A stretch of DNA of 64,000 nt from Ruminococcus sp. (lineage in GTDB: Bacteria; Bacillota; Clostridia; Oscillospirales; Ruminococcaceae), in contig JAAVHJ010000010.1 in NCBI GenBank assembly GCA_014799805.1, positions 110,652 through 174,651 on the forward strand. The letters run 5' to 3'. Both the position numbers and the translations under genes were made by a program. The notes below the pieces were generated by a model. It did not search any database. It saw only the letters and a program-made list of their open reading frames with translations, and was not told the origin of the DNA. Below are positions 1 through 64,000 of this stretch, piece after piece; position 1 is the first letter of the stretch; each line of letters starts with the position of its first letter.

Positions 1-588
1 GTTTCCTCTGCAAGTTCAAATATTACTTCTTTGACAGTTGGTATTTATGACAGCGACAAGAAATTAATTACTGGTAAAACTGCAATTCCGAATGCAAAGA
101 CTTATAATATTAATAAACTTGATAATTATGTAGAATTTAATAAGCTGTCAGATGGTACTTATAATTATTTAGTATTTGCAACAAATGCTGCAAATGAAAA
201 TTATGTGATTGTCAATAAGCAATTTACAGTTGGAAACGCAACAAGCAGTAATTCTAATACAGTCAGTTCCAATGCAAAGGGAATTAGTTTAACAAATGGG
301 ACAAGCATTCCTGAAACCATTGCAAAAGGCAAAGGCATTCCCGTAAGAGGTACTGTTACTTCTGATAGCACGATTAAAGCAATTACGGTAGCTGTCTATG
401 ACGCAAATAATAAGCTTGCAACCAGCAAATCCGTTGCACCAAATGCGACTTCCTATGATTTGAAAAATCTTGATAAATATATTGAATTTGACAAATTACC
501 AGCAGGTGCTTATACTTACAGAGTCGCTGTGACAACAACTGCAACAAAAGACTATACAGCCGACAGACAGACTTTTAACGTAAAATAA
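1..588 (+). CDS. Secreted repeat protein, C-terminal fragment
   Basis: The reading frame is open from the first base, so this is the 3' end of a gene that starts outside the window; the ATG at 31 in the ORF track is internal. Two similar units of roughly 80-100 residues can be seen. Each has a 'TVGIYD' or 'TVAVYD' strand, a 'PNA..Y....LD.Y.EF.KL' stretch and a 'GTYNY' or 'GAYTY' strand, and they are joined by a Ser/Asn-rich linker. This looks like tandem beta-sandwich modules of an extracellular clostridial protein. No catalytic domain is visible in the fragment. A hairpin terminator follows. The function of the whole protein cannot be judged here. Confidence 0.75.
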   Translation, partial: VSSASSNITSLTVGIYDSDKKLITGKTAIPNAKTYNINKLDNYVEFNKLSDGTYNYLVFATNAANENYVIVNKQFTVGNATSSNSNTVSSNAKGISLTNGTSIPETIAKGKGIPVRGTVTSDSTIKAITVAVYDANNKLATSKSVAPNATSYDLKNLDKYIEFDKLPAGAYTYRVAVTTTATKDYTADRQTFNVK

Positions 589-610
589 TTAAAATAATTT
601 AAATTTTAAA

Positions 611-647
611 ATCTCTGATGAAATTATCATCAGGGATTTTTTTATTT
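611..647 (+). terminator. Rho-independent terminator
   Basis: An inverted repeat (ATCTCTGATGA and TCATCAGGGAT, one mismatch) is followed by a run of T. It closes the transcript of the partial repeat protein. Confidence 0.85.
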
Positions 648-674
648 TTAATTATTAATTTTTAGAAAATATGC

Positions 675-703
675 TTGACAAAATTTTTTAATTATGTTAT
701 AAT
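675..703 (+). promoter_or_regulatory. Consensus sigma-A promoter of the gntR-ABC operon
   Basis: TTGACA (675-680), a 17-nt spacer and TATAAT (698-703) match the vegetative consensus exactly. The operator-like palindrome at 704-734 begins immediately after the -10 box, so a bound repressor would block initiation. Confidence 0.85.
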
Positions 704-734
704 ATATCTGTACTAATATAATTAATACAGATAT
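704..734 (+). promoter_or_regulatory. Palindromic operator, YtrA type
   Basis: A perfect 9-bp inverted repeat, ATATCTGTA and TACAGATAT, is separated by 13 nt and covers the probable transcription start. From memory, the Bacillus subtilis YtrA operator has half-sites of the type AGTGTA-13 bp-TACACT. The same spacing with TCTGTA/TACAGA here, directly upstream of a YtrA-type regulator, suggests autoregulation. The regulator assignment is an inference. Confidence 0.7.
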
Positions 735-779
735 GACAAAAAATTTTCTTAAATCCAATCAAAAGCGAGGTGAGAAAAC

Positions 780-1142
780 ATGTTTGACATTGACTTGATG
801 AGCCGTATTCCGATTTATGAACAATTATACAGGAGAGTGATTGAATTGATTTTAAAAGGTGTGTTAAACGAAAATGACAAATTGCCAAGTGTTCGTAATT
901 TAGCGACACAATTAGGTGTCAATCCAAATACCGTTGCAAAAGCTTATTCTCTGCTGGAACGTGACAATATTATTCATTCACTTGCAGGGAGGGGCAGTTT
1001 TGTGACAAAGCCTGATGCGATTCTTGCACAAGAACATATTTTAAAAGATTTTGATACAGCTGTCACACATGCCATCGAAATTGGTATTAAGAAAGAAATT
1101 CTAATAGAACGTATTTCTAAAATCGCAAATCAAGAAAATTAA
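780..1142 (+). CDS. GntR family (YtrA subfamily) transcriptional regulator
   Basis: The protein has 120 residues. Residues 10-75 form a GntR winged helix-turn-helix ('PIYEQLYRRVIE', 'LPSVRNLATQLGVNPNTVAKAY', 'GRGSFV'). The short C-terminal helical tail of about 40 residues is typical of the YtrA subfamily, which lacks a large ligand domain. It lies 30 nt upstream of an ABC transporter ATPase and is preceded by a consensus promoter with a palindromic operator. This is the usual arrangement of regulators that repress their own ABC exporter operon, often responding to cell-envelope stress. The ribosome binding site is a GAGGTGA about 8 nt before the ATG. The inducing signal is unknown. Confidence 0.9.
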   Translation: MFDIDLMSRIPIYEQLYRRVIELILKGVLNENDKLPSVRNLATQLGVNPNTVAKAYSLLERDNIIHSLAGRGSFVTKPDAILAQEHILKDFDTAVTHAIEIGIKKEILIERISKIANQEN

Positions 1143-1172
1143 AAAATTAAATTAGAAAGGAGCGAATTTATT

Positions 1173-2078
1173 ATGATGCAGTTAAAAGCAACTGTCAAAC
1201 AGTTTGAAGATTTCAAAGCACTGGACGGCGTAGATTTAGAAATTCCCAAAGGCACAGCTTTTGGCTTACTAGGCTCTAACGGTGCAGGAAAATCAACGAT
1301 TTTAAGATTATTCAGTGGTATTTATAAACAAGAAAGCGGAGAAGTATTAATTGACGGCGAGCCAGTTTATGATAATATTCAGGCAAAACAAAAAGTATTT
1401 TTTATCAATGACGAAACAATTCAATTTTCTAATTTTACACTCATGCAATTAAAAGATTTTTATAAGCAATTTTATCCAAGCTTTTCAGAAGAAATTTTTG
1501 AAAAATTAGAAAAGGCAATTCAATTGCCACGCAATAAAAAAATTAATACATTTTCTAAGGGAATGAAACGCCAGGCTATTGTGATTATTGGTATCGCATG
1601 TTGTACGCCTTATTTATTACTAGATGAAGCATTTGACGGGCTTGACCCCACAATGCGAATTATTGTAAAACGTATGCTAGTTGATGCCATGTGTGAACGA
1701 GAATTAACAGTTGTCATTTCTTCCCATAATCTCAAAGAAATCAACGAAATGTGCGATATGGCAGGTTTATTGCACCATGGCAAAATTGTATTCAACAGAC
1801 AGTTAGACAGCTTAAAAGGCACAATGCATAAAATTCAAACAGCATTTGCCGATAAATCAAAAATTTACACAGCAAAAGATTTCCCAAGTTTAGAAATTCT
1901 GCATTTTGAAAAAACTCAAAGTATTTATCACATTATTGCCAAAGGAGAAGAAGAAGAAATTCACCAAGCATTAGCACCATTTAAGCCTGTGATAGCAGAT
2001 ATGATTCCATTATCACTGGAAGAAATTTTTATTTACGAATTGGAGGTATTGGGATATGACAGCCAAGTTTTTGCATAG
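1173..2078 (+). CDS. ABC transporter ATP-binding protein
   Basis: This 301-residue nucleotide-binding subunit has a Walker A 'GSNGAGKST', a degenerate signature 'FSKGMKRQ' in place of LSGGQ, a Walker B 'YLLLDEAFDGLDP' and the H-loop 'SSHNLKEI'. The C-terminal 80 residues are the extension seen in YtrB/BcrA-like ATPases. AAAGGAG precedes the start, and a second ATG follows at once. The gene overlaps the permease gene by 23 nt, so the two are translationally coupled. The operon is probably an exporter of the YtrBC or bacitracin-resistance type. The substrate cannot be read from the sequence. Confidence 0.9.
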   Translation: MMQLKATVKQFEDFKALDGVDLEIPKGTAFGLLGSNGAGKSTILRLFSGIYKQESGEVLIDGEPVYDNIQAKQKVFFINDETIQFSNFTLMQLKDFYKQFYPSFSEEIFEKLEKAIQLPRNKKINTFSKGMKRQAIVIIGIACCTPYLLLDEAFDGLDPTMRIIVKRMLVDAMCERELTVVISSHNLKEINEMCDMAGLLHHGKIVFNRQLDSLKGTMHKIQTAFADKSKIYTAKDFPSLEILHFEKTQSIYHIIAKGEEEEIHQALAPFKPVIADMIPLSLEEIFIYELEVLGYDSQVFA

Positions 2079-4467
2079 TTTTTCAGCAAGAAATGCGTTT
2101 CGTCTTGTTAACCAAAATAAAAAATTTTTTATCGTCACTTGTATTTTGCAGTTATTAGGCATTCCATTAATTATGGGCAGTGGCATGCTGGAAGTATATT
2201 ATTCTGAGAGAAGAGAGCTGACACATGATTATTCCAGTTATAATTTTAATTATGAAGCATATATGGCAATTGGTTGTTTCTGTTTAGGAATTGCTGTGCT
2301 ATTAGGCATATTTTTTGGTATCAATGCTTATCGTGAAGAATGGGACAAATCCAAAGTTGATATGCTATATTCTTTGCCTTTAACAAACAAACAACGCTTT
2401 TTTAGTAATTATTTAGGCGGTTTGGGCATGTATGTAATTTCTTATATTGGAGCTGTTTTATTAGGCTGGATTGTGATTTTTATCATGACACCTCTTGTAC
2501 GTTCTGTCATGGATTCTCATGAGATTGGTCAATTAAATACTATTTATAAATATTATTTATTAATTACCATTGGCTTATTTTTCCTGATGTGCCTATATTA
2601 TACTATTTCAGCATTAATTGCTAGTTGTTGCGGTACGTTATTTGAAAATATTTATACAAATATTTTATTAAATCTATTAATCCCTGGCACATTTGCGGCA
2701 ATTCTTGCTGTCATTACAGAAATAATTGATACCATGAATTTTGAACACTCTTGGTATTTCATTGGCTATACGAGTCCAATTGGCGGTTTGATTTATTTAG
2801 TTTATCTTGTTTTTGAAAAAGGTGTTGATGTTTATTACTCTTATGGGAGTACTTATACAGCCACTGCTGGAGAATTAGGCGATTTAGGCTTAGTTCCTGC
2901 ATATCTGCGTTGGATATTGATTATTGTAGTTCTCACAGTTGCTGTTTTCATTCTTGCATGGAGATTATACGAACATAGAAAAGCCGAACATGTTGGCAGA
3001 CCATTTGTATATATCGGCATTTATTATGTAATTCTGACAGCAATTACAGTTTGCATTCTGTGCATATTAGAAGCAGGAATAGAAGCATTAATTCCAGTTT
3101 TAATTTTCAGTGCAATTGTTTATTTTATCATGGAAGTTATCCGCAAAAGAGGATTTAAAAAATTCTGGTTCAGTGCGATTTGCTATATTATCACAGTTGT
3201 AGTAGCACTTGCTAGTATGTTCTCCATTTCAGCAACAAATGCATTCGGACGAGCTTATTATATACCAGCTTTGGCAAGTGTCACTTCTGTAAAATTAGAA
3301 AATTATTATTATAACAGTAATATGAATTATGAATTAAATTTCAAAGACAAAGAAATCATCTCCAAAATTCAGGACTTCCAAAAAGAATGCAATCAACATC
3401 ATAAAAATCATTATAGCACACAGTTAGAAAATGCAATAGATGGCTATTATGACCTTAACTATAGTAACAACTATAAATATTATGATGAATATAATGGATA
3501 TTATGAATATTATGAGGATATAGAATCTGCTGTACATTATAATTATGATTCTGGATATAATAACAATGACTATATTTATGAAACTAATACAAAAAATAGA
3601 CCCTATATTTCGAGTTGTGCAACACTTGGTATTACTTATTATACAATTACTGGCTCTGCTATTTATAGAACTTATGAGTTATATACAGACGAATATATTA
3701 ATCTCATGGATATGTGCATTGGCACAGATGTCTATGCAGAAGCAAATTATAATCTTCTAAAATCCCGTTTAGAAAACATGTATAAGCAATATGATGATAC
3801 TATGTTAAAATATTATTATCCAAGTAAAATTAATTTTACAGTAGCTCCGCCTAATACAAATGATTATTATCGTTCTTATGAATCAGAACAATATATACAG
3901 ATACAACTTTCAGACGTAGAATCAAATTTAAATCTCTTAACAGAAGCTTATCAGCGTGACTTAAAAAATATGACAAGTGAAGAATTCCGCACAAGTGAAA
4001 TTATTTGTAATATTCTGGGCTTGCCTGTTCGTGCTTGCAATCAGGAAACTTATGCATTGCTTCAAAAATGGGGATTTGAAGAATTTAGTTTATATCAAAA
4101 ATATTATTCTATTTTGGGTACAGATACGCAAAAATTAGATATTAGAATTTATGCACCAGAAACTTATCAAACAAGCTCTTTGCAATATCCATCAAATACA
4201 TTACAAAATATTTATGTGAAACCAGATGCCAGCAATATTCCAAGTTATGAAAATACAATTTATTCTATCGTTGACTTAGACACATCGCTACAGGATTTAA
4301 TGCAAGTCGCAAGAAAACATTATATCAGCTCCGAGCCTTGCTATGTGCTTGTGATAAATAATTCTAAATATATGATTCCGTTAGAATATTCTGAACTGGC
4401 TGAACAAGTGATTAATCACAAGCAGACAAATTCAGCAAGTCAATCCAATATCACAGATATTTCCTAA
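2056..4467 (+). CDS. ABC transporter permease with large Tyr/Asn-rich extracytoplasmic region
   Basis: The protein has 803 residues. The N-terminal ~370 residues hold about nine or ten hydrophobic segments and a cytoplasmic stretch, 'YREEWDKSKVDMLYSLPLTNKQ', typical of ABC-2-like permeases whose ATPase is encoded next door. After a final membrane segment near residue 385 there is a soluble region of about 400 residues. Part of it (about 435-520) is strikingly rich in Tyr, Asn and Asp. GGAGG lies 7 nt before the ATG and inside the ATPase gene. A symmetrical hairpin follows the stop. It probably forms an exporter or sensor complex with the upstream ATPase. Confidence 0.8.
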   Translation: MTAKFLHSFSARNAFRLVNQNKKFFIVTCILQLLGIPLIMGSGMLEVYYSERRELTHDYSSYNFNYEAYMAIGCFCLGIAVLLGIFFGINAYREEWDKSKVDMLYSLPLTNKQRFFSNYLGGLGMYVISYIGAVLLGWIVIFIMTPLVRSVMDSHEIGQLNTIYKYYLLITIGLFFLMCLYYTISALIASCCGTLFENIYTNILLNLLIPGTFAAILAVITEIIDTMNFEHSWYFIGYTSPIGGLIYLVYLVFEKGVDVYYSYGSTYTATAGELGDLGLVPAYLRWILIIVVLTVAVFILAWRLYEHRKAEHVGRPFVYIGIYYVILTAITVCILCILEAGIEALIPVLIFSAIVYFIMEVIRKRGFKKFWFSAICYIITVVVALASMFSISATNAFGRAYYIPALASVTSVKLENYYYNSNMNYELNFKDKEIISKIQDFQKECNQHHKNHYSTQLENAIDGYYDLNYSNNYKYYDEYNGYYEYYEDIESAVHYNYDSGYNNNDYIYETNTKNRPYISSCATLGITYYTITGSAIYRTYELYTDEYINLMDMCIGTDVYAEANYNLLKSRLENMYKQYDDTMLKYYYPSKINFTVAPPNTNDYYRSYESEQYIQIQLSDVESNLNLLTEAYQRDLKNMTSEEFRTSEIICNILGLPVRACNQETYALLQKWGFEEFSLYQKYYSILGTDTQKLDIRIYAPETYQTSSLQYPSNTLQNIYVKPDASNIPSYENTIYSIVDLDTSLQDLMQVARKHYISSEPCYVLVINNSKYMIPLEYSELAEQVINHKQTNSASQSNITDIS

Positions 4468-4490
4468 CACTCCCTTAAGATATATACATC

Positions 4491-4523
4491 AGAAACGGCA
4501 TGTAAAATCAACATGCCGTTTCT
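4491..4523. terminator. Hairpin between convergent genes
   Basis: A perfect 13-bp inverted repeat (AGAAACGGCATGT) with a 7-nt loop lies between convergent genes. The T-tract is poor on both sides, so it may be a weak bidirectional terminator. Confidence 0.6.
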
Positions 4524-4581
4524 GGATTTCTATTATAATATCACAAAATCCCCCATATTCTGACAATACAGGGGAATATTT

Positions 4582-5052
4582 TTATTTTGCACGTCTGCGA
4601 TAACGGGTTTTGCGGTCTGTGCTGCGTTTAATATCGCTGATACGCTCTTCACTATTTTTCTTAAAATCTGTCATCATATCTTCAAATGACATTTCAGAAT
4701 TAGATTTCTGTGAGGGCATTCCCTCCCAAACAATCCCTTTGTCACGTGATGGTCTGTTCTGACGATTTTGCCGATTTTCCCGAAATCTCTGTTGTGGTCT
4801 TTCTTCTCTGGGCAAAGCCTTTTTAATTGACATGCTGATTTTGCCTTGTTCATTCACTTGCAAAACAGTTACTTTTACTTCCTGCCCCTCTGTTAAAAAC
4901 TCACGAATATCATTTACAAATACATTTGCAACTTCTGAAATATGTACCATGCCAGTAATAGGCTTTTCGCCCTCCTGAGGCACTTCAACAAAAGCACCAT
5001 AATTCGTAATTCCCTTAACCTTACCATCATAAATTTTCCCGATTTCCAACAT
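4582..5052 (-). CDS. yabR: S1 RNA-binding domain protein (YabR-like)
   Basis: A single S1/OB fold occupies the first ~70 residues ('GKVKGITNYGAFVEV', 'TGMVHISEVA', 'GQEVKVTVL', 'GKISMSIKKA'). A basic, Arg/Gln/Asn-rich, probably disordered tail follows. The order yabP-yabQ-divIC-S1 protein is the same as in Bacillus subtilis, where yabR follows divIC. I place the start at the ATG at 5052 (MLEIGKIYDG), because the extra upstream residues of the ORF track translate the ribosome binding site AGGAGG. The gene probably has an RNA- or ribosome-associated role; the exact function of this family is not settled. Confidence 0.85.
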   Translation of the reverse strand: MLEIGKIYDGKVKGITNYGAFVEVPQEGEKPITGMVHISEVANVFVNDIREFLTEGQEVKVTVLQVNEQGKISMSIKKALPREERPQQRFRENRQNRQNRPSRDKGIVWEGMPSQKSNSEMSFEDMMTDFKKNSEERISDIKRSTDRKTRYRRRAK

Positions 5053-5094
5053 ATACAAAAAAGCCCTCCTGCTTTTCAAAAATTTCAATTTTCA

Positions 5095-5403
5095 TTATTT
5101 GCGTGATGTATCATAATAACGCTTTTCATCTGGATAAGCATAACCTGCTGATTCTATGGCAAGCTTTTCCATATATTTGCCAATATCATCTGATGCAATT
5201 AATTCCGCAAGTTCTTCATTTTCTGCTGCTAATACTTCAACTTCTTCTTCCAGTTCAGCTAATTCTGCTTTTTTTTCAACAACGGCATTCTGCGTTGTGA
5301 CTATCGAAACAGCACAAAATATTACAAACATAACCAAAGCAATATGCATAAGCATTTCTAACACTGATTTAGATTTCGGTTTTATTTTTTTTCCGTTTGC
5401 CAT
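5095..5403 (-). CDS. divIC: Septum formation initiator, FtsB/DivIC family
   Basis: This 102-residue bitopic membrane protein has a basic cytoplasmic N-terminus (KKIKPKSKS), one membrane helix at about 16-38 and a Glu/Ala/Leu coiled coil at about 42-72. A short C-terminal segment, 'YMEKLAIESAGYAYPDEKRYYD', is characteristic of DivIC/FtsB. In the division machinery such proteins pair with FtsL and connect to FtsQ/DivIB. Its place between yabQ and the S1 protein matches the divIC locus of Bacillus. It overlaps the end of yabQ by 35 nt, so translation is probably coupled. Confidence 0.85.
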   Translation of the reverse strand: MANGKKIKPKSKSVLEMLMHIALVMFVIFCAVSIVTTQNAVVEKKAELAELEEEVEVLAAENEELAELIASDDIGKYMEKLAIESAGYAYPDEKRYYDTSRK

Positions 5404-5941
5404 GCAATCGCCCTTTCTGTTTTTTTAAATTTTTCGCACCAGTGTTATTATTCTGATTAGCATTACTATTATACACCTTGTGAGGGGGGTTTGACAAGTC
5501 ATTTTGCGAATTTTTCTTAGCAAAATGCAATTTTTTGGCATATTTCACAAAAGCTTGCTTTAATTTTCCACAAATCCATATAATTTTATTCCAGACCCAA
5601 TGCACAGGCATTAGCAATATATCACTAAAACGCATGATAATTGCTCCCAGTGTATAATAATATACCATGAATCCCAGAAAACAACCCACAAGATAATAAA
5701 CTCTAAATTCTCCTCTTCCAAACGCACTGATATAACATAGCATAAGAAAACTAATCAAAATAAAATATAAAATATCTTCCAATGCAACTAAAATTATATT
5801 ATGTTTTAATAATTTTCTGAATAATCTTGTGACATCAAATACAATACCTGCGGGAATGCCTAATAAAATTGCTCCAAAAAATAATAATAATTCTTCGTCT
5901 ACTGTCCGAAACGTTTCTGGAGCAACCTGTAATAACATCAC
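5369..5941 (-). CDS. yabQ: Spore cortex biosynthesis protein YabQ
   Basis: This 190-residue protein has about four membrane segments in its first 110 residues ('LLLFFGAILLGIPAGIVFDVTRLFRK', 'LEDILYFILISFLMLCYIS', 'VYYLVGCFLGFMVYYYT') and a polar C-terminal tail. The 'G...G..FD..R..R' pattern in the first helix pair and the tandem arrangement with yabP identify YabQ, which is needed for spore cortex formation in Bacillus. It overlaps the yabP stop by 4 nt (ATGA) and the divIC start by 35 nt. It is likely expressed in the mother cell from the sigma-E-like promoter upstream of yabP. Confidence 0.88.
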   Translation of the reverse strand: MMLLQVAPETFRTVDEELLLFFGAILLGIPAGIVFDVTRLFRKLLKHNIILVALEDILYFILISFLMLCYISAFGRGEFRVYYLVGCFLGFMVYYYTLGAIIMRFSDILLMPVHWVWNKIIWICGKLKQAFVKYAKKLHFAKKNSQNDLSNPPHKVYNSNANQNNNTGAKNLKKQKGRLHGKRKKNKTEI

Positions 5942-6261
5942 CGAAATAACCTGCCTAACATAGAAACAGGGGACTGCTTGTCTTTATCACCGTATTGCAA
6001 AGACCAAATATCACCCTCAACAGACATATTACCATTTTCAATGCTAATTGCATTAATATGCAAGTCCCGCCCTGTGATAGTCAATTCACCCATTTTTGTA
6101 TATAATACAATTTCTCTTTCATCAAAACTGTCAATATCTGTAATCCCCGCAATACTAAGTGTTTTACGATTTTCCATAATTACCATATGCTGTGTATTGG
6201 CATTAGCATTTACATTTGAACTGGTATTACACGAATTAGATATAAAATTTGCATCTTGCAT
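5938..6261 (-). CDS. yabP: Sporulation protein YabP
   Basis: The protein has 107 residues. From residue 31 onward it matches the YabP/YqfC fold: 'RKTLSIAGITDIDSFDEREIVLYT', 'GELTITGRDLHINAISIENGNMSVEGDI..LQYG'. The first 30 residues are Asn/Ser-rich and variable. The start is supported by AGGAGG 8 nt upstream. In Bacillus yabP is transcribed by sigma-E in the mother cell, and a sigma-E-like promoter lies directly upstream here. The stop overlaps the yabQ start. Confidence 0.9.
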   Translation of the reverse strand: MQDANFISNSCNTSSNVNANANTQHMVIMENRKTLSIAGITDIDSFDEREIVLYTKMGELTITGRDLHINAISIENGNMSVEGDIWSLQYGDKDKQSPVSMLGRLFR

Positions 6262-6291
6262 TTTAATAGCCTCCTGTTAGGAATTTACTAA

Positions 6292-6320
6292 ATATTATGC
6301 AAGAAATTTTTGAAATATGC
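6292..6320 (-). promoter_or_regulatory. Sigma-E-like promoter of yabPQ
   Basis: On the minus strand GCATATT (6314-6320), a 14-nt spacer and CATAATAT (6292-6299) resemble the mother-cell sigma-E consensus of an ATA-type -35 box and a CATAnnnT-type -10 box at 13-15 nt. It lies about 30 nt upstream of the yabP start, which agrees with the known sigma-E control of yabP in Bacillus. Confidence 0.65.
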
Positions 6321-6327
6321 TTGTTTT

Positions 6328-6765
6328 TTAAATACAATAATCACTGCCGATATATTCATTATTATGGCATAAAATATCCTGTAATGTAATATTATCTAAA
6401 TAATTACAAATTACTTGATATAAGCCGTCCCAAACATACAATGTCGCACAGTTATTTGCTAATTTACACGTATTTTCTGAATATTCCAGACAAGAAACAG
6501 GTGCTAAATTACCCTCTGTGGCACGCAAAACTTCACCAACTGTGATATTATCTGCAAGTTTTGCAAGCATATAACCGCCTCTATTTCCACGATTAGTGCG
6601 TAATAAATTACTTTTATTCAGCATAGGCACAATCTGTTCTAAATATTTTTTAGAAATATGCTGACGTTCTGCAATTTCTTTCAGAGAAATAAAACCTTGT
6701 TCCTGATGTTCGGCTAAATCTAATAGCATTCTTAATGCATATCTGCCTTTGGTTGAAATTTTCAT
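6328..6765 (-). CDS. Rrf2 family regulator, IscR-like with three cysteines
   Basis: The protein has 145 residues. The N-terminal winged helix 'MKISTKGRYALRMLLDLAEH' and the recognition helix 'LKEIAERQHISKKYLEQIVPML' are typical of Rrf2 proteins. Near residue 97 there are three cysteines spaced C-x7-C-x5-C, the position of the [2Fe-2S] ligands in IscR and NsrR; CymR-type members lack these. An iron-sulfur-sensing role is therefore likely but inferred. The start at 6765 follows AGGAGA; the six extra residues in the ORF track are not needed. iscS and iscU, probable targets, lie 6.4 kb away on the same strand. Confidence 0.88.
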   Translation of the reverse strand: MKISTKGRYALRMLLDLAEHQEQGFISLKEIAERQHISKKYLEQIVPMLNKSNLLRTNRGNRGGYMLAKLADNITVGEVLRATEGNLAPVSCLEYSENTCKLANNCATLYVWDGLYQVICNYLDNITLQDILCHNNEYIGSDYCI

Positions 6766-6818
6766 ATATAATCTCCTTTTCAAAATTTTATATTAATTTT
6801 ATTAAAATTATTATAACT

Positions 6819-6847
6819 ATTATAACATAGGTTTAGTAGGTTTGCAA
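6819..6847 (-). promoter_or_regulatory. Promoter of the rrf2-type regulator
   Basis: On the minus strand TTGCAA (6842-6847), 17 nt and TATAAT (6819-6824). The spacer holds ACCTACTAAACCTATG, a possible autoregulatory site. The same TTGCAA-17-TATAAT layout occurs before iscS. Confidence 0.7.
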
Positions 6848-6868
6848 GCAAAAATTTAAAATTCTAAG

Positions 6869-6905
6869 AAAAAATCACAGCTTTTTCAAAAAGCCGTGAT
6901 TTTTA
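6869..6905 (-). terminator. Terminator after the serpin operon
   Basis: AAAATCACAGCTTTTT pairs with AAGCCGTGATTTTT (one mismatch) and has T-runs on both strands. It lies 7 nt beyond the stop of the last serpin gene. Confidence 0.85.
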
Positions 6906-6911
6906 TTATTT

Positions 6912-8345
6912 TCACTCAACAGAATTTAACACACCCATAAACATTGGCAAATTAGTATCTGTATCAACAATCGCATAGACAAATGGTCTATCTAGTATAA
7001 CAGTTTTTTCATAAAATACTGCACATTCATCTGTCATTGCAACAGAAGTTACAGCAGCGGCTTTTGTTCCTTCCTCAAATACATCAATATGTGTTTTATG
7101 AAGCACATTGTCAATATAAAGCAAACCGCTTTGTGTATCTGCCATTTTAGAAAAATCAGCACTTGGATTAAATGCCACTGGCATACCCATACTAGATAAT
7201 GTTTCAGATAATTCAATTTCATAATCATAGCTGAATTTTGGCAAACCTGCCTGCACACTGGTTCTTTTTGGATTCGAAATTAAATTTTGCAAAGATTCTG
7301 GTGTTAAATTTGCAATATAATTATTAATAGAAATATCTTCATTTGGCAATAACGCAACAAATGCATACCGATTGCCTTGATAATATTTCATAAATCCAGT
7401 TGTATTTTCATCTTCTAAATAATGATATTCATCAGAATGCATCATTTCAACTTCTTGTTCAGAATTATCAGCAGATGTAAAAATGCCATTCCATACTTCA
7501 TCTTCCGTATAAGGCGTTAGCCATTTGCCATCAAATGTGACAGCATTAATTAAATACATGACAGTATCATCAGAAATTTCTTCTAACAATTCTGGAATCA
7601 TATTATCCGTATTTTTTTTCACCCAATTATTTATATCACTCACAGTGCTGTCATCAAATGGAGCTTTGAACACAGAAGCATTATAATAATCTGCATTCGT
7701 CTGCAAAAATTCTTCTTTTACCTGAATACGTTCTTCTTCATCACGTACCCAAATAGAATTTGCTGTTAAAAGCTTACAGGTTTCGTCATTGGGTTGGGAA
7801 TTTCTTTGTGTATACAAATACTGATTTAAATCTTCCAGTGGCATACTGCCAATTGTCTGTTCCATTTGCGTTTTCGTTTCACCATTTGCACCATTCGCTG
7901 TCATGCCCAAAGCTTGCACAACAGAATATGGCGAAACCATAATATTCTGCCCTGCTTCACTTTCATTGACTGCATTTTGCAATAATTCTACAGCAAATTT
8001 TGTTTGACCATTGATAAAACTTTCATCTGCCTGTTTTCCAGTGACTTCTTGTGATTGCATATCCTTGCTCAGCTCTACAGACGCAGGGGAAATAATTGGC
8101 TTTGCTGATTTAAAAATACTTTTTTTCATGAGAACAAAATCAAAAATATTAATTTTTTCATCATGATTATAATCAAATTTTTTCCAATTGTCCAGATTTC
8201 CTTGCCCTTTCAGCCACTTGTGCAGAGTAATCACATCAGCTAAGTTATTTTCTGAAAATTCTTCAACAGCATTTGTTTGTATGAATGGTGTGCTACATGC
8301 ACAAAGAATTATCGCCAAGACAGCAGATAATTTTTTCAATTTCAT
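6912..8345 (-). CDS. Secreted serpin with N-terminal dockerin-like motif (serpin 1)
   Basis: The protein has 477 residues. A signal peptide covers about 1-26. Residues 30-78 hold a dockerin-like module with one intact calcium loop 'DYNHDEKINIFD' followed by 'FVLMKK'; its first half 'ADVITLHKWLKGQG' has lost the DxNxDG loop. A serpin fold runs from about 105 to the end, with 'NAVTFDGKWLTPY', 'PKFSYDYEIELSETL' and 'DRPFVYAIVD'. The hinge 'EEGTKAAAVTS' fits inhibitory serpins; counting from its Gly (P15) places P1 near Glu with Cys at P1'. It probably inhibits a protease at the cell surface or on a dockerin-bound complex. It lies 24 nt after serpin 2. Confidence 0.9.
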   Translation of the reverse strand: MKLKKLSAVLAIILCACSTPFIQTNAVEEFSENNLADVITLHKWLKGQGNLDNWKKFDYNHDEKINIFDFVLMKKSIFKSAKPIISPASVELSKDMQSQEVTGKQADESFINGQTKFAVELLQNAVNESEAGQNIMVSPYSVVQALGMTANGANGETKTQMEQTIGSMPLEDLNQYLYTQRNSQPNDETCKLLTANSIWVRDEEERIQVKEEFLQTNADYYNASVFKAPFDDSTVSDINNWVKKNTDNMIPELLEEISDDTVMYLINAVTFDGKWLTPYTEDEVWNGIFTSADNSEQEVEMMHSDEYHYLEDENTTGFMKYYQGNRYAFVALLPNEDISINNYIANLTPESLQNLISNPKRTSVQAGLPKFSYDYEIELSETLSSMGMPVAFNPSADFSKMADTQSGLLYIDNVLHKTHIDVFEEGTKAAAVTSVAMTDECAVFYEKTVILDRPFVYAIVDTDTNLPMFMGVLNSVE

Positions 8346-8369
8346 AAAAAACCTCCCTGATAAATTTAA

Positions 8370-10262
8370 TTATTCTTCTGGAATAGAATTTAACACACCC
8401 ATAAATATTGGCAAATTCGTATCTGTATCAACAATTGCATAAACAAACGGTCTATCTAATATAACAGATTTTTGTTCAATCAATGCACAACCATCATTCA
8501 TTTCAATGGAAGTGACAGCAGCGGCTTTTGTACCAGTTTCTGATACATCAATAAATGTTTTATGACGTACTTTACTAACAGAAAGTGATGTGTCTGCGAG
8601 TTTAGAAAAATTAGCATTACCAAATGCATCATGTATGCCCATAGTAACTAGTGTATCGTTTAATACTGTATCATAATCAAAACTGAATTTTGGCAAACCA
8701 ACCTCTACACTAATACTTTCTGGATTAGAAATTAAATTCTGGAAAGATTCAGGCGTTAAATCTGCAATATAATTATTAATAGAAATCTCTTCATCTGGCA
8801 ATAATGCAACAAATGCATAACGATTGCCGTCATAATATTTATAAAATCCTGTTGTATTCTCATCTTCTAAATAATAATATTCTTCTGAATACATCATTTC
8901 GGCTGTTTGTTCTGAACCGTCAGCCGATGTGAAAATTTTATTTTTAATATCACTATCTTTATAAGATACTGCCCATTTTCCGTCAAAAGCAATGGCATTA
9001 ATTAAATACATGACAGCGTCATCAGGAATTCCATCTAACAATTCTGGAATCATATCATCTGTATTTTTCTTCACCCAGCTATTAATATCATTCACAGTGC
9101 TACCATCAAATGGAGCTTTGAACACAGAAGCATTATAATAATCTGCATTTGTCTGCAAGAAATTTTCTTTTACTTGAATACGTTCTATATCATCACGAAT
9201 CCAGATAGAATTAGCTGTTGAAAGCTTGCATGTTTCATCATTTGGTTGTGTTGTTCTCTGTGTATATAAATACTGATTTAAATCTTCTATTGGCATACTG
9301 CCGATAGTTTGTTCAATTTGTGTTTTCGTATCGCCGTCTGCACCGTTGGCTAACATGCCGAAAGCCTGCACAACAGAATACCCTGAAACCATAACATTTT
9401 CGTTATTTTCACTTGTTTTGACTTCATTCTGGAATAATTCCAAAGCAAATTTTGTTTGCCCATTGATAAAATCTTCATCTGCCTGTTTTCCAGTGACTTC
9501 CTGAGACTGCATGTCTTTGCTAAGTTCTACAGTTCTTTCTAAAATGCCCTCTTGATACCATTCATCAGAATATGTATTTACCCAATCAATCGTTACAGAC
9601 TTTGCAGATTCCACTGCTTTATTCGTTTCAATCAAAATCACCCATGGTGCCATATCACATGTACCCAATAATGGAACATTACGATTTATTGTAACAGTCC
9701 AGTTATTATTTTCATCTGCGGTAATGCTTTGTACTTCATGGCTAATAGAACCACTGCCCTCTTCAATACTTACAATAATTAAATCATGTGTTTCAAAAAA
9801 TTCAGTATTATAATATGCCAGTTGATTTTCTAATTCACAAATTGTAGAATTCATAGAAACACTTTCACATCTTGCTGTAATAAAATTTTCTAATTCCTCA
9901 TGATTTTTAATCACATGATAATTATTTTCATCATCATATTTTGCATCATTATGTCGAATATATTTTGCACCATAAAAAGCAGGCTGTTCCTGTTCTGGTG
10001 AAACAATCGGCTTTGCTGATTTAAAAATATGATTTTTCATCAGAACAAAATCAAAAATATTAATTTTTTCATCATGATTATAATCAAATCGTTTCCAATC
10101 CTCCAGACTTCCTTGCCCTTTCAACCACTTGTGCAAAGTAATCACATCAACTAAGCTATTTTCTGAAAATTCGTCAACAGCATTTGTCTGAATAACTGGT
10201 GCTGAAATGCTACATGCACAAAGCATTGCTGTTAAAACAGCAGATAATTTTTTCAATTTCAT
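8370..10262 (-). CDS. Secreted serpin with dockerin-like motif and inserted PrcB-like domain (serpin 2)
   Basis: The protein has 630 residues, about 150 more than its neighbours. Signal peptide and half-degenerate dockerin-like motif ('DYNHDEKINIFD') match serpins 1 and 3. Residues ~95-245 are an extra domain absent from the paralogues. Its strands 'DLIIVSIEEGSGSISHEV' and 'WTVTINRN', and the closing 'APWVILIETNK', resemble the C-terminal domain of PrcB-type protease-complex subunits; this match is tentative. The serpin domain follows at about 250. The hinge 'ETGTKAAAVTS' keeps the inhibitory pattern, and counting places Gly-Cys at P1-P1'. AGGAGG precedes the start. Its upstream region closely resembles that of serpin 3. 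Confidence 0.88.
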   Translation of the reverse strand: MKLKKLSAVLTAMLCACSISAPVIQTNAVDEFSENSLVDVITLHKWLKGQGSLEDWKRFDYNHDEKINIFDFVLMKNHIFKSAKPIVSPEQEQPAFYGAKYIRHNDAKYDDENNYHVIKNHEELENFITARCESVSMNSTICELENQLAYYNTEFFETHDLIIVSIEEGSGSISHEVQSITADENNNWTVTINRNVPLLGTCDMAPWVILIETNKAVESAKSVTIDWVNTYSDEWYQEGILERTVELSKDMQSQEVTGKQADEDFINGQTKFALELFQNEVKTSENNENVMVSGYSVVQAFGMLANGADGDTKTQIEQTIGSMPIEDLNQYLYTQRTTQPNDETCKLSTANSIWIRDDIERIQVKENFLQTNADYYNASVFKAPFDGSTVNDINSWVKKNTDDMIPELLDGIPDDAVMYLINAIAFDGKWAVSYKDSDIKNKIFTSADGSEQTAEMMYSEEYYYLEDENTTGFYKYYDGNRYAFVALLPDEEISINNYIADLTPESFQNLISNPESISVEVGLPKFSFDYDTVLNDTLVTMGIHDAFGNANFSKLADTSLSVSKVRHKTFIDVSETGTKAAAVTSIEMNDGCALIEQKSVILDRPFVYAIVDTDTNLPIFMGVLNSIPEE

Positions 10263-10373
10263 AAAAACTCCTCCTTATTTTAAAATATTTTTGAAACATT
10301 TTCGGTTTCACTCATTAGACGCAAGAGATTTAAAAATATCTTAGTAAATTTTGAAAAAATTTTTTCATCATAA
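10263..10373 (-). promoter_or_regulatory. Duplicated upstream region of serpin 2
   Basis: This 111-bp gap is a diverged copy of the gap upstream of serpin 3. Read on the minus strand, both contain TTTACTAAGATATTTTTAAA, then CGTCTAA (10315-10321) and GTGAAACC. CGTC is the usual -10 core of extracytoplasmic-function sigma factors, so each serpin copy may carry its own ECF-type promoter. This is an inference from motif shape and duplication. Confidence 0.4.
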
Positions 10374-11825
10374 TTATTCTGCTTGCGGAACAGAATTTAA
10401 CACACCCAAAAATATTGGCAAATTATTTTCTGTATCAACTATACTATAAACAAACGGTCTGTTTAAAATAACAGATTTTTCAGGGCGAGGAGGGGCTGCT
10501 GTTGGAGCATCTGATATAATTGTAACAGCGGCGGCTCTTGTGCCTTTTTCCGATATATCAATAAACGTGATTTGAGAAACATCACCAAGTTCCCGACTGG
10601 TAGTTTCCGTAATTCCAGAAAAATCAGCAAAATCACTGAATGCAACAGGCATTCCCATAACAGAAAGCGTTTCTTTTAGACTAACCTGATAATTACATTT
10701 AAATTTAGGAATTGCTACATCTGCTATTTCAGCATAATTATCTTTGTAAGCAAATAAATTTTGAAAATATTCTGGTGTTAAATCATTCACATAATCTGTG
10801 ACTGAAATATCTTCATTGGGCAATAATGACAGAAATGCATAACGTTTGCCGTTATAATATTTGAAAAATCCTGTTGCATTCTCATCTTCTAAATAACAAT
10901 ATTCTTCTGAATGCATCATTTCTACAATTTGTTCTGAACCATCAGCAGTTGTAAAAGTTTCTTCCCAGATATCATCTTCACAGTAAGTAGAAAGCCATTT
11001 TGCGTCAAATGCCACAGCATTAATTAAATACATTAGAATACTATCATCAATTTTATTTAATACTTCTGGAATCATAGTATCCGTATTTTCATTAACCCAA
11101 CTATTTATATCATTTACAGTACTATCATCAAATGGAGCTTTAAACACAGAAGCATTATAATAATCTGCATTTGTTTGCAAGAAATTTTCTTTTACCTGAA
11201 TACGTTTTATATCATCACGAATCCAAATAGAATTTGCTGTAGAAAGTTTGCATGTTTCATCATTTGGCTGTGTTGTTCTTTGTGTGTATAAATATTGATT
11301 TAAATCTTCTATTGGCATACTACCAATCGTTTGTTCTATTTGTGATTTTGTTTCACCATTTGCACCATTCGCTGTCATGCCCAAAGCTTGCACAACAGAA
11401 TATGGCGAAATCATAATATTTTCATTTTCTCCGTCAGCATTCACAACATTCTGGAATAATTCCAAAGCAAATTTTGTTTGCCCATTGATAAAACTTTCAT
11501 CTGCTTCTTTTCCAGTAACTTCTTGTGACTGCATGTCTTTGCTCAATTCCACAGACGCATCAGAAAAAACTGGCTTTGCTGATTTAATAATACTTTGTTT
11601 CATCAAAACAAAATCAAAAATATTAATTTTCTCATCATGATTATAATCAAATCGTTTCCAATTGTCCAGACTTCCTTGTCCTTTCAGCCACTTGTGCAGA
11701 GTAATCACATCAACTAAGCTATTTTCTGAAAATTCATCAACAGCATTTGTTTGCATGACTGGAGCAGAAATGCTACATGCACAAAGCATTGCCGTCAAGA
11801 CAGCAGATAATTTTTTTAATTTCAT
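10374..11825 (-). CDS. Secreted serpin with N-terminal dockerin-like motif (serpin 3)
   Basis: The protein has 483 residues with the same plan as serpin 1: signal peptide to about 28, half-degenerate dockerin-like motif with one intact 'DYNHDEKINIFD' loop, then a serpin domain. The hinge 'EKGTRAAAVT' keeps the inhibitory Ala-rich pattern. The reactive loop that follows, 'IISDAPTAAPPRPEKS', is Pro/Ala-rich and unlike those of serpins 1 and 2, so it should meet a different protease. The leading ~200 residues are almost identical to serpins 1 and 2, which points to recent duplication. AGGAGG lies before the ATG. It is probably the first complete gene of the serpin operon. Confidence 0.9.
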   Translation of the reverse strand: MKLKKLSAVLTAMLCACSISAPVMQTNAVDEFSENSLVDVITLHKWLKGQGSLDNWKRFDYNHDEKINIFDFVLMKQSIIKSAKPVFSDASVELSKDMQSQEVTGKEADESFINGQTKFALELFQNVVNADGENENIMISPYSVVQALGMTANGANGETKSQIEQTIGSMPIEDLNQYLYTQRTTQPNDETCKLSTANSIWIRDDIKRIQVKENFLQTNADYYNASVFKAPFDDSTVNDINSWVNENTDTMIPEVLNKIDDSILMYLINAVAFDAKWLSTYCEDDIWEETFTTADGSEQIVEMMHSEEYCYLEDENATGFFKYYNGKRYAFLSLLPNEDISVTDYVNDLTPEYFQNLFAYKDNYAEIADVAIPKFKCNYQVSLKETLSVMGMPVAFSDFADFSGITETTSRELGDVSQITFIDISEKGTRAAAVTIISDAPTAAPPRPEKSVILNRPFVYSIVDTENNLPIFLGVLNSVPQAE

Positions 11826-11925
11826 AAAAATCCTCCTTGTTTTAAAATATTTTTGGTTTCACTAGTTAGACGGAGGAAGTTTAAAAATATCTTAGTAAAT
11901 TTTAAGAAAATTTTTTAAATTATAA
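11826..11925 (-). promoter_or_regulatory. Duplicated upstream region of serpin 3
   Basis: This is the counterpart of the gap at 10263-10373. On the minus strand TTTACTAAGATATTTTTAAA is followed by CGTCTAA (11866-11872) and GTGAAACC, then the AGGAGG of serpin 3. It is a possible ECF-type promoter; the sigma factor is not encoded in the window. Confidence 0.4.
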
Positions 11926-12255
11926 TTATTCTGTTTCAGGAACAAAATTTAACACACCCAAAAATATTGGCAAATGATTTTCCATATCAATAATGCCATA
12001 AACAAACGGTCTGTCTAATATAACAGTTTTTGCTTCCAGAATATCCATAGTCCCATCAAGTTCCATATCCGTGATAGCCACTGCTTTTGTACCCTCTTCA
12101 AATACACTAATATGTGTTTTATGAATTACTTGACTAATCTTAACAAAACTATCTGTCATATTAGAAAAATCAGCAGTTTCATCAAAAGCATTTGTCATGC
12201 CCATCTGAGACAAAATACTTTGTAATTTGATTTCATAATCATATTTAATTTTTAA
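11926..12255 (-). pseudogene. Serpin remnant, C-terminal fragment only
   Basis: The open part (about 95 codons of the track, extended to 109 by homology) matches only the last quarter of the neighbouring serpins: 'KYDYEIKLQSILSQMGM', the hinge 'EEGTKAVAITD', 'DRPFVYGIID' and 'FLGVLNFVPE'. An in-frame TAA sits immediately upstream at 12256-12258 and there is no ATG start, signal peptide or ribosome binding site. About 370 N-terminal codons are missing. It is the decayed first member of the array. The reactive-loop residues 'MELDGTMDI' differ from the three intact copies, so this copy had also diverged. Confidence 0.85.
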
Positions 12256-12280
12256 TTACATACTAAAAATTCAGATAAAA

Positions 12281-12787
12281 TTACCACAACTTTTTTTGAA
12301 GAAAAGATTTAGGTTTTTCCTCATCTTCTTTATATTTTTGCCATTCTACTTCCATCTGCTGAAAAAATTTATCTAATGGTAGTGTACGCATATAATCTCT
12401 GTGTTTTTTCTTACTTTCATAATTTTTTTTCAGATTATCGTACTTAACTGCGAAAAAAGGAATGGCAAAGATAGGGTAAGCCAAGAACAAAAGACAACAA
12501 CATGTAATAAAATTTTTTTTAGCTTTTGCTATTTCAAATTCTTCTTTGGCTTGTTCGGCATCCCATCGTGCCAAAATTTCAAAACGTTGTGATTGAAGTG
12601 CCTTGAATTTTAAATTTTCTTGCTCCACTTCTACTCTTCTAAGCTGAGCTTCGTTAATAATATGTTGTGTTATACGATAATCATCTAACATAATTTTTGC
12701 TCCACAAAACTCGCAGAAAGCAAAATCACGATTGGTATCATGGATTGATAAATTTGCATTACAATTTGGACAAACACATTCTCTCAT
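12281..12787 (-). CDS. Zinc-ribbon, coiled-coil, membrane-anchored protein of unknown function
   Basis: The protein has 168 residues. An N-terminal zinc ribbon has two CxxC knuckles, 'CPNCNANL' and 'CEFCGAKI'. A charged helical stretch (about 45-90) leads to a hydrophobic segment, 'FITCCCLLFLAYPIFAIPFFAV' (about 92-114), and a basic Lys/Tyr-rich tail. The layout suggests a cytoplasmic zinc ribbon tethered to the membrane. I do not recognise a named family beyond the ribbon. The gene sits between the serpin array and the iron-sulfur genes with no obvious functional link to either. Confidence 0.75.
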   Translation of the reverse strand: MRECVCPNCNANLSIHDTNRDFAFCEFCGAKIMLDDYRITQHIINEAQLRRVEVEQENLKFKALQSQRFEILARWDAEQAKEEFEIAKAKKNFITCCCLLFLAYPIFAIPFFAVKYDNLKKNYESKKKHRDYMRTLPLDKFFQQMEVEWQKYKEDEEKPKSFLQKKLW

Positions 12788-12928
12788 CTCTTCACATCCT
12801 TTACAAAATTATGATTTAATGTGGAGTTTTATGCTCTCCATTTTTATGATTATAACATGCCTACATTAAAAAAGTCAAGGAGATGCAACCATATTTTTCG
12901 CATTAATTTTTGAAACCAAAAATGCCGA

Positions 12929-13072
12929 CTAGGTGAATATGACTGCAACTGTAAATTTTTCTGTGACAACTTGTGCTTTTTTCTTGAGTTCAATACTTTT
13001 ACTTCCACAAGAAGAAAAAACACAGACACAAAATATTGCAATTAGAAAAGCAATTAGTTTCTTAAATTTCAT
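12929..13072 (-). CDS. Small putative lipoprotein, possibly truncated
   Basis: This ORF is too short for the track. AAAGGAGAA lies 5 nt before the ATG at 13072. The 47-residue product starts 'MKFKKLIAFLIAIFCVCVF' and reaches a lipobox-like 'FSSCGSK', after which only about 25 residues remain. The frame then meets TAG (12929-12931) but stays open for another 17 codons, so it may be the start of a longer lipoprotein gene cut by a nonsense mutation. It begins 12 nt beyond the iscU terminator, so expression would need readthrough. The overlapping track ORF at 12850..13041 is a shadow in another frame. Confidence 0.5.
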   Translation of the reverse strand: MKFKKLIAFLIAIFCVCVFSSCGSKSIELKKKAQVVTEKFTVAVIFT

Positions 13073-13085
13073 AAAAGTTCTCCTT

Positions 13086-13120
13086 TAAAAAAAGCAACGA
13101 CAAATTCTGCCGTTGCTTAT
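13086..13120 (-). terminator. Terminator of the iscS-iscU operon
   Basis: On the minus strand AAGCAACG, an 11-nt loop and CGTTGCTT run into a T-tract. It starts within 10 nt of the iscU stop. Confidence 0.85.
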
Positions 13121-13126
13121 TATTTT

Positions 13127-13549
13127 TTAATGACAATCTTCGCAATCTGGAATAACTCCAACAATTGGTTCAGGGTCAACGCCCTGTTTTTTATAATAAT
13201 CTGTCAAAGCAGCCTTTACAGCCTGTTCTGCCAATACAGAACAATGCACTTTTACAGGTGGCAAACCGTCTAACGCTTCCATAACAGCTTTATTTGTAAG
13301 CTTTAATACTTCATTGATAGTTTTTCCTTTAATCATTTCTGTAGCCATAGAAGATGTTGCAACCGCCGCACCACAGCCGAATGTTTTAAATTTTACGTCT
13401 GTAATCACATCACCGTCAATTTTAAGATACATTTTCATAATATCGCCACATTTTGCATTGCCAACTTCGCCAATGCCGTCAGCATTTTCAATTTCACCAA
13501 CGTTGCGGGGATTTGTGAAATGATCCATTACTTTTTCACTGTAATTCAT
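13127..13549 (-). CDS. iscU: Iron-sulfur cluster scaffold protein IscU/NifU-like
   Basis: This 140-residue U-type scaffold has the ligand cysteines in 'GNAKCGDIMKMYLKI', 'FKTFGCGAAVATSS' and 'PPVKVHCSVLAEQA', and 'GK' and 'DGLPP' in the usual places. It receives sulfur from the cysteine desulfurase encoded 19 nt upstream and assembles [Fe-S] clusters for transfer to apoproteins. The C-terminal tail ends in a 'CEDCH' motif, an extra metal-binding-looking sequence seen in clostridial NifU-like proteins. The two genes form a minimal iscS-iscU operon without iscA or ferredoxin. Confidence 0.93.
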   Translation of the reverse strand: MNYSEKVMDHFTNPRNVGEIENADGIGEVGNAKCGDIMKMYLKIDGDVITDVKFKTFGCGAAVATSSMATEMIKGKTINEVLKLTNKAVMEALDGLPPVKVHCSVLAEQAVKAALTDYYKKQGVDPEPIVGVIPDCEDCH

Positions 13550-13568
13550 AATAAAAACCTCCTGAATC

Positions 13569-14762
13569 TTATACTAATTTTTTATTTTGTTTCACAAGCG
13601 TTTCCCACATAGGAGACATTGCTCTTAATTTATCAACAATTTTTGGCAGAACTTCCAGAATATAATCTACATCTTGCTCTGTAAATTCTTCACCGAAGCT
13701 GATTCTTAAAGAACCATGTGCGACTTCATGCACAAGCCCTAAAGATAATAATACATGTGATGGGTCAAGTGAACCAGACGTACAGGCTGAGCCAGAAGAA
13801 GCCTGAATGCCATAGTAATCCAGCATTAATAATAAGCTTTCTCCCTCAATGCCGACAATAGAAATATTTACATTGCCTGCTAAACGCTTTTCTCTGTCGC
13901 CATTTAATTTAGTCTGTTCAATTTGTAAAATGCCATCAATTAATTTATTTCGCAAGGGCGTTAATTTTGCAATTTTTTCGGGAATATTTGCAGTTGCAAG
14001 TTCAATTGCTTTTGCAAGTCCCATAATTGCAGGAACATTTTCTGTGCCAGCACGTTTGCCAGATTCCTGTCCACCTCCATGAATTAAATTCGGGAGCTGA
14101 ATGCCTTTTCTGACATATAATGCACCAATGCCTTTTGGGGCATGAAATTTATGTCCAGACAGTGACAATAAATCAATATTTTGTGCTTTTACATCAATTT
14201 CTATATTACCAATTGCTTGTACAGCATCTGTATGAAATAACACACCATGCTTTTTACAAATTGCACCGATTTCAGAAATTGGCTGAATTGTTCCAATTTC
14301 GTTATTGGCATACATGATAGTGACTAAAGCCGTATCAGAACGAATTGCTTTTTCTACATCTTCAGGATTCACAAGACCCTCTGGACTGACTGGCAAATAG
14401 GTCACTTCAAAGCCGTGTTTTTCTAAAAATTCACAAGTATGCAATACTGCATGGTGTTCAAATACACTAGTAATAATATGCTTTTTGCCTCTAGAAGCTA
14501 ATTTATCCGCAACACCTTTAATTGCCCAGTTATCAGACTCTGAACCGCCTGCTGTGAAATAAATTTCTTTTGCGTCTGCATTTAAGCATTTTGCAACTCT
14601 CTCACGGGCATTGATAATGGCACGCTCATTTTCACGACCTTTTGCATAAATACTAGATGGATTTCCAAAATTTTCCTGAAAATATGGTAACATTTCTTGT
14701 AACACTTCATCAGACACGGCTGTTGTTGCAGCATGGTCTGCATAAATATAACGTTTTTCCAT
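13569..14762 (-). CDS. iscS: Cysteine desulfurase IscS/NifS
   Basis: This 397-residue class V aminotransferase-fold enzyme uses pyridoxal phosphate to remove sulfur from L-cysteine and pass it to the scaffold. Visible features are '[14 protein letters not shown]' at the start, '[11 protein letters not shown]', the PLP lysine in '[21 protein letters not shown]' and the mobile catalytic-cysteine loop '[17 protein letters not shown]'. Length and loop type match group I (NifS/IscS) enzymes. iscU follows directly. The promoter has an adjacent 9-bp palindrome that could be the target of an IscR-like regulator such as the one at 6.3-6.8 kb. Confidence 0.95.
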
Positions 14763-14829
14763 AATTTTTTCCTTTCTTTTTTATAAAATTTTATCAGAAC
14801 ATAAAATAAATTCTTTCTAAGTGTTTTAT

Positions 14830-14858
14830 ATTATATCACAATTATACAAATATTGCAA
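14830..14858 (-). promoter_or_regulatory. Promoter of iscS-iscU
   Basis: On the minus strand TTGCAA (14853-14858), 17 nt and TATAAT (14830-14835), about 70 nt before the iscS start. Confidence 0.7.
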
Positions 14859-14859
14859 T

Positions 14860-14882
14860 ATCTGTTAGCTTAACTAACAGAT
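14860..14882. promoter_or_regulatory. Palindrome upstream of the iscS promoter
   Basis: A perfect 9-bp inverted repeat, ATCTGTTAG and CTAACAGAT, with a 5-nt centre ends 1 nt before the -35 box of iscS. The position fits an operator. It could alternatively serve as part of the transcription stop for the upstream GH94 gene, since the stem can form in RNA. Confidence 0.45.
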
Positions 14883-14935
14883 AGCGCTTTTTTATTATAT
14901 ACTGGAATATAAACTTCTTTATTTGTTAAATATAT

Positions 14936-14962
14936 GCTCCTCATGCGTTACACATGAGGAGC
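14936..14962 (-). terminator. Hairpin downstream of cellobiose phosphorylase
   Basis: A perfect 10-bp stem (GCTCCTCATG and its complement) with a 7-nt loop lies 17 nt past the GH94 stop. The minus-strand tail is AT-rich but not a pure T-run. Confidence 0.65.
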
Positions 14963-14978
14963 AAATTTTTTATGTGAA

Positions 14979-17441
14979 TCAACCAAGTGTCACAATAACT
15001 TCATGTACTGTACCAGCATCTTTAGCAGGAATAATATTTCCTTCCACTTTTTCGCCGTCAACTGTCATAGACACAACGCCTTTGCATACATGATTTGGAT
15101 TTTCAACTTTAATGTTATAAGTAGCACCACGGAATTGACGTGTTGCTGTGAATCCATCCCATTCATGCGGAATAGATGGGTCAATTTTCAGACCATTCCA
15201 ATCTGGAATGACACCAAGAATATATTGTGAAACTGCAACGAAATTCCATGCTGCTGTACCAGTCAGCCAGCTGTTTTTCGCTTCCCCATGACGTGCAGCG
15301 TCTTTACCTGCAATCATCTGTGCATAAACATAAGGTTCTGTTCTATGTAAATCAGAATATTTTTCTTCTCTGTAAGCAGGAGCAATTTTAGAATAATATT
15401 CAAATGCCTTGTCACCTCTGCCAGCATAAGCTTCTGCACAGATAATCCATGCATTATTATGACAGAAAATACCTGCATTTTCTTTATAGCCGCCTGGATA
15501 AGTAGAAATTTCACCATACTGCACATAATATTTTGTAAATGCAGGGTTATTTAATACTAAACCATGTTCTGTATTTAAATATTTATCAATAGAATCTAAT
15601 GCTTTGATATCTGCACCAACGTCTTTACCAACTTCAGACATTACCATGAAACCTTGTGGCTCAATAAAGATTTTGCCTTCTTCGCATTCTTTAGAACCCA
15701 TTTTTTTGCCTTCGTCGTCATAAGCTCTGATAAACCAATCGCCGTCAAAGCCATATTTCATGATATTATCTTTCATTTTGTCAATTTCAGCCTGTGCAGC
15801 CTTTGCACCCTCTTCATCGCCCTTGTATTTGCAAAGTTCTACATAAGCAGGACCTGCATAAGTAAATAAACCTGCTACCATGAGAGATTCTGCAATTTTA
15901 GAGTACTTGTCCTCGCCGTATTTCGGAGATGTGGAAGTCTGGAAAGATTCCCCTGGTTCTTCGCTCCAGCAAGATAAATTAATGCAGTCATTCCAGTCAG
16001 CACGCATTGCTAATGGCAATCCATGAGGGCCAACATTTGTTGCAACTCTGTAAAAACTCTGTTTCAGATGATGCATCATAGTCTGTGCCTTAGATTCATC
16101 ATTGTCATAAGGAACAAGTTCATCAAGAATGCTATAATCTCCAGATTCTTTGATATAAGCACCTACAGATAAAATCATCCATAATGGGTCATCAGAGAAA
16201 TCACCGCCGATTTGGTCATTGCCTTTTTTGGTTAAAGGCTGATACTGGTGATAACAACCACCATCTTCAAACTGTGTAGAAGCCAAATCAATTAAACGCT
16301 CTCTTGCTCTGTCTGGAATCTGATGCACAAAGCCAAGTAAATCCTGATTAGAATCACGGAAGCCCATGCCACGACCGATACCACTTTCAAAATAAGATGC
16401 AGAACGGCTCATATTAAATGTTACCATGCACTGATACTGATTCCAGATATTCACCATACGATTCATCTTGTCATCAGGTGTATTGACTGTATATTTTGAT
16501 AACAAAGTATTCCACATAGATTTCAAATCTGCAAGCCCTTTTTCTACTTTTTCAGAAGTATTATACTGTTCAATCATTGCATAAGCACGGGATTTGTTTA
16601 AGCTTTTGCCATCTTCTAAGAATTTTTCTTCTCTTGGGTTTTCTACATAACCTAAAATAAAGATTAATTCTTTAGATTCGCCTGCTTGCAAAGTCACAGA
16701 AATGCTATGTGAAGCAATTGGTGACCAACCGTCCGCTTTAGAATTATTAGACTGATTTGCCATAACTGCTTGTGGATTGTTAAAGCCATTATAAAGCCCC
16801 ATAAAAGATTCTCTGTCACAGTCATAGCCATCAATTTCAGAATTTACAGTATAGAATGCAAAATGGTTTCTGCGTTCTTTGTATTCTGTTTTATGGAACA
16901 TGGTTGAACCTTCAATTTCAACTTCACCAGTATTGAAATTTCTCTGGAAATTTTCGCAGTCGTCCTGTGCATTCCAAAGACACCATTCTAACATAGAGAA
17001 TAATTTAAAACTTTTTTCAGAATCGCCTTCATTTTTGAGAACAACTCTTTGAATTTCGCCGTTATAATCCTGTGGCACAAAGAAAGTGACTTCTGCGGAT
17101 AAATTATTTTTCTTACCTGTAATCACGGTATAGCCCATACCATGACGGCATTCGTAAGCGTCAAGTTCAGTTTTTGCTGGAGACCAACCTGGAGACCAAA
17201 CTATATCATTATCATTAATATAAAAATATCTTCCGCCCATATCTACTGGAACGTTATTATAACGATAACGAGTAATTCTTCTCAAACGAGCGTCTTTGTA
17301 AAAATGATATCCACCAGCGGTGTTGGAAATCAAAGAGAAAAATGCTTGTGTACCCAGATAGTTAATCCATGGATAAGGGGTTCTTGGGGAAGTGATGACA
17401 TATTCTTTGTTTACATCATCAAAATGTCCAAATTTTTGCAT
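14979..17441 (-). CDS. Cellobiose phosphorylase, GH94
   Basis: This 820-residue cytoplasmic enzyme splits cellobiose with phosphate into alpha-glucose 1-phosphate and glucose. Characteristic stretches are '[14 protein letters not shown]', '[11 protein letters not shown]', '[18 protein letters not shown]', '[16 protein letters not shown]', '[13 protein letters not shown]' and '[13 protein letters not shown]'. In GH94 the general acid is the Asp of the ADWND region, and the Arg-Asp of GFRDS contacts substrate (from family knowledge). Cellodextrin phosphorylases are usually longer, so cellobiose is the likely substrate. No Shine-Dalgarno is visible before the ATG, and an in-frame TAA 8 codons upstream excludes a longer start. 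Confidence 0.93.
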
Positions 17442-17636
17442 ACTTGAATAAATCGCTACTTAAAATATAGACAAACATGTCCATAACAAGAAAATTTCCG
17501 TATAGCCCACGGTACTATTTACAATTATGTAAATAAAAATTCTTGAGTAGCTACTCCTTTCTTAAAAATTAAAAATATTTTTATTCTTCCTGTTTGCATC
17601 TCTGTTTTTAGACAGAAATCACAGAATGCTACAAGT
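17442..17636 (-). promoter_or_regulatory. Long leader of the cellobiose phosphorylase gene
   Basis: About 195 nt of untranslated leader separate the promoter from the GH94 start. It contains an inverted repeat TATTTAC-6 nt-GTAAATA (17516-17535), a short CCGT/ACGG stem, and a lone AAAGGAG with the palindrome GTAGCTAC about 110 nt before the ATG but no convincing start codon behind it. I recognise no known riboswitch class. Catabolite or cellobiose control through this leader is possible but unproven. Confidence 0.4.
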
Positions 17637-17665
17637 ATTATATCATATTTTTAGACAATTGGCAA
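17637..17665 (-). promoter_or_regulatory. Promoter of cellobiose phosphorylase
   Basis: On the minus strand TTGCCA (17660-17665), 17 nt and TATAAT (17637-17642). It lies 196 nt upstream of the GH94 ATG. Confidence 0.65.
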
Positions 17666-17758
17666 GTCTTTTTTGACAAATTTCTAAAACAGTACCGCTA
17701 AAAATTACTTGCATGATTTGTGCATTTTGTCAGTAGTATTATCATTCTGCATGAAAAA

Positions 17759-18766
17759 TTATTTTAGAGTATAAAAATGCTGACGGAATGTCTTGCTTTG
17801 ATTTGGAGCAAGTTCTGTATAGCCTGTCACACCATTGGGCATGTCCAGATTAGGTGCGTCAATCATAGCGGACATGGGCTCAGGACAAAAGTATTTGTTA
17901 AAACCTTTATCATTCCAGAAAATCCAAAATTTATATTCTTCACCGATTTCATAGCAAATTTTCTTACGGGAGCCAGTATCTTCTAATACAATGCCGTAAA
18001 AATCATTACCATTTACATTCATATGCTCTGCAAAATACATTTCATTGTCAATATTTCGTAAAACAGGGCATCTTGTGCCATTTTTATATTCTAAATCCTG
18101 TTCTGTCAGGTCAATAAATTCACCTGTTGGCAAACAACGCTGATTTAAGACCCAACGTTTTCCAATTGGTGCGATAATTCTTTGATTTTCTTCTTTTGCA
18201 TTATCCACAAACGGTGAATTGATACTGGTATGTGTTGCAACAGAAATTGGCATTTGCTTATCAGAAAGATTTGTCAATGTAAATGCATATTCTAAACCAT
18301 TTGCTGACAAAGTAAATACAAATTCTGCTTTGAACGTAATTGGCAAATATTGAAAAAATTCGTCTTTTTCGTCATAAATATATTCTGTTTTGCACCATGC
18401 ACAATTGGCATCTGCCTGATGTTCTGTTACTGTATGGGAACGCTTATGTAAAAATCCATGAATATGATTATTATAAGGTTCTTTTTCGTTGACAGGGAGC
18501 TGATAAACAGCATCAGAAGTTTTTAATACACCATCTGCAAAACGGTTCGGCAAATACAGAGTCGGTAAGCCCCATACTTCCGCAGATTGTAATAATTTTT
18601 CAAAATCATTATTTGGGTTGAATCTGAAAAATTCAATTTGATTTTTTTGGTCACGCAGACGAATGACATTAGAACCAACTTTTGGTGCAATTAAGGCTGT
18701 ATAACCGCCAGCTTCTAAATGGACACATTCCATGTTGCCAAATTTCACAATTTTTGTTTTATTCAT
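17759..18766 (-). CDS. Aldose 1-epimerase family protein
   Basis: This 335-residue protein has the mutarotase beta-sandwich pattern: an early 'VGSNVIRLRD', 'LYLPNRFADGVLKT', the substrate-binding histidine in 'YNNHIHGFLHKRSH', 'VATHTSINSPF' (equivalent to the GNHPYFN region of GalM), and a late 'PEPMSAMIDAPN'. It is therefore an aldose 1-epimerase or a related sugar-phosphate mutarotase; the exact sugar is not clear. AAGGAGG precedes the start. It lies upstream of cellobiose phosphorylase on the same strand but has its own promoter region. A role in interconverting anomers of glucose released from cellobiose would fit. Confidence 0.8.
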   Translation of the reverse strand: MNKTKIVKFGNMECVHLEAGGYTALIAPKVGSNVIRLRDQKNQIEFFRFNPNNDFEKLLQSAEVWGLPTLYLPNRFADGVLKTSDAVYQLPVNEKEPYNNHIHGFLHKRSHTVTEHQADANCAWCKTEYIYDEKDEFFQYLPITFKAEFVFTLSANGLEYAFTLTNLSDKQMPISVATHTSINSPFVDNAKEENQRIIAPIGKRWVLNQRCLPTGEFIDLTEQDLEYKNGTRCPVLRNIDNEMYFAEHMNVNGNDFYGIVLEDTGSRKKICYEIGEEYKFWIFWNDKGFNKYFCPEPMSAMIDAPNLDMPNGVTGYTELAPNQSKTFRQHFYTLK

Positions 18767-19071
18767 GAAAAAAATCCTCCTTGATATGAAATAATAATTA
18801 AAAAAATAATGATTATTTTTATTTTAGCATATAATTTTCAATTTGTCCAGAGGATTGAAAAAAATATCCTACTTTGCACAGCAAATTTTTTTAAATTTGT
18901 GCAAAATCACGATTTTTTAAATTTAAGTTCTAAAACTTTCACATTCTGAATGAAAAAATACAATTTCCCCTTGCAAAATACAAAAAAGCATGTTATAATA
19001 ACGATAATCTGTATATTAGAACAGAGAATTATATTTAAAAAAAATTTTTTAAAAAAGGAGGAAAATTTTTT
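18767..19071. promoter_or_regulatory. Divergent promoter region with shared inverted repeat
   Basis: This 305-bp gap holds promoters for both flanking genes. Leftward there is TGGACA-17-TAAAAT near 18825-18850. Rightward there is TTGCAA-17-TATAAT at 18971-18999. Between them TTTGCACA (18873-18880) and TGTGCAAA (18898-18905) form a perfect 8-bp inverted repeat that could bind a regulator acting on both genes. Confidence 0.5.
18971..18999 (+). promoter_or_regulatory. Promoter of the YfhO gene
   Basis: TTGCAA (18971-18976), 17 nt and TATAAT (18994-18999), 72 nt upstream of the ATG. Confidence 0.7.
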
Positions 19072-21936
19072 ATGTTAAGTCAAAATGCAGAAGTCAATTC
19101 TGCATCCAAAGCAACACTGTTACAGGGTAAGAACAAAGCTTCCATTGGCGAAGTTCTTAAAAGCTGGGCGTCCCGCAACCGATGGTATCTGATGGCATTT
19201 TTTATTCCGATTATTTTAATGTATATCAGCTATGCTATTTTCGGACTGTATCCATTCGGGGAGGAATCCGTTCTTGCATTGGACTTTAATGCACAGTATG
19301 TGTATTATTTTGAAGCTTTGCGAGATGCATTCTGGGGTGATGGAAGTGTTTTCTACAGTTGGGGGCGAAATCTTTCAGGCGGTTATATGGGTATTATCGG
19401 CTATTATTTAGCAAGTCCATTTACTCTGATTGTTATGCTTCTCCCTGAAAAAATGATGTTAACAAGTTTGTTACTCATGATTCTTGCGAAAATTGGTTCT
19501 GCAAGTACGATATTCTGTTTATATTTGCAGAAATCAAAAAAATTACAGCCAATGTCTGCTATGATGTTTGGTATTTTATATTCTCTCATGGCATATATGG
19601 TCATTCAGACAATTGACCCGATGTGGTTAGATGGTCTGGTATTTTTGCCATTAATTGCACTTGGTGTGGAATATTTAATAGACGATGGCAGAAAAATTAA
19701 TTATATTATTCCATTGGCAATTATGTTTGTCGCCAATTTCTATATTGGCTATATGTTGGGAATTTTCACAGCATTTTATTTTATTTATTATTTATTCTTT
19801 GGCACAGATTTAAAAAACAGAAAAGCAAAAGATTATGTTTATACTTGTTTCACATTTGGTGTGAGTACAATTGTTGCTGTGATGTGTTCCGCATTTATGA
19901 TTTTGCCAGTATATAAGGCATTATCACTTGGTAAATTTGATTTCACAACACCAGATTACAGTTTTAAAACACAGTTTGACCCGATTATTATATTAAGACA
20001 GCTCCTGACATGTCAATATGATTCTGTTAATGTACAGGGCAGTCCTGAAATTTATTGTGGCATTTTAACTGTTGTATTATTGCCTTTGTTCTTCCTGAGT
20101 AAAAAAATTACAGCAAAGAAAAAAATGGGCTATGGATTTTTATTAACAGTTATGTTCTTCAGCATGTATATCAAACCTGTTGACATGTGGTGGCATGGCG
20201 GACAAGTGCCAAACTGGTTGCCGTTCCGATATTCTTTTATTGTATCATTTATTTTATTATCTATGGCAGCAAGTGTTTACAAAGAATTAGAGCATACAGA
20301 TATTACACATTTTAGTGGTATTTTCTTTGGCATTATGGCAATTGCATTATATATTAATGCACAGGAATATGAACATCTTGATGCAATGAAATCTATCTGG
20401 CTGTCAATTGGTCTTGCAGGCGTATATTTATTAATTTTATACAGCATGTGTCAGAAAAAAACAAAATATGCTTTGCCAATTCTCTTAATGTGTGTTATTT
20501 CTGGCGAATTAGTATTTAATACAGTCGAAACAATGAAAGCTGTTGACAAAGAAGTTGCCTATTCTACCAGAGCATCTTACAGAACTTTTGTCCGTTCTGG
20601 TCGTGAAGCAGTTGCTACGATGAATGAATTAGATGGCGGTACTGACCCTGACGGCGGCTTATTCCGTTCTGAAAAGACATTTACAAGATGTATTAATGAT
20701 AATTTAGCATTTGGTCTGAAAGGTCTTACGCATTCCAGCTCTGTTATGAATGCACAGACTTTGAATTTTATTGAAACACTTGGTTATAACATGAGAAGTT
20801 ATTATTCCCGTTATGATGGCACAACAGAGCTTGCAGATTCTCTGTTAGGCATTAAATATGTTCTTGACAGAGGAGATAATTCACCCAGAAGTCTTTTGCA
20901 TGAATCTTATGAACGTGTTGCAGATTATAATTATCAAGACTATGACGATAAAAATGCAGATGGTTCGCCTAAAAATAAAACAATCAGCATTTATAAAAAT
21001 CCAAATGCATTATCTATTGGCTATCTCGTGAATGAAGATTTATTAAGAATTGACCATCTTGGAAATGATAACCCATTTAATAGCCAGAATGTTTTATTAA
21101 GCACCATGATGGGAAAAACTGGTTTTGATGAAGAAGGACAAATTGCTGGTATAGAAGCTTATTATACTGCAATTAATCTTGATGACACAGTCTTAGGTGC
21201 AGTCACACTTTCTGATTATAACGGTCAGGCTTGCTATACAAAAATGGATTCTGGCGACCCGACTGTTGACTATTGCTTTACAGTCACAGAAAATAAGCGT
21301 GTTTATGCGTATCTCAAAACAGAAAATGAACAAGCTGTTAATCTTTGGCTTGGCACGTATAACGAAGATAAAGGGATTTATGAATTTGACAGCAGAGGCT
21401 TTGGCACGTATTTTGAAACCAAAAACTATTGTATTTTAGATTTAGGTGTCTATGAAGTCGGTACAAAAGTTGCACTTCGTATGACAGTTAGCAATGATAA
21501 TAATGCAACTATCGTAAAAGCACCTTATTTCTACTATTTCAACGAAGATGTCTTCCAGAATGATATTGATATTTTAAAAACAAAGCAATTAAATATTCAA
21601 AAACATTCTGACACGTATATCAAAGGCACTATAGATGCACAAGAGGGCGAAATATTATTTACTTCTATTCCTTATGAAGAAGGCTGGACTGTCAAAGTAG
21701 ACGGAAAAAAAGTTGACACATCACAATGCTTGAAAGCAATGATTTATGTGCCACTGACAGCTGGAACGCATACAATAACATTATCTTATTTACCGCCTTA
21801 TTTTGCATTAAGCATGGTATTATTAGTCATTGGTATCGTTATTATTGTAATGTTCTATCGTTATGACAGAAAAAATAATAAAATTTTAATCGCAAGAATC
21901 AGAAATAAAAAACGTGAAGCAATGAAAAACGCATAA
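19072..21936 (+). CDS. YfhO family membrane protein
   Basis: The protein has 954 residues. After a basic cytoplasmic N-terminus, about a dozen membrane helices fill residues 40-490. The first extracytoplasmic loop is characteristic of YfhO: 'DFNAQYVYYFEALRDAFWGDGSVFYSWGRNLSGGYMGIIGYYLASPF'. A large extracytoplasmic domain (about 500-900) ends with 'PYEEGWTVKVDGKKVD' and 'YLPPYF', then one more helix and a basic tail. YfhO proteins are GT-C-like; in Bacillus and Listeria homologues are linked to glycosylation of lipoteichoic acid. GGAGG precedes the start. The gene is monocistronic, ending at a strong terminator. Confidence 0.9.
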   Translation: MLSQNAEVNSASKATLLQGKNKASIGEVLKSWASRNRWYLMAFFIPIILMYISYAIFGLYPFGEESVLALDFNAQYVYYFEALRDAFWGDGSVFYSWGRNLSGGYMGIIGYYLASPFTLIVMLLPEKMMLTSLLLMILAKIGSASTIFCLYLQKSKKLQPMSAMMFGILYSLMAYMVIQTIDPMWLDGLVFLPLIALGVEYLIDDGRKINYIIPLAIMFVANFYIGYMLGIFTAFYFIYYLFFGTDLKNRKAKDYVYTCFTFGVSTIVAVMCSAFMILPVYKALSLGKFDFTTPDYSFKTQFDPIIILRQLLTCQYDSVNVQGSPEIYCGILTVVLLPLFFLSKKITAKKKMGYGFLLTVMFFSMYIKPVDMWWHGGQVPNWLPFRYSFIVSFILLSMAASVYKELEHTDITHFSGIFFGIMAIALYINAQEYEHLDAMKSIWLSIGLAGVYLLILYSMCQKKTKYALPILLMCVISGELVFNTVETMKAVDKEVAYSTRASYRTFVRSGREAVATMNELDGGTDPDGGLFRSEKTFTRCINDNLAFGLKGLTHSSSVMNAQTLNFIETLGYNMRSYYSRYDGTTELADSLLGIKYVLDRGDNSPRSLLHESYERVADYNYQDYDDKNADGSPKNKTISIYKNPNALSIGYLVNEDLLRIDHLGNDNPFNSQNVLLSTMMGKTGFDEEGQIAGIEAYYTAINLDDTVLGAVTLSDYNGQACYTKMDSGDPTVDYCFTVTENKRVYAYLKTENEQAVNLWLGTYNEDKGIYEFDSRGFGTYFETKNYCILDLGVYEVGTKVALRMTVSNDNNATIVKAPYFYYFNEDVFQNDIDILKTKQLNIQKHSDTYIKGTIDAQEGEILFTSIPYEEGWTVKVDGKKVDTSQCLKAMIYVPLTAGTHTITLSYLPPYFALSMVLLVIGIVIIVMFYRYDRKNNKILIARIRNKKREAMKNA

Positions 21937-21950
21937 TATTAAAAAATTTT

Positions 21951-21984
21951 AAAAGGGACGGCATTCCCCATGCTGTCCCTTTTC
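21951..21984 (+). terminator. Terminator of the YfhO gene
   Basis: AAAAGGGACGGCAT and ATGCTGTCCCTTTT pair around a 5-nt loop with one G-T/A mismatch, ending in TTTT. Confidence 0.85.
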
Positions 21985-22060
21985 ACAGGTTTATGCAGTT
22001 TTGCATAATATTATTTATAATATAATTATATTCAGAAATTCAAAAAGGAGTGATTATTTC

Positions 22061-22948
22061 ATGATAAAATTACAAATTCCTGCAACAAGTGCTAATCTTG
22101 GAGCTGGATTTGATGCTTTAGGCTTGGCTTTGCAATATTATAATTATGTCGAAATGGAAGAATCAGACTGTATTGAAATTACTTCTACAGATAACACTTC
22201 TGTGCCGACAGATGAAAAAAATTTAATTTATATTTCTGCAAAAGATTTATTTGAAGTCTGTGGGAAAAAATTAACTGGTCTGAAATTAATCCAGACAAAT
22301 CAAATTCCTATGACAAGAGGCTTAGGCTCAAGCTCAGCTTGTATTGTTGCTGGATTAGTGGGAGCAAATACTTTGCTTGGGAATCCTTTGGGAACAGATG
22401 ATTTAGTTGACCTTGCCACACAAATTGAAGGGCACCCTGATAATATTGCACCTGCCTTACTAGGAGGCATTGTAACAGCTGTTTTTGACGGAAGGCGTGT
22501 ACATTGGGTCAAACAAGAAGTTTATACAAAACTCAGATTTGTTGCTATGATTCCAGATTTTGAATTAAAAACAGAAAAAGCAAGAGCCTGTTTGCCAACA
22601 GAAATTTCCCACAAAGACGCTGTGTATAATTTATCCCGTGCCGCATTATTTTCAGCTTCTCTTTTAACTGGAAAATTTGAAAATCTTCGTACTGCAACAC
22701 ATGATAAATTACATCAACCTTACAGAATGGCATTAATCCCACATGCAAGAGAAGTTTTTGACATTGCCTATGCACATGGTGCGTATGCAGTCTATATTTC
22801 AGGTGCAGGACCAACTATCATGGCAATTGTTGATGAAGAAAATACATATTTTGCGGGGAAAATGCGATTTTCTCTTGATAATACAGGATTAAAAGGCTGG
22901 CAAGTACATGATTTAAAAATTGATAATACAGGTTGTGTATTATTATAA
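22061..22948 (+). CDS. thrB: Homoserine kinase ThrB
   Basis: This 295-residue GHMP-family kinase phosphorylates L-homoserine on the way to threonine. Motif 1 is 'IPATSANLGAGFDALGLAL', the ATP-binding glycine-rich loop is 'TRGLGSSSACIVAGLVGAN' and 'EGHPDNIAPALLGG' follows. Motif 3, 'YISGAGPTIMAIV', lies near the end. I start at the ATG at 22061, which has AAGGAG 10 nt upstream; the 20 extra residues in the track translate untranslated leader. The gene stands alone between terminators, while aspartate kinase of the same pathway is at 31.8-33.1 kb. Confidence 0.95.
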   Translation: MIKLQIPATSANLGAGFDALGLALQYYNYVEMEESDCIEITSTDNTSVPTDEKNLIYISAKDLFEVCGKKLTGLKLIQTNQIPMTRGLGSSSACIVAGLVGANTLLGNPLGTDDLVDLATQIEGHPDNIAPALLGGIVTAVFDGRRVHWVKQEVYTKLRFVAMIPDFELKTEKARACLPTEISHKDAVYNLSRAALFSASLLTGKFENLRTATHDKLHQPYRMALIPHAREVFDIAYAHGAYAVYISGAGPTIMAIVDEENTYFAGKMRFSLDNTGLKGWQVHDLKIDNTGCVLL

Positions 22949-22952
22949 TTTT

Positions 22953-22984
22953 AAAATCCCTGTAATGATTTTTACAGGGATTTT
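22953..22984. terminator. Bidirectional terminator
   Basis: A perfect 13-bp stem (AAAATCCCTGTAA) with a 6-nt loop lies between the convergent thrB and flavoprotein genes, with T-runs on both strands. Confidence 0.88.
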
Positions 22985-22988
22985 GATT

Positions 22989-23540
22989 TTAATCAATAGA
23001 TTTTCCAAGTGCATAAGCTTTTTGAAGTTCAGGTTTATTTTTAATATCACCAACATCACCATTTCCACCAGCAAGAACATGCCCCAAACTTTCCCATTTT
23101 AAATGTCCCATCAAATGCTGATAATAATTTAAAACATCTTCAAAGCCGTTTCCCTCTGCTGACATAAGTAAAACAGCCTTTCTGTCATGTCCTCTTAACA
23201 AATTTCCGTCATTTTCTTCTAATGCAAATAATCTATCAATGGCAATTCTAATTTGTCCGCTCATATGCCAGTAATATAAAGGCGTTGCAAAAACAATAAT
23301 ATTACTTTCTTTTACAGCAGGATAAATTTTCTGCATATCATCTTTCTGCACACAGGGACAGACTTTACTGCTATGACCGCCAAAACAGCCTTTACAACCA
23401 TGTATTTCCATTTCATCAAGAAAAAATTCTACAACACTGTTTCCAGATTCTTCTGCACCTCTGGTAAATTCAGCTGTTAATGCAGAAGTATTTCCATTTT
23501 TCCTAGGACTGCCGTTAAGAATTACAATTTTTTGATTCAT
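22989..23540 (-). CDS. Flavodoxin-fold NAD(P)H-dependent FMN reductase family protein
   Basis: The 183-residue flavodoxin-like protein has the FMN phosphate loop 'LNGSPRKNGNTSAL', a cysteine cluster 'GCKGCFGGHSSKVCPC' and the flavin-binding segment 'VFATPLYYWHMSGQIRIAIDRLF'. The cluster resembles that of iron-sulfur flavoproteins but lacks the third cysteine of the compact CxxCxxC pattern. The start at 23540 follows AGGAGA; the 26 extra residues in the track are upstream sequence. A homologous gene lies 16 nt upstream, so the two form a duplicated pair. The substrate is unknown. Confidence 0.85.
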   Translation of the reverse strand: MNQKIVILNGSPRKNGNTSALTAEFTRGAEESGNSVVEFFLDEMEIHGCKGCFGGHSSKVCPCVQKDDMQKIYPAVKESNIIVFATPLYYWHMSGQIRIAIDRLFALEENDGNLLRGHDRKAVLLMSAEGNGFEDVLNYYQHLMGHLKWESLGHVLAGGNGDVGDIKNKPELQKAYALGKSID

Positions 23541-23556
23541 ATTATAATTTCTCCTA

Positions 23557-24102
23557 TTAAAGCTTATTTGCAAGTGCAATTGCCTGTTGACAGCCATCTG
23601 TTTTGTCAATATCGCCAATATTTAATACACTAGGAATTAACACTTCACCAATCATAGTCCATTTGTTTAATTTTGCAGAACGTTCAATTGGAATACGTAC
23701 GCCGTCCATAACAGTCATATCATCTTCTTCACAACAAGTAATTAAAGCACATTCTTTGCCTGCAATATCTTTTCCGCCAATCACAAGTGAAAAAATACGG
23801 TCAATGACAGCTTTGATTTGTGCAGGAATAGAATACCAGTAAACAGGCATTGTAAATACAATGACATCTGCATCAAGAATTGCTGGTGCAATTTTATTAA
23901 AATCATCATCAAATGTACATGCTTTCCCAGTAGAATAACATGTCTGACATGCACGGCAACCTGAAATTTTCATCATGGCTGTATCAAACCGTGTGACAGT
24001 ATGTCCATTTTGTTCAGCTGTCTGAATAAATGCGTCTGTCATAGCAAAACTATTGCCATTTTTTCTTGGACTTCCTGTTAATACAAGAACTTTTTTGCCC
24101 AT
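23557..24102 (-). CDS. Iron-sulfur flavoprotein-like NAD(P)H-dependent oxidoreductase
   Basis: This 181-residue paralogue of the downstream gene has 'LTGSPRKNGNSFAMTDAF', then 'GCRACQTCYSTGKACTFDDDF', whose cysteines follow the CxxCxxCx6C spacing of iron-sulfur flavoproteins (possible [4Fe-4S] site), and 'VFTMPVYWYSIPAQIKAVIDRIF' for FMN binding. It probably passes electrons between a reduced carrier and a small-molecule acceptor. GGAGG precedes the start. It is divergent from a broken HxlR-type regulator, a common pairing for flavin oxidoreductases that respond to electrophiles or redox stress. Confidence 0.87.
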   Translation of the reverse strand: MGKKVLVLTGSPRKNGNSFAMTDAFIQTAEQNGHTVTRFDTAMMKISGCRACQTCYSTGKACTFDDDFNKIAPAILDADVIVFTMPVYWYSIPAQIKAVIDRIFSLVIGGKDIAGKECALITCCEEDDMTVMDGVRIPIERSAKLNKWTMIGEVLIPSVLNIGDIDKTDGCQQAIALANKL

Positions 24103-24140
24103 AATACATACCTCCAGATTTAAAAAATTTTTATTTCAGC

Positions 24141-24223
24141 ATTGACTTTTAGAAATTGCTGTGTTATTATTATAACATAATTTTATAAAAAATCAAGTAC
24201 GCACATGTAAGTAATATACTTAC
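24141..24223 (+). promoter_or_regulatory. Divergent control region with 7-bp palindrome
   Basis: TTGACT, 17 nt and TATTAT form a possible rightward promoter. GTAAGTA (24207-24213) and TACTTAC (24217-24223) form a perfect inverted repeat just before the ribosome binding site of the HxlR reading frame, a natural place for an autoregulatory operator. Confidence 0.5.
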
Positions 24224-24248
24224 CAAAAGGAGAGTGTGATTAATTATC

Positions 24249-24590
24249 ATGAATGATTTAACATGCATTCAAAATGCAAAGCTAGAAAATACGGGATTTT
24301 ATTATACCATGCGTTTGATACAAGGAAAATATAAAATGTTTATTTTATATACACTCATGCATTATAAAATCGTACGCTTTAACGAAATGAAACGATATAT
24401 TGGCAATGTTTGGGATAGGACATTGAGTGCAATACTAAAATAATTGGAATTTGATAAATTAATTCATAGAAAAGAATATCCCCAGATTCCGCCAAAAGTA
24501 GAATATAGCCTGACAGAACGTGGAAAATCTTTAATTCCTATTTTAGATACCATGTGCGAATGGGGAGAAATTCATAAAAAAGAGCTGTAA
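24249..24590 (+). pseudogene. HxlR family regulator interrupted by an in-frame TAA
   Basis: The track shows 64 codons ending at TAA (24441-24443). The same frame then stays open for another 48 codons to TAA at 24588-24590 and clearly continues the HxlR winged helix: 'DRTLSAILK', stop, '[30 protein letters not shown]' and 'CEWGEIH'. Family members normally read LKELE here, so a single GAA-to-TAA change explains the break. AAAGGAGA precedes the start. It is a recent nonsense pseudogene, a sequencing error, or a case of readthrough. Intact, it would have regulated the divergent flavoprotein pair. Confidence 0.82.
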
Positions 24591-24605
24591 ATAATAAATA
24601 ACATT

Positions 24606-24630
24606 AAGGTCGGGGAAATTCCTCGACCTT
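24606..24630. terminator. Hairpin between convergent genes
   Basis: AAGGTCG and CGACCTT pair, extended by two G-C pairs inside. The T-tract is absent on both strands, so its strength is doubtful. Confidence 0.4.
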
Positions 24631-24668
24631 ATGTAATATATCAAATTTTTTATCTTTGCTGTGAATTA

Positions 24669-25235
24669 TTATTTTTTAGTATACTTCTTTTTTAATTTTA
24701 GAAATTCCATTCTACAATGAATGAGTATATAAGAATACCATACAAATAAAAAAATATAAATTACAGTCAGTACTGTGTGCAATGGAATATCATCAAAACT
24801 ATGTGTAATTACTTTTACAAAATTAGGAATTAAAATTCCCAAAAATATTATCCAAATTGGCATTAGTTTTTTATTGATGATACTTTTTATCATTGCAAGC
24901 CTTGATTCACTATCACTGAATATTTCCGTATCTTCTTCAGTAAGTCCATCGGTTTTTTTTCTGAAATAGCTGTACCCATTCACATCTTGAATATATTTCC
25001 AACCATATTCATCAAACATCGTAATATAATATTGCATATCTTTGTCTTTATCTTCTGCAAAATCTAATCGATATACTACATTTTCAGGCTGGCATTTCTC
25101 AAAGATATAAACACTGCCCCACTGGATATTTTTAAGCTTCCAACCGCTTTTATGCATATCTGTAAGATATTTTTCTTCTTTTTCATAATCTGGAAGTAAA
25201 AAAAATTTGATTTCTTTTTTAATTTCTTTGTTCAT
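24669..25235 (-). CDS. DUF2812 domain membrane protein
   Basis: The 188-residue protein starts with a DUF2812-type soluble domain: 'FLLPDYEKEEKYLTDMHKSGWKLKNI', 'VYRLDFAEDKDKDMQYYITMFDEYGWKYI' and 'YSYFRKK'. Two membrane helices follow at about 128-147 and 155-175. Such proteins are regularly encoded beside a PadR regulator and are thought to be its membrane-bound partner or target; the biochemical role is unknown. The start at 25235 has GGAGGGG upstream, and its ATG overlaps the PadR stop region (TGACATG), giving coupled translation. The 39 extra residues of the track overlap the PadR gene. Confidence 0.82.
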   Translation of the reverse strand: MNKEIKKEIKFFLLPDYEKEEKYLTDMHKSGWKLKNIQWGSVYIFEKCQPENVVYRLDFAEDKDKDMQYYITMFDEYGWKYIQDVNGYSYFRKKTDGLTEEDTEIFSDSESRLAMIKSIINKKLMPIWIIFLGILIPNFVKVITHSFDDIPLHTVLTVIYIFLFVWYSYILIHCRMEFLKLKKKYTKK

Positions 25236-25236
25236 G

Positions 25237-25548
25237 TCAAGCCCCTCCAATATTTCTGTATAATCTTTTAATTCTGTCAATTTCCAATTGCAGAATTTCC
25301 CTGCCAAGTTCTGTAATATAATATAATTTTCGTTTTTCTTCTTCACGGACAAAATAAATTAATCCGTCTTTTTCCATTTTTGACAAACTTCCATACATCG
25401 TACCAGCAGTTATTATCACTTGATTATCTGTCATATTTTTTACTTTTTGCGTGATACCGTAGCCATGCATTTCTTCTTGTAAACAGAATAAAATATAAAA
25501 TCCTGTTTCTGTCATAGGAATATAAATTCGCTTTATTTTATCTGTCAT
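25237..25548 (-). CDS. PadR family transcriptional regulator
   Basis: This 103-residue winged helix protein contains 'TGFYILFCLQEEMHGYGITQKV', 'ITAGTMYGSLSKMEKDGLI', 'REEEKRKLYYITELGREIL' and a short dimerisation helix. All are diagnostic of PadR-type repressors of the small PadR-s2 class. It is followed immediately by a DUF2812 membrane protein, the usual partner. Three tandem 19-bp imperfect palindromes covering its -10 box are probable operators for autoregulation. The ligand is unknown. Confidence 0.92.
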   Translation of the reverse strand: MTDKIKRIYIPMTETGFYILFCLQEEMHGYGITQKVKNMTDNQVIITAGTMYGSLSKMEKDGLIYFVREEEKRKLYYITELGREILQLEIDRIKRLYRNIGGA

Positions 25549-25582
25549 GCCATCAGCTCCAAATTTAAATTTATCAAGTCAG

Positions 25583-25638
25583 ATTATATCGTACTGCAAT
25601 ATATCTAACTACAATATAGTATATCACACTGCGATATA
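25583..25638 (-). promoter_or_regulatory. Triple PadR operator over the padR promoter
   Basis: Three 19-bp units lie at 25585-25603, 25600-25618 and 25620-25638. On the plus strand each begins TATATC and ends in an ATATA core (TATATCGTACTGCAATATA, TATATCTAACTACAATATA, TATATCACACTGCGATATA). Each is an imperfect palindrome, the third with perfect 6-bp arms. The minus-strand TATAAT -10 box (25583-25588) overlaps the first unit, so occupancy should block transcription. Confidence 0.75.
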
Positions 25639-25727
25639 ATTGTCAATCGTTTACTTAAAAAATATTTTAAATTTTTTTGTCTATTTTTTATATAAATTAT
25701 ACAATATCAAAAAATAAATTACATTTC

Positions 25728-25758
25728 TGCAAAATCTACTCTAAAAATGGGCATACTG
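25728..25758 (+). promoter_or_regulatory. Possible sigma-G promoter of spoVAD-spoVAE
   Basis: TGCAAAA (25728-25734), 17 nt and CATACTG (25752-25758) resemble the forespore sigma-G pattern (-10 CATACTA), as expected for spoVA genes. The -35 match is imperfect. Confidence 0.4.
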
Positions 25759-25792
25759 TTTTTGAAAATTAAAACAGATAGGAGCAAATTAC

Positions 25793-26815
25793 ATGCCAAA
25801 ACGAATTTATTCAAGTCTTAGTTTTGAAAATCACCCGTCTTTATATAGTTTTGCAAGCATTGCAGGACAAAAAGAGGGTGAGGGACCTATGAAAAATTAT
25901 TTTGACCATATTGAGCAGGACGGAATGTTTGGCGAAAAAAATTGGGAAAAAGCAGAAAGCCGTTTACAAGCTAACACATTGAATTTAGCATTACAAAAAG
26001 GCAGATTGAAACCAGTTGATGTTGATTGCATTATTGGAGGAGATTTAATTAACCAATGCACGGGGTCAAGCTTTGCTGTGAGAGAAACAAAAATTCCATT
26101 TTTAGGCGTTTATGGTGCATGTTCCACCATGGCAGAAAGTTTATTACTTGCTGGAATTTTAGTGGACGGCGGATATTCTTTCAGGACAGCAGCTGTCACT
26201 TCATCACATTTTTCAACAGCGGAAAGACAATTCCGATTTCCCTTGTCTTACGGCGGGCAGAGAACACCCACAGCACAATGGACATGTACAGCATCTGGTG
26301 CAATTGTGGTGTCCGCCGAGGGAGAAGCACCCTACATTGTGGGCGGATGCATCGGCAAAATTAATGATTTAGGTGTGACAGATGCGACAAATATGGGTGC
26401 AGCAATGGCACCTGCTGCAGCTGATACGATTTTAAGATATTTACAGGACACGTCAACAACACCTGAAACTTATGATGCAATTATTACTGGAGATTTAGGC
26501 AATATTGGCTCGCCATTGTTAATAGATTTATTATTAAAACAGGGTGTTGATATTTCCAGTGTGCATCAGGATTGTGGTGCCTTAATGTTTGACGAACAAA
26601 AACAAGATACCCATGCTGGCGGTTCAGGCTGTGGCTGTTCTGCAAGTATTTTATGTGGCTATTTCTTGCCAAAACTGCAATCAGGCGAAATGAAAAAAAT
26701 TTTATTCGCTGCAACAGGTGCATTATTATCTGCTATGTCATCTCAGCAAGGTGAAAGCATTCCATCAATTTGTCATTTAGTAGAAATTCGCAGTCAGGAG
26801 GGTTTAACATGCTAA
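25793..26815 (+). CDS. spoVAD: Stage V sporulation protein AD
   Basis: This 340-residue thiolase-fold protein of the SpoVA complex binds dipicolinic acid and works in its uptake into the forespore and release in germination. Recognisable stretches include 'AESRLQANTLNLAL', 'DLINQCTGSSFAVRE', 'PFLGVYGACSTMAESLLL', 'SHFSTAERQFRFPLSYGGQRTPTAQWT' and 'HAGGSGCGCSASILCGYFL'. GGAG lies before the ATG. The stop overlaps the spoVAE start. Unlike most Firmicutes, no spoVAC lies directly upstream; the gene before is a divergent PadR regulator. Confidence 0.95.
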   Translation: MPKRIYSSLSFENHPSLYSFASIAGQKEGEGPMKNYFDHIEQDGMFGEKNWEKAESRLQANTLNLALQKGRLKPVDVDCIIGGDLINQCTGSSFAVRETKIPFLGVYGACSTMAESLLLAGILVDGGYSFRTAAVTSSHFSTAERQFRFPLSYGGQRTPTAQWTCTASGAIVVSAEGEAPYIVGGCIGKINDLGVTDATNMGAAMAPAAADTILRYLQDTSTTPETYDAIITGDLGNIGSPLLIDLLLKQGVDISSVHQDCGALMFDEQKQDTHAGGSGCGCSASILCGYFLPKLQSGEMKKILFAATGALLSAMSSQQGESIPSICHLVEIRSQEGLTC

Positions 26816-27171
26816 TAGAATTACTCAAAGCTTTTTTGATAGGAGGCATTATTTGTGCAATAGGGCAATTATTTATTGACTATACAAAATTAACACCTGC
26901 AAGAATTTTAACAGCTTATGTAATTACAGGTGTCATATTATCTGCAATTGGCATTTATCAGCCTTTGGTAGAATTTGCTGGAGCGGGTGCAACTGTGCCT
27001 TTAACAGGGTTTGGACATTTACTCGCCCAAGGCGTTCGTGATGCGATTTCTGAAAAAGGAGCATTAGGTATTTTATCAGGTGGCATGAGTTCTGCTTCTG
27101 GAGGAATTACTGCTGCATTACTTGCTGGATTGCTTGCATCATTATGTTTCCAAAAACGCATGAAAACTTAA
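26809..27171 (+). CDS. spoVAE: Stage V sporulation protein AE
   Basis: This 120-residue integral membrane protein has about four helices: 'FLIGGIICAIGQLFIDYT', 'TAYVITGVILSAIGIY', a Gly-rich 'VPLTGFGHLLAQGV' and 'GITAALLAGLLASLCF'. The pattern is that of SpoVAE/SpoVAEB, a subunit of the dipicolinate channel. The ATG at 26809 follows AGGAGGG and overlaps the last codons of spoVAD, so the 13 extra residues in the track are wrong-start sequence. A strong terminator follows. Confidence 0.93.
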   Translation: MLIELLKAFLIGGIICAIGQLFIDYTKLTPARILTAYVITGVILSAIGIYQPLVEFAGAGATVPLTGFGHLLAQGVRDAISEKGALGILSGGMSSASGGITAALLAGLLASLCFQKRMKT

Positions 27172-27176
27172 AACTT

Positions 27177-27213
27177 AAAAATCCTCACTAATTTTGCTTA
27201 GTGAGGATTTTTA
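27177..27213. terminator. Bidirectional terminator
   Basis: AAAATCCTCACTAA and TTAGTGAGGATTTTT pair perfectly around a 6-nt loop between the convergent spoVAE and prfB genes. Confidence 0.9.
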
Positions 27214-27234
27214 TATAAAGATTTTATAATTTTT

Positions 27235-28356
27235 TTAATTCTGTTCCAATGTTCCATGAGAGAGCGATTTTAAATAGGCATGAATAAAGCCATCTAAATC
27301 GCCGTCCATGACTGCATTAATATTGCCATTTTCAAAATTAGTGCGATGGTCTTTTGCAAGCGTATAAGGCATAAACACATAAGAACGAATCTGCGCTCCC
27401 CAGCCGATTTCTTTCTGAACGCCTTTAATATCAGAAATTTTTTCCAAATGCTCCCGTTCTTTGATTTCAACCAGCTTTGAAATCAGCATTTTCATTGCAT
27501 AATCTTTATTCTGATACTGGCTTCTTTGTGTCTGACAAGTTGTTACAATGCCTGTTGGTTTATGCACCAGACGTACAGCAGAACTTGTTTTATTAACTTT
27601 CTGACCGCCTGCACCACTGGAGCGATAAAATTCTATTTCAATATCATCAGGTTTAATATCTACAGCAATACTGTCATCAATTTCAGGCATGACTTCCAAT
27701 GCCGCAAACGATGTATGTCTTCTGCCAGAGGCATCAAAAGGTGATACTCTCACAAGACGATGTACACCAGCTTCTGATTTTAAATAGCCATAGGCATTCT
27801 CACCAGAAACCATAATACAGGCACTTTTCAAACCAGCTTCTTCGCCGTCCAGATAATCTAAAAGCTGAACTTTAAAATCATGACGTTCAGCCCAGCGATG
27901 ATACATGCGATATAGCATTTCCGCCCAATCCTGAGCCTCTGTGCCACCTGCTCCAGCATGAAATGTCAGAATTGCATTTTTAGAATCATATTCCCCTGAT
28001 AACAATGTTTCTAAATTTTTTGCTTCTAAATCCTGCTTAAAAGCACTGATTTCTGAAACAATTTCATTCTGCATATCTTCGTCATTTTCTTCAATGCATA
28101 ATTCAATCATTGTAATAATATCTTCCAGACGACTCTGCATTTTTTCAAAATCCGTAATTTTATTTTCAAGCTGTTTTGTTCTTTGCAAAACTTTTTGGGA
28201 ATTTTCCAAATCGTCCCAGAATCCTTCTTGTGTGACTTGCTCCTGTAAACTTTTAACTTCCTCACGGGAATGCTTAATATCCAGCACTTCGCCTAATTCT
28301 TCTACGTCTTTTTTGTAGCCGTTCATTTCGACTTTTAATTCGTCCAGTAAAATCAT
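27235..28356 (-). CDS. prfB: Peptide chain release factor 2, uninterrupted frame
   Basis: The 373-residue RF2 recognises UGA/UAA stops. The stop-codon reading motif is in '[18 protein letters not shown]' (SPF), and the peptidyl-tRNA hydrolysis motif is '[18 protein letters not shown]' (GGQ). Most bacterial prfB genes carry an in-frame UGA after about 25 codons that needs +1 frameshifting. Here the region reads straight through as GGC GAA GTG CTG GAT ATT, with no UGA, so the autoregulatory frameshift is absent. I prefer the ATG at 28356 over the TTG two codons upstream, because AGGAAA is then 10 nt away. Confidence 0.96.
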
Positions 28357-28431
28357 AGTCAAATTATTTCCTTTCTTTGCTCTATTATAATTTTATTATA
28401 CACTATTTTTTTCATAAATGCAATAGCTTTA

Positions 28432-29106
28432 TTACAAAATATCTTGTAGACAGGCAATCCATCCTCGGGCAAGTTCTTCATGTCCAATCAAAGTCGGGTG
28501 TGTGCCGTCCAAAGTTTCATAATAAATTTTTTTTGCAGACAAATCTGCAATTTCGGCATTGTGTTTTTCTGCAACAAAACGAATGATTTCGTTATATTCT
28601 TCTAATGCAATGCCTGCAAATTTTTCTGGAAATTTCCAATTAGGAATTTTTGCATGATAAGTTCTTGCAACGGTTCCGCAAATAATTACAGAACTAGGAT
28701 AATTTAGGGCAATACGTTTCAGCATTAAATGATAGGCATCTTCAAAATAAATCGGATTTTTTAAAAATAATCTTTTGCTCCTGAGTGGTACACCCCTGCC
28801 AAAATCTTTAATTCCCATATAAATTAAAATATATTCTGGTGCATATTCCCCATTATGCAATAATTCTGTGCGTTTTATGCTATTTCCAGAGGGAAATTGC
28901 TTTCCTGCAACACAACTGCCTGCATAAGAATTATTTAAGCAAATACTGCCATGAAAATGTGCAATCACTTTCGCCCACCAGACATCACTTAAATAACGCA
29001 TAGCATTGCGTTTTAAATTTGCATAATCATAATAAACTCTGTAATCTTTGGGTTGTGAGCCAACATAAGTACTGATGGAATCACCCATAATGGAAAAATA
29101 ATCCAT
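28432..29106 (-). CDS. SGNH/GDSL-type hydrolase
   Basis: The 224-residue protein has block I 'FSIMGDSISTYVG' with the nucleophilic serine, the block II-like 'NNSYAGSCVAG', a block III variant 'IYMGIKDFGRGVP', and block V 'DGTHPTLIGHEELA' with the catalytic Asp and His. No signal peptide is seen, so it acts in the cytoplasm or at the membrane, probably as an esterase or deacetylase. The substrate is unknown. AGGAGAG precedes the start, and the metallophosphatase gene ends 34 nt upstream, so the two are likely co-transcribed. Confidence 0.85.
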   Translation of the reverse strand: MDYFSIMGDSISTYVGSQPKDYRVYYDYANLKRNAMRYLSDVWWAKVIAHFHGSICLNNSYAGSCVAGKQFPSGNSIKRTELLHNGEYAPEYILIYMGIKDFGRGVPLRSKRLFLKNPIYFEDAYHLMLKRIALNYPSSVIICGTVARTYHAKIPNWKFPEKFAGIALEEYNEIIRFVAEKHNAEIADLSAKKIYYETLDGTHPTLIGHEELARGWIACLQDIL

Positions 29107-29140
29107 AATTTTTTTACTCTCCTAAATAATGCAGATGCAA

Positions 29141-29842
29141 TTAGATATAAAATTCTTCCATTGTTTCCAAACACAAACAAGCAAGTCTTCCTGTTTGAAA
29201 ACATGCACCACAATCAATGCAAATACGATTGTTCCCGTGATAAATTTCAGCTTTTCCTGAATAATAAGGCGTTGGGGTATGACCAGTAATTACATAAATA
29301 TTTTTATCTTGAAAATATGCTTTATCTGGGTCATCACGAATGAATAATAATTCTTGTGGTTCATAGCTATCTAATTTTCTTGTTTCTTCAAAATTTTCTA
29401 AACCTGCATGTACTAAAATAAATTTTTTCTCTTGTATCTGAATTTCTTGATATAATGCAAATCCAGCAATATAATCTAATATTTCTTCACGCTCTGAAAT
29501 GCTTAATTTCTGAAATCCTGCAATTGTTGTATCTCCGCCCTCATCTATCCAAGCCAGAATATCTTGCATATCTTCTAATTCCAAGTCTGCTGCAAAATTT
29601 TCTTCTGTCATATCTGTGATAAGCATATCCAGCAAAAATAAAGCCATATAATCATGATTTCCCATAATGGGAATAATATTATTTCTTTTCATCATATCTT
29701 GATAAATTTCAATTGGCTGTTCGCCACGGTCTGCAATATCGCCTAGAATAAATAATTTATCTTGTTCAGAAAATTGAATTAATTCCAGCATCTGCAAATA
29801 TTTTTCATATTTGCCATGAATATCCGACATGACATAATGCAT
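29141..29842 (-). CDS. Metallophosphoesterase (PrpA/ApaH-like serine/threonine phosphatase family)
   Basis: The protein has 233 residues. All metal-binding blocks of the calcineurin-like phosphatase fold are present: 'YVMSDIHGKYEKYLQML', 'LFILGDIADRGEQPIEI', 'IPIMGNHDYMALF', 'LVHAGLE' and 'VITGHTPTPYY'. The short length and DIHG/GDIADRG spacing fit bacterial PrpA-type protein phosphatases or diadenosine tetraphosphatases; the two cannot be separated by eye. The ATG at 29842 follows AGGAGG; the track starts 7 codons too early. The SGNH hydrolase gene follows. Confidence 0.88.
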   Translation of the reverse strand: MHYVMSDIHGKYEKYLQMLELIQFSEQDKLFILGDIADRGEQPIEIYQDMMKRNNIIPIMGNHDYMALFLLDMLITDMTEENFAADLELEDMQDILAWIDEGGDTTIAGFQKLSISEREEILDYIAGFALYQEIQIQEKKFILVHAGLENFEETRKLDSYEPQELLFIRDDPDKAYFQDKNIYVITGHTPTPYYSGKAEIYHGNNRICIDCGACFQTGRLACLCLETMEEFYI

Positions 29843-29906
29843 GAAAATTCCTCCTTTATTCATTCATATAAAAATTTTATCACAAAAATAGTATTTTGTC
29901 AACTAG

Positions 29907-29943
29907 CAAAAAAATCACAGCTTTTTTAAAAGCCATGATTTAA
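29907..29943 (-). terminator. Second terminator downstream of the DuOB gene
   Basis: On the minus strand AAATCATGGCTTTT pairs with AAAAGCTGTGATTT and runs into T7. It resembles the hairpin at 6869-6905. Confidence 0.75.
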
Positions 29944-29981
29944 AATTTGACTATTTTCATTTGACTCTTAACATCATTGGA

Positions 29982-30013
29982 AAAATGCCGTCCTGTATTC
30001 TCACAAGACGGCA
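29982..30013 (-). terminator. First terminator downstream of the DuOB gene
   Basis: On the minus strand TGCCGTCTTGT and ACAGGACGGCA pair and are followed by TTTTT, 20 nt past the stop. It ends the lysC-DUF488-DuOB transcript. Confidence 0.82.
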
Positions 30014-30032
30014 ACAATTATTATAATATATT

Positions 30033-30695
30033 TTAAATAAATAATTTTGCAAGTATTTTATGATGCTTTCCAGTATTTTCAAATATTTCAGGCAAGCTGA
30101 AAACAGCATAAGCACTTTGCAGTCCTAATGAATAATCACCATTTTCACATCCACGATATCTTTCACAGATTTCAGGGTCACGTATAGGCAATTCCTCATA
30201 TTGATTACCTTTATAACTAAAATCAATATATAATCTAGTTTCCAAAACATTTTTATAATAGTAACTTTCAACAGTTTTTTTACGAACTTTTGGATTTTCT
30301 ATTTTCAAAAACAAAAGCGACTCACCAGAAGCAGAGTCTGGGAAAACCACTTTCCCTAAATTTCTAAAAACTTTATTACAATTATCAGTATCTCTCCATT
30401 TAATAACATCTTCTAGCCTAACGGTTCCACACTTTTTCCAAGGAATTTTAGAATCATAAAGCCAATTCTCAGATTGTGCTTGTGTAGGTGTAGGTTTTAT
30501 AAAATTTATCTCTACAATATCTAATACATTTACATCACCTCCATTATCATATTTGATGTCCCGAGGCACAGCGTTTTGCATGCTATCCTTGTCTGAAACA
30601 ACACGTATCCACTGTTTAGTTGCCATATCAAAACCAGCAATACAATAATTTCCAAGCTTTTCACTTTTTGCCATAATCAAAATTTCTTTAATCAT
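30033..30695 (-). CDS. Dual-OB-domain-like protein (DuOB)
   Basis: The protein has 220 residues. The opening 'SEKLGNYCIAGFDMATKQWIRVVSD' and the beta-rich body with 'DVNVLDIVEINFIKPTP', 'WRDTDNCNKVFRNLGKVV', 'SLLFLKIENPKV' and 'YSLGLQSAYAVFSLPEIF' resemble the family I know as dual OB domain proteins, often encoded next to DUF488 genes, as here. OB folds suggest nucleic acid binding; no enzymatic motif is visible. AAGGAGA precedes the ATG. It is the last gene of the four-gene transcript that begins with aspartate kinase. The family call is from memory of recurring neighbourhoods, and the function is unknown. Confidence 0.65.
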   Translation of the reverse strand: MIKEILIMAKSEKLGNYCIAGFDMATKQWIRVVSDKDSMQNAVPRDIKYDNGGDVNVLDIVEINFIKPTPTQAQSENWLYDSKIPWKKCGTVRLEDVIKWRDTDNCNKVFRNLGKVVFPDSASGESLLFLKIENPKVRKKTVESYYYKNVLETRLYIDFSYKGNQYEELPIRDPEICERYRGCENGDYSLGLQSAYAVFSLPEIFENTGKHHKILAKLFI

Positions 30696-30725
30696 ATGTA
30701 ATTCTCCTTTTTATAATTTTAAATT

Positions 30726-31169
30726 TTAAAGATGAATCACTTCAATTTCAGGAAATACTTCTTGAAATATTTCAGCAACTAATCTACGGTGACAATGTTC
30801 AGGTTCATGTTCACTGCATAATAAACAAATATTTTGTGAAATATGATAATTTTCAGCAATATATTTTCTGATTTCTCTTTTTTGCATAGTAGCAGTAAAT
30901 TCACATACATAAGTATTCCAATCAATATTTTTTTTCTTATATCTTGAAAGAGTAGATTCTTCAGGCGAAAACTTTAAATCATGTTGATAATTAATATCAC
31001 AGATAGTTTTCAGAAAAAATTGAATATCTGGAAATTTAGAAAATCCTGAAAGCTGTGAAACATTATTTAATCTAACATCAACAACAAGATTAATATTATT
31101 TTCTTTTAATATTCCAAAAAATTTTTCAGCTGATTTTTTAGTAAAACCAATTGTAAAAAGCTTAGTCAT
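30726..31169 (-). CDS. DUF488 family protein, second copy
   Basis: The 147-residue protein shows DUF488 hallmarks: 'LFTIGFTKKSAEKFFGILKENNINLVVDVRLN' at the start and 'NICLLCSEHEPEHCHRRLVAEI' near the end, where the Cys-Ser-Glu...Cys-His-Arg pattern is the conserved putative active or metal site. The start at 31169 follows GAGGCG and overlaps the end of the first DUF488 gene by 8 nt. It differs from its neighbour by more than half its residues, so the pair is an old duplication or a heteromeric set. The biochemical role of DUF488 is not established to my knowledge. Confidence 0.85.
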   Translation of the reverse strand: MTKLFTIGFTKKSAEKFFGILKENNINLVVDVRLNNVSQLSGFSKFPDIQFFLKTICDINYQHDLKFSPEESTLSRYKKKNIDWNTYVCEFTATMQKREIRKYIAENYHISQNICLLCSEHEPEHCHRRLVAEIFQEVFPEIEVIHL

Positions 31170-31788
31170 AATACGCCTCTTCACTATCAAATTGAAAGCC
31201 TATTTTCTCATTTTGAAAACTATAACTATTTTTTACCATTTCTTCCCATGAAAGCTGGTCTTCTTCAAAAAAAGATAATTGCTCTCTGTTTGGATAATAC
31301 ATGTCAACAAGACGTTGTTCTATTTCTTCTTGTAAAATAAAACTTCCGTCTTGTAGTATATTTTTAATTACAAAGCCGCTTTTATGAAATTCTCTTGCCA
31401 CCATAATTGTACGGTGGCAAGTAATAGGGTCTTTTTCAGAACACATTAACACAAAACGATAACCAAGTGGAATTGCATTTGCAATTTTTTCAAAACCACT
31501 ACGAAACTCTTCTGATAATGCAAATAAATTAAAATCTAAATAACCATTTGGATAATATTGGCTATTATTCTGTCTAGCACCAAATTCTTTTTTGTAATTT
31601 CGATAGATAATTCTTGATTTTTTAAGCTTATTGTCTAAATCTGTTTTATTATAATTCTTGTAAAATTCAGAACGTGGTGAACTTCTAACATCAATTAGAC
31701 TATTAATATTATATTTTTTCAATACAGCAATAAAATCATCAATTGCAAATCCAGCATAGCCTATTGTATAAATTTCTTTCATAATCAT
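31162..31788 (-). CDS. DUF488 family protein, first copy
   Basis: The 208-residue protein has the DUF488 core: 'IYTIGYAGFAIDDFIAVLKKYNINSLIDVRSSPRS', 'GARQNNSQYYPNGYLDF' and 'FVLMCSEKDPITCHRTIMVAREF'. An acidic C-terminal extension of about 45 residues is absent in the second copy. It begins only 5 nt after the aspartate kinase stop and has no clear ribosome binding site, so it relies on read-on translation from lysC. It overlaps the next DUF488 gene by 8 nt. The arrangement forms a tight DUF488-DUF488-DuOB module at the 3' end of a housekeeping gene. Confidence 0.87.
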   Translation of the reverse strand: MIMKEIYTIGYAGFAIDDFIAVLKKYNINSLIDVRSSPRSEFYKNYNKTDLDNKLKKSRIIYRNYKKEFGARQNNSQYYPNGYLDFNLFALSEEFRSGFEKIANAIPLGYRFVLMCSEKDPITCHRTIMVAREFHKSGFVIKNILQDGSFILQEEIEQRLVDMYYPNREQLSFFEEDQLSWEEMVKNSYSFQNEKIGFQFDSEEAYYD

Positions 31789-31793
31789 AAATA

Positions 31794-33119
31794 TTATAGC
31801 GTAGAAGAAATAAATGCATCATAAATACATCTGATTGCCTGATGTAAATCATGTTCATTGACACCAACAATGACATTCAATTCACTTGACCCTTGGTCAA
31901 TCATTTTCACATTGATTCTTGCATGTGCCAAAGAAGCAAAAATTCTTGCTGCCGTACCTCTTGTTTTTCTCATACCACGCCCCACAACTGCCAACAAAGC
32001 AATATCTGGTTCGATTTCTACTACATCTGGATTAACAGCTTTTCTTAATTCAGAAAGTAATTGTTCTTCTCTGCCTTTTAAAGCGTCTGCATCAGCAATA
32101 ATACTTAATGTATCAATACCAGATGGCATATGTTCTACTAAAATGCCCATATCTGCAAAGATATTTAATACATCACGAACAAAACCAACTTCACTATTCA
32201 TCATTGCTTTTTCTAAATTCACAGCACAGAAGCCTTTTTTACCTGCAATGCCTGTAATCGTACGGATACTATGTTCTTCTGTGTCGCTGTCTGGAATAAT
32301 CAAAGTGCCAGCATCTTCGGGTGCATTCGTATTTTTGATATTAATCGGAATACCTGCTGTACGAACAGGGAAAATAGCATCTTCATGCAGAACAGAAAAT
32401 CCCATATAAGACAATTCCCGCAATTCTTTGTAAGTAATAACGGGGATAACAATTGGATTTTCAACAACTCTGGGGTCCGCCACCAGTACACCAGAAACAT
32501 CTGTCCAGTTTTCATAAATAGACGCATGTAAAGCCCTTGCCACAAGTGAACCTGTTACATCAGAACCGCCACGGGAAAACGTTCTAACAACGCCACTAAC
32601 AGACTTCCCATAAAAACCAGGAATCACAGCATGTTCAACATCTTTTAAACGTTCTCTTAATTTTGCTCTTGTTTCATGACGTTGCATCACACCATCATCA
32701 GAAAAAACAATCACATCAGCAGCATCAATAAATTCAAAATCTAAATATTTTGCAATAATTTTACCGTTTAAAAATTCACCACGGCTTGCCGCATATTCCT
32801 TGCCAGCAGTTGCCAAATTTTTCTTAATTTCAGCAAATTCTTCTTCCAAAGATAAATTTAATGCTAAGCCGTCAATAATTTCCTGATAGCGATTTTTAAT
32901 ATTCTCAAAATCAGAATCAAAATTTTCCCCAAGGCTAGCTTTTTCATAACAAGCATATAGCATATCGGTTACTTTAATATCATCTGAAAATCTTTTACCT
33001 GGAGCAGATGGCACTACAAAACGCCGTTCTGCATCACTCTTTATAATAGCACTTGCCTTTTTAATCTGATTTGCATCAGCTAAACTGCTTCCACCAAATT
33101 TTACTACTTTTACTCCCAT
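31794..33119 (-). CDS. lysC: Aspartate kinase
   Basis: The 441-residue enzyme phosphorylates L-aspartate, the first step to lysine, threonine and methionine. The N-terminal kinase domain has 'VVKFGGSSLADANQI', 'GEFLNGKIIAKYL' and 'RTFSRGGSDVTGSLVARAL'. Two C-terminal ACT domains follow ('GIAGKKGFCAVNLEKAMMN' and 'ALLAVVGRGMRKTRGTAARIFASL'), so it is probably feedback-regulated. The ATG at 33119 has AAAGGA 10 nt upstream; the track adds three residues by using TTG. No lysine riboswitch is visible in the short leader. Three DUF488/DuOB genes follow without a terminator. Confidence 0.95.
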   Translation of the reverse strand: MGVKVVKFGGSSLADANQIKKASAIIKSDAERRFVVPSAPGKRFSDDIKVTDMLYACYEKASLGENFDSDFENIKNRYQEIIDGLALNLSLEEEFAEIKKNLATAGKEYAASRGEFLNGKIIAKYLDFEFIDAADVIVFSDDGVMQRHETRAKLRERLKDVEHAVIPGFYGKSVSGVVRTFSRGGSDVTGSLVARALHASIYENWTDVSGVLVADPRVVENPIVIPVITYKELRELSYMGFSVLHEDAIFPVRTAGIPINIKNTNAPEDAGTLIIPDSDTEEHSIRTITGIAGKKGFCAVNLEKAMMNSEVGFVRDVLNIFADMGILVEHMPSGIDTLSIIADADALKGREEQLLSELRKAVNPDVVEIEPDIALLAVVGRGMRKTRGTAARIFASLAHARINVKMIDQGSSELNVIVGVNEHDLHQAIRCIYDAFISSTL

Positions 33120-33161
33120 AACAAACAAATCCTTTCTAAATTTTTTATTTTTAACATATTA

Positions 33162-33190
33162 ATTATATGCTATTTCCGAAAAAAAATCAA
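33162..33190 (-). promoter_or_regulatory. Promoter of lysC
   Basis: On the minus strand TTGATT (33185-33190), 17 nt and TATAAT (33162-33167), leaving a leader of only about 35 nt. The rest of the gap up to 33413 is AT-rich with no gene that I can support. Confidence 0.65.
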
Positions 33191-33413
33191 TTGGAAATGC
33201 ACACAAAATTTTTTTAGATAAAAATGTTTTTTTAGTGAATACGCATGTATTTGCTACAAGGACATTTTTTGCATAACCAAGACAACTGCATGAAAAATTC
33301 ACAAAGATATGATATAATTGATTAAAAAGAAATAGGAGCTATAAAACAGTCAATAAAAATATTGATAAAAGTGTTTAAATGTAGTAAAATATACGAAAAA
33401 AGTGAAAAAACAA

Positions 33414-33442
33414 TTGACAAAATCAAATAAAAGTAGTATAAT
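33414..33442 (+). promoter_or_regulatory. Consensus promoter of the small membrane protein gene
   Basis: TTGACA (33414-33419), 17 nt and TATAAT (33437-33442), a perfect vegetative promoter 72 nt before the ATG. Confidence 0.8.
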
Positions 33443-33513
33443 GACATACATGAATCAAATATTGGACACTTTTTATTAAGTTAGATAGCTAATCATAGTA
33501 TCGGAGGTAAATA

Positions 33514-33879
33514 ATGTCAATCATAGTTTTATTGTTAGGGATAGCTTTTATCGCATTCAGAATATGGTGGTGTATTGGAATAACCATTAATGGACAAACT
33601 CTGTGTCAGGGCAAAATGGTAATGATTGACCCTGATACTGACCAACTTACCATAGAATATATTTACAAAAAAGGAAAGTTTTTTCATACTTTCAGTTATA
33701 AGTCCTTCCCTCTTAGTGTAAAAAGGCAGGGCGTAAAAGTTCCTGTTTTCGTTGAAAAAGATAATCCTGAAAATATAACAAAAGTCTTACAGGGATATTA
33801 TGATTATGGCGCACTTAGTCGACTTGCCCTGCTTTTCGGCTGTATTTTTACTTTAGCAGGTCTTGTTAGCTTATTATGA
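33514..33879 (+). CDS. Small membrane protein of unknown function
   Basis: The 121-residue protein has a first membrane helix 'SIIVLLLGIAFIAFRIWWCIG', a soluble central region of about 65 residues rich in beta strands ('QLTIEYIYKKGKFFHTFSYKSFPL', 'VKVPVFVEKDNPENI') and a second helix 'LALLFGCIFTLAGLVSLL'. The layout resembles DUF3592-type proteins, but the match is not firm. GGAGG lies 8 nt before the ATG. The gene has its own consensus promoter and terminator, so it is expressed alone and probably strongly. Confidence 0.7.
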   Translation: MSIIVLLLGIAFIAFRIWWCIGITINGQTLCQGKMVMIDPDTDQLTIEYIYKKGKFFHTFSYKSFPLSVKRQGVKVPVFVEKDNPENITKVLQGYYDYGALSRLALLFGCIFTLAGLVSLL

Positions 33880-33920
33880 TAGACCGAAACTTTGATTTGC
33901 ATTTTCAGATATACATCATT

Positions 33921-33954
33921 GCAGTAAGGAGAACGCCCTCCTTGCTGTTTTTTA
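33921..33954 (+). terminator. Terminator of the small membrane protein gene
   Basis: GCAGTAAGGAG and CTCCTTGCTGT pair around GAACGC-type loop sequence and run into T6. Confidence 0.8.
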
Positions 33955-34087
33955 TTCAAGCGTGTGCTGATGCGTTATTTTTTTGAATTAAAGTATTACC
34001 ATCTAATAATGAACATCTCATTAGTGAAATTACTAATTATAGTATATTTTTTTCATGTAATTGCCCTGTTTGCATGACATAAGAAGC

Positions 34088-34116
34088 TTGACAGAAAGCA
34101 AAAAATATGTTATAAT
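34088..34116 (+). promoter_or_regulatory. Consensus promoter of the paaK-ior operon
   Basis: TTGACA (34088-34093), 17 nt and TATAAT (34111-34116), 100 nt upstream of the paaK start. The gap 33955-34087 holds no gene. Confidence 0.8.
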
Positions 34117-34215
34117 AATAAAAATCATGTAAAATATTGTTCTTATTTAACAATTTTTAAAATAAAATTGTATTTTTTTACAAAAATATATTTCAATCAG
34201 AAAGGAAGAAATCAC

Positions 34216-35520
34216 ATGTTTTTTCAAAAAGGCATTGAAACAATGTCCCGACAAGAAATTCAACGCTTGCAACTGGAGCGTTTAAAACATCAAGTACAGT
34301 ACTGCATGGACAATGTAGAATTTTATCATAAACGTTTAACAAAAGCAGGCGTGACTGCTGATAAAATTAAAACTTTATCAGATATACAATATATTCCCTA
34401 TACAACAAAAGCTGATATCAGAGATAATTATCCATTTGGATTATTTGCCAGACCTATGAAAGAAATTGTTAGAATTCATGCTTCTAGTGGCACAACAGGA
34501 AAGCCTACTGTTGTTGGCTATACCCGTAATGATTTAAATAACTGGAGTGATTGTGTTGCAAGACTTTGTACAGCAGTTGGTGTAAATGATACTGATATTG
34601 CACAAATTTCTTTTGGTTATGGACTATTTACGGGAGCGTTAGGCTTGCACTACGGTCTTGAAAAAATCGGCTGTGCTGTAATTCCGATTTCATCAGGAAA
34701 TACCAAAAAGCAAGCCATGATTCTAAAAGACTTCGGCACAAGTGTGCTAATCAGTACGCCGTCTTATGCAATGTACATGAGTGAAGTTGCCCATGAAATG
34801 GGAATTTCCAATGACGAATTAAAATTACGAATTGGTTTATTTGGTTCAGAGGGTTGCACAAATGCCCTTCGTGATAAAATTGAAAAAGGTTTTGGCTTAT
34901 TTTCTACGGATAATTATGGCATGAGTGAATTAATGGGTCCAGGCGTTGCAGGAGAATGTGAATATCGTTGTGGCTTACATTTTGCAGAAGACCATTTTAT
35001 TCCAGAAGTCATTAACAGCGAAACTGGCGAAATACTTCCAGCAGGAGAAAAAGGCGAACTTGTGATTACAACGCTCACAAAAGAAGGAATTCCTATGCTT
35101 CGTTATCGCACAAAAGATATTACCAGAATTCACTATGAAACTTGTAAATGTGGCAGAACACATGCCCGCATGGAAAAAGTACAGGGCAGAAGTGATGATA
35201 TGTTAAAAATTCGTGGTGTGAATGTTTTCCCATCTCAAATTGAAAGCGTCATGGCAAATATTGAGGGCATTTCTCCGCATTATGAATTAATTCTGACCAG
35301 AAAAAATTATACAGATTACTTAGAAGTCCGAATTGAAATTATAGATGAAAAATTATTAGAAAATTTTTCAGATTTGGAACGTTTACAAAAACAGTCCGCT
35401 GATAAATTAAAAACAGTTTTGGGGATTCAGGCAAAAGTAACGCTTGTTGCTCCAAAATCTATCCAACGTTATGAGGGCAAAGCCAAACGTATTATTGACA
35501 AACGAAATGAAAATCAGTAA
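34216..35520 (+). CDS. paaK: Phenylacetate-CoA ligase family protein
   Basis: The 434-residue ANL-superfamily enzyme activates aryl acids as AMP esters and transfers them to CoA. The AMP loop is 'IHASSGTTGKPTVVGYT', then 'YGLFTGALGLHYG', 'GSEGCTNALRDKIE', 'DNYGMSELMGPGVA' and the hinge 'QGRSDDMLKIRGVNVFPSQIE'. The catalytic-Lys region is 'RYEGKAKRIIDKR'. With iorA/iorB directly downstream it fits reversible conversion of aromatic amino-acid-derived 2-oxo acids and aryl acids through aryl-CoA. The start at 34216 follows AAAGGAAG; the track starts 16 codons too early. Confidence 0.92.
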   Translation: MFFQKGIETMSRQEIQRLQLERLKHQVQYCMDNVEFYHKRLTKAGVTADKIKTLSDIQYIPYTTKADIRDNYPFGLFARPMKEIVRIHASSGTTGKPTVVGYTRNDLNNWSDCVARLCTAVGVNDTDIAQISFGYGLFTGALGLHYGLEKIGCAVIPISSGNTKKQAMILKDFGTSVLISTPSYAMYMSEVAHEMGISNDELKLRIGLFGSEGCTNALRDKIEKGFGLFSTDNYGMSELMGPGVAGECEYRCGLHFAEDHFIPEVINSETGEILPAGEKGELVITTLTKEGIPMLRYRTKDITRIHYETCKCGRTHARMEKVQGRSDDMLKIRGVNVFPSQIESVMANIEGISPHYELILTRKNYTDYLEVRIEIIDEKLLENFSDLERLQKQSADKLKTVLGIQAKVTLVAPKSIQRYEGKAKRIIDKRNENQ

Positions 35521-35556
35521 TTTATTTAAAATTTAAAAAAGGAGATTGATTTTAAC

Positions 35557-37287
35557 ATGAAAGAATTATTAATCGGCAATGCTGGAATAGCCAGAGGCTT
35601 ATATGAAGCTGGTGTACAAGTTATTTCAAGCTATCCTGGAACGCCTAGCACGGAAATTACGGAATTTGCTTCAAAATATGATGAAATCTATTGTGAATGG
35701 GCTCCCAATGAAAAAGTTGCTTTAGAAACAGCTTTTGGTGCGTCTTTGAGAGGTGTAAGAACGGCTTGTGCAATGAAACATGTCGGCTTAAATGTTGCTG
35801 CTGACCCATTATTCACACTATCTTATACAGGTGTCACAGGTGGACTTGTTATTTGTGTTGCGGATGACCCTGCAATGCATTCTTCTCAGAATGAGCAGGA
35901 TTCCAGACATTACGCAATTGGTGCAAAAGTCCCTATGTTAGAACCTGCTGATTCGTCCGAATGCAAAGAATTTGCAAAACTAGCATTTGAAATTTCTGAA
36001 CAATTTGATACGCCTTGTCTATTACGTGTCTGTACAAGAATTGCCCATGCACAAAGCATTGTAAATTTAGAAAGTCGTATCGTTCCTGAACAGAAAGCTT
36101 ATGAAAAAAATCCACAAAAATATATTATGTCCCCTGCAAATGCTATTAAAAGACATCCATTTGTAGAAGAACGTATGAAAAAATTAACAGAATATGCTGA
36201 AAATTCAGCAATTAATAAACTTGAAATTGGTGGCACGCAAATTGGTATTATTACATCAGGTGCTTGCTATCAATATGTCAAAGAAGTATTTGGCGACGCT
36301 GTTAGTGTGCTAAAGCTTGGCATGGTAAATCCTCTGCCAGTACAGAAAATTAAAGATTTTGCCCAAACAGTGAGCAAGCTCTATGTCATTGAAGAACTTG
36401 ACGGCATAATTGAAACGCATTGCAGAAATATTGGTGTTGAAGTCATTGGAAAAGAATTATTTTCACCATTGGGCGAATATTCTCAAAAAAGTATTGCAGA
36501 AGCGTTTCATATGCCTGCAAAAGATTTCATGACACCAGATACAGAAATTCCAATGCGTCCGCCTGTGATGTGTTCTGGTTGTCCGCACAGAGGAATATTT
36601 TATTTATTAGCTAAGCATAAAATTACTGTCTTAGGTGATATTGGCTGTTATACATTGGGGTCAGCTCCGCCTTTATGTGCATTAGATTCTACTTTATGTA
36701 TGGGTGCATCTGTTTCCAGTATCCATGGCTTTAATAAAGCGTCTAAAGGCGAATCAGAACATAAAACAGTTGCTGTCATTGGTGATTCAACGTTTATGCA
36801 TTCTGGTATGACGGGACTTGCTAATATTGCTTATAATGGTTCAAATTCTACTGTGATTATTTTGGATAATTCCATTACAGGCATGACTGGACATCAACAA
36901 AACCCAACAACAGGCTATAATATTAAAGGCGACCCAGCCACAAAAATTGATTTAGAAGCATTATGTCATGCATTGGGCATTCAACGAGTAAAAATCATAG
37001 ACCCTTATGATTTAGACGAATGCGAAAAGGTTCTCAAAGAAGAACTTGCTGTTGATGAACCGTCTGTCATAATTTCACGCCGTCCTTGTGTATTATTAAA
37101 ACATGTGAAAGCAAAACCACCTGTTGTGATTGATAAAAATAAATGCAGAAGTTGCAAAAAATGCATGAAATTAGGTTGTCCGTCTATTCATATTGACAGT
37201 GACGGCAAAGCAGGCATTGACAATACATTATGTGTTGGCTGTGGTGTATGTGAGCAATTATGTCCATTTGATGCAATTACAGGTTAA
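35557..37287 (+). CDS. iorA: Indolepyruvate:ferredoxin oxidoreductase, alpha subunit
   Basis: The 576-residue thiamine-diphosphate enzyme oxidatively decarboxylates aryl pyruvates to aryl-CoA with ferredoxin as acceptor. The N-terminal pyrimidine domain contains 'GNAGIARGLYEAGVQVISSYPGTPSTEI'. The TPP-binding region is 'VIGDSTFMHSGMTGLANIAYN' to 'ILDNSITGMTGHQ'. Two ferredoxin-like clusters end the protein: 'CRSCKKCMKLGCP' (a variant spacing) and 'CVGCGVCEQLCP'. The gamma or beta subunit gene iorB follows three genes later. AAGGAG precedes the ATG. Confidence 0.95.
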   Translation: MKELLIGNAGIARGLYEAGVQVISSYPGTPSTEITEFASKYDEIYCEWAPNEKVALETAFGASLRGVRTACAMKHVGLNVAADPLFTLSYTGVTGGLVICVADDPAMHSSQNEQDSRHYAIGAKVPMLEPADSSECKEFAKLAFEISEQFDTPCLLRVCTRIAHAQSIVNLESRIVPEQKAYEKNPQKYIMSPANAIKRHPFVEERMKKLTEYAENSAINKLEIGGTQIGIITSGACYQYVKEVFGDAVSVLKLGMVNPLPVQKIKDFAQTVSKLYVIEELDGIIETHCRNIGVEVIGKELFSPLGEYSQKSIAEAFHMPAKDFMTPDTEIPMRPPVMCSGCPHRGIFYLLAKHKITVLGDIGCYTLGSAPPLCALDSTLCMGASVSSIHGFNKASKGESEHKTVAVIGDSTFMHSGMTGLANIAYNGSNSTVIILDNSITGMTGHQQNPTTGYNIKGDPATKIDLEALCHALGIQRVKIIDPYDLDECEKVLKEELAVDEPSVIISRRPCVLLKHVKAKPPVVIDKNKCRSCKKCMKLGCPSIHIDSDGKAGIDNTLCVGCGVCEQLCPFDAITG

Positions 37288-37295
37288 ATAAAACC

Positions 37296-38114
37296 ATGAC
37301 AAAAGGCATATTAGGGGCTGTTATTGGCAGTATTCCAGCAGTTTTCATTTGGATTTTACTGGGCTATCTTGGTTTTACAAGTACACTAATTGCATTTGTT
37401 ATGGTATTTGGTGTCATATGTTGTTATCATGCATTTGGTGGCATACTTGACATGACAGAAATTATTATTTGTAGCATTGTTATGTTAATTACTATTTATG
37501 TTGGGGAACATTTGGCTTGGTCTGCATTAGTCTATCATAACTATGCAGAGAATGCAAATTTTAGTGAATGTGTGCAATCGTTATATTCTTGGTTAGATTT
37601 GTATTATATAAAAAGCGATTTTATCAGCAGTGTCATATGGAGTTATCTATTTGCCTTTATTACTTTTTGGGTGATAATCATAAGTGATAGGAATATCAAC
37701 AATATTATCAAAAAATTTCTAATTTTAGTTATCATATATTCTGCACTGGGGTTATATTCTAATGGTTCTTCTCTTTGGCAAATGCGTAACAATGAAATAT
37801 TGGATTGTAAAATTACATTTATTGATATAATGCATGGTGATATTTATGGAAAATTTATCGGCTCTAATACAGAAGAACTATTATATAATGATTGGTCATG
37901 GCAGAAATGTAATTTTGGATATTTCAATATTGGATATACAAATAGAAGAAATAGCAAAAATTTTTATGGAACACAAATTAAAGTATTATATGACAACCAA
38001 AATGGAAAAATTATAAATTTCAATTCTACAATAAAATATATGTTATTCTATATTTTTATAATTTTAATTTCATGTGTCATGATTTGGAGATTAAAAGACA
38101 AAAGTTTTAAATAA
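37296..38114 (+). CDS. Multi-pass membrane protein of unknown function, paralogue A
   Basis: The 272-residue protein has about six hydrophobic segments. The opening 'GILGAVIGSIPAVFIWILLGYLGFTSTLIAFVMVFGVICCYHAFGG' is nearly repeated in the next gene, so the two are tandem duplicates. The C-terminal third is soluble and ends in another helix, 'YMLFYIFIILISCVMIW'. It begins 8 nt after iorA with no strong ribosome binding site, so translation is probably coupled. I do not recognise a named family, and nothing links it clearly to aryl-pyruvate metabolism except position. Confidence 0.75.
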   Translation: MTKGILGAVIGSIPAVFIWILLGYLGFTSTLIAFVMVFGVICCYHAFGGILDMTEIIICSIVMLITIYVGEHLAWSALVYHNYAENANFSECVQSLYSWLDLYYIKSDFISSVIWSYLFAFITFWVIIISDRNINNIIKKFLILVIIYSALGLYSNGSSLWQMRNNEILDCKITFIDIMHGDIYGKFIGSNTEELLYNDWSWQKCNFGYFNIGYTNRRNSKNFYGTQIKVLYDNQNGKIINFNSTIKYMLFYIFIILISCVMIWRLKDKSFK

Positions 38115-38132
38115 TGGGGAGGAAATATTTTT

Positions 38133-38558
38133 ATGTATCAACAGAATAATTTAAAAAATGGGATTTTAGGAGCTGTTATTGGCAGTATTCCAGGGATTCT
38201 GCTTTGGATTTTACTGGGCTATATCGGATTTACAGCTTCTATTGTTGGACTTGTCATTGCATTTGGGATTTTGTTCGGTTACCGTTTGTTATGTGGTGAT
38301 CTTGATAAAACAGGAATGATTATCTGTGTCATTGTTTTGTTGGCTGCTATCTATATTGGAGAACATATGACCTGGTCTGTTGTAATATATAAATCTTTGA
38401 AAGAATATTCAGAAGAAATTACATTAGGTGATTGTATTAAAAATTTAGGTTCTATACTGAAACTAACAGAAATGAAAGGTGATTTTGTTATTAGTTTAGT
38501 AAAAGGCTATATATTTGGCTTGTTAGGTGCTTCTGGTGCAGTCAAGAAATTATTTTGA
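38133..38558 (+). CDS. Multi-pass membrane protein of unknown function, paralogue B (short)
   Basis: The 141-residue protein repeats the first half of the previous gene ('GILGAVIGSIPGILLWILLGYIGFTASIVGLVIAFGILFGY', 'GEHMTWSVVIYKS') and then ends with a shorter Leu/Gly segment. About four helices are predicted by eye. GGGGAGG lies before the ATG. The nucleotide sequence of the first ~60 codons is also very close to that of paralogue A, pointing to a fairly recent duplication followed by loss of the C-terminal part. Confidence 0.7.
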   Translation: MYQQNNLKNGILGAVIGSIPGILLWILLGYIGFTASIVGLVIAFGILFGYRLLCGDLDKTGMIICVIVLLAAIYIGEHMTWSVVIYKSLKEYSEEITLGDCIKNLGSILKLTEMKGDFVISLVKGYIFGLLGASGAVKKLF

Positions 38559-38576
38559 TAAAGAAAGGGAATATTT

Positions 38577-38954
38577 GTGAATAAACAAGAATTAGCAATT
38601 AATTTTAAGCGTTCAGGAAATAATTGCTGTCAAGCAGTGTTATTAGCATATGTAGAAGAATTACAGCTCCCTGAAGAATTGCTTAGAAAATTAGGTGCAG
38701 GCTTTGGATTAGGCATGGGCTGTATGGAGGGGACATGTGGTGCATTATGCGGTGCAGAAATGGTATTAGGCTTATTGACCTATCAGGGCAAGCCAATTAC
38801 TTCTGATGCAAAAAAATTGCATCATGCATTTATAAAAAAAACTGGTGCATGTTTATGCAAAGATTTAAAAGGCATTCCAACAGGGAAAATGCTTTGTTCC
38901 TGTGATGACTGTATTCGTTATGCAGTAGAATTATTAGAATTATTGATTAATTAA
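38577..38954 (+). CDS. C_GCAxxG_C_C family redox protein
   Basis: The 125-residue protein has the family signature 'GTCGALCGAEMVLGL' preceded by 'NNCCQAVLLAY' and followed by 'CLCKDLKG' and 'CSCDDCIRYAVELL', ten or more cysteines in all. These proteins are thought to be redox-active and often accompany oxidoreductases, but their reaction is unknown. The start is a GTG with AAAGGGA upstream. It sits between iorA and iorB, so an electron-transfer or cofactor role for the ferredoxin oxidoreductase is a reasonable guess only. Confidence 0.85.
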   Translation: MNKQELAINFKRSGNNCCQAVLLAYVEELQLPEELLRKLGAGFGLGMGCMEGTCGALCGAEMVLGLLTYQGKPITSDAKKLHHAFIKKTGACLCKDLKGIPTGKMLCSCDDCIRYAVELLELLIN

Positions 38955-38969
38955 AAAGGAGATTTTAAC

Positions 38970-39542
38970 ATGAATACAAAAAGCATTGTCATTGCTGGTG
39001 TTGGCGGGCAAGGTTCGCTGTTAGCAAGTAAGCTATTAGGAAAAGTATTATTAAATGAAAATTATGATGTCAAAGTTTCAGAAGTGCATGGCATGAGCCA
39101 AAGAGGTGGTTCTGTTATTACCTATGTCAGATATGGTGATAGAGTTTATTCGCCTGTTGTACAATCTGGAGAAGCTGATTTTTTAATTTCTTTTGAGAGA
39201 ATAGAAGCTGGACGTTATGCACATTTGCTGAAAAAAGATGGTATTTTAATTACGAATACACAGCAAATTGCTCCTATGCCTGTCATTACGGGAGCTGTGC
39301 AATATCCTGAAAATATTCTTGATGAACTCAAGGCAAAAGGCATTCAGATTGAATCAATTCATGCTTTGGCACTTGCTGAACAAGCAGGTTCTGCGAAAGC
39401 TGTTAATATTGTATTAATGGGACAATTAGCAAAGCATTTTCATATTGCCTATGATAAATGGATTTCAGCATTGGAACAGACGGTGAAACCGCAATTTATT
39501 GCATTGAATAAAAAAGCATTTCAGCTAGGCTATGAATCTTAA
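38970..39542 (+). CDS. iorB: Indolepyruvate:ferredoxin oxidoreductase, beta subunit
   Basis: The 190-residue subunit belongs to the pyruvate/ketoisovalerate oxidoreductase gamma-domain family: 'SIVIAGVGGQGSLLASKLLGKVLL', 'VKVSEVHGMSQRGGSVITYVRYGD' and 'VVQSGEADFLISFERIEAGRYA'. It completes the enzyme with IorA encoded upstream. AAGGAG precedes the ATG. The ACT-domain gene starts 12 nt after its stop. Confidence 0.95.
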   Translation: MNTKSIVIAGVGGQGSLLASKLLGKVLLNENYDVKVSEVHGMSQRGGSVITYVRYGDRVYSPVVQSGEADFLISFERIEAGRYAHLLKKDGILITNTQQIAPMPVITGAVQYPENILDELKAKGIQIESIHALALAEQAGSAKAVNIVLMGQLAKHFHIAYDKWISALEQTVKPQFIALNKKAFQLGYES

Positions 39543-39554
39543 GGGAGGGATTTC

Positions 39555-39989
39555 ATGACTGCAAATCAGCTTTCTATTTTTATGGAAAATAAATCAGGGC
39601 AACTTGTCAAAGTAACAGAGTTATTAAAAAATATAAATATTGATATCAGAGCGATGTCTCTGGCAGATACAAAAGATTTCGGCATTATTCGCATGATTGT
39701 GAGCGATTGCGAAACGGCACAAAAGGCTTTACGTGAAAAAGGCTTTCTATCAACAATTACTAAAGTATTATGCATTGCTTTAGATGATACAACTGGAAGT
39801 CTAAGTAATATTACAGAGTTATTTGCAAATGCTGCTATTAATATTAATTATTTATATGCATGCATTACAGTGATTGGAAAAAATGCGTATATTATTATGC
39901 ATGTAGATGATGAAGCAAAAGCCTGTGAAGTTTTGACAAAAGCAAATATTAAACTAGTTACTGACAAAGAGTTAAAAAATCTGGCATAA
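39555..39989 (+). CDS. Tandem ACT-domain protein
   Basis: The 144-residue protein consists of two ACT units, each starting with a strand and a 'G.L..VTELLKN.NI.I.A.S' pattern ('FMENKSGQLVKVTELLKNINIDIRAMSLAD' and 'LDDTTGSLSNITELFANAAININYLYA'). Proteins of this type usually end paaK-ior operons and are thought to sense an aromatic amino acid or related metabolite. GGGAGG precedes the start. A strong terminator follows, so this is the last gene of the operon. Confidence 0.9.
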   Translation: MTANQLSIFMENKSGQLVKVTELLKNINIDIRAMSLADTKDFGIIRMIVSDCETAQKALREKGFLSTITKVLCIALDDTTGSLSNITELFANAAININYLYACITVIGKNAYIIMHVDDEAKACEVLTKANIKLVTDKELKNLA

Positions 39990-39998
39990 TTTTTCTGG

Positions 39999-40027
39999 AA
40001 ACCCGATAGTAATATCGGGTTTTTTTG
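39999..40027 (+). terminator. Terminator of the paaK-ior operon
   Basis: AACCCGATA and TATCGGGTT pair around a 4-nt loop, followed by T6. Confidence 0.92.
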
Positions 40028-40165
40028 AATATTAAAAAAAAATCCTCGAAAACTATTTCTTTTTTGGAAATTTTGTGGTATAATAAAAATAATTCTATGA
40101 ATTTGAAATTTTAGATTTTAATTTTTATTTTTACATAGAAGATAGAAACGGAGGAAATTTTACTT

Positions 40166-42220
40166 ATGATACAGCCTTATTATCAAAACAGAGAACTCTC
40201 TTGGATTGCATTTAATACAAGAGTGTTGGAAGAAGCAGAAGATGTAAACGTGCCGTTATTAGAACAGCTTAGTTTTTCGGCAATTTATCAAAGCAATTTA
40301 GACGAATTTGTGCAAGTACGTGTTGGAACAATGCTTGACAGAATGAAAGAAACTCCAAAAGAAAAAGATTCCCGTGCTGGTATGAAACCTAAAGAACAGT
40401 TACATGCAATGTTAAAACAAATTTCTGATTTATTGCCTCGTAAGGACAATGCTTATTTTCATACAATGGAAAAATTACAGGACTATGGCATTGTTCATGT
40501 CACATTTGCAGACGCTACGCCAGAAGAAAAATCTTTTTTGGAGCTTTATTTTAAACGTGAAATCAAGCCCCTGTTATCACCAATTATTATTGACAAACGA
40601 CAACCATTTCCATTTTTGAGAAATAAAGAAATTTATATTGCTGTGCATTTAGCATCAAAATCAGGTGTGAAGCTTGGAATAATTCCAACAGGTGCAGGAC
40701 AGACAGACAGAGTGATTCGGCTTGACAAAACAGGCAGATTTATTTTATTAGAAGATATTATACTGCATTTTGCACCGCAGGCTTTTAAAAATTATAAAGT
40801 TCTTGATTCGGCTTTGATTCGCATTACCAGAAATGCAGATATTCGTTTTGATGGCTCTGCAGCAGATGAACAGACAGATTTCCGTGATATTATGGAAAGC
40901 CTGCTTAGAAAACGTAAAAAACGGGAACCTGTAAGATTACAAATGAACAGTATGCTAAATAAAGACGCTATGGAATATTTACTGAAAAAATTAAAACTCT
41001 CAAAAAAGCAATTATTTTTAGAACAAACACCATTAGATTTATCTTTTGTCTATAAGCTTGGTGATTTTAATTCCGCTCCAGAATTAAAATATTCCCCAAA
41101 TAAGCCACAGCTAAGACCTGATATTTCTACAAGAACAGATATCATGTCACAAATTGCAGAACGTGATATTTTATTATCTTATCCATATGAATCTATTTCA
41201 CCGTTTTTGCGTTTATTGCAAGAAGCGGCAATAGACCCTGATGTCATTTCTATTAAAATTACGTTATATAGATTAGCATCTAATAGTCAAGTAATTGAAT
41301 CCCTTTGTCAAGCCGCTGAACATGGAAAACAAGTACTTGTTATGATAGAACTCCGTGCAAGATTTGATGAAGAAAATAATATTTATTGGGCAGAACGTTT
41401 AATTGATGCGGGCTGTACGGTAATTTATGGACCTCATAATATGAAAGTGCATTCCAAGCTTTTATTAATTACCAGAAAATCAGATGATAAAATTCAGAAT
41501 TTCGTGCAGATTGGCACAGGTAATTATAACGAAAAAACTTCAAGATTATATACAGATTTATCTTTGATGACAGCAAATCCTGAAATTGCCGAAGATGCAA
41601 AACATGTTTTTGATGTACTTTCTACAGATAGTCTTGTAGAACATACAAAGCAATTGCTTGTCGCACCATTATGTTTAAGAACCAGAATTTTAGAAATGCT
41701 TGATGAAGAAATTGCACATGCTAAAAATCATGAAGAAGCCTATTTTGCTGCAAAAGTAAATTCTATTAGTGACCGTGCCATTATGAATAAACTTTGTGAG
41801 GCTTCTCAAGCTGGTGTAACAATAGAACTTGTTGTCCGTGGTATTTGTTGCTTAAAGCCTAATGTTCCTGGCTATACAGATAATATTAAAATTGTCAGCA
41901 TTGTCGGACGTTATTTAGAACATAGCAGAATTTATATTTTTGGTAAAGAAAAACGTCAAAAAGTATATATCAGCTCAGCAGATTTTATGACAAGAAATAC
42001 AGTTCACCGTGTAGAAGTCGCTACACCTATTCTTGATAAAAAATTACAGCAACAAGCGGTAAATTTAGTAAAATTATGCTTGTCAGATAATACAAAGGCA
42101 CGTATTGGGCAACCAGACGGTACATTTCAACATTGTATTCCTGTTACAGATAATACCGCAATCAATGCACAGGAAATGCAATATCAAAATGCAGTTTCTA
42201 ATGCGAAATCATTATCATAA
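40166..42220 (+). CDS. ppk1: Polyphosphate kinase 1
   Basis: The 684-residue enzyme reversibly moves the terminal phosphate of ATP onto polyphosphate. Seen are the N-terminal 'NRELSWIAFNTRVLEEA' and 'SNLDEFVQVRVG', the core 'DVISIKITLYRLASNSQVIESL', the phospho-accepting histidine in 'YGPHNMKVHSKLLLITRK', and the second histidine region 'ISSADFMTRNTVHRVEVATPI'. Length is normal for Ppk1. GGAGG precedes the ATG. A weak promoter with TATAAT at 40079-40084 lies upstream. The AI-2E-type membrane protein gene starts 12 nt downstream. Confidence 0.96.
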   Translation: MIQPYYQNRELSWIAFNTRVLEEAEDVNVPLLEQLSFSAIYQSNLDEFVQVRVGTMLDRMKETPKEKDSRAGMKPKEQLHAMLKQISDLLPRKDNAYFHTMEKLQDYGIVHVTFADATPEEKSFLELYFKREIKPLLSPIIIDKRQPFPFLRNKEIYIAVHLASKSGVKLGIIPTGAGQTDRVIRLDKTGRFILLEDIILHFAPQAFKNYKVLDSALIRITRNADIRFDGSAADEQTDFRDIMESLLRKRKKREPVRLQMNSMLNKDAMEYLLKKLKLSKKQLFLEQTPLDLSFVYKLGDFNSAPELKYSPNKPQLRPDISTRTDIMSQIAERDILLSYPYESISPFLRLLQEAAIDPDVISIKITLYRLASNSQVIESLCQAAEHGKQVLVMIELRARFDEENNIYWAERLIDAGCTVIYGPHNMKVHSKLLLITRKSDDKIQNFVQIGTGNYNEKTSRLYTDLSLMTANPEIAEDAKHVFDVLSTDSLVEHTKQLLVAPLCLRTRILEMLDEEIAHAKNHEEAYFAAKVNSISDRAIMNKLCEASQAGVTIELVVRGICCLKPNVPGYTDNIKIVSIVGRYLEHSRIYIFGKEKRQKVYISSADFMTRNTVHRVEVATPILDKKLQQQAVNLVKLCLSDNTKARIGQPDGTFQHCIPVTDNTAINAQEMQYQNAVSNAKSLS

Positions 42221-42232
42221 AGGGGAAATTTT

Positions 42233-43627
42233 ATGCAAGAATCAAAACAAGAATTACAAGAAAATTCTAGTTCTGAAATTTTTAAACAACAAGTAGGGAA
42301 ATTTATCTGGACATTTCTTACCATTGCCGCTGCGATTTTATTTTACTATTTAATTCAATATCTGGGGAGTATTTCTAAATTTTTTCTGTCTGTCATGAAT
42401 GGAATCAGCCCTGTTATATGGGGCTTAGTACTTGCGTATTTACTTGAGCCAATCTGCAATTTCTGGGAAAGAAATTTACTCTCATGGCGTTTGCCAAAAA
42501 GCAAAAATCCTGAAAAAACTATGAAAAATATCCATGTTGCTTCAGCGATTTTAATGGTAATTTCTGCATTTGCAATCATTGCATTGCTATTATTATTAAT
42601 CGTTCCAGAAATTTATAATAGTATTACTGGAATTGGGAAAACATTACCATCACAAATAGAAAATATTTCCGATAGTCTTAAAAATAAAACTTTTTTTGAT
42701 AATTCTAACTCAATTGGTTTATATGCAAATAATGCATTATTAAGCATATTTAAATCTGTTGAAAAATGGTTAGTATCTTCTGACTTGCCATCACAGGCAC
42801 AGAAAATTATTAATTATTTTTATACAGGTGTCAAAAGCGTTTTTAATGTCGTATATAATTTAGTCGTTGGCTTAATTTTATCTATGTATATTATGATTGA
42901 CAAAGAAAAATTATTTCGTCAAATCAGAAAAATCACATATAGCATTTTTTCTGTAGAAACGGCATCAAGAATGCGTCGTATGATTGGGAGAGGTAATCAG
43001 AAATTCAGCTCTGCGATTCGTGGCAAAATTATTGATTCTATGATTATTGGTGTCATTTGTTTTGTATTATTAACAATTTCAAATCTTTTACCATGGTTTG
43101 CATTTCCGTATCCAGTTTTGCTTGCTGTAATTGTAGGCTTAACAAACGTTGTGCCGTTTTTTGGGCCTATTGTTGGTGCTTTTATCACAGGTGTTCTTGT
43201 GTTATTTGATAATCCTAAAATGGTAATTCCGTATGTGATTATTATTGTTATCCTGCAACAGTTTGATGCAAATTATTTAGACCCACACTTAGTTGGCGGT
43301 TCTATCGGATTAAAGCCATTCTGGTCAATTTCAGCTGTTTTGCTTGGAAGTACAATTTTTGGTGTGCCAGGATTTATTATTGGTCCTCCAGTGGTTGCTT
43401 TTATTTATGAAATTGTCAGTGAATGGACAGATGACAAACTTAGAACAAAACATCTTGCAGAAGAATTTCATATTCCACCAGAAGAAGATTTTGAAAATTT
43501 TTCTGAATCAAATAATGCTTATCGCATACAACAACAAAACGGATTTGAGAAAAAATTGAAGCATTCTATTAAAAACGCTGGAAATAAAATTTCTTCTCTT
43601 GTTCAGAAATTAAATCAGAAAAAATAA
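42233..43627 (+). CDS. AI-2E family transporter (TqsA/PerM type)
   Basis: The 464-residue protein has about eight membrane helices: two near the start, a large loop with 'KTLPSQIENISDSLKN', then 'VVGLILSMYIMIDKEKLFRQIRKI', 'GVICFVLLTISNLLPWFAFPYPVLLAVIVGLTNVVPFFGPIVGA' and 'GLKPFWSISAVLLGSTIFGVPGFIIGPPVVAFI'. This is the AI-2E/PerM family. Members export a variety of compounds and some are Na+/H+ antiporters; the substrate is not predictable. The gene follows ppk1 closely and ends at a strong terminator. Confidence 0.92.
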   Translation: MQESKQELQENSSSEIFKQQVGKFIWTFLTIAAAILFYYLIQYLGSISKFFLSVMNGISPVIWGLVLAYLLEPICNFWERNLLSWRLPKSKNPEKTMKNIHVASAILMVISAFAIIALLLLLIVPEIYNSITGIGKTLPSQIENISDSLKNKTFFDNSNSIGLYANNALLSIFKSVEKWLVSSDLPSQAQKIINYFYTGVKSVFNVVYNLVVGLILSMYIMIDKEKLFRQIRKITYSIFSVETASRMRRMIGRGNQKFSSAIRGKIIDSMIIGVICFVLLTISNLLPWFAFPYPVLLAVIVGLTNVVPFFGPIVGAFITGVLVLFDNPKMVIPYVIIIVILQQFDANYLDPHLVGGSIGLKPFWSISAVLLGSTIFGVPGFIIGPPVVAFIYEIVSEWTDDKLRTKHLAEEFHIPPEEDFENFSESNNAYRIQQQNGFEKKLKHSIKNAGNKISSLVQKLNQKK

Positions 43628-43647
43628 AAAAATTCCTTTATTGAGGA

Positions 43648-43677
43648 TAAAAGTCCAGTGAAAAGCTGGACTTTTTT
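43648..43677 (+). terminator. Terminator of the ppk1 operon
   Basis: AAAGTCCAG and CTGGACTTT pair around a 7-nt loop and continue into a T-run. Confidence 0.9.
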
Positions 43678-43725
43678 AAATGAATTTTATTTCTGCTTAT
43701 GGACTATTTTTGCAAACAAAATAGA

Positions 43726-43955
43726 AATGTTCCACGTGGAACATTCTTGCTAATAAAATAGAATTGTTCTCGAACGTTTTCGCCAACAAAATAGAAATGT
43801 TCCACGTGGAACATTTTTGCTAACAAAATTGAATTGTTCTGGAACATTTTCGCCAGCAAAATAGAAATGTTCCACGTGGAACATTTTTGCTAACAAAATA
43901 GAATTATTCTGGAACATTTTCGCCAACAAAATAGAAATGTTCCACGTGGAACATT
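43726..43955. repeat. Array of four parS-like palindromes at 70-bp spacing
   Basis: TGTTCCACGTGGAACA occurs four times, starting at 43728, 43798, 43868 and 43938, exactly 70 bp apart, each inside the perfect palindrome AATGTTCCACGTGGAACATT. Halfway between neighbours lies a shorter version, TGTTCTGGAACA or near variants, which equals the full site without its central CACG. Flanks alternate between TTTTCGCCAACAAAATAGAA and TTTTTGCTAACAAAATAGAA. The sequence matches the general bacterial ParB site (tGTTnCACGTGnAACa). No parA or parB gene is in the window. The flanking 43678-43725 and 43956-44025 hold no gene. Confidence 0.8.
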
Positions 43956-43982
43956 ATAAAACTTCATATTTATATAATATTA

Positions 43983-44009
43983 TCCCTGCTTTCTTTTCAG
44001 AAGCAGGGA
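43983..44009 (-). terminator. Hairpin downstream of the peptidoglycan-binding genes
   Basis: TCCCTGCTT and AAGCAGGGA form a perfect 9-bp stem just past the stop of the 44026 gene; the minus-strand tail is AT-rich rather than pure T. Confidence 0.5.
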
Positions 44010-44025
44010 CTGTTTCAATTTTTCA

Positions 44026-44529
44026 TTACAAATCACAGCCAATTTGTGCAAGTATGTTCCATGTTTCACAGTCAACTGTACCTGTTACTGGCAATGCACA
44101 CATTTTTTGGAAAATTTGTACAGCTTGTTCTGTTTGAATATCATATTCCCCTGTGACTTGCACATCAGGGACATTTGTATATTGTTTTGAAACTGAAAAT
44201 AAAATCGCTTGAATAATAATGACTGTAAAACAATCATCGCCAGAACGTACAACCGTATTTCTATCTTTAAAAGCATTTAACGGCTTTGGTGCAGTATCGA
44301 CAAAGCTTTTATATACAGTCACAATTTTTTTCCAAGTCGTTTCATTGACTTCACCTGTCTCTGTGAGACCATAAATTTTCTGAAAACTCTTGACAGCTTG
44401 TATTGTCTTGCTATCATAAACACCATTTGGAATCATGGGATTAATTCTGGTATCATAACAAGAAATAACATATAAATATCTTTGTAATTCCTGAATATGT
44501 AATTTTTTCTGTTCTTCAGTGTAAGCCAT
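44026..44529 (-). CDS. Protein with two peptidoglycan-binding domains
   Basis: The 167-residue protein consists of two PG_binding_1-type units: 'ELQRYLYVISCYDTRINPMIPNGVYDSKTIQAVKSFQKIYGLTETGEVNETTWKKI' and a second with 'VQVTGEYDIQTEQAVQIFQKMCALPVTGTVDCETWNIL'. No signal peptide is present, as in many clostridial spore-associated proteins of this type. It lies 26 nt after a larger protein with three such units, on the same strand. It probably binds cell wall or cortex peptidoglycan; no catalytic domain is present. Confidence 0.85.
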   Translation of the reverse strand: MAYTEEQKKLHIQELQRYLYVISCYDTRINPMIPNGVYDSKTIQAVKSFQKIYGLTETGEVNETTWKKIVTVYKSFVDTAPKPLNAFKDRNTVVRSGDDCFTVIIIQAILFSVSKQYTNVPDVQVTGEYDIQTEQAVQIFQKMCALPVTGTVDCETWNILAQIGCDL

Positions 44530-44555
44530 AAATTTACTCCTTTTTTCTATTAAAA

Positions 44556-45956
44556 TTAACCAGTGATTGTGTAACCAGGAGCTTGATAAGGACGCTTTCC
44601 ATAGCCAAAACGCAAATCAGAATATAATCCCCCGATTGCGTCCCATGTTACAACGCCTACAACACCATTTTCAGGCAAGCCAGAAAATCTTTGAAATGCA
44701 ATGACAGAAGCTCTTGTTAAAGGACCAAAATAGCCAGTATTTCTGACAGCAGGAATTTCTGGAATTGTTTCATGAATAAAGCTTAAATATTCCTGCAAAA
44801 TTCTGACATATTCACTTGTCACGCCCTCTTGCATGACATTCCCAGGATAAGGCACAGGAATATATTCTGCAACATCGACTGGAATAGATTCGACAATACC
44901 AGCGTAGGCTCTGAAAATTAAATCCCAAGTTGTTTCATCGACAACACCTGTTTGCGATAAGCCAAATACTCTTTGAAAAGATTTTACAGACTCTTCTGTC
45001 TGTTGGTCATAAATCCCTGTAATTTCTATCGGCTGTACAGATTCATAATAAGCCCCCACAACAGCAAGAAAATATTGTAAACCCCGTACTTGTTCATTTC
45101 GCATATTTGGCACAAGATTTTCTGTAAACTGGAACGGAAGTTCTTCTATTGTAATGCCCTCTGAATCTAATTCTGCCAAATGCTTGACACTAGTATAAAT
45201 ATATTCTATCTTATACCAAGTTGCTTTGTCAATGACACCTGTTTCAGGCAGATTAAAAATTTTTTGAAATTCTCTGACAGCAGATTCCGTTGCAGAATCA
45301 TAAGTACCATTTGCATCTGGAATTTTGGGAATCGCTGGATAATTTCTGGAAATTCTATTTAACTGAATCTGCATAATTTGCACAGCTCCCCCCGAAGACC
45401 CTGGGGCAAGTATTTCATCTGGATAAGAATGCGTTGCCGCCCTAACTGGTGCATCTTTCACAATTGTAATATCATCTCCATAATAATATTGTAATATTTC
45501 ATAAGGCAAAAGCCCTTGTTTCGCTAAATCAACTGTTCCCCATTGTGACAAGCCACTGCATGTAACGGTCGTACCGTTACAAAATGCCGCAAATAACGGC
45601 TCAATATTGCCATCACGTCTGATATAATCATCAAATAATTCATCTACTAATTGCGAAATATTATCATAAATTTCACGACCTTCAATAAATTTCTGGTCAT
45701 ACTGTGTGACAGCTGTAATATCAAACGGATAATTTCTTGACCGATACCATTCTGTATAAACACGATTCAAAGCAAAAGACACAATTGCATAAATATTTGC
45801 CCTTAAAGCTGTCTCTGGCCATGTAGGATAAATTTCACTGGAAGCAACATTTTTGATATAATCAGGAAACGAAAGTGTAACATTTGCTGCATTTTCATCT
45901 GGTGCGCCTAAATGCACTGTAATTTCTCTGGGTATAAATGGTTCACCTGTGAGCAA
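44556..45956 (-). CDS. SpoIID/LytB-like protein with three peptidoglycan-binding domains
   Basis: The 466-residue protein has an N-terminal ~170 residues resembling the SpoIID/LytB region ('FPDYIKNVASSEIYPTWPETALRANIYAIVSFALNRVYTEWY', 'YDQKFIEGREIYDNISQLVDELF', 'TCSGLSQWGTVDLAKQGL'). Three PG_binding_1 units follow, each with a 'G.YD..T...V..FQ...GL...G.VD..TW' pattern. No signal peptide is seen. SpoIID enzymes are lytic transglycosylases in engulfment; whether this variant is catalytic is uncertain. It lies 14 nt downstream of the proline-rich gene and upstream of the two-domain protein, so the three form an operon. Confidence 0.82.
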   Translation of the reverse strand: MLTGEPFIPREITVHLGAPDENAANVTLSFPDYIKNVASSEIYPTWPETALRANIYAIVSFALNRVYTEWYRSRNYPFDITAVTQYDQKFIEGREIYDNISQLVDELFDDYIRRDGNIEPLFAAFCNGTTVTCSGLSQWGTVDLAKQGLLPYEILQYYYGDDITIVKDAPVRAATHSYPDEILAPGSSGGAVQIMQIQLNRISRNYPAIPKIPDANGTYDSATESAVREFQKIFNLPETGVIDKATWYKIEYIYTSVKHLAELDSEGITIEELPFQFTENLVPNMRNEQVRGLQYFLAVVGAYYESVQPIEITGIYDQQTEESVKSFQRVFGLSQTGVVDETTWDLIFRAYAGIVESIPVDVAEYIPVPYPGNVMQEGVTSEYVRILQEYLSFIHETIPEIPAVRNTGYFGPLTRASVIAFQRFSGLPENGVVGVVTWDAIGGLYSDLRFGYGKRPYQAPGYTITG

Positions 45957-45970
45957 AATTTCACCTCCTT

Positions 45971-46960
45971 TTAGACTGGTTCAGCCTGTGAGGGCAATTC
46001 AATTGTTTCTAAATCTTCACTAATTGCTAATGGCAGTGGTATCATTTGAAATACTTGTCTTGATGTGATTCCAGCAAATATCGGAACATCTTTTGCTTCC
46101 TCTCTGAAATAACCGCTTGCATAAATTTTGACATTATAAGTTGCATAGGGTTTTATATTTTCAGGCTCTTGTGATAAATTCGCAGGCGGTGCAGGCAAAT
46201 TTACAACGGGAGTCAAACCGCTTTCATCTGTTTTTAAAATATAATTCAACATTGTTTTGCCATCAATCTGGCTATAAATTGTCACTCTTGCATCAGGTAC
46301 AGGATATGCACTATCTGCTGTTGAGGCAACAATATAAAGTTTTCCTTCAGCAGTGTTGCGTTGTTCATAAGCTTCTTGTGCAGTCCATTCCTTTGGCAAA
46401 ACAGGCTTGACTGGTTGGATATAGTCTGGCAAAACAGGTTCTTCGTATTCAATAACTGGCTCTGGTTCTAATTCAAGTTTTGGCTCTGGGATTAATACTT
46501 CTGGAGCGGATTCTCCATGAATTTCTGTTATATCTGGTTCCATAGGTTCTGCCATGACAGATATTATTGCAGAATCTTGTTCCGAATTTTCTAATATATT
46601 TCTTGGTTGTGGTGGCTGTGGATTGATTGGTTTTTGTGGCGGTTGCGGATTGATTGGCTTTGGTGGCGGTGACGGATTGGTTGGCTTTGGTGGCGGTGAC
46701 GGATTGGTTGGCTTTGGTGGCGGTGATGGATTGGTTGGCTTTGGTGGTGGTGACGGATTGGTTGGCTTTGGTGGCGGTGATGGATTGGTTGGCTTTGGTG
46801 GCGGTGATGGATTGGTTGGCTTTGGTGGCGGTGACGGATTGGTTGGCTTTGGTGGTGATGGCGGATTTGGGGGTTTTGGGGGCGAAGTTGGTCTATTACT
46901 ATACATTCTTAACATTTCTTCACGGTATTTTTTCGCAAGTTCAGATAATGAATCTGGCAT
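45971..46960 (-). CDS. Proline-rich repeat protein with C-terminal beta-sandwich domain
   Basis: The 329-residue protein has a short helical head ('SLSELAKKYREEML'), then a Pro/Lys/Thr/Asn-rich tract with the nine-residue unit TNPSPPPKP repeated seven times plus degenerate ends. An acidic linker and a C-terminal carboxypeptidase-regulatory-like domain follow ('GKLYIVASTADSAYPVPDARVTIYSQIDG', 'YNVKIYASGYFREEAKDVPIFAG'). The start at 46960 follows AGGAGG; the track adds 11 residues upstream. No signal peptide is visible. It heads the three-gene peptidoglycan-binding operon and may be a spore-surface or wall-associated spacer protein. Confidence 0.8.
   Translation of the reverse strand: MPDSLSELAKKYREEMLRMYSNRPTSPPKPPNPPSPPKPTNPSPPPKPTNPSPPPKPTNPSPPPKPTNPSPPPKPTNPSPPPKPTNPSPPPKPTNPSPPPKPINPQPPQKPINPQPPQPRNILENSEQDSAIISVMAEPMEPDITEIHGESAPEVLIPEPKLELEPEPVIEYEEPVLPDYIQPVKPVLPKEWTAQEAYEQRNTAEGKLYIVASTADSAYPVPDARVTIYSQIDGKTMLNYILKTDESGLTPVVNLPAPPANLSQEPENIKPYATYNVKIYASGYFREEAKDVPIFAGITSRQVFQMIPLPLAISEDLETIELPSQAEPV
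46650..46880. repeat. 27-bp coding tandem repeat
   Basis: About seven near-identical copies of a 27-bp unit (plus strand GGTTGGCTTTGGTGGCGGTG...) encode the TNPSPPPKP repeats of the minus-strand gene. Only third-position changes such as GGC/GGT and GAC/GAT separate copies, so the array is young and could vary in length between strains. The opposite strand is also open and Gly-rich, which produced two shadow ORFs. Confidence 0.9.
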
Positions 46961-47038
46961 GCATATAACCTCCTTTTCTAATGATTCTGACAAATTATAT
47001 GCCTGATTTCTAAATTCTATGCTAATTTTTCTGCTAAC

Positions 47039-47067
47039 TTGACAAATAGAATCACAAGTATTATAAT
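47039..47067 (+). promoter_or_regulatory. Consensus promoter of the YczE-like gene
   Basis: TTGACA (47039-47044), 17 nt and TATAAT (47062-47067), 48 nt before the ATG. Confidence 0.8.
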
Positions 47068-47114
47068 ATTTATTGAAATATATGCAAAAATTTTAATAGA
47101 AAGGATTGATTCAC

Positions 47115-47753
47115 ATGGAGAATCAAAGAAGTTTTACAAATCGTTTGGTATGTTATTTTGTAGGATTATTTATTATGACAATTGGAATTGCAATTTCTGT
47201 AAAATCTAATTTAGGTGTATCGCCTGTCAGTTCCATTCCCTACACAATGACAGTCTGCTGGGGGATTGAAATGGGTAAAGCAACTATTTTATTTCATGCC
47301 GTTTTAATTCTGATACAAGTTTTAATTTTAAGAAAAAAATTTAAATTAAAATTATTATTACAGCTCCCTGTGGGGATAATTTTTGGTTATTTTACGACTT
47401 TTTGTAATTCTCTTGCAGAAAATATTCCCACAACAGATAATTTTTTGATAAGAATATGCATGATTTTAATTAGTGTAGTTCTTGTCGCAATTGGAATTTT
47501 TTTATATCTTCCAGCAGATATTATGCCACTTGCGGGAGAAGGTGTGATGCAAGCTGTTTCAGATACGTTACATATAGAATTTTCAAAAGTAAAAATAGCA
47601 TTTGATGTCACTATGGTAATTATCTCACTTGTCACATGCCTATTATTATTGCATAATTTAGGCAGTGTTGGCTTAGGTACAGTCATTGCCGCTATTATGG
47701 TTGGTATTGTGTTAGGCTGGATTAAAAAATTTTGGGCAAAATATAAAAAATAA
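47115..47753 (+). CDS. YczE/YitT-like integral membrane protein
   Basis: The 212-residue protein has about five membrane helices. The N-terminal 'FVGLFIMTIGIAISVKSNLGVSPVSSIPYTM' is the signature of the YczE/DUF6198-like family, followed by 'LLLQLPVGIIFGYFTTFCN' and 'VALGIFLYLPADIMPLAGEGVMQAVS'-like segments. The family is uncharacterised, with possible transport functions. The ATG at 47115 follows AGAAAGGA. The next gene starts 28 nt after the stop, so this is the first gene of a three-gene operon. Confidence 0.8.
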   Translation: MENQRSFTNRLVCYFVGLFIMTIGIAISVKSNLGVSPVSSIPYTMTVCWGIEMGKATILFHAVLILIQVLILRKKFKLKLLLQLPVGIIFGYFTTFCNSLAENIPTTDNFLIRICMILISVVLVAIGIFLYLPADIMPLAGEGVMQAVSDTLHIEFSKVKIAFDVTMVIISLVTCLLLLHNLGSVGLGTVIAAIMVGIVLGWIKKFWAKYKK

Positions 47754-47781
47754 TGCTATGCTATATTAGGAGTAATTTTTT

Positions 47782-48504
47782 ATGATACATCATGAAGTCA
47801 CAGAGAAAAAATTTTTAGAATGTGAACGTTGGTATATTTTAACATGCTTAACTTTTGTAGGCGGATTTTTTGGCGGTTATACATATTCTGTCAGAGGTGG
47901 TGTTTTTTGCAATGCCCAAACAGCAAATTTTGTTTTGCTAGCCATGTCATTAGGTTCATGCGATTGGAAACAAGCAAGTTATTTGTGTATTCCCATTACG
48001 GCATATTTTTTAGGTGCAGTTGTTTCAGAAGCTGTTGCTGATGGAATTAAACGCTTTCATCTGATTCGCTGGGATACGCTGTTAATTATTATCGAAATTC
48101 TTGTGATATTTATTTTGGGCTTTATTCCAGATACTGCACCTTATCAGATTTCACAAGTTGCTATTAATTTCATCGCTTCCATGCAATATAATACATTTCG
48201 GCAAGCGGACGGTGTTCCCATGGCAACGACTTTTTGTACCAATCATCTAAGACAAGTAGGGGTATTTTTTACAAAAGGCATTCGTCATAAAAGCTTGGCA
48301 GACATTAAACGCATGGGATTTTATATTGCAATGCTGGCTGTTTTTGTTGCAGGTGGGACAATTTCTACAATGATTTGTCATCAATTTACAGGAAAAGGCA
48401 TTTGGTTTGCGATTCTGCCATTAGCAATTGTCGTAATAGATTTATTACATGCAGATTTGAAAACAGAAAAAAATGAGTTTGACAGAATTCCAAGGGGGCA
48501 TTAA
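47782..48504 (+). CDS. DUF1275 (YoaK) family membrane protein
   Basis: The 240-residue protein has about six helices and the family patterns 'LTFVGGFFGGYTYSVRGGVFCNAQTANFVLLAMSLGSCDW', 'PITAYFLGAVVSEAV' and 'NFIASMQYNTFRQADGVPMATTFCTNHLRQ'. The family has no proven function and is often annotated as YoaK. AGGAG precedes the ATG. Its end carries the ribosome binding site of the following ADP-ribosylglycohydrolase gene. Confidence 0.87.
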   Translation: MIHHEVTEKKFLECERWYILTCLTFVGGFFGGYTYSVRGGVFCNAQTANFVLLAMSLGSCDWKQASYLCIPITAYFLGAVVSEAVADGIKRFHLIRWDTLLIIIEILVIFILGFIPDTAPYQISQVAINFIASMQYNTFRQADGVPMATTFCTNHLRQVGVFFTKGIRHKSLADIKRMGFYIAMLAVFVAGGTISTMICHQFTGKGIWFAILPLAIVVIDLLHADLKTEKNEFDRIPRGH

Positions 48505-48511
48505 TTTAATC

Positions 48512-49324
48512 ATGTTTGGGGCAATTTATGGTGATATTATTGGGTCTTATTATGAAGTTCACTGCACAAAAAATTATGATTTTACATTTCATAAAAATTC
48601 TAGTTTTACAGATGACAGCGTTTTAACAACTGCAACATGTGAAGCAATTTTATTAAATCCTGAGCCTATTAAAAAAATTAAACTGAATCATCGTGCATTA
48701 GAATATGCCATGCAATATAAAAATTATTATTTTAGATTTCCGCATGCAGGTTATGGGACGATGTTCACGGAATGGGCAAAAGAAAAAACCGCTTATCCCT
48801 CAAAACAAAAAAGCTTTGGGAACGGCGGTGCAATGCGTGTTGTACCAATTGGACTGGCTTATGAAAGCTTAGAACAAGTATTATTGCAAGCCAAAGCAAG
48901 CTATTTATACACACATCATCATAAAAAAGCCATTCAATCCGCACAAGTTGTTGCAAGTGCAGTCTATCTTGCAAAACATCATGCAAGCAAATCTGAAATT
49001 AAAAAATTTATTTCTGAAACATTTCAATTTAATTTAGATTATCAAATACAGGATATTAGAAATAATTATCAATTTGATAGCTATGCAGAATATTCTGTAC
49101 CGCCTGCAATTGTTTGTTTTTTAGATTCACATGACTATGAAAGTGCAATTAGAAATGCGATTTCTTTGGGTGGAGATGCTGACACAATGGCTTGCATTGC
49201 TGGCGGAATTGCACAAGTATTTTACAAATCTATTCCAGAACATATTAAAAAATTCTGTGATACCAGGCTTGATTTTGGTATCAAGCAAGTGATTAAAACA
49301 TTTGAACAGCAATATTTTTTTTAA
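48512..49324 (+). CDS. ADP-ribosylglycohydrolase family protein
   Basis: The 270-residue all-helical DraG-fold protein is expected to remove ADP-ribose from proteins or small molecules using two Mg2+ ions. Metal-site motifs are present: 'GAIYGDIIGSYYE', 'SSFTDDSVLTTATCEAIL' and 'SLGGDADTMACIAGGIAQVFY'. The ATG at 48512 follows AAGGGGG located inside the last codons of the DUF1275 gene; the track start at 48473 is too early. No ADP-ribosyltransferase partner is in the window. Confidence 0.93.
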   Translation: MFGAIYGDIIGSYYEVHCTKNYDFTFHKNSSFTDDSVLTTATCEAILLNPEPIKKIKLNHRALEYAMQYKNYYFRFPHAGYGTMFTEWAKEKTAYPSKQKSFGNGGAMRVVPIGLAYESLEQVLLQAKASYLYTHHHKKAIQSAQVVASAVYLAKHHASKSEIKKFISETFQFNLDYQIQDIRNNYQFDSYAEYSVPPAIVCFLDSHDYESAIRNAISLGGDADTMACIAGGIAQVFYKSIPEHIKKFCDTRLDFGIKQVIKTFEQQYFF

Positions 49325-49331
49325 TATAAAA

Positions 49332-49369
49332 AAATTCGTCCAGTTTTTGCACTGAACGGATTTTTTTTA
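49332..49369 (+). terminator. Terminator of the ADP-ribosylglycohydrolase operon
   Basis: ATTCGTCCAGT and ACTGAACGGAT pair with one mismatch around a 6-nt loop and run into T8. Confidence 0.85.
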
Positions 49370-49399
49370 CATAATTTTAAAAAAATTTTCAAAAAAGGG

Positions 49400-49429
49400 T
49401 TGACAAAAAGCCCCTTGATATGTTAGAAT
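49400..49429 (+). promoter_or_regulatory. Promoter of the rep-like gene
   Basis: TTGACA (49400-49405), 18 nt and TAGAAT (49424-49429). The transcript would carry about 145 nt of folded leader before the rep-like start. Confidence 0.65.
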
Positions 49430-49452
49430 GAAGTTGCAGAAAAATCAAACAA

Positions 49453-49556
49453 ACAATCAGGAGGGCTTCTTGCTATAGGACAGGAGAAACCGCCCTATAC
49501 TATTCATCAATTCATTAATAGTATAGCATATTTTCTCCTGATTGTCAAGTGTTTTT
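49453..49556 (+). promoter_or_regulatory. Structured leader with mutually exclusive stems (possible attenuator)
   Basis: ACAATCAGGAG (49453-49463) pairs perfectly with CTCCTGATTGT (49535-49545), and CAGGAGAAA (49481-49489) pairs perfectly with TTTCTCCTG (49532-49540). Both need the same CTCCTG, so the two stems exclude each other. Inside lie CTATACTATT (49495-49504) with AATAGTATAG (49517-49526), and a competing TATAGG (49474-49479) with CCTATA (49494-49499). The last stem runs into a T6 tract (TCAAGTGTTTTTT). AGGAGG followed by TTG CTA TAG at 49470 could be a two-codon leader ORF. No known riboswitch class is recognised. Confidence 0.6.
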
Positions 49557-49581
49557 TGAAAAAAAATTAGGAGGAATTTTT

Positions 49582-50499
49582 ATGCAATTAGTAATCGAAG
49601 ATAAATCATGGAATAGATGTGCCAGACAAGTGAGACGAAACAGGAAAATCACAAGAACAGCAGAAAATCTACATATGACGCTGTTAGACAGATGGGACGG
49701 AACTAACACTGTACAGATGTCAAATACTGCCATTGAAAGAGAGCTTAACTGCTGTCATCAGAGTGTGATTAATGCAAAAAACCGTTTAGTTGAATTAGGC
49801 TTAGTGCAGATAGCAGAAAGAAAAAACCCAACTGAAACCACATCATTTATTATTCAACCAGTTTTACCACCAAAGAGAAATTGTAAAGCTAGCAAACCTG
49901 TATCAGAAAAACAATCAGATACACAACCTAAAAAACCAAAAAAAGTTACAGCTAAAAAACCGTCTGAACCAGCTAAGAAAAAATATGGCAAAAATGGTCG
50001 AGTTAGATTAACAGATGAAGAATTTGCTAATTTGATAACTGATTTCGGAGAAGAAGTTGTAAGAGACTACATTCAGAGAGCGGACAACTATAGCGTAGAA
50101 CACAACAGATGGTATAAAAATAACGCTGAAACTATCCGTAAATGGATTTTAGAAGATAAAGAAAAGCCGAAATTCAAAAATAAACAATCGAAAAAAGATA
50201 AATTTACAGACGAAGAATTACAAGGTTATTTGTCACTGGTTTGGAAATCTAGCCCAGAAGATTTAGAAAATTTAAAAAAATCCGAAGAAAGTTGCATAAA
50301 CAAAACGGAATGTAAAGAAATTGAACCTCCAGTACGTCCAATAGGATATGAATTGACGGACGAAGAAATTGAAGCAATAGAAAATTTACATTTTGAAACG
50401 ATTTTGAACAACTCTCTTCACCCGTTGTATTATTGCACGCCAGGCGAGTTAATGGTTCTTGCTGAACAGTGGAAAAAATATAAAAAACTGTTGTTATAG
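49582..50499 (+). CDS. Phage/plasmid replication-initiator-like protein with winged helix
   Basis: The 305-residue protein has residues 1-95 forming a winged helix seen in phage replisome organisers and plasmid initiators ('LHMTLLDRWDGTNTVQMSNTAIERELNCCHQSVINAKNRLVELGLVQIAER'). A Lys/Pro-rich linker leads to a segment typical of such proteins, 'RLTDEEFANLITDFGEEVVRDYIQRADNYSVEHNRWYKNNAETIRKWI'. The acidic C-terminal part is not recognised. AGGAGG lies 8 nt before the ATG at 49582. Structured non-coding DNA lies on both sides and no other mobile gene is adjacent. It may be a relic or a self-contained element; its role is unproven. Confidence 0.7.
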   Translation: MQLVIEDKSWNRCARQVRRNRKITRTAENLHMTLLDRWDGTNTVQMSNTAIERELNCCHQSVINAKNRLVELGLVQIAERKNPTETTSFIIQPVLPPKRNCKASKPVSEKQSDTQPKKPKKVTAKKPSEPAKKKYGKNGRVRLTDEEFANLITDFGEEVVRDYIQRADNYSVEHNRWYKNNAETIRKWILEDKEKPKFKNKQSKKDKFTDEELQGYLSLVWKSSPEDLENLKKSEESCINKTECKEIEPPVRPIGYELTDEEIEAIENLHFETILNNSLHPLYYCTPGELMVLAEQWKKYKKLLL

Positions 50500-50905
50500 A
50501 TTTCTAAAAGCCTACTGGCTTGAATATCTGAAAAAAGGCTGTTGCAAAACGGTCTTTTCGTGTTGTCTAAATTTAATTAAAAACAAAGAAAATTATCACA
50601 ATAGAAAATTCTATCATTAATTTTTGTATAGAATTTTACATTATGATAATTTTTTTATATTTTTAGCTAATCTAAAATTTAGATTAGTACTAGTATAAAA
50701 ATTAGACTAATTTTTTTCTGCACATATTATAATATATATTTTCAGAATATTTTTCAGAGTGTTGTAACAACAACAACAACAATTGCAATTACAAAATCAT
50801 TGATATTATCTATGAAAGCACAGCAATATATTACTAAACTTGATTTTGATATTAGTATTAAGCAAATTAAAAAAAATTCTCCCTATGATATACAGGGAGA
50901 ATCTT
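50500..50905. other. Structured non-coding stretch behind the rep-like gene
   Basis: About 400 bp hold no credible gene. A two-tier hairpin (AAAATTATCA 50589-50598 with TGATAATTTT 50644-50653; inner AAAATTCTAT 50605-50614 with ATAGAATTTT 50628-50637) ends in T7 and is the probable rep-like terminator. A 21-bp palindrome with 10-bp arms CTAATCTAAA/TTTAGATTAG follows at 50667-50687. Next come ATTAGACTAAT and a short CAA microsatellite near 50768. A 44-codon ORF from 50812 overlaps the opposite terminator and is not supported. Confidence 0.6.
50868..50903 (-). terminator. Terminator of the DUF896 gene
   Basis: On the minus strand GATTCTCCCT and AGGGAGAAT pair and run into a T8 tract, a few bases past the stop. 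Confidence 0.85.
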
Positions 50906-51103
50906 TCATTTGCCTAATTTGCGTTTATTGCCATGTTCATCCATAATATAAGTATTTTCTAACTGACTCGTTAAATTATTTCTAAATTCTTGACGATACT
51001 GGTTTCTGAGTAACTCTTGTTCGGCTTGTTCTTCTTGCGTTAAGCCAATTGTTTTAGATTTTCGTGCCAGTTCATTAATACGCTGGATTAATTCTGATTG
51101 CAT
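50906..51103 (-). CDS. DUF896 (YnzC/YneJ-like, UPF0291) small protein
   Basis: The 65-residue helical-hairpin protein opens 'ELIQRINELARKSKTIGLTQEEQAEQELLRNQYRQEFRNNL' and ends 'NTYIMDEHGNKRKL', which is the whole UPF0291/DUF896 family. In Bacillus yneJ-type genes are linked to the SOS operon yneA-yneB-ynzC, but the function is unknown. GAAAGGAA precedes the ATG. It is a single gene between terminators. Confidence 0.9.
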   Translation of the reverse strand: MQSELIQRINELARKSKTIGLTQEEQAEQELLRNQYRQEFRNNLTSQLENTYIMDEHGNKRKLGK

Positions 51104-51126
51104 GATATGATAATTCCTTTCTGAAA

Positions 51127-51154
51127 AAAATCACGATGTCATAGCATGACATCG
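51127..51154 (-). terminator. Terminator downstream of deoD
   Basis: On the minus strand CGATGTCAT and ATGACATCG pair perfectly around 3 nt, then TGATTTTTTT. It lies 146 nt after the deoD stop; the intervening AT-rich stretch holds no gene. Confidence 0.75.
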
Positions 51155-51299
51155 CATGAAAAACAGGTGCAAAACAAATTATTTCAAAAATAATTTATAA
51201 TGGGGGAATCCTCAAAAAATGAAAATCTTTGATTATTTCTATTATACTACTGGAATTTGAAAAAATACTTAATACACTATGAATTTTTTGAAAATTTTT

Positions 51300-52007
51300 T
51301 TATAATTTTTTAACAGTTTCCAGTGCAAGTTTCATCATATCTGTAAAACCTGTCTGGCGTTCTTCTGCACTCGTGAATTCATGTTTTAACGGACAATCTG
51401 AAACAGTACAAATACAAAGTGCTTCTTTGCCTGCTCGCATTGCATTCATGTATAATGCACCAGATTCCATTTCAATTCCCAGTACATGCATTTTTGTCCA
51501 TTGTTCCAAAGAGTTTGAATCATCATAAAACATATCACTTGAAAATAAATTGCCTACATGTACAGGTAAATTTAATTCTTGTGCTGTATCAAAAGCAGAT
51601 TTCAATAATTTAAAACTGGCAATTGGGGAATAAATTCCCTGCAATTGATACTGCATTGCAAAATTAGAATTCGTACAAGAAGCCTGTCCTAAAATAATAT
51701 CTCTAAGTTTTACTTCTGGTGCAATGCCTCCAGCTGTGCCAATGCGTATAATGCTTTGCACATCAAAAAAATGATATAACTCATAAGAATAAATTCCGAT
51801 AGACGGCTGACCCATGCCACTGCCTTGTACAGAAACTGGTATCCCCTGATAAGTTCCAGTATAGCCTAACATACCCCGAATTTTGTTTACACACTGAACA
51901 TTTTCTAAATAATTTTCTGCAATAAATTTTGCCCGCAAAGGGTCCCCTGGCATAAGCACAACTGGTGCATAATCGCCTTTTTCGCCTTGTAAATGTGGTG
52001 TTGCCAT
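51300..52007 (-). CDS. deoD: Purine-nucleoside phosphorylase DeoD
   Basis: The 235-residue trimeric/hexameric-type nucleoside phosphorylase cleaves purine (deoxy)ribonucleosides with phosphate for base salvage. Family motifs are 'TPHLQGEKGDYAPVVLMPGDPLRAKFIAE', 'GSGMGQPSIGIYSYEL', 'IIRIGTAGGIAPEVKLRDII', 'GIEMESGALYMNA' and the catalytic-Asp region 'CTVSDCPL', where DeoD usually has SD. AGAAAGGA lies before the ATG. The flippase gene ends 34 nt upstream, so co-transcription is possible. Confidence 0.95.
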   Translation of the reverse strand: MATPHLQGEKGDYAPVVLMPGDPLRAKFIAENYLENVQCVNKIRGMLGYTGTYQGIPVSVQGSGMGQPSIGIYSYELYHFFDVQSIIRIGTAGGIAPEVKLRDIILGQASCTNSNFAMQYQLQGIYSPIASFKLLKSAFDTAQELNLPVHVGNLFSSDMFYDDSNSLEQWTKMHVLGIEMESGALYMNAMRAGKEALCICTVSDCPLKHEFTSAEERQTGFTDMMKLALETVKKL

Positions 52008-52040
52008 AATAACTAAAATCCTTTCTGATTTAAAATTTAA

Positions 52041-53468
52041 TTATCCCCGTTTCAGCAATTTTTTCACTGTTTGCAAAATCGCACTGGAATTAAATACCAC
52101 CATGAAAATTAAGCAAAATACTTGCACAGGAATTAAACATTTGGGTTCTTTAATTGCCATAATACACATGAAAAATAATACTAGCAAATTACAAGCAAAT
52201 CTTCCATGATAGACTTTGAAATAAATAATTTTTCTGGTATCTATAATTCTGACAACATAGCAAACAAAATAACTCATAAACGTTGCAATAACAGCTCCCT
52301 GCACACCCCATTGATAAATTAAAATTACATTTAATATTAAATTAGTAATCGCTGCAATTAAACTCGTCCAGAAACTATGAGAAGTTTTCTGTGTTGCCGT
52401 ATAAATACTGCTTAAAAACTGGTTTAAACTCATCATGAGAACACCAACAATTAAAATTGGCGTAAATTGATAAGCTCTGGCATAAGCAGGGTCTGTACTG
52501 GAATCAATTAACATGTTAGATAAAGGCTTTACTAATGCAACCATGAATGACGCACCCAGAAACATAATAGACTGATAAGCCGAAAAAATGCGATAATAAA
52601 ATATACTTCTGTCATTGCTGTTATTTTCTGTAATGGCTGACATATTCCAAGCCTGAAAAAAAATAGTTGATACCATAGAAATTAAATTCGGAACTTTAGA
52701 AGAAGCATCATAAACACCAGCGGCGACATCTCCGACATCTGGACTAACTGAAAAATTAACCATATAACGCACAAATAATCTATCAGAAAATCCTGTAATA
52801 ATCCATAATACAGCCGTTGGAATCATAGGAATTGAAAATCTTAGCATAATTTTTGTAATTTCATAATTATAATACCGCAAATCAAAAAATTTTCCTAAAC
52901 TGGCAACTATCCATAAAAACATACCAGAACAAAAATCTGATAACATAACTGCCATCATAAAGCCTGTTACGCCTAAATGCAATACAGAAATAAATATGAC
53001 ATTAAAGATAAATAACGACAAAGTCGCCAGAATACCATCTAATGCAAATAATCTGACGAGTCCTCTTGCACGGACAAACTGAGAATTTAACTGCCGAAAT
53101 GATGACGCAAGAATATATAATAATAACAACGGCACATAGCCTTTCGCATACGGCAATAAATATAATAACGGCGAAAATAATAACATAATCATAATACCAA
53201 TTAATTCTGTCACACATGCCGAAGTAAAAACTTCTTTATTATTATATTCTCTGTCAAGTCCATATCGGATAACTGCTTCTGCAATGGAAAAAGTCGCAAT
53301 TGGAATGATAAAATTTGCAGTCTGTTCTAATAACGACTTTGTGCTGTTATCTGCCGAAGAAATATTAGCCGTATATAATCTGGTTAATAATAATAATAAT
53401 ATTTTTGACCCAAAAGAACCAATTGCAAATACCAGCGTATTGGAAGCAAGTTTTTTATATTTATTCAA
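52041..53468 (-). CDS. Polysaccharide flippase (MOP/Wzx-like)
   Basis: The 475-residue protein has 12-14 membrane helices. The opening 'NKYKKLASNTLVFAIGSFGSKILLLLLTRLYT' and the internal 'RYGLDREYNNKEVFTSACVTELIG' are typical of oligosaccharide flippases of the MATE/MOP superfamily. It probably moves lipid-linked glycan across the membrane and would serve the glycan operon at 57-64 kb, although sipL-spoIVA lies between. I choose the TTG at 53468, because AGAGGGG is then 10 nt away; the track TTG at 53477 sits directly on the ribosome binding site. Confidence 0.88.
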   Translation of the reverse strand: MNKYKKLASNTLVFAIGSFGSKILLLLLTRLYTANISSADNSTKSLLEQTANFIIPIATFSIAEAVIRYGLDREYNNKEVFTSACVTELIGIMIMLLFSPLLYLLPYAKGYVPLLLLYILASSFRQLNSQFVRARGLVRLFALDGILATLSLFIFNVIFISVLHLGVTGFMMAVMLSDFCSGMFLWIVASLGKFFDLRYYNYEITKIMLRFSIPMIPTAVLWIITGFSDRLFVRYMVNFSVSPDVGDVAAGVYDASSKVPNLISMVSTIFFQAWNMSAITENNSNDRSIFYYRIFSAYQSIMFLGASFMVALVKPLSNMLIDSSTDPAYARAYQFTPILIVGVLMMSLNQFLSSIYTATQKTSHSFWTSLIAAITNLILNVILIYQWGVQGAVIATFMSYFVCYVVRIIDTRKIIYFKVYHGRFACNLLVLFFMCIMAIKEPKCLIPVQVFCLIFMVVFNSSAILQTVKKLLKRG

Positions 53469-53626
53469 GTTGAACAAACCCCTCTTTCTTTGAAATACAG
53501 GATAATAGTTATATTATATCAGAATTTTTGAAAAAAGGCAAGTGTTTCCTGAAAAAGCATTTTTTTTAATTATCAATTTTATATATTTTTATAAATTCAA
53601 ATTTATGCAAACTGACAAATTTGAAA

Positions 53627-53659
53627 CAAAAAGCACAGTGATTCACAAATCACCGTGCT
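53627..53659 (-). terminator. Terminator of sipL-spoIVA
   Basis: On the minus strand AGCACGGTGATT and AATCACTGTGCT pair with one mismatch around 4 nt and run into TTTTTG. Confidence 0.82.
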
Positions 53660-53674
53660 GAAATTTTTCATTTT

Positions 53675-55147
53675 TTACAAAATAAAGCAAATTAATCCAG
53701 AACAGCCTTCGTTAATCACTCGTTCCAAAGTTTCCTGTAATTTCATACGTGCTTCTACAGGCATTTTAAATAATTTATTATGCAAGCCCTCGTTCACAAG
53801 CTCATGCAAAGACTTCCCAAAAATATTAGAACTCCAGATTTTCGTTGGATTTTCTTCAAATCCCTGTAATAAATACATAATTAATTCTTCACTCTGTTTT
53901 TCAGAGCCAACAATTGGACTAACTGTAGTATTAATACCTGCTCGCATCATGTGAATAGACGGTGCAGAGGCTTTTAAACGCACGCCATATTTACCGCCTT
54001 GTTTAATAATTTCTGGTTCTTCCAGACTTAATTCTTCGAGAGTTGGCATAACAATGCCATAACCAGTTGCTTCAACTTCTTTTAGAGCGGGTTCTAATCT
54101 GGCATAAGCTTTTCTGACTTCGCATAATTCCCGTAAAATTTCAAGCAAATTACTTTCATCACGGATTTCTAATCCAGTAGATTCGCTTAAAATATTAAAA
54201 AATAATGCATGATGTAATGTTACTGCAATTGTCACAGCACCACTGCCTAAATCAATTTCAGATGCATTCGCATGCATGACATACTGACAATCACAAATTG
54301 GCTTTGCTAGTTTGGTCGCATCTTTGACAGTAATTAAATCTTGTGCAGATTGTCTGATAACAGAAAACACTTCTTGTTTCACAGGGTGCCCTTTTTCCAG
54401 CATGGAAATCCAACTTGGCATAGCAAAATTAACTTCCCTGATTGGAAACGCATATAATAAAGCCGTCAGAATTTTTTTAATATCTGATTCTTGTAACTGA
54501 ATACAGCTGACTGGCAATACCGTTGTATGATAATTTTCCTGCATTTGTAAAGCAAGTGCTTTTGCTTCTTCTGCATCTGGGTCAACGCAGTTTAATAATA
54601 CAACAAATGGCTTGCCTAATTCCTGTAATTCATGAATCACACGTTCTTCGCATTCGGCATATTCTTCTCTGGGAATATCTGAAATACTGCCATCTGTTGT
54701 GACAACCAATCCGATAGTCGCATGTTCTGTGATTACTTTTTGCGTACCGATTTCAGCAGCCATATTAAACGGAATTTCTTCATCAAACCACGGTGTCATG
54801 ACCATACGGGGCATTTCGTTTTCAATATATCCTAGAGAGCTAGGCACAATATAGCCCACGCAGTCAATCATTCTGGTTCTGAATTTTGCACCATCTTCTA
54901 AGCAAACTGGCACAGCTTCTTCAGGAATAAATTTCGGCTCTGTTGTCATAATTGTTTTTCCTGCGGCAGACTGGGGCAATTCATCAACAGCACGTTCTTT
55001 TTTATAATCACTTTCAATATTAGGAATGACAAGCGTTTCCATAAAACGCTTAATCAATGTAGACTTACCAGTACGTACAGGACCTACGACACCAATATAA
55101 ATATCTCCTCCTGTACGCTGGGCAATATCACTATAAATATCTTTCAT
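53675..55147 (-). CDS. spoIVA: Stage IV sporulation protein A
   Basis: The 490-residue cytoskeletal ATPase polymerises on the forespore surface as base of the spore coat. The N-terminal GTPase-like domain has the P-loop 'GVVGPVRTGKSTLIKRFMETLVIPNI', then 'PQSAAGKTIMTTEPKFIPEEAV', 'MIDCVGYIVPSSLGY' and 'GKPFVVLLNCVDP'. The C-terminus ends 'GCSGLICFIL', the membrane-targeting region needed for localisation. Length equals that of Bacillus SpoIVA (492). The ATG at 55147 follows AGAGG. It lies downstream of sipL and is probably transcribed with it from a sigma-E promoter. Confidence 0.96.
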   Translation of the reverse strand: MKDIYSDIAQRTGGDIYIGVVGPVRTGKSTLIKRFMETLVIPNIESDYKKERAVDELPQSAAGKTIMTTEPKFIPEEAVPVCLEDGAKFRTRMIDCVGYIVPSSLGYIENEMPRMVMTPWFDEEIPFNMAAEIGTQKVITEHATIGLVVTTDGSISDIPREEYAECEERVIHELQELGKPFVVLLNCVDPDAEEAKALALQMQENYHTTVLPVSCIQLQESDIKKILTALLYAFPIREVNFAMPSWISMLEKGHPVKQEVFSVIRQSAQDLITVKDATKLAKPICDCQYVMHANASEIDLGSGAVTIAVTLHHALFFNILSESTGLEIRDESNLLEILRELCEVRKAYARLEPALKEVEATGYGIVMPTLEELSLEEPEIIKQGGKYGVRLKASAPSIHMMRAGINTTVSPIVGSEKQSEELIMYLLQGFEENPTKIWSSNIFGKSLHELVNEGLHNKLFKMPVEARMKLQETLERVINEGCSGLICFIL

Positions 55148-55158
55148 GAAAAAACCTC

Positions 55159-56697
55159 TCAATTTGTAATCGGAATTAATAACATGCTATTTTCTGGCAA
55201 ATATTCCTGTGTTAAATCATTTTCTTCCATAATGGCTTCTACGCTAGTATGACAGCGTTTCGCAATTTCCCAAACACTTTCTTTTGCTCTGCCAAAATAT
55301 AATTTCAATGCAAAATTTTTATTATGCTCTAAATCTTCCTGTATTTCAATATCAGATAATACTTCTGTTTCTGTGCAATGTGTCACAGTTCCTTCCATGC
55401 GTAATTCTGTTTTTAACACAACTTCAGAAGCACCTGACAACGTGTAAGAACAATTTTCTGCAAAAGCTTTTACTTGTAACATATCCTGTGCGCCTAATCC
55501 CTGTACTGCAAATTTATGCTCAAAACTTTCTTCTTTTTCTAATAATCTTGGCATACCAGTACTTTCCCGCACCAGAACAAAACAGCTTAACATGCCGTTA
55601 ATACAAATTTCAGTATTTTCAATACTTGTTGTTAAATTTTTAATTTCACACCACGCATCATAAACGCAATCTAATTCTCCATCTGTGCAATTTAGCTTTG
55701 TATTGCACACTAACATTTCAGAAAAATTCACAGGAATGCCACTTGTGATTAATTTTGTTTTTTTAATCACACTGGGGTGTTCTGTTGAAAATGCATCACA
55801 AACAAGTGATTCCGTTGCAATTCTTAATACAATACAAGATAATCTTAATTCTGCTTCACAACGTAGTACTCTAATATCGCCATTTTCATCTGTAACAGGC
55901 TTTAAATCACAGGACGCAACAGAGCATAATACTTGACAATTATCCTGTTCTTCTACGCCCTCCAATTCTATCATTTGGCTATACGGAATGCGAAAACTCA
56001 TAGATTCTAAACCGCTGTCGCCGTCTTTTTCACAGGCATATAAAATCTGAATCTGTAAATTTCCCTGTGCTAATAAATTTCCAGAAACAAGTTTATGACT
56101 TTGTTCCACAGGCTGTGCCTCACAGCGTACAACATGTAATAACGCTGGCTTAGAATTGCCTAATTCTAATTCTTCTGCCAAAACAATATGATTCATTGTA
56201 TTCGTTCTTTTTGCCTGATATTGCAAAGGCTTTTTCTGTAACTGCATATTTTTTCCAAATACATCACATAAAGCCTCCTGTTGTTTCATGGCAATGCTTT
56301 TAATTCCAATTGTAATTGCACCACGAACATCTAATCTTCTTCGGCTAATCGCACGGCAATTGACATAATCCGTCACAGGTAAAATTTCTGTCATAATATT
56401 TTCACCTGCGGGTAATTCTGCCGTTCTGGAAAAATGCAAATTCTGTGTCACACACTGCAACACATGGCTATTTTCACTGCAATATAAAATTCTGATTTCT
56501 GCCAGTAATTCATAAGACAATCTGTTTTCGCTGATAGATTCATTTACAATACTTGGTTTAATAAAACATTTAATTAATTTACACACGTCTGGATAATAAT
56601 CAGGCAGTACATAATCTAATTCAACGCCTTGTTCCTGCATTGTATTTCCCGCAGTTTCATTTGCTGAAATCACAGCTTTATTCATTCTTAACTCCAT
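55159..56697 (-). CDS. sipL: SpoIVA-interacting protein SipL (DUF3794 + LysM)
   Basis: The 512-residue protein carries DUF3794-type beta-rich units over most of its length ('GVELDYVLPDYYPDVCKLIKCFI', 'RRRLDVRGAITIGIKSI', 'GNLLAQGNLQIQILY', 'GMLSCFVLVRE'). It ends in a LysM domain, 'ESVWEIAKRCHTSVEAIMEENDLTQEYLPENSMLLIPI'. This architecture and size, next to spoIVA, identify SipL of Clostridioides difficile, whose LysM domain binds SpoIVA during coat assembly. I take the ATG at 56697; AGGAGG is 12 nt upstream and inside the track's extra residues. A sigma-E-like promoter precedes it. Confidence 0.88.
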   Translation of the reverse strand: MELRMNKAVISANETAGNTMQEQGVELDYVLPDYYPDVCKLIKCFIKPSIVNESISENRLSYELLAEIRILYCSENSHVLQCVTQNLHFSRTAELPAGENIMTEILPVTDYVNCRAISRRRLDVRGAITIGIKSIAMKQQEALCDVFGKNMQLQKKPLQYQAKRTNTMNHIVLAEELELGNSKPALLHVVRCEAQPVEQSHKLVSGNLLAQGNLQIQILYACEKDGDSGLESMSFRIPYSQMIELEGVEEQDNCQVLCSVASCDLKPVTDENGDIRVLRCEAELRLSCIVLRIATESLVCDAFSTEHPSVIKKTKLITSGIPVNFSEMLVCNTKLNCTDGELDCVYDAWCEIKNLTTSIENTEICINGMLSCFVLVRESTGMPRLLEKEESFEHKFAVQGLGAQDMLQVKAFAENCSYTLSGASEVVLKTELRMEGTVTHCTETEVLSDIEIQEDLEHNKNFALKLYFGRAKESVWEIAKRCHTSVEAIMEENDLTQEYLPENSMLLIPITN

Positions 56698-56733
56698 GAA
56701 ATCTAAAAACCTCCTTGACTTCACTAGTAATAA

Positions 56734-56763
56734 ATTCTATGCAAAGACTGTCCCAAGTATGCC
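56734..56763 (-). promoter_or_regulatory. Sigma-E-like promoter of sipL-spoIVA
   Basis: On the minus strand GGCATACT (56756-56763), 14 nt and CATAGAAT (56734-56741) fit the mother-cell sigma-E pattern with the same 14-nt spacer as the yabP promoter. The -10 is 36 nt from the sipL start. sipL and spoIVA are sigma-E genes in other spore formers. Confidence 0.62.
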
Positions 56764-56804
56764 AAAAAACAAATTCTCCGCTGTTTTTCAACAACAGAGA
56801 ATTT
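56764..56804 (-). terminator. Terminator of the glycan operon
   Basis: On the minus strand AAATTCTCTGTT pairs with AACAGCGGAGAATTT with a small bulge, then GTTTTTT. It separates the coiled-coil gene from sipL. Confidence 0.72.
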
Positions 56805-56812
56805 AGTTTCCT

Positions 56813-57148
56813 TTAATCTTGTTTTTTAATTAATCTTTCAATGGCATTTGCATTTAATTTTGCAGTTAATTTTAATCTATCCAGTTCTTGTTTTAAATTC
56901 TGGTTATCCTCTTGTTTTAAAATTTCAACTTCCGCTTCAAAGCGACTTAATTTTAAAATAATTTTTACCTGTGTTTCTTTTAATTTTGCAACTTCTGTCT
57001 GTATTTCCTGTATTTGCCGACTGAATAAGCTATTCTGCAATTCTAATACTCTGATTCGTTTCAAAAGTTTTTCATTTAATAGATTTTGTTCTTCGCCGAA
57101 TTTTTCAAGGGCTTGTTCTTGCATTGGCTCATATGTTTTTGCATTCAA
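56813..57148 (-). CDS. Coiled-coil protein of unknown function
   Basis: The 111-residue protein is almost wholly helical with heptad-like Leu/Ile spacing from about residue 20 to 100 ('LLNEKLLKRIRVLELQNSLFSRQIQEIQTEVAKL', 'RFEAEVEILKQEDNQNLKQEL'). No cysteine, signal peptide or membrane segment is present. It is the last gene of the glycan operon, 17 nt after rmd. It may assist or organise the glycosyltransferases, but there is no direct evidence. Confidence 0.65.
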   Translation of the reverse strand: MNAKTYEPMQEQALEKFGEEQNLLNEKLLKRIRVLELQNSLFSRQIQEIQTEVAKLKETQVKIILKLSRFEAEVEILKQEDNQNLKQELDRLKLTAKLNANAIERLIKKQD

Positions 57149-57165
57149 AATTAATCACCTGCTTT

Positions 57166-58122
57166 TTATAAAATTCCGAAATTTCTTCGGTTATGATTTA
57201 ATATAGTTTGTAATGTCTCTCTTAATGAAAATTCTGGTTGCCAACCTGTGTGTGATTTTAATTTGCTAATATCTGCTTCTATCATAGCAATCTCAGCAGG
57301 ACGCATTCTAGCTGGATTTTTTTCTATGATAATAGATTCCTGACTTAATTCTAATAAAATATCTAATAATTCCTGAATTGCAACTGCATGACCACTGCCG
57401 ACATTATAAATTTCACCTGCACAGCCTTTTTGCATTAATAATCGATAAGCCTTTACAATATCACGTACATCAGAAAAATCTCTTTTAGCATTTAAATTCC
57501 CGACTTGTATAACAGGCGGTCTTAATCCTGCTTCAATTTCTGCAATTTGCAAGGCGAAATCAGATGCCACAAAAACTGGTGCCTGTCCTACACCAATATG
57601 ATTAAAAGCCCGAACCATGATAATTTTCATACCATAAGTTTTCGCATAAATACTGCCAATCATAGTTTGACAAGCCTTAGTCACTGCATAAATATTGGCA
57701 GGATTCAATTTTTCCTGTTCGTTGACAGGGCAAGCATTTTCACATAAATAGCCATATTCTTCGCCTGAACCAACTAATAAAATTTTGGGATAATAATTTT
57801 TGATATTTCTGATTGCTTCTAGCAAATGCAAAACGCCTTTAATATTCACATCAATTGTCAATTCAGGATTTTTCCACGAAACCGCAACAGAACTTTGTCC
57901 TGCAAGATGATAAATCTGTTCTGGTCTGTAAATTTCTAATAATTTTTGAATTTCATGCTGATAATTCATATCTAAATCTAATATTTCACAGCCTTTTACC
58001 GCAATATATTCTTTTGACAATTTACAGGCACCAACATGAAGCCCGTTTGTTAATAATTCCTGTACTAAATATTTTCCTACAAATCCACCTGCACCAGTTA
58101 CCAATGCATCCAAATAAAACAC
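57166..58122 (-). CDS. rmd: GDP-4-keto-6-deoxy-mannose reductase (RMD-like)
   Basis: The 318-residue extended short-chain dehydrogenase has the NAD(P) loop 'ALVTGAGGFVGKYLVQEL', 'HLAGQSSVAVSWKNPELTIDVNIKGVLHLLEAI', the catalytic YxxxK in 'NIYAVTKACQTMIG' and 'SDVRDIVKAYRLLMQKG'. The length and the R-x-R-PAE pattern near the end resemble RMD, which reduces the Gmd product to GDP-D-rhamnose. GDP-6-deoxy-talose synthesis is an alternative. It has no GMER (fucose synthase) epimerase signature that I can see. gmd is three genes upstream in the same operon. Confidence 0.82.
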   Translation of the reverse strand: MFYLDALVTGAGGFVGKYLVQELLTNGLHVGACKLSKEYIAVKGCEILDLDMNYQHEIQKLLEIYRPEQIYHLAGQSSVAVSWKNPELTIDVNIKGVLHLLEAIRNIKNYYPKILLVGSGEEYGYLCENACPVNEQEKLNPANIYAVTKACQTMIGSIYAKTYGMKIIMVRAFNHIGVGQAPVFVASDFALQIAEIEAGLRPPVIQVGNLNAKRDFSDVRDIVKAYRLLMQKGCAGEIYNVGSGHAVAIQELLDILLELSQESIIIEKNPARMRPAEIAMIEADISKLKSHTGWQPEFSLRETLQTILNHNRRNFGIL

Positions 58123-58135
58123 CTCACTTTTATAT

Positions 58136-59248
58136 TTAATTATTTTTTAAAATTTTATAAATTTCATGCATTATTTTTTTACTGTCATAAAATTCATAAA
58201 CACGTTTTTTTGCATTTTCGCCATATAATTTTCTTAATTCTGAAGAATCGGCTAATTTCTGAATTGCCTTTGCAAGTGCTTGTATATTTTTAGGTGCAAC
58301 TGTCAAGCCAGTTTGTTCATGAATACTTACAAACGGCACACCTGTTGGCAAACTTGTATTAATTACAGGTTTTCCATAAATCATAGCTTCTTGTTGCACA
58401 ATGCCAAATGCTTCTGAATTTTCCACAGACGGCAGAATAAAAATATCACAATCTGCAAAAGCAGATTTTAAATCATAATCCGACAAATTTCCCAAAAAAT
58501 GCACTGCTGAATTTTTCGCTAAATTTTTTAATTCTGGCTCTAAAACCCCTGTTCCGCATAAAAATAATTCGCAATTCTTCACAGATGCAAATGCTTTGAT
58601 TAAAACATCTACCCCTTTATAATAAACTAATCTGCCAACAAATAATAATTTAATAAAATTTTTATTTTCTAATTTCTCAGTCAGAATTTTTTTTAAATTA
58701 TTAATATTATAATTGGCAATTTCAATTCCATAGGGAATAATTTTGCATTTATTTCTAAATTCAGGCAAAAATTTAGAACTATCAATATGCCCTTGTGTGG
58801 CTGTAATAATCACATCAGCTTTTTTTAAAAATTTTTTTAAAATTGGCTGATAAAATTTCAATAATTTTTTTTGCTTAATCACATCACTATGCCATGCAAT
58901 AACCACTCTGCATTTACAGTTAGATAACAAGCAAGCCAAATCTCCCAACGGAAAAGGCATATGAAATTCAATGACATCAGCCCATTTTGCTAATTTCTGA
59001 AATTTTATAAAAAATTCTATTGAAACAGGACAGGAAAAATAAACACCAAAACTACTGCAACGAATAATTTCTATATGATTGATTTTTTCAAATTTTCCCT
59101 TTCCCCGTTCCTGACAAACTAATACTTTTACCTCTATATCTGGATAATTTGCTAAATAGTTTGCTCTTTGGGCAATCACAGTTTCAATGCCCCCAATATG
59201 AGGCGGATAAAATTTATTGACTTCTAACACATGCAATTTTTGATTCAT
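58136..59248 (-). CDS. Glycosyltransferase family 4 protein (second)
   Basis: The 370-residue GT-B retaining enzyme has the N-terminal acceptor domain starting 'VLEVNKFYPPHIGGIETVIAQRANYLA', and the C-terminal nucleotide-sugar domain with 'KLLFVGRLVYYKGVDVLIKAF' and the E-x7-E motif 'PSVENSEAFGIVQQEAMIYGKPVI'. It probably adds mannose or rhamnose from a GDP donor to the growing lipid-linked glycan. The ATG at 59248 follows AGAGGTG and overlaps the upstream gene's stop (ATGA). The track start is 21 codons too early. Confidence 0.9.
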   Translation of the reverse strand: MNQKLHVLEVNKFYPPHIGGIETVIAQRANYLANYPDIEVKVLVCQERGKGKFEKINHIEIIRCSSFGVYFSCPVSIEFFIKFQKLAKWADVIEFHMPFPLGDLACLLSNCKCRVVIAWHSDVIKQKKLLKFYQPILKKFLKKADVIITATQGHIDSSKFLPEFRNKCKIIPYGIEIANYNINNLKKILTEKLENKNFIKLLFVGRLVYYKGVDVLIKAFASVKNCELFLCGTGVLEPELKNLAKNSAVHFLGNLSDYDLKSAFADCDIFILPSVENSEAFGIVQQEAMIYGKPVINTSLPTGVPFVSIHEQTGLTVAPKNIQALAKAIQKLADSSELRKLYGENAKKRVYEFYDSKKIMHEIYKILKNN

Positions 59249-60402
59249 GCATTCACCTCTGGCAAAATTTCCTGATATACCTGATACAATAATTTTGCAC
59301 TTCTTTCCCAAGAAAATAATTTTGCTCTTGCAAGCCCCTGTATTTTTAAATTTTCTCTTAAATTTTTATCAATAAATAATGCATGCAAACCTTTTGCCAT
59401 AGAATCTATATTTTCTGGATTCACTATCACAGCATTTGTTCCCGTCACTTCTGGCAGAGAAGCCACCCCAGAAGTGAAAACAGGTGTTCCACATGCCATA
59501 GCCTCCAACGGCGGCATTCCGAACCCTTCATAAATAGACGGAAACACAAAAGCCAATGCACCACTCATCACAGCACATAAATCATTTTCCTCAAGATATT
59601 GCGTAAAAATCACATATTTTTCCAGATTTAATTCTGTTACTTTTTTAAAAATATTATCATAAAGCCAGCCCTTACCACCAGCAAGCACTAATTTTGCAGG
59701 ATTTTCATGCGATTTTACAAATAACGCATATGCCTGAATCAAACGCTCTAAATTTTTTCTTGGCTCAATCGTTCCCAAATATAAAAAATAATCTTGCATA
59801 ATTCCATATTTTTGGCAAACAGCCTTTATAAAATTTTTATTCTCAACTGGATAAAATTTTTTACCATCCACACCACAGGGAACAACTCTGATTTTATCTT
59901 CAAATTCAGCATAATATTTAATAATTTCAGATTTAGAAAATTCAGAATCCGTTACAATTCTGTCTGCTCTTTGCATAGATTTGACAAGTCCTAAATCTAA
60001 CATATGCCTTGTTCTGCTTCTGACAGTTTCTGGAAATGCTTTATAAACCATATCATGCACAGTGACAACAGTTTTTCCAGAAACGCCATAAGGCACAATA
60101 TAATTAAAAAAATGCGTCAGGGAATTATTTTTTCCAAAAAACCAATCATAATTAACTGGCAAAAAACTAGATAATATTCGATAGCCATAAGCTGAACAAA
60201 AAGCATGTTTTGCTGTCATATTTTTTGTTAAATAATAACTAATTTCCTGCTTATGCTTTTTTAAATCTTTCATTGCAAAATAATTCAATACAAAATCATG
60301 TTCTGGATATAATCTTGCCAAAGCTGTTACTTGTCCAGCTTCACAGCAGCCGATGCCTGTTTTTCTGCCTAATAATGGCAATGCATCAAATGCAATTCTC
60401 AC
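59245..60402 (-). CDS. Glycosyltransferase family 4 protein (first)
   Basis: The 385-residue protein belongs to the mannosyltransferase-like GT4 group: 'MRIAFDALPLLGRKTGIGCCE', 'VVTVHDMVYKAFPETVR', 'YFLYLGTIEPRKNLERLIQAYALF' and 'AFVFPSIYEGFGMPPLEAMACGTPVFTSGVASLPEV' with the E-x7-E motif. The 'EPRKN' and 'YEGFGMP' pattern is common in WbdA/MtfB-like mannosyl- or rhamnosyltransferases. It overlaps gmd upstream and the second transferase downstream by 4 nt each. Confidence 0.92.
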   Translation of the reverse strand: MRIAFDALPLLGRKTGIGCCEAGQVTALARLYPEHDFVLNYFAMKDLKKHKQEISYYLTKNMTAKHAFCSAYGYRILSSFLPVNYDWFFGKNNSLTHFFNYIVPYGVSGKTVVTVHDMVYKAFPETVRSRTRHMLDLGLVKSMQRADRIVTDSEFSKSEIIKYYAEFEDKIRVVPCGVDGKKFYPVENKNFIKAVCQKYGIMQDYFLYLGTIEPRKNLERLIQAYALFVKSHENPAKLVLAGGKGWLYDNIFKKVTELNLEKYVIFTQYLEENDLCAVMSGALAFVFPSIYEGFGMPPLEAMACGTPVFTSGVASLPEVTGTNAVIVNPENIDSMAKGLHALFIDKNLRENLKIQGLARAKLFSWERSAKLLYQVYQEILPEVNA

Positions 60403-61430
60403 AGATTTTTAACCTTGATTTCTTTCTGCACTAATTCTAAATCATGTGTTACCATGCGTTGGACTAATTCCGCAAAACAAATTTCACGTTGCCAATTTAA
60501 ATTTTTCTCTGCTTTTTCAGGATTTCCGAGCAAAATATCGACTTCGGCAGGTCTGAAAAATTTCTGATTAATTTTTACAATAATGTTACCAGTTTCTTTA
60601 TCTTTGCCGACTTCATCAACACCAGAACCCTCCCAGATAATAGTAATATCTACCGTTTTAAAAGCCTGTTCTACAAACTCTCTGACGGTTCTGGTTTCAT
60701 TTGTCGCAATCACATAATCATCTGGTTTCTCTTGCTGTAACATGAGCCACATAGCTTTGACATAATCTTTAGAATGTCCCCAGTCACGTTTAGAATCAAG
60801 ATTTCCTAATTCTACAAAATCCTGTACACCTAATTTAATACTTGCTACCGCATGGGAAATTTTTCTTGTTACAAATTCAAGTCCTCTGCGTTCTGATTCG
60901 TGATTAAATAAAATACCAGAACAAGCAAACATGCCATAACTTTCCCGATAATTCTTAGTAATCCAATGCCCATAGAGTTTAGCGACACCATAGGGACTAC
61001 GGGGATAAAACGGCGTTTTTTCAGTTTGAGGCATTTCCTGTACAAGTCCGAACATTTCCGAAGTAGACGCCTGATAGAATTTCGCCTCTGGTTTTACAGT
61101 GCGAATGGCTTCCAGCATATTTGTAACACCAAGGGCATCAATTTCAGCTGTTCCCAAAGGCGTATCCCAGCTTGTGGCAACAAAAGACTGTGCTGCAAGA
61201 TTATACACTTCATCTGCCTGAGAAATCCGCATTGCAGAAATCAAAGAAATCACATCTGTCATATCTGCATAAATTAATTTAATTTTATCTTTTAAATGTG
61301 AAATATTCCCATAATCAACAGTAGCCTTTCTTCTCCAGATGCCATAAACTTCATAGCCCTTTTCCAGTAATAATTCTGCCAGATAAGAACCGTCTTGTCC
61401 AGTAATCCCAGTAATTAATGCATGTTTCAT
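60399..61430 (-). CDS. gmd: GDP-mannose 4,6-dehydratase
   Basis: The 343-residue short-chain dehydrogenase converts GDP-mannose to GDP-4-keto-6-deoxy-mannose. Motifs are 'ALITGITGQDGSYLAELLLEKGYEVYGI', 'AAQSFVATSWDTPLGTAEIDALGVTNMLEAI', 'QASTSEMFG', the YxxxK in 'PRSPYGVAKLYGHWITKNYRE', and 'NHESERRGLEFVTRKI', all typical of Gmd. AAGGAG precedes the start. It lies between manC, which makes its substrate, and the transferases; rmd downstream uses its product. Confidence 0.96.
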   Translation of the reverse strand: MKHALITGITGQDGSYLAELLLEKGYEVYGIWRRKATVDYGNISHLKDKIKLIYADMTDVISLISAMRISQADEVYNLAAQSFVATSWDTPLGTAEIDALGVTNMLEAIRTVKPEAKFYQASTSEMFGLVQEMPQTEKTPFYPRSPYGVAKLYGHWITKNYRESYGMFACSGILFNHESERRGLEFVTRKISHAVASIKLGVQDFVELGNLDSKRDWGHSKDYVKAMWLMLQQEKPDDYVIATNETRTVREFVEQAFKTVDITIIWEGSGVDEVGKDKETGNIIVKINQKFFRPAEVDILLGNPEKAEKNLNWQREICFAELVQRMVTHDLELVQKEIKVKNL

Positions 61431-61460
61431 AAATAAAAATCTCCTTTTATAATTATAATA

Positions 61461-62531
61461 TTATAATAAATTAAATTTTTCTTGCTTTCTGATTTCAGCA
61501 AGAACTTTTTTAATATCTTGTGTACTGTTTTTATCACAAATTAATAATGCATCAGGTGTATCAACAATGACTAAATTATCTAATCCCAATAAAGCAATTG
61601 TTTTATTATCAGCACAGACAGTACAATTTCTGGTATCAACGCTGATAATATCGCCATCAAATAAATTGCCCTGATTATCCGTTGCATTAATACGTTCTAA
61701 TGCAAGCCAATTTCCCACATCGTCCCAGCCAAAGCTTGACGGAATTGTATAAATATTTTCTGCTTTTTCCATAATACCAAAATCAATAGATTCCGCTGGC
61801 AAGTCAGGAAAATTTTCAATTAATATTTTTTCAAAATTTTCAGTTCCATAAGCATTTGCAATTGGCTGTAAACCAGTATATAAATCAGGCATATATTTTT
61901 TAATATTATTTAAAATACTGGAAGCTTTCCAGATAAACATGCCACTATTCCAAAGATATTTTTTAGAATTTAAATAATTTTTTGCCGTTTCTAAATCAGG
62001 TTTTTCAACAAAGCATTCTACACCATAAATACCGTCCTGACTGCTGTCATGCAAATATTTAATATAGCCATAACCTGTTTCTGGATAAGTCGGCATAATG
62101 CCCAAAGTAATCAAATTTTCGCCTTTTTCTGCAAATGCAACAGCTTGTTTTAGTGTATTTAAATAAATTTCTTCTGCATGAATCAAATGGTCTGATGGTA
62201 ATACAAGCATCACAGCATCTTGATATTTTTTCTGAATCATACAACTTGCTAAACCAATACAAGGAGCTGTATTTTTGGGACAAGGTTCTGCGATAATATT
62301 TTCTTTTGGCAAATCTGGGAGCTGATTTTTTACTAAATATAAATATTCCTGATTAGTAATAATATAAATATCTTGTTTTGCTACAAGATTTTTCAAACGC
62401 CTGACAGTTTTTTGAATCATTGTTTCACCATCAGCCGTCAGAGATAAAAATTGCTTTGGATAATTCGCACGGCTTTTTGGCCAAAAGCGTTCTCCTTTTC
62501 CGCCAGCCATAATTACTGCAGTTAATTTCAT
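61461..62531 (-). CDS. manC: Mannose-1-phosphate guanylyltransferase
   Basis: The 356-residue nucleotidyltransferase makes GDP-mannose from mannose 1-phosphate and GTP. The signature is 'AVIMAGGKGERFWPKSRANYPKQFLSL', then 'VMLVLPSDHLI', 'GYGYIKYL', 'FVEKPDLETAKNYL', 'WNSGMFIWKASSIL' and 'FGWDDVGNWLAL'. It is the short, monofunctional type without the isomerase domain of AlgA/ManC fusions. Phosphomannomutase is not encoded in the window. The start overlaps the upstream transferase gene by 4 nt. Confidence 0.95.
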   Translation of the reverse strand: MKLTAVIMAGGKGERFWPKSRANYPKQFLSLTADGETMIQKTVRRLKNLVAKQDIYIITNQEYLYLVKNQLPDLPKENIIAEPCPKNTAPCIGLASCMIQKKYQDAVMLVLPSDHLIHAEEIYLNTLKQAVAFAEKGENLITLGIMPTYPETGYGYIKYLHDSSQDGIYGVECFVEKPDLETAKNYLNSKKYLWNSGMFIWKASSILNNIKKYMPDLYTGLQPIANAYGTENFEKILIENFPDLPAESIDFGIMEKAENIYTIPSSFGWDDVGNWLALERINATDNQGNLFDGDIISVDTRNCTVCADNKTIALLGLDNLVIVDTPDALLICDKNSTQDIKKVLAEIRKQEKFNLL

Positions 62532-63916
62532 ATCTTTTTCTCCTTTTTGTTCTGTTTATTTTTATTTTTAATAGATAATAGCTCTTCATTTGTTTTCTGT
62601 GTAGGAAAGAGCGTAATCTTAATTGTCATTAATATAATCTGAATATCCCGAAATAACGAATAATTTTCAATATACATCAAATCCATTTTTAATTTATCAT
62701 AAGGCGTTGTATCATAAACACCTGTTACTTGTGCATAGCCTGTTAATCCAGCTTTTACTTGCAATCTGAATTTAAATTCTGGGAATTGCTTTTCATATTC
62801 TTGGCATAATTCAGGGCGTTCAGGTCTGGGACCTACAACTGACATATCGCCTTTCAGAATATTAAATAACTGTGGCAATTCGTCTAATCTGCATTTTCTT
62901 AAAATTTTTCCAACAGGTGTAATTCTGGTATCATGATTTTCAGCAAGTTTTGCACCATGCAATTCTGCATTGGGAATCATACTTCTGAATTTATAAAGCA
63001 TAAATTCTTTTCCGTCTTGTGTCAGACGCTTTTGCCGATAGAAAACGGCTCCGCCATCACAAAGCTTGACTGCAATTGCACAAATCAGCATAATTGGCAA
63101 TGCGGGAATCAATGCGAATACACAAAACATCAAATCAAATATTCTTTTTAATAATTTCTGTTCAAACGTCAAGCCATAATTTCTGCATAATAACAAAGGC
63201 GTATCAAATAATCTTAAATCTTCTGCACCTCTTAGAATAATATCTGAAATTTCTGGCACAATATACGCTCTTAAATGCTTATCAAAACAAAATTTTACTA
63301 AATCATTTCTTAATTTTTCTGGTAAATCGCAAATAATCACACCATCATATTGCAAAATTTTTAATTTCATTTCTTCGTAATCTGTTTTGGCACTCACAGA
63401 TTCACAAATCATATATTTATCAACACGATAGCTCATTTTCATAACTAATCCTACCGCTGACGAACTGCCATAAACAATAACTAATTTTCTAGGCGGATAC
63501 AACGCAAAATATAATTTATGTGTGAAAAACGTCCAGCAACATAATACAATAAATTCCAATACTGTTAATTTCAACATGGGAGCAATTTCTGCAAAATGTC
63601 TTAAAATCACACTAATTTGCAAGTATGTGACTAAATTTCCCCCACAGACAGATAACATTTGTGATAATAAGGCATCTGTCTTTCTTAAATAACCGACTTT
63701 AAAAGCCCCATATATTTTAAAAAACAGGAACATCACAACGGCATAAATGCCAATGACAGCCCAGTTACCACGCCTAAAAAATGGCAATACCAGCCCATTC
63801 AGATAACTTTCATACCAGGTATCAGCAAATTGTAATGTTAATATTCCTAATAACAGCAAATCTGAAAAAAAGCCGATAATATGCTTGTATTGTTCCCGAT
63901 TGTGTTTCTTATACAA
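62528..63916 (-). CDS. Undecaprenyl-phosphate sugar phosphotransferase (polyprenyl glycosylphosphotransferase)
   Basis: The protein has about 462 residues. Four or five N-terminal membrane helices and a CoA-binding-like middle region precede the phosphoglycosyl transferase domain: 'KLLKRIFDLMFCVFALIPALPIM', 'GGAVFYRQKRLTQDGKEFMLYKFRSM', 'LRKCRLDELPQLFNILKGDMSVVGPRPERPEL' and 'RLQVKAGLTGYAQVTGVYDT'. It loads the first sugar phosphate onto undecaprenyl phosphate and so starts the glycan. Both candidate starts are TTG; 63916 is preferred because AAAGGG is then 8 nt upstream. It is first in the operon behind a consensus promoter. Confidence 0.92.
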   Translation of the reverse strand: MYKKHNREQYKHIIGFFSDLLLLGILTLQFADTWYESYLNGLVLPFFRRGNWAVIGIYAVVMFLFFKIYGAFKVGYLRKTDALLSQMLSVCGGNLVTYLQISVILRHFAEIAPMLKLTVLEFIVLCCWTFFTHKLYFALYPPRKLVIVYGSSSAVGLVMKMSYRVDKYMICESVSAKTDYEEMKLKILQYDGVIICDLPEKLRNDLVKFCFDKHLRAYIVPEISDIILRGAEDLRLFDTPLLLCRNYGLTFEQKLLKRIFDLMFCVFALIPALPIMLICAIAVKLCDGGAVFYRQKRLTQDGKEFMLYKFRSMIPNAELHGAKLAENHDTRITPVGKILRKCRLDELPQLFNILKGDMSVVGPRPERPELCQEYEKQFPEFKFRLQVKAGLTGYAQVTGVYDTTPYDKLKMDLMYIENYSLFRDIQIILMTIKITLFPTQKTNEELLSIKNKNKQNKKEKKI

Positions 63917-63968
63917 AATCAAAGCCCTTTCTTTGAAATTTCAATTTTTGATAAAGCACCTTATTATT

Positions 63969-63997
63969 ATTATAACAAACTAAAATAAAACTGTCAA
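63969..63997 (-). promoter_or_regulatory. Consensus promoter of the glycan operon
   Basis: On the minus strand TTGACA (63992-63997), 17 nt and TATAAT (63969-63974), about 50 nt before the first start codon. Confidence 0.82.
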
Positions 63998-64000
63998 TAG

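Follow-up and report, generated by a model that had tools for sequence, protein, structure and literature searches.

The DNA analysed here, a window of 64,000 nucleotides from a 2.48-Mb draft genome of Ruminococcus sp., carries midway along a 263-kb contig an ORF of 305 aa (rep; 49582-50499, plus strand). The original prediction of a winged-helix, initiator-like gene was borne out, as the product gave a match to HTH_36, weak and under the Pfam cut-off, as well as hits in families of phage replisome organizers and of replication-initiation proteins. Its classification as a winged-helix replication initiator is based on these family matches, on its relatives, on its predicted structure and on its dN/dS ratio against a sister copy. 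The AlphaFold model was modest (pLDDT 63.6, pTM 0.30) and comprised a confident winged helix, a helical middle domain and C-terminal helices. The top Foldseek matches of the predicted N-domain were 4pql (N-terminal domain of a DNA binding protein) and 5kbj (a Rep-DNA complex), both of which we take to be RepA_N domains; the E-values (2e-3 to 6e-3) did not fall below 0.001 and come from a model with the pTM given above. By sequence, Rep had no Pfam match to RepA_N or to Rep_trans, and a PDB sequence search yielded no match. The phage and plasmid collections contained no protein or DNA match to the rep locus, and a known phage or plasmid was rejected as its identity on this basis.

The ORFs neighbouring rep encode ADP-ribosylglycohydrolase-like, DUF896 and nucleoside phosphorylase-like proteins, and a search of the surroundings for structural, lysis and integration genes of an intact prophage found none. 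Elsewhere in the window (45971-46993, minus strand) lies a gene for a protein with many tandem PKPTNPSPP repeats. The neighbours of rep also occur together in the sister genome G323, where the space between them is taken up by a HigBA-like toxin-antitoxin (TA) pair in place of rep. The site is thus variable, and rep was most likely inserted into the chromosomal DNA at this point, in line with the original prediction. The inserted segment, composed of the leader, rep and a conserved 3' region, spans approx. 1.5 kb (49,330-50,870), and its ends most likely lie, judging from the sequence comparison, at ~49330 and ~50870. The right flank is formed by a host terminator hairpin (50872-50906), which also adjoins the glycohydrolase gene in G323. 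The TA pair of that genome (L049, G323:C208, 2318-3123) is placed between two copies of a CTCCC terminator hairpin. Alignment of the 3' end of the glycohydrolase gene with window positions 50560-50890 revealed no significant target duplication (the score lay within the range of shuffles, 15% of which scored as high); a mobile element with a duplicated target was therefore rejected. The suggestion of an undescribed minimal mobile element found no support from ends, an integrase or direct repeats.

Both structures predicted downstream of rep, a two-tier hairpin and a palindrome with 10-bp arms, were identified, and parts of this DNA proved to be conserved in other replicons. Directly behind the gene, a conserved 3' element (TGAATATcTGAAAAAAGGCTGTTGCAAAACGGTCTTTTCGTGTTGTCT; 50521-50575, plus strand), consisting of a terminator-like hairpin and conserved flanks, was matched in seven further replicons, with E-values between 1e-10 and 1e-18. 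It is followed by an AT-rich region (50593-50783) with a putative origin function, suggested by its conservation, which contains (i) the two-tier hairpin (50593-50650), (ii) the palindrome (50667-50687), and (iii) a conserved block (50735-50783) with 81% identity to phage contig L108 (E 2e-7). Three iteron-like repeats CTTATGTAAAAATT are present in L108, and the palindrome of the window occupies a comparable place. The conservation of the 3' region, together with these repeats, points to an origin that is likely to lie downstream of rep, as in the Inc18 plasmids.

Relatives of Rep were detected in a range of replicons. The closest one, with 87% identity and a premature stop, occupies the same locus in another sister genome (G327, L009). 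Genome G325 contains two full-length relatives (~41% identity), one (L059) on a contig that also encodes an XRE protein and an integrase of the tyrosine type, and the other (L060) accompanied by tail-fibre-like, lysozyme-like and Dam-like genes (names assigned by reading the sequences). A search with the conserved 3' motif led to another full-length homologue in a 33.5-kb viral contig, which encodes terminase, portal, capsid and tail proteins and an integrase, with a serine resolvase gene after the origin-like region; this contig is probably circular, since one ORF reads across both of its ends. Phage contig G428 carries genes for terminase, portal and capsid proteins, and the G325 contigs carry those for an integrase and lysin-like proteins. 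In L064 (G428) and L108, conserved genes for a resolvase and an AAA-ATPase-like protein separate the origin-like region from the late phage genes. The genome of the window itself contains a different initiator, of 513 aa, flanked by the same leader and 3' element (L109, G000:C5), and its relatives are flanked likewise. The L109 region resembles a mobilizable plasmid, with two XRE genes, the initiator gene, a serine resolvase gene and a Mob_Pre relaxase gene, plus ParA in one relative. The order in the phage and plasmid relatives is XRE – leader – rep – 3' region, and the XRE gene is missing from the window copy. The homologues are thus distributed over both phage and plasmid replicons, and the copy in the window stands alone with an intact ORF, i.e. 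it is not merely a truncated version of a gene confined to intact prophages.

Analysis of the leader confirmed that two stems, of 11 bp (ACAATCAGGAG, 49453-49463, with CTCCTGATTGT, 49535-49545) and 9 bp (CAGGAGAAA, 49481-49489, with TTTCTCCTG, 49532-49540), are present at the predicted places and both require the segment CTCCTG (49535-49540). When the 5' leader was paired with the 3' arm, the energy reached -21.7 kcal/mol, compared with -11.2 kcal/mol in dinucleotide shuffles, none of which (0/500) was as strong. A feature absent from the original prediction is that these stems are built around what the promoter scan identifies as a strong sigma70 promoter of the minus strand (49520-49548). 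It comprises TTGACA (49548-49543) and TATACT (49525-49520) separated by 17 nt, with TATGC before the -10 box and an A/T tract upstream; promoters of the same type occur elsewhere in the genome. The spacer holds the segment shared by the competing stems, so the 3' arm, or anti-Shine-Dalgarno (anti-SD; TTTCTCCTGATTGT, 49532-49545, plus strand), doubles as the spacer of the antisense promoter. The T6 tract expected after the last stem is present (49552-49557), but it is not obviously a terminator tract of the sense strand and corresponds to the A/T tract (AAAAAACAC) found ahead of several TTGACA promoters in this genome.

The remaining parts of the leader, all on the plus strand, are (i) a candidate rep promoter (TTGACA-18-TAGAAT, 49400-49429), recognized by a consensus scan, (ii) the two 5' arms (49453-49489), which are able to hold the 3' arm, (iii) an inner hairpin (CTATACTATT/AATAGTATAG, 49495-49526) seen in the predicted fold, and (iv) the Shine-Dalgarno sequence (SD; ATTAGGAGG, 49566-49574), which can pair with positions 49532-49542 according to folding. 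Comparison of the leader with its own genome revealed a dozen matches of ~50 bp, nearly all of them to a single part of it. Most of the six sites inspected were ordinary sigma70 promoters (AAAAAACACTTGACA-N17-TATAAT), and a dispersed repeat was therefore rejected as an explanation. One site (L005, G000:C10:249186-249234), with 84% identity over 50 bp to the sense rep promoter, is a promoter that precedes an ORF encoding a GDHPRACGEK-like peptide, which may form a repeat array. The Rfam covariance models gave no match to the leader, and a known RNA family was rejected, as none of the Rfam plasmid antisense RNA families matched.

A motif search of 38 genomes of the genus, 398 genomes of the family and viral contigs provided five more complete leaders. 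They precede (i) a gene for a Toprim/AAA_25 primase-helicase-like protein (L146, G303:C6), (ii) a gene which, by sequence reading, is similar to the latter (L173, G325:C136), (iii) an HTH_36 initiator of 469 aa (L165), (iv) a large serine recombinase of 475 aa (L172, G312:C68), and (v) a viral ORF with no assigned function (L205). It would be unusual for a recombinase to be under antisense control; the L172 leader contains a perfect terminator hairpin as well as a sense promoter of its own, and the predicted SD switching is absent from it. Together with seven rep leaders, these five loci form a set of 12 that share one anatomy: a 5' arm and a 3' arm complementary to each other, an antisense promoter that overlaps the latter, a terminator hairpin that forms a proper stem solely in the antisense RNA, and an anti-SD/SD helix. 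The antisense promoter, with its 17-nt spacer, was found at the same position in all of them. The 12 loci are partly related, and some of the counts over them are consequently not independent. Because loop lengths differ, MAFFT aligned the leaders poorly, and the arms were compared by a script with the register set by the antisense -10 box. The pairing of the 5' and 3' arms exceeded that of shuffles in 12/12 loci (p<=0.036 each), and cognate arms paired better than partner-swapped ones (P=0.00025), and both sides showed exchanges from A-U to G-C. Among 64 matches to the promoter motif, an ORF lay downstream in all 11 that had an upstream inverted arm versus 10 of the 53 that did not (p=5e-7). 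The leader stems are therefore conserved in homologues; a lack of such conservation had been named as grounds for abandoning the original prediction.

The window leader is bordered by a GC hairpin (ATTCGTCCAGT/ACTGAACGGAT) at 49334-49361, extended to 49327 by a U-run on the minus strand (49333-49327); its counterpart, CCGyCCrGTG/CACyGrACGG, adjoins the leader in 11 other loci. This hairpin showed 12 cases of A.C in the sense strand (G.U in the antisense strand) against one reverse case (p=0.003). The asymmetry and the position of the U-run are most simply explained if it is the terminator of an antisense RNA. On this basis, the predicted transcript would start at ~49513 and cover ~185 nt (49328-49513, minus strand). 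The terminator is situated ~100 nt farther off in the window than in its relatives, and the sense promoter lies between the terminator and the arms; in the phage and plasmid copies the predicted RNA reaches the hairpin over a shorter distance.

Whether the leader could act without any antisense RNA, as a cis-acting attenuator or riboswitch-like structure in which the minus-strand promoter is a chance product of AT-rich DNA, has to be considered, given that the stems do compete for one segment and that the promoters of this host are AT-rich. We judge this very improbable: the position and spacing of the promoter have been kept in 12 loci with different downstream genes, the terminator hairpin pairs as the antisense strand would, and there was no Rfam match. 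The logic of attenuation or copy-number control, originally proposed for these stems, holds in that the leader resembles copy-number control; a self-acting attenuator is not supported, and the anatomy points to an antisense RNA acting in trans.

Folding indicated how such an RNA might operate. The unpaired probability of the window SD was 0.42 in the full leader and 0.00 without the 5' arm, but it was only 0.05 when folding began from the first arm instead of close to the start of the transcript, so the switch of the window is sensitive to the chosen 5' end. Across the 12 loci, the SD was hidden by removal of the 5' arm, an effect that was significant (combined p=1e-5; Wilcoxon p=0.002), with the full leader more open than the occluded one in 10/12. 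The predicted switch left the SD unopened in L165 and L172, and opened it little in L060. U5-U7 tracts were observed after the anti-SD helix in several leaders, and folding does not tell a translational block from transcription attenuation.

We propose the following mechanism. The rep mRNA would start near 49,436 and, as it emerges, its 5' arm would pair with the downstream 3' arm, leaving the ribosome site open so that Rep is made. The minus-strand promoter within the 3' arm would give rise to an antisense RNA able to pair with the 5' arm and, with many copies of the gene, enough of this RNA would be present to occupy that arm. The freed 3' arm would then fold onto the SD, and Rep synthesis would stop. 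The same antisense RNA might instead cause transcription attenuation of the pT181/pIP501 type, with the anti-SD helix and the U-tract before the start codon as a terminator. U5-U7 tracts do follow this helix just ahead of the ATG in most leaders, and the RBS-containing stem-loop IV of pT181 is a terminator (PMC5703833). However, the helices are A/U-rich and the U-tract begins a few nt past them, while the conserved feature is the pairing of the SD itself, although these points are not decisive; we regard attenuation as the less probable of the two. The sequences themselves show the two promoters, the arms and their conservation, the antisense terminator and the module common to phages and plasmids. 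That the antisense RNA is transcribed, that the block acts on translation and not on transcription, that Rep binds to the 3' region and that the locus has any present function on the chromosome is what we infer.

The history of the locus was traced by comparison with G327. The leader (49396-49581, 186 nt) is 100% identical in both genomes, while rep shows a dN/dS of 0.23 and a dS of 0.25, similar to the neighbouring glycohydrolase gene (dS for rep and the flanking genes, 0.2-0.46). A shared copy with gene-like divergence indicates that the element is older than the split of these genomes, and the leader seems to have been under strong selection or recently homogenised. The homologues in phages, the premature stop in the sister copy and the lack of other phage genes or an integrase nearby would fit a decayed prophage, with rep and its leader as functionless leftovers. 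We consider such a remnant unlikely, because the invariance of the leader and the dN/dS of rep suggest that at least the leader has probably been selected since the split; a mobilizable plasmid is, moreover, an equally good source. The chromosomal copy could also have been retained for its RNA, which would silence the rep genes of invading phages or plasmids with a matching leader (a domesticated, incompatibility-type immunity). This is a rather improbable scenario, and no invader with an identical leader target was found in the viral contigs searched or elsewhere in the genome. In our opinion, the locus is, with good probability, a chromosome-borne orphan replicon from the phage and plasmid pool of the genus, equipped with an antisense-RNA copy-number switch that hides the SD.

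Antisense-RNA control of copy number is a hallmark of plasmids. That a single leader design precedes phage and plasmid initiators, primases of the Toprim type and, as it appears, a large serine recombinase suggests a control cassette that is passed from one unrelated gene to another within one group of gut bacteria. If confirmed, this would provide a signature by which replicons of little-studied gut Firmicutes can be searched for, help in the construction of Ruminococcus vectors, and offer a clear case for asking whether resident phages use plasmid-type copy control.

No description of this leader/rep system was found in the open-access literature, but several known replicons share parts of it. 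The 5' arm resembles the pre-emptor of pT181, which keeps the RBS stem unformed (PMC5703833), although Rep_trans and Rfam family matches are lacking here. The Inc18 plasmids pIP501 and pAMbeta1 combine CopR with RNAIII and have oriR downstream of repR (PMC4981023). This parallels the XRE-type regulator upstream (in the phage and plasmid relatives only), the predicted antisense RNA on the leader and the origin-like region downstream; however, no link between the Rep sequences was found, and the control of pIP501 is by transcription attenuation (PMC4981023). The hybrid initiators of pPR9/pUSA03 have an HTH pfam13730 N-domain and an antisense-controlled leader (PMC5703833), and thus also place a phage-like HTH_36 N-domain under such a leader; the HTH_36 match of the Rep described here fell short of the Pfam cut-off. 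The staphylococcal RepA_N plasmids pSK41 and pSK1 share a Rep of ~300 aa with an N-terminal winged helix, and an antisense RNA (RNAI, predicted in the present case) on the rep leader. RNAI of pSK41 inhibits by hiding the rep ribosome site (PMC5703833), the logic predicted here by folding in 10/12 leaders. In the pSK41 type, the origin lies inside rep and the antisense promoter ~100 nt upstream, whereas here the conserved non-coding region follows rep and the antisense promoter is inside the anti-SD arm; according to the review, RepA_N plasmids of other genera do not seem to have such antisense systems (PMC5703833). The replicon described here would therefore represent a variant of the antisense-controlled type which, by sequence homology and Rfam, falls outside the known families and is common to phages and plasmids.
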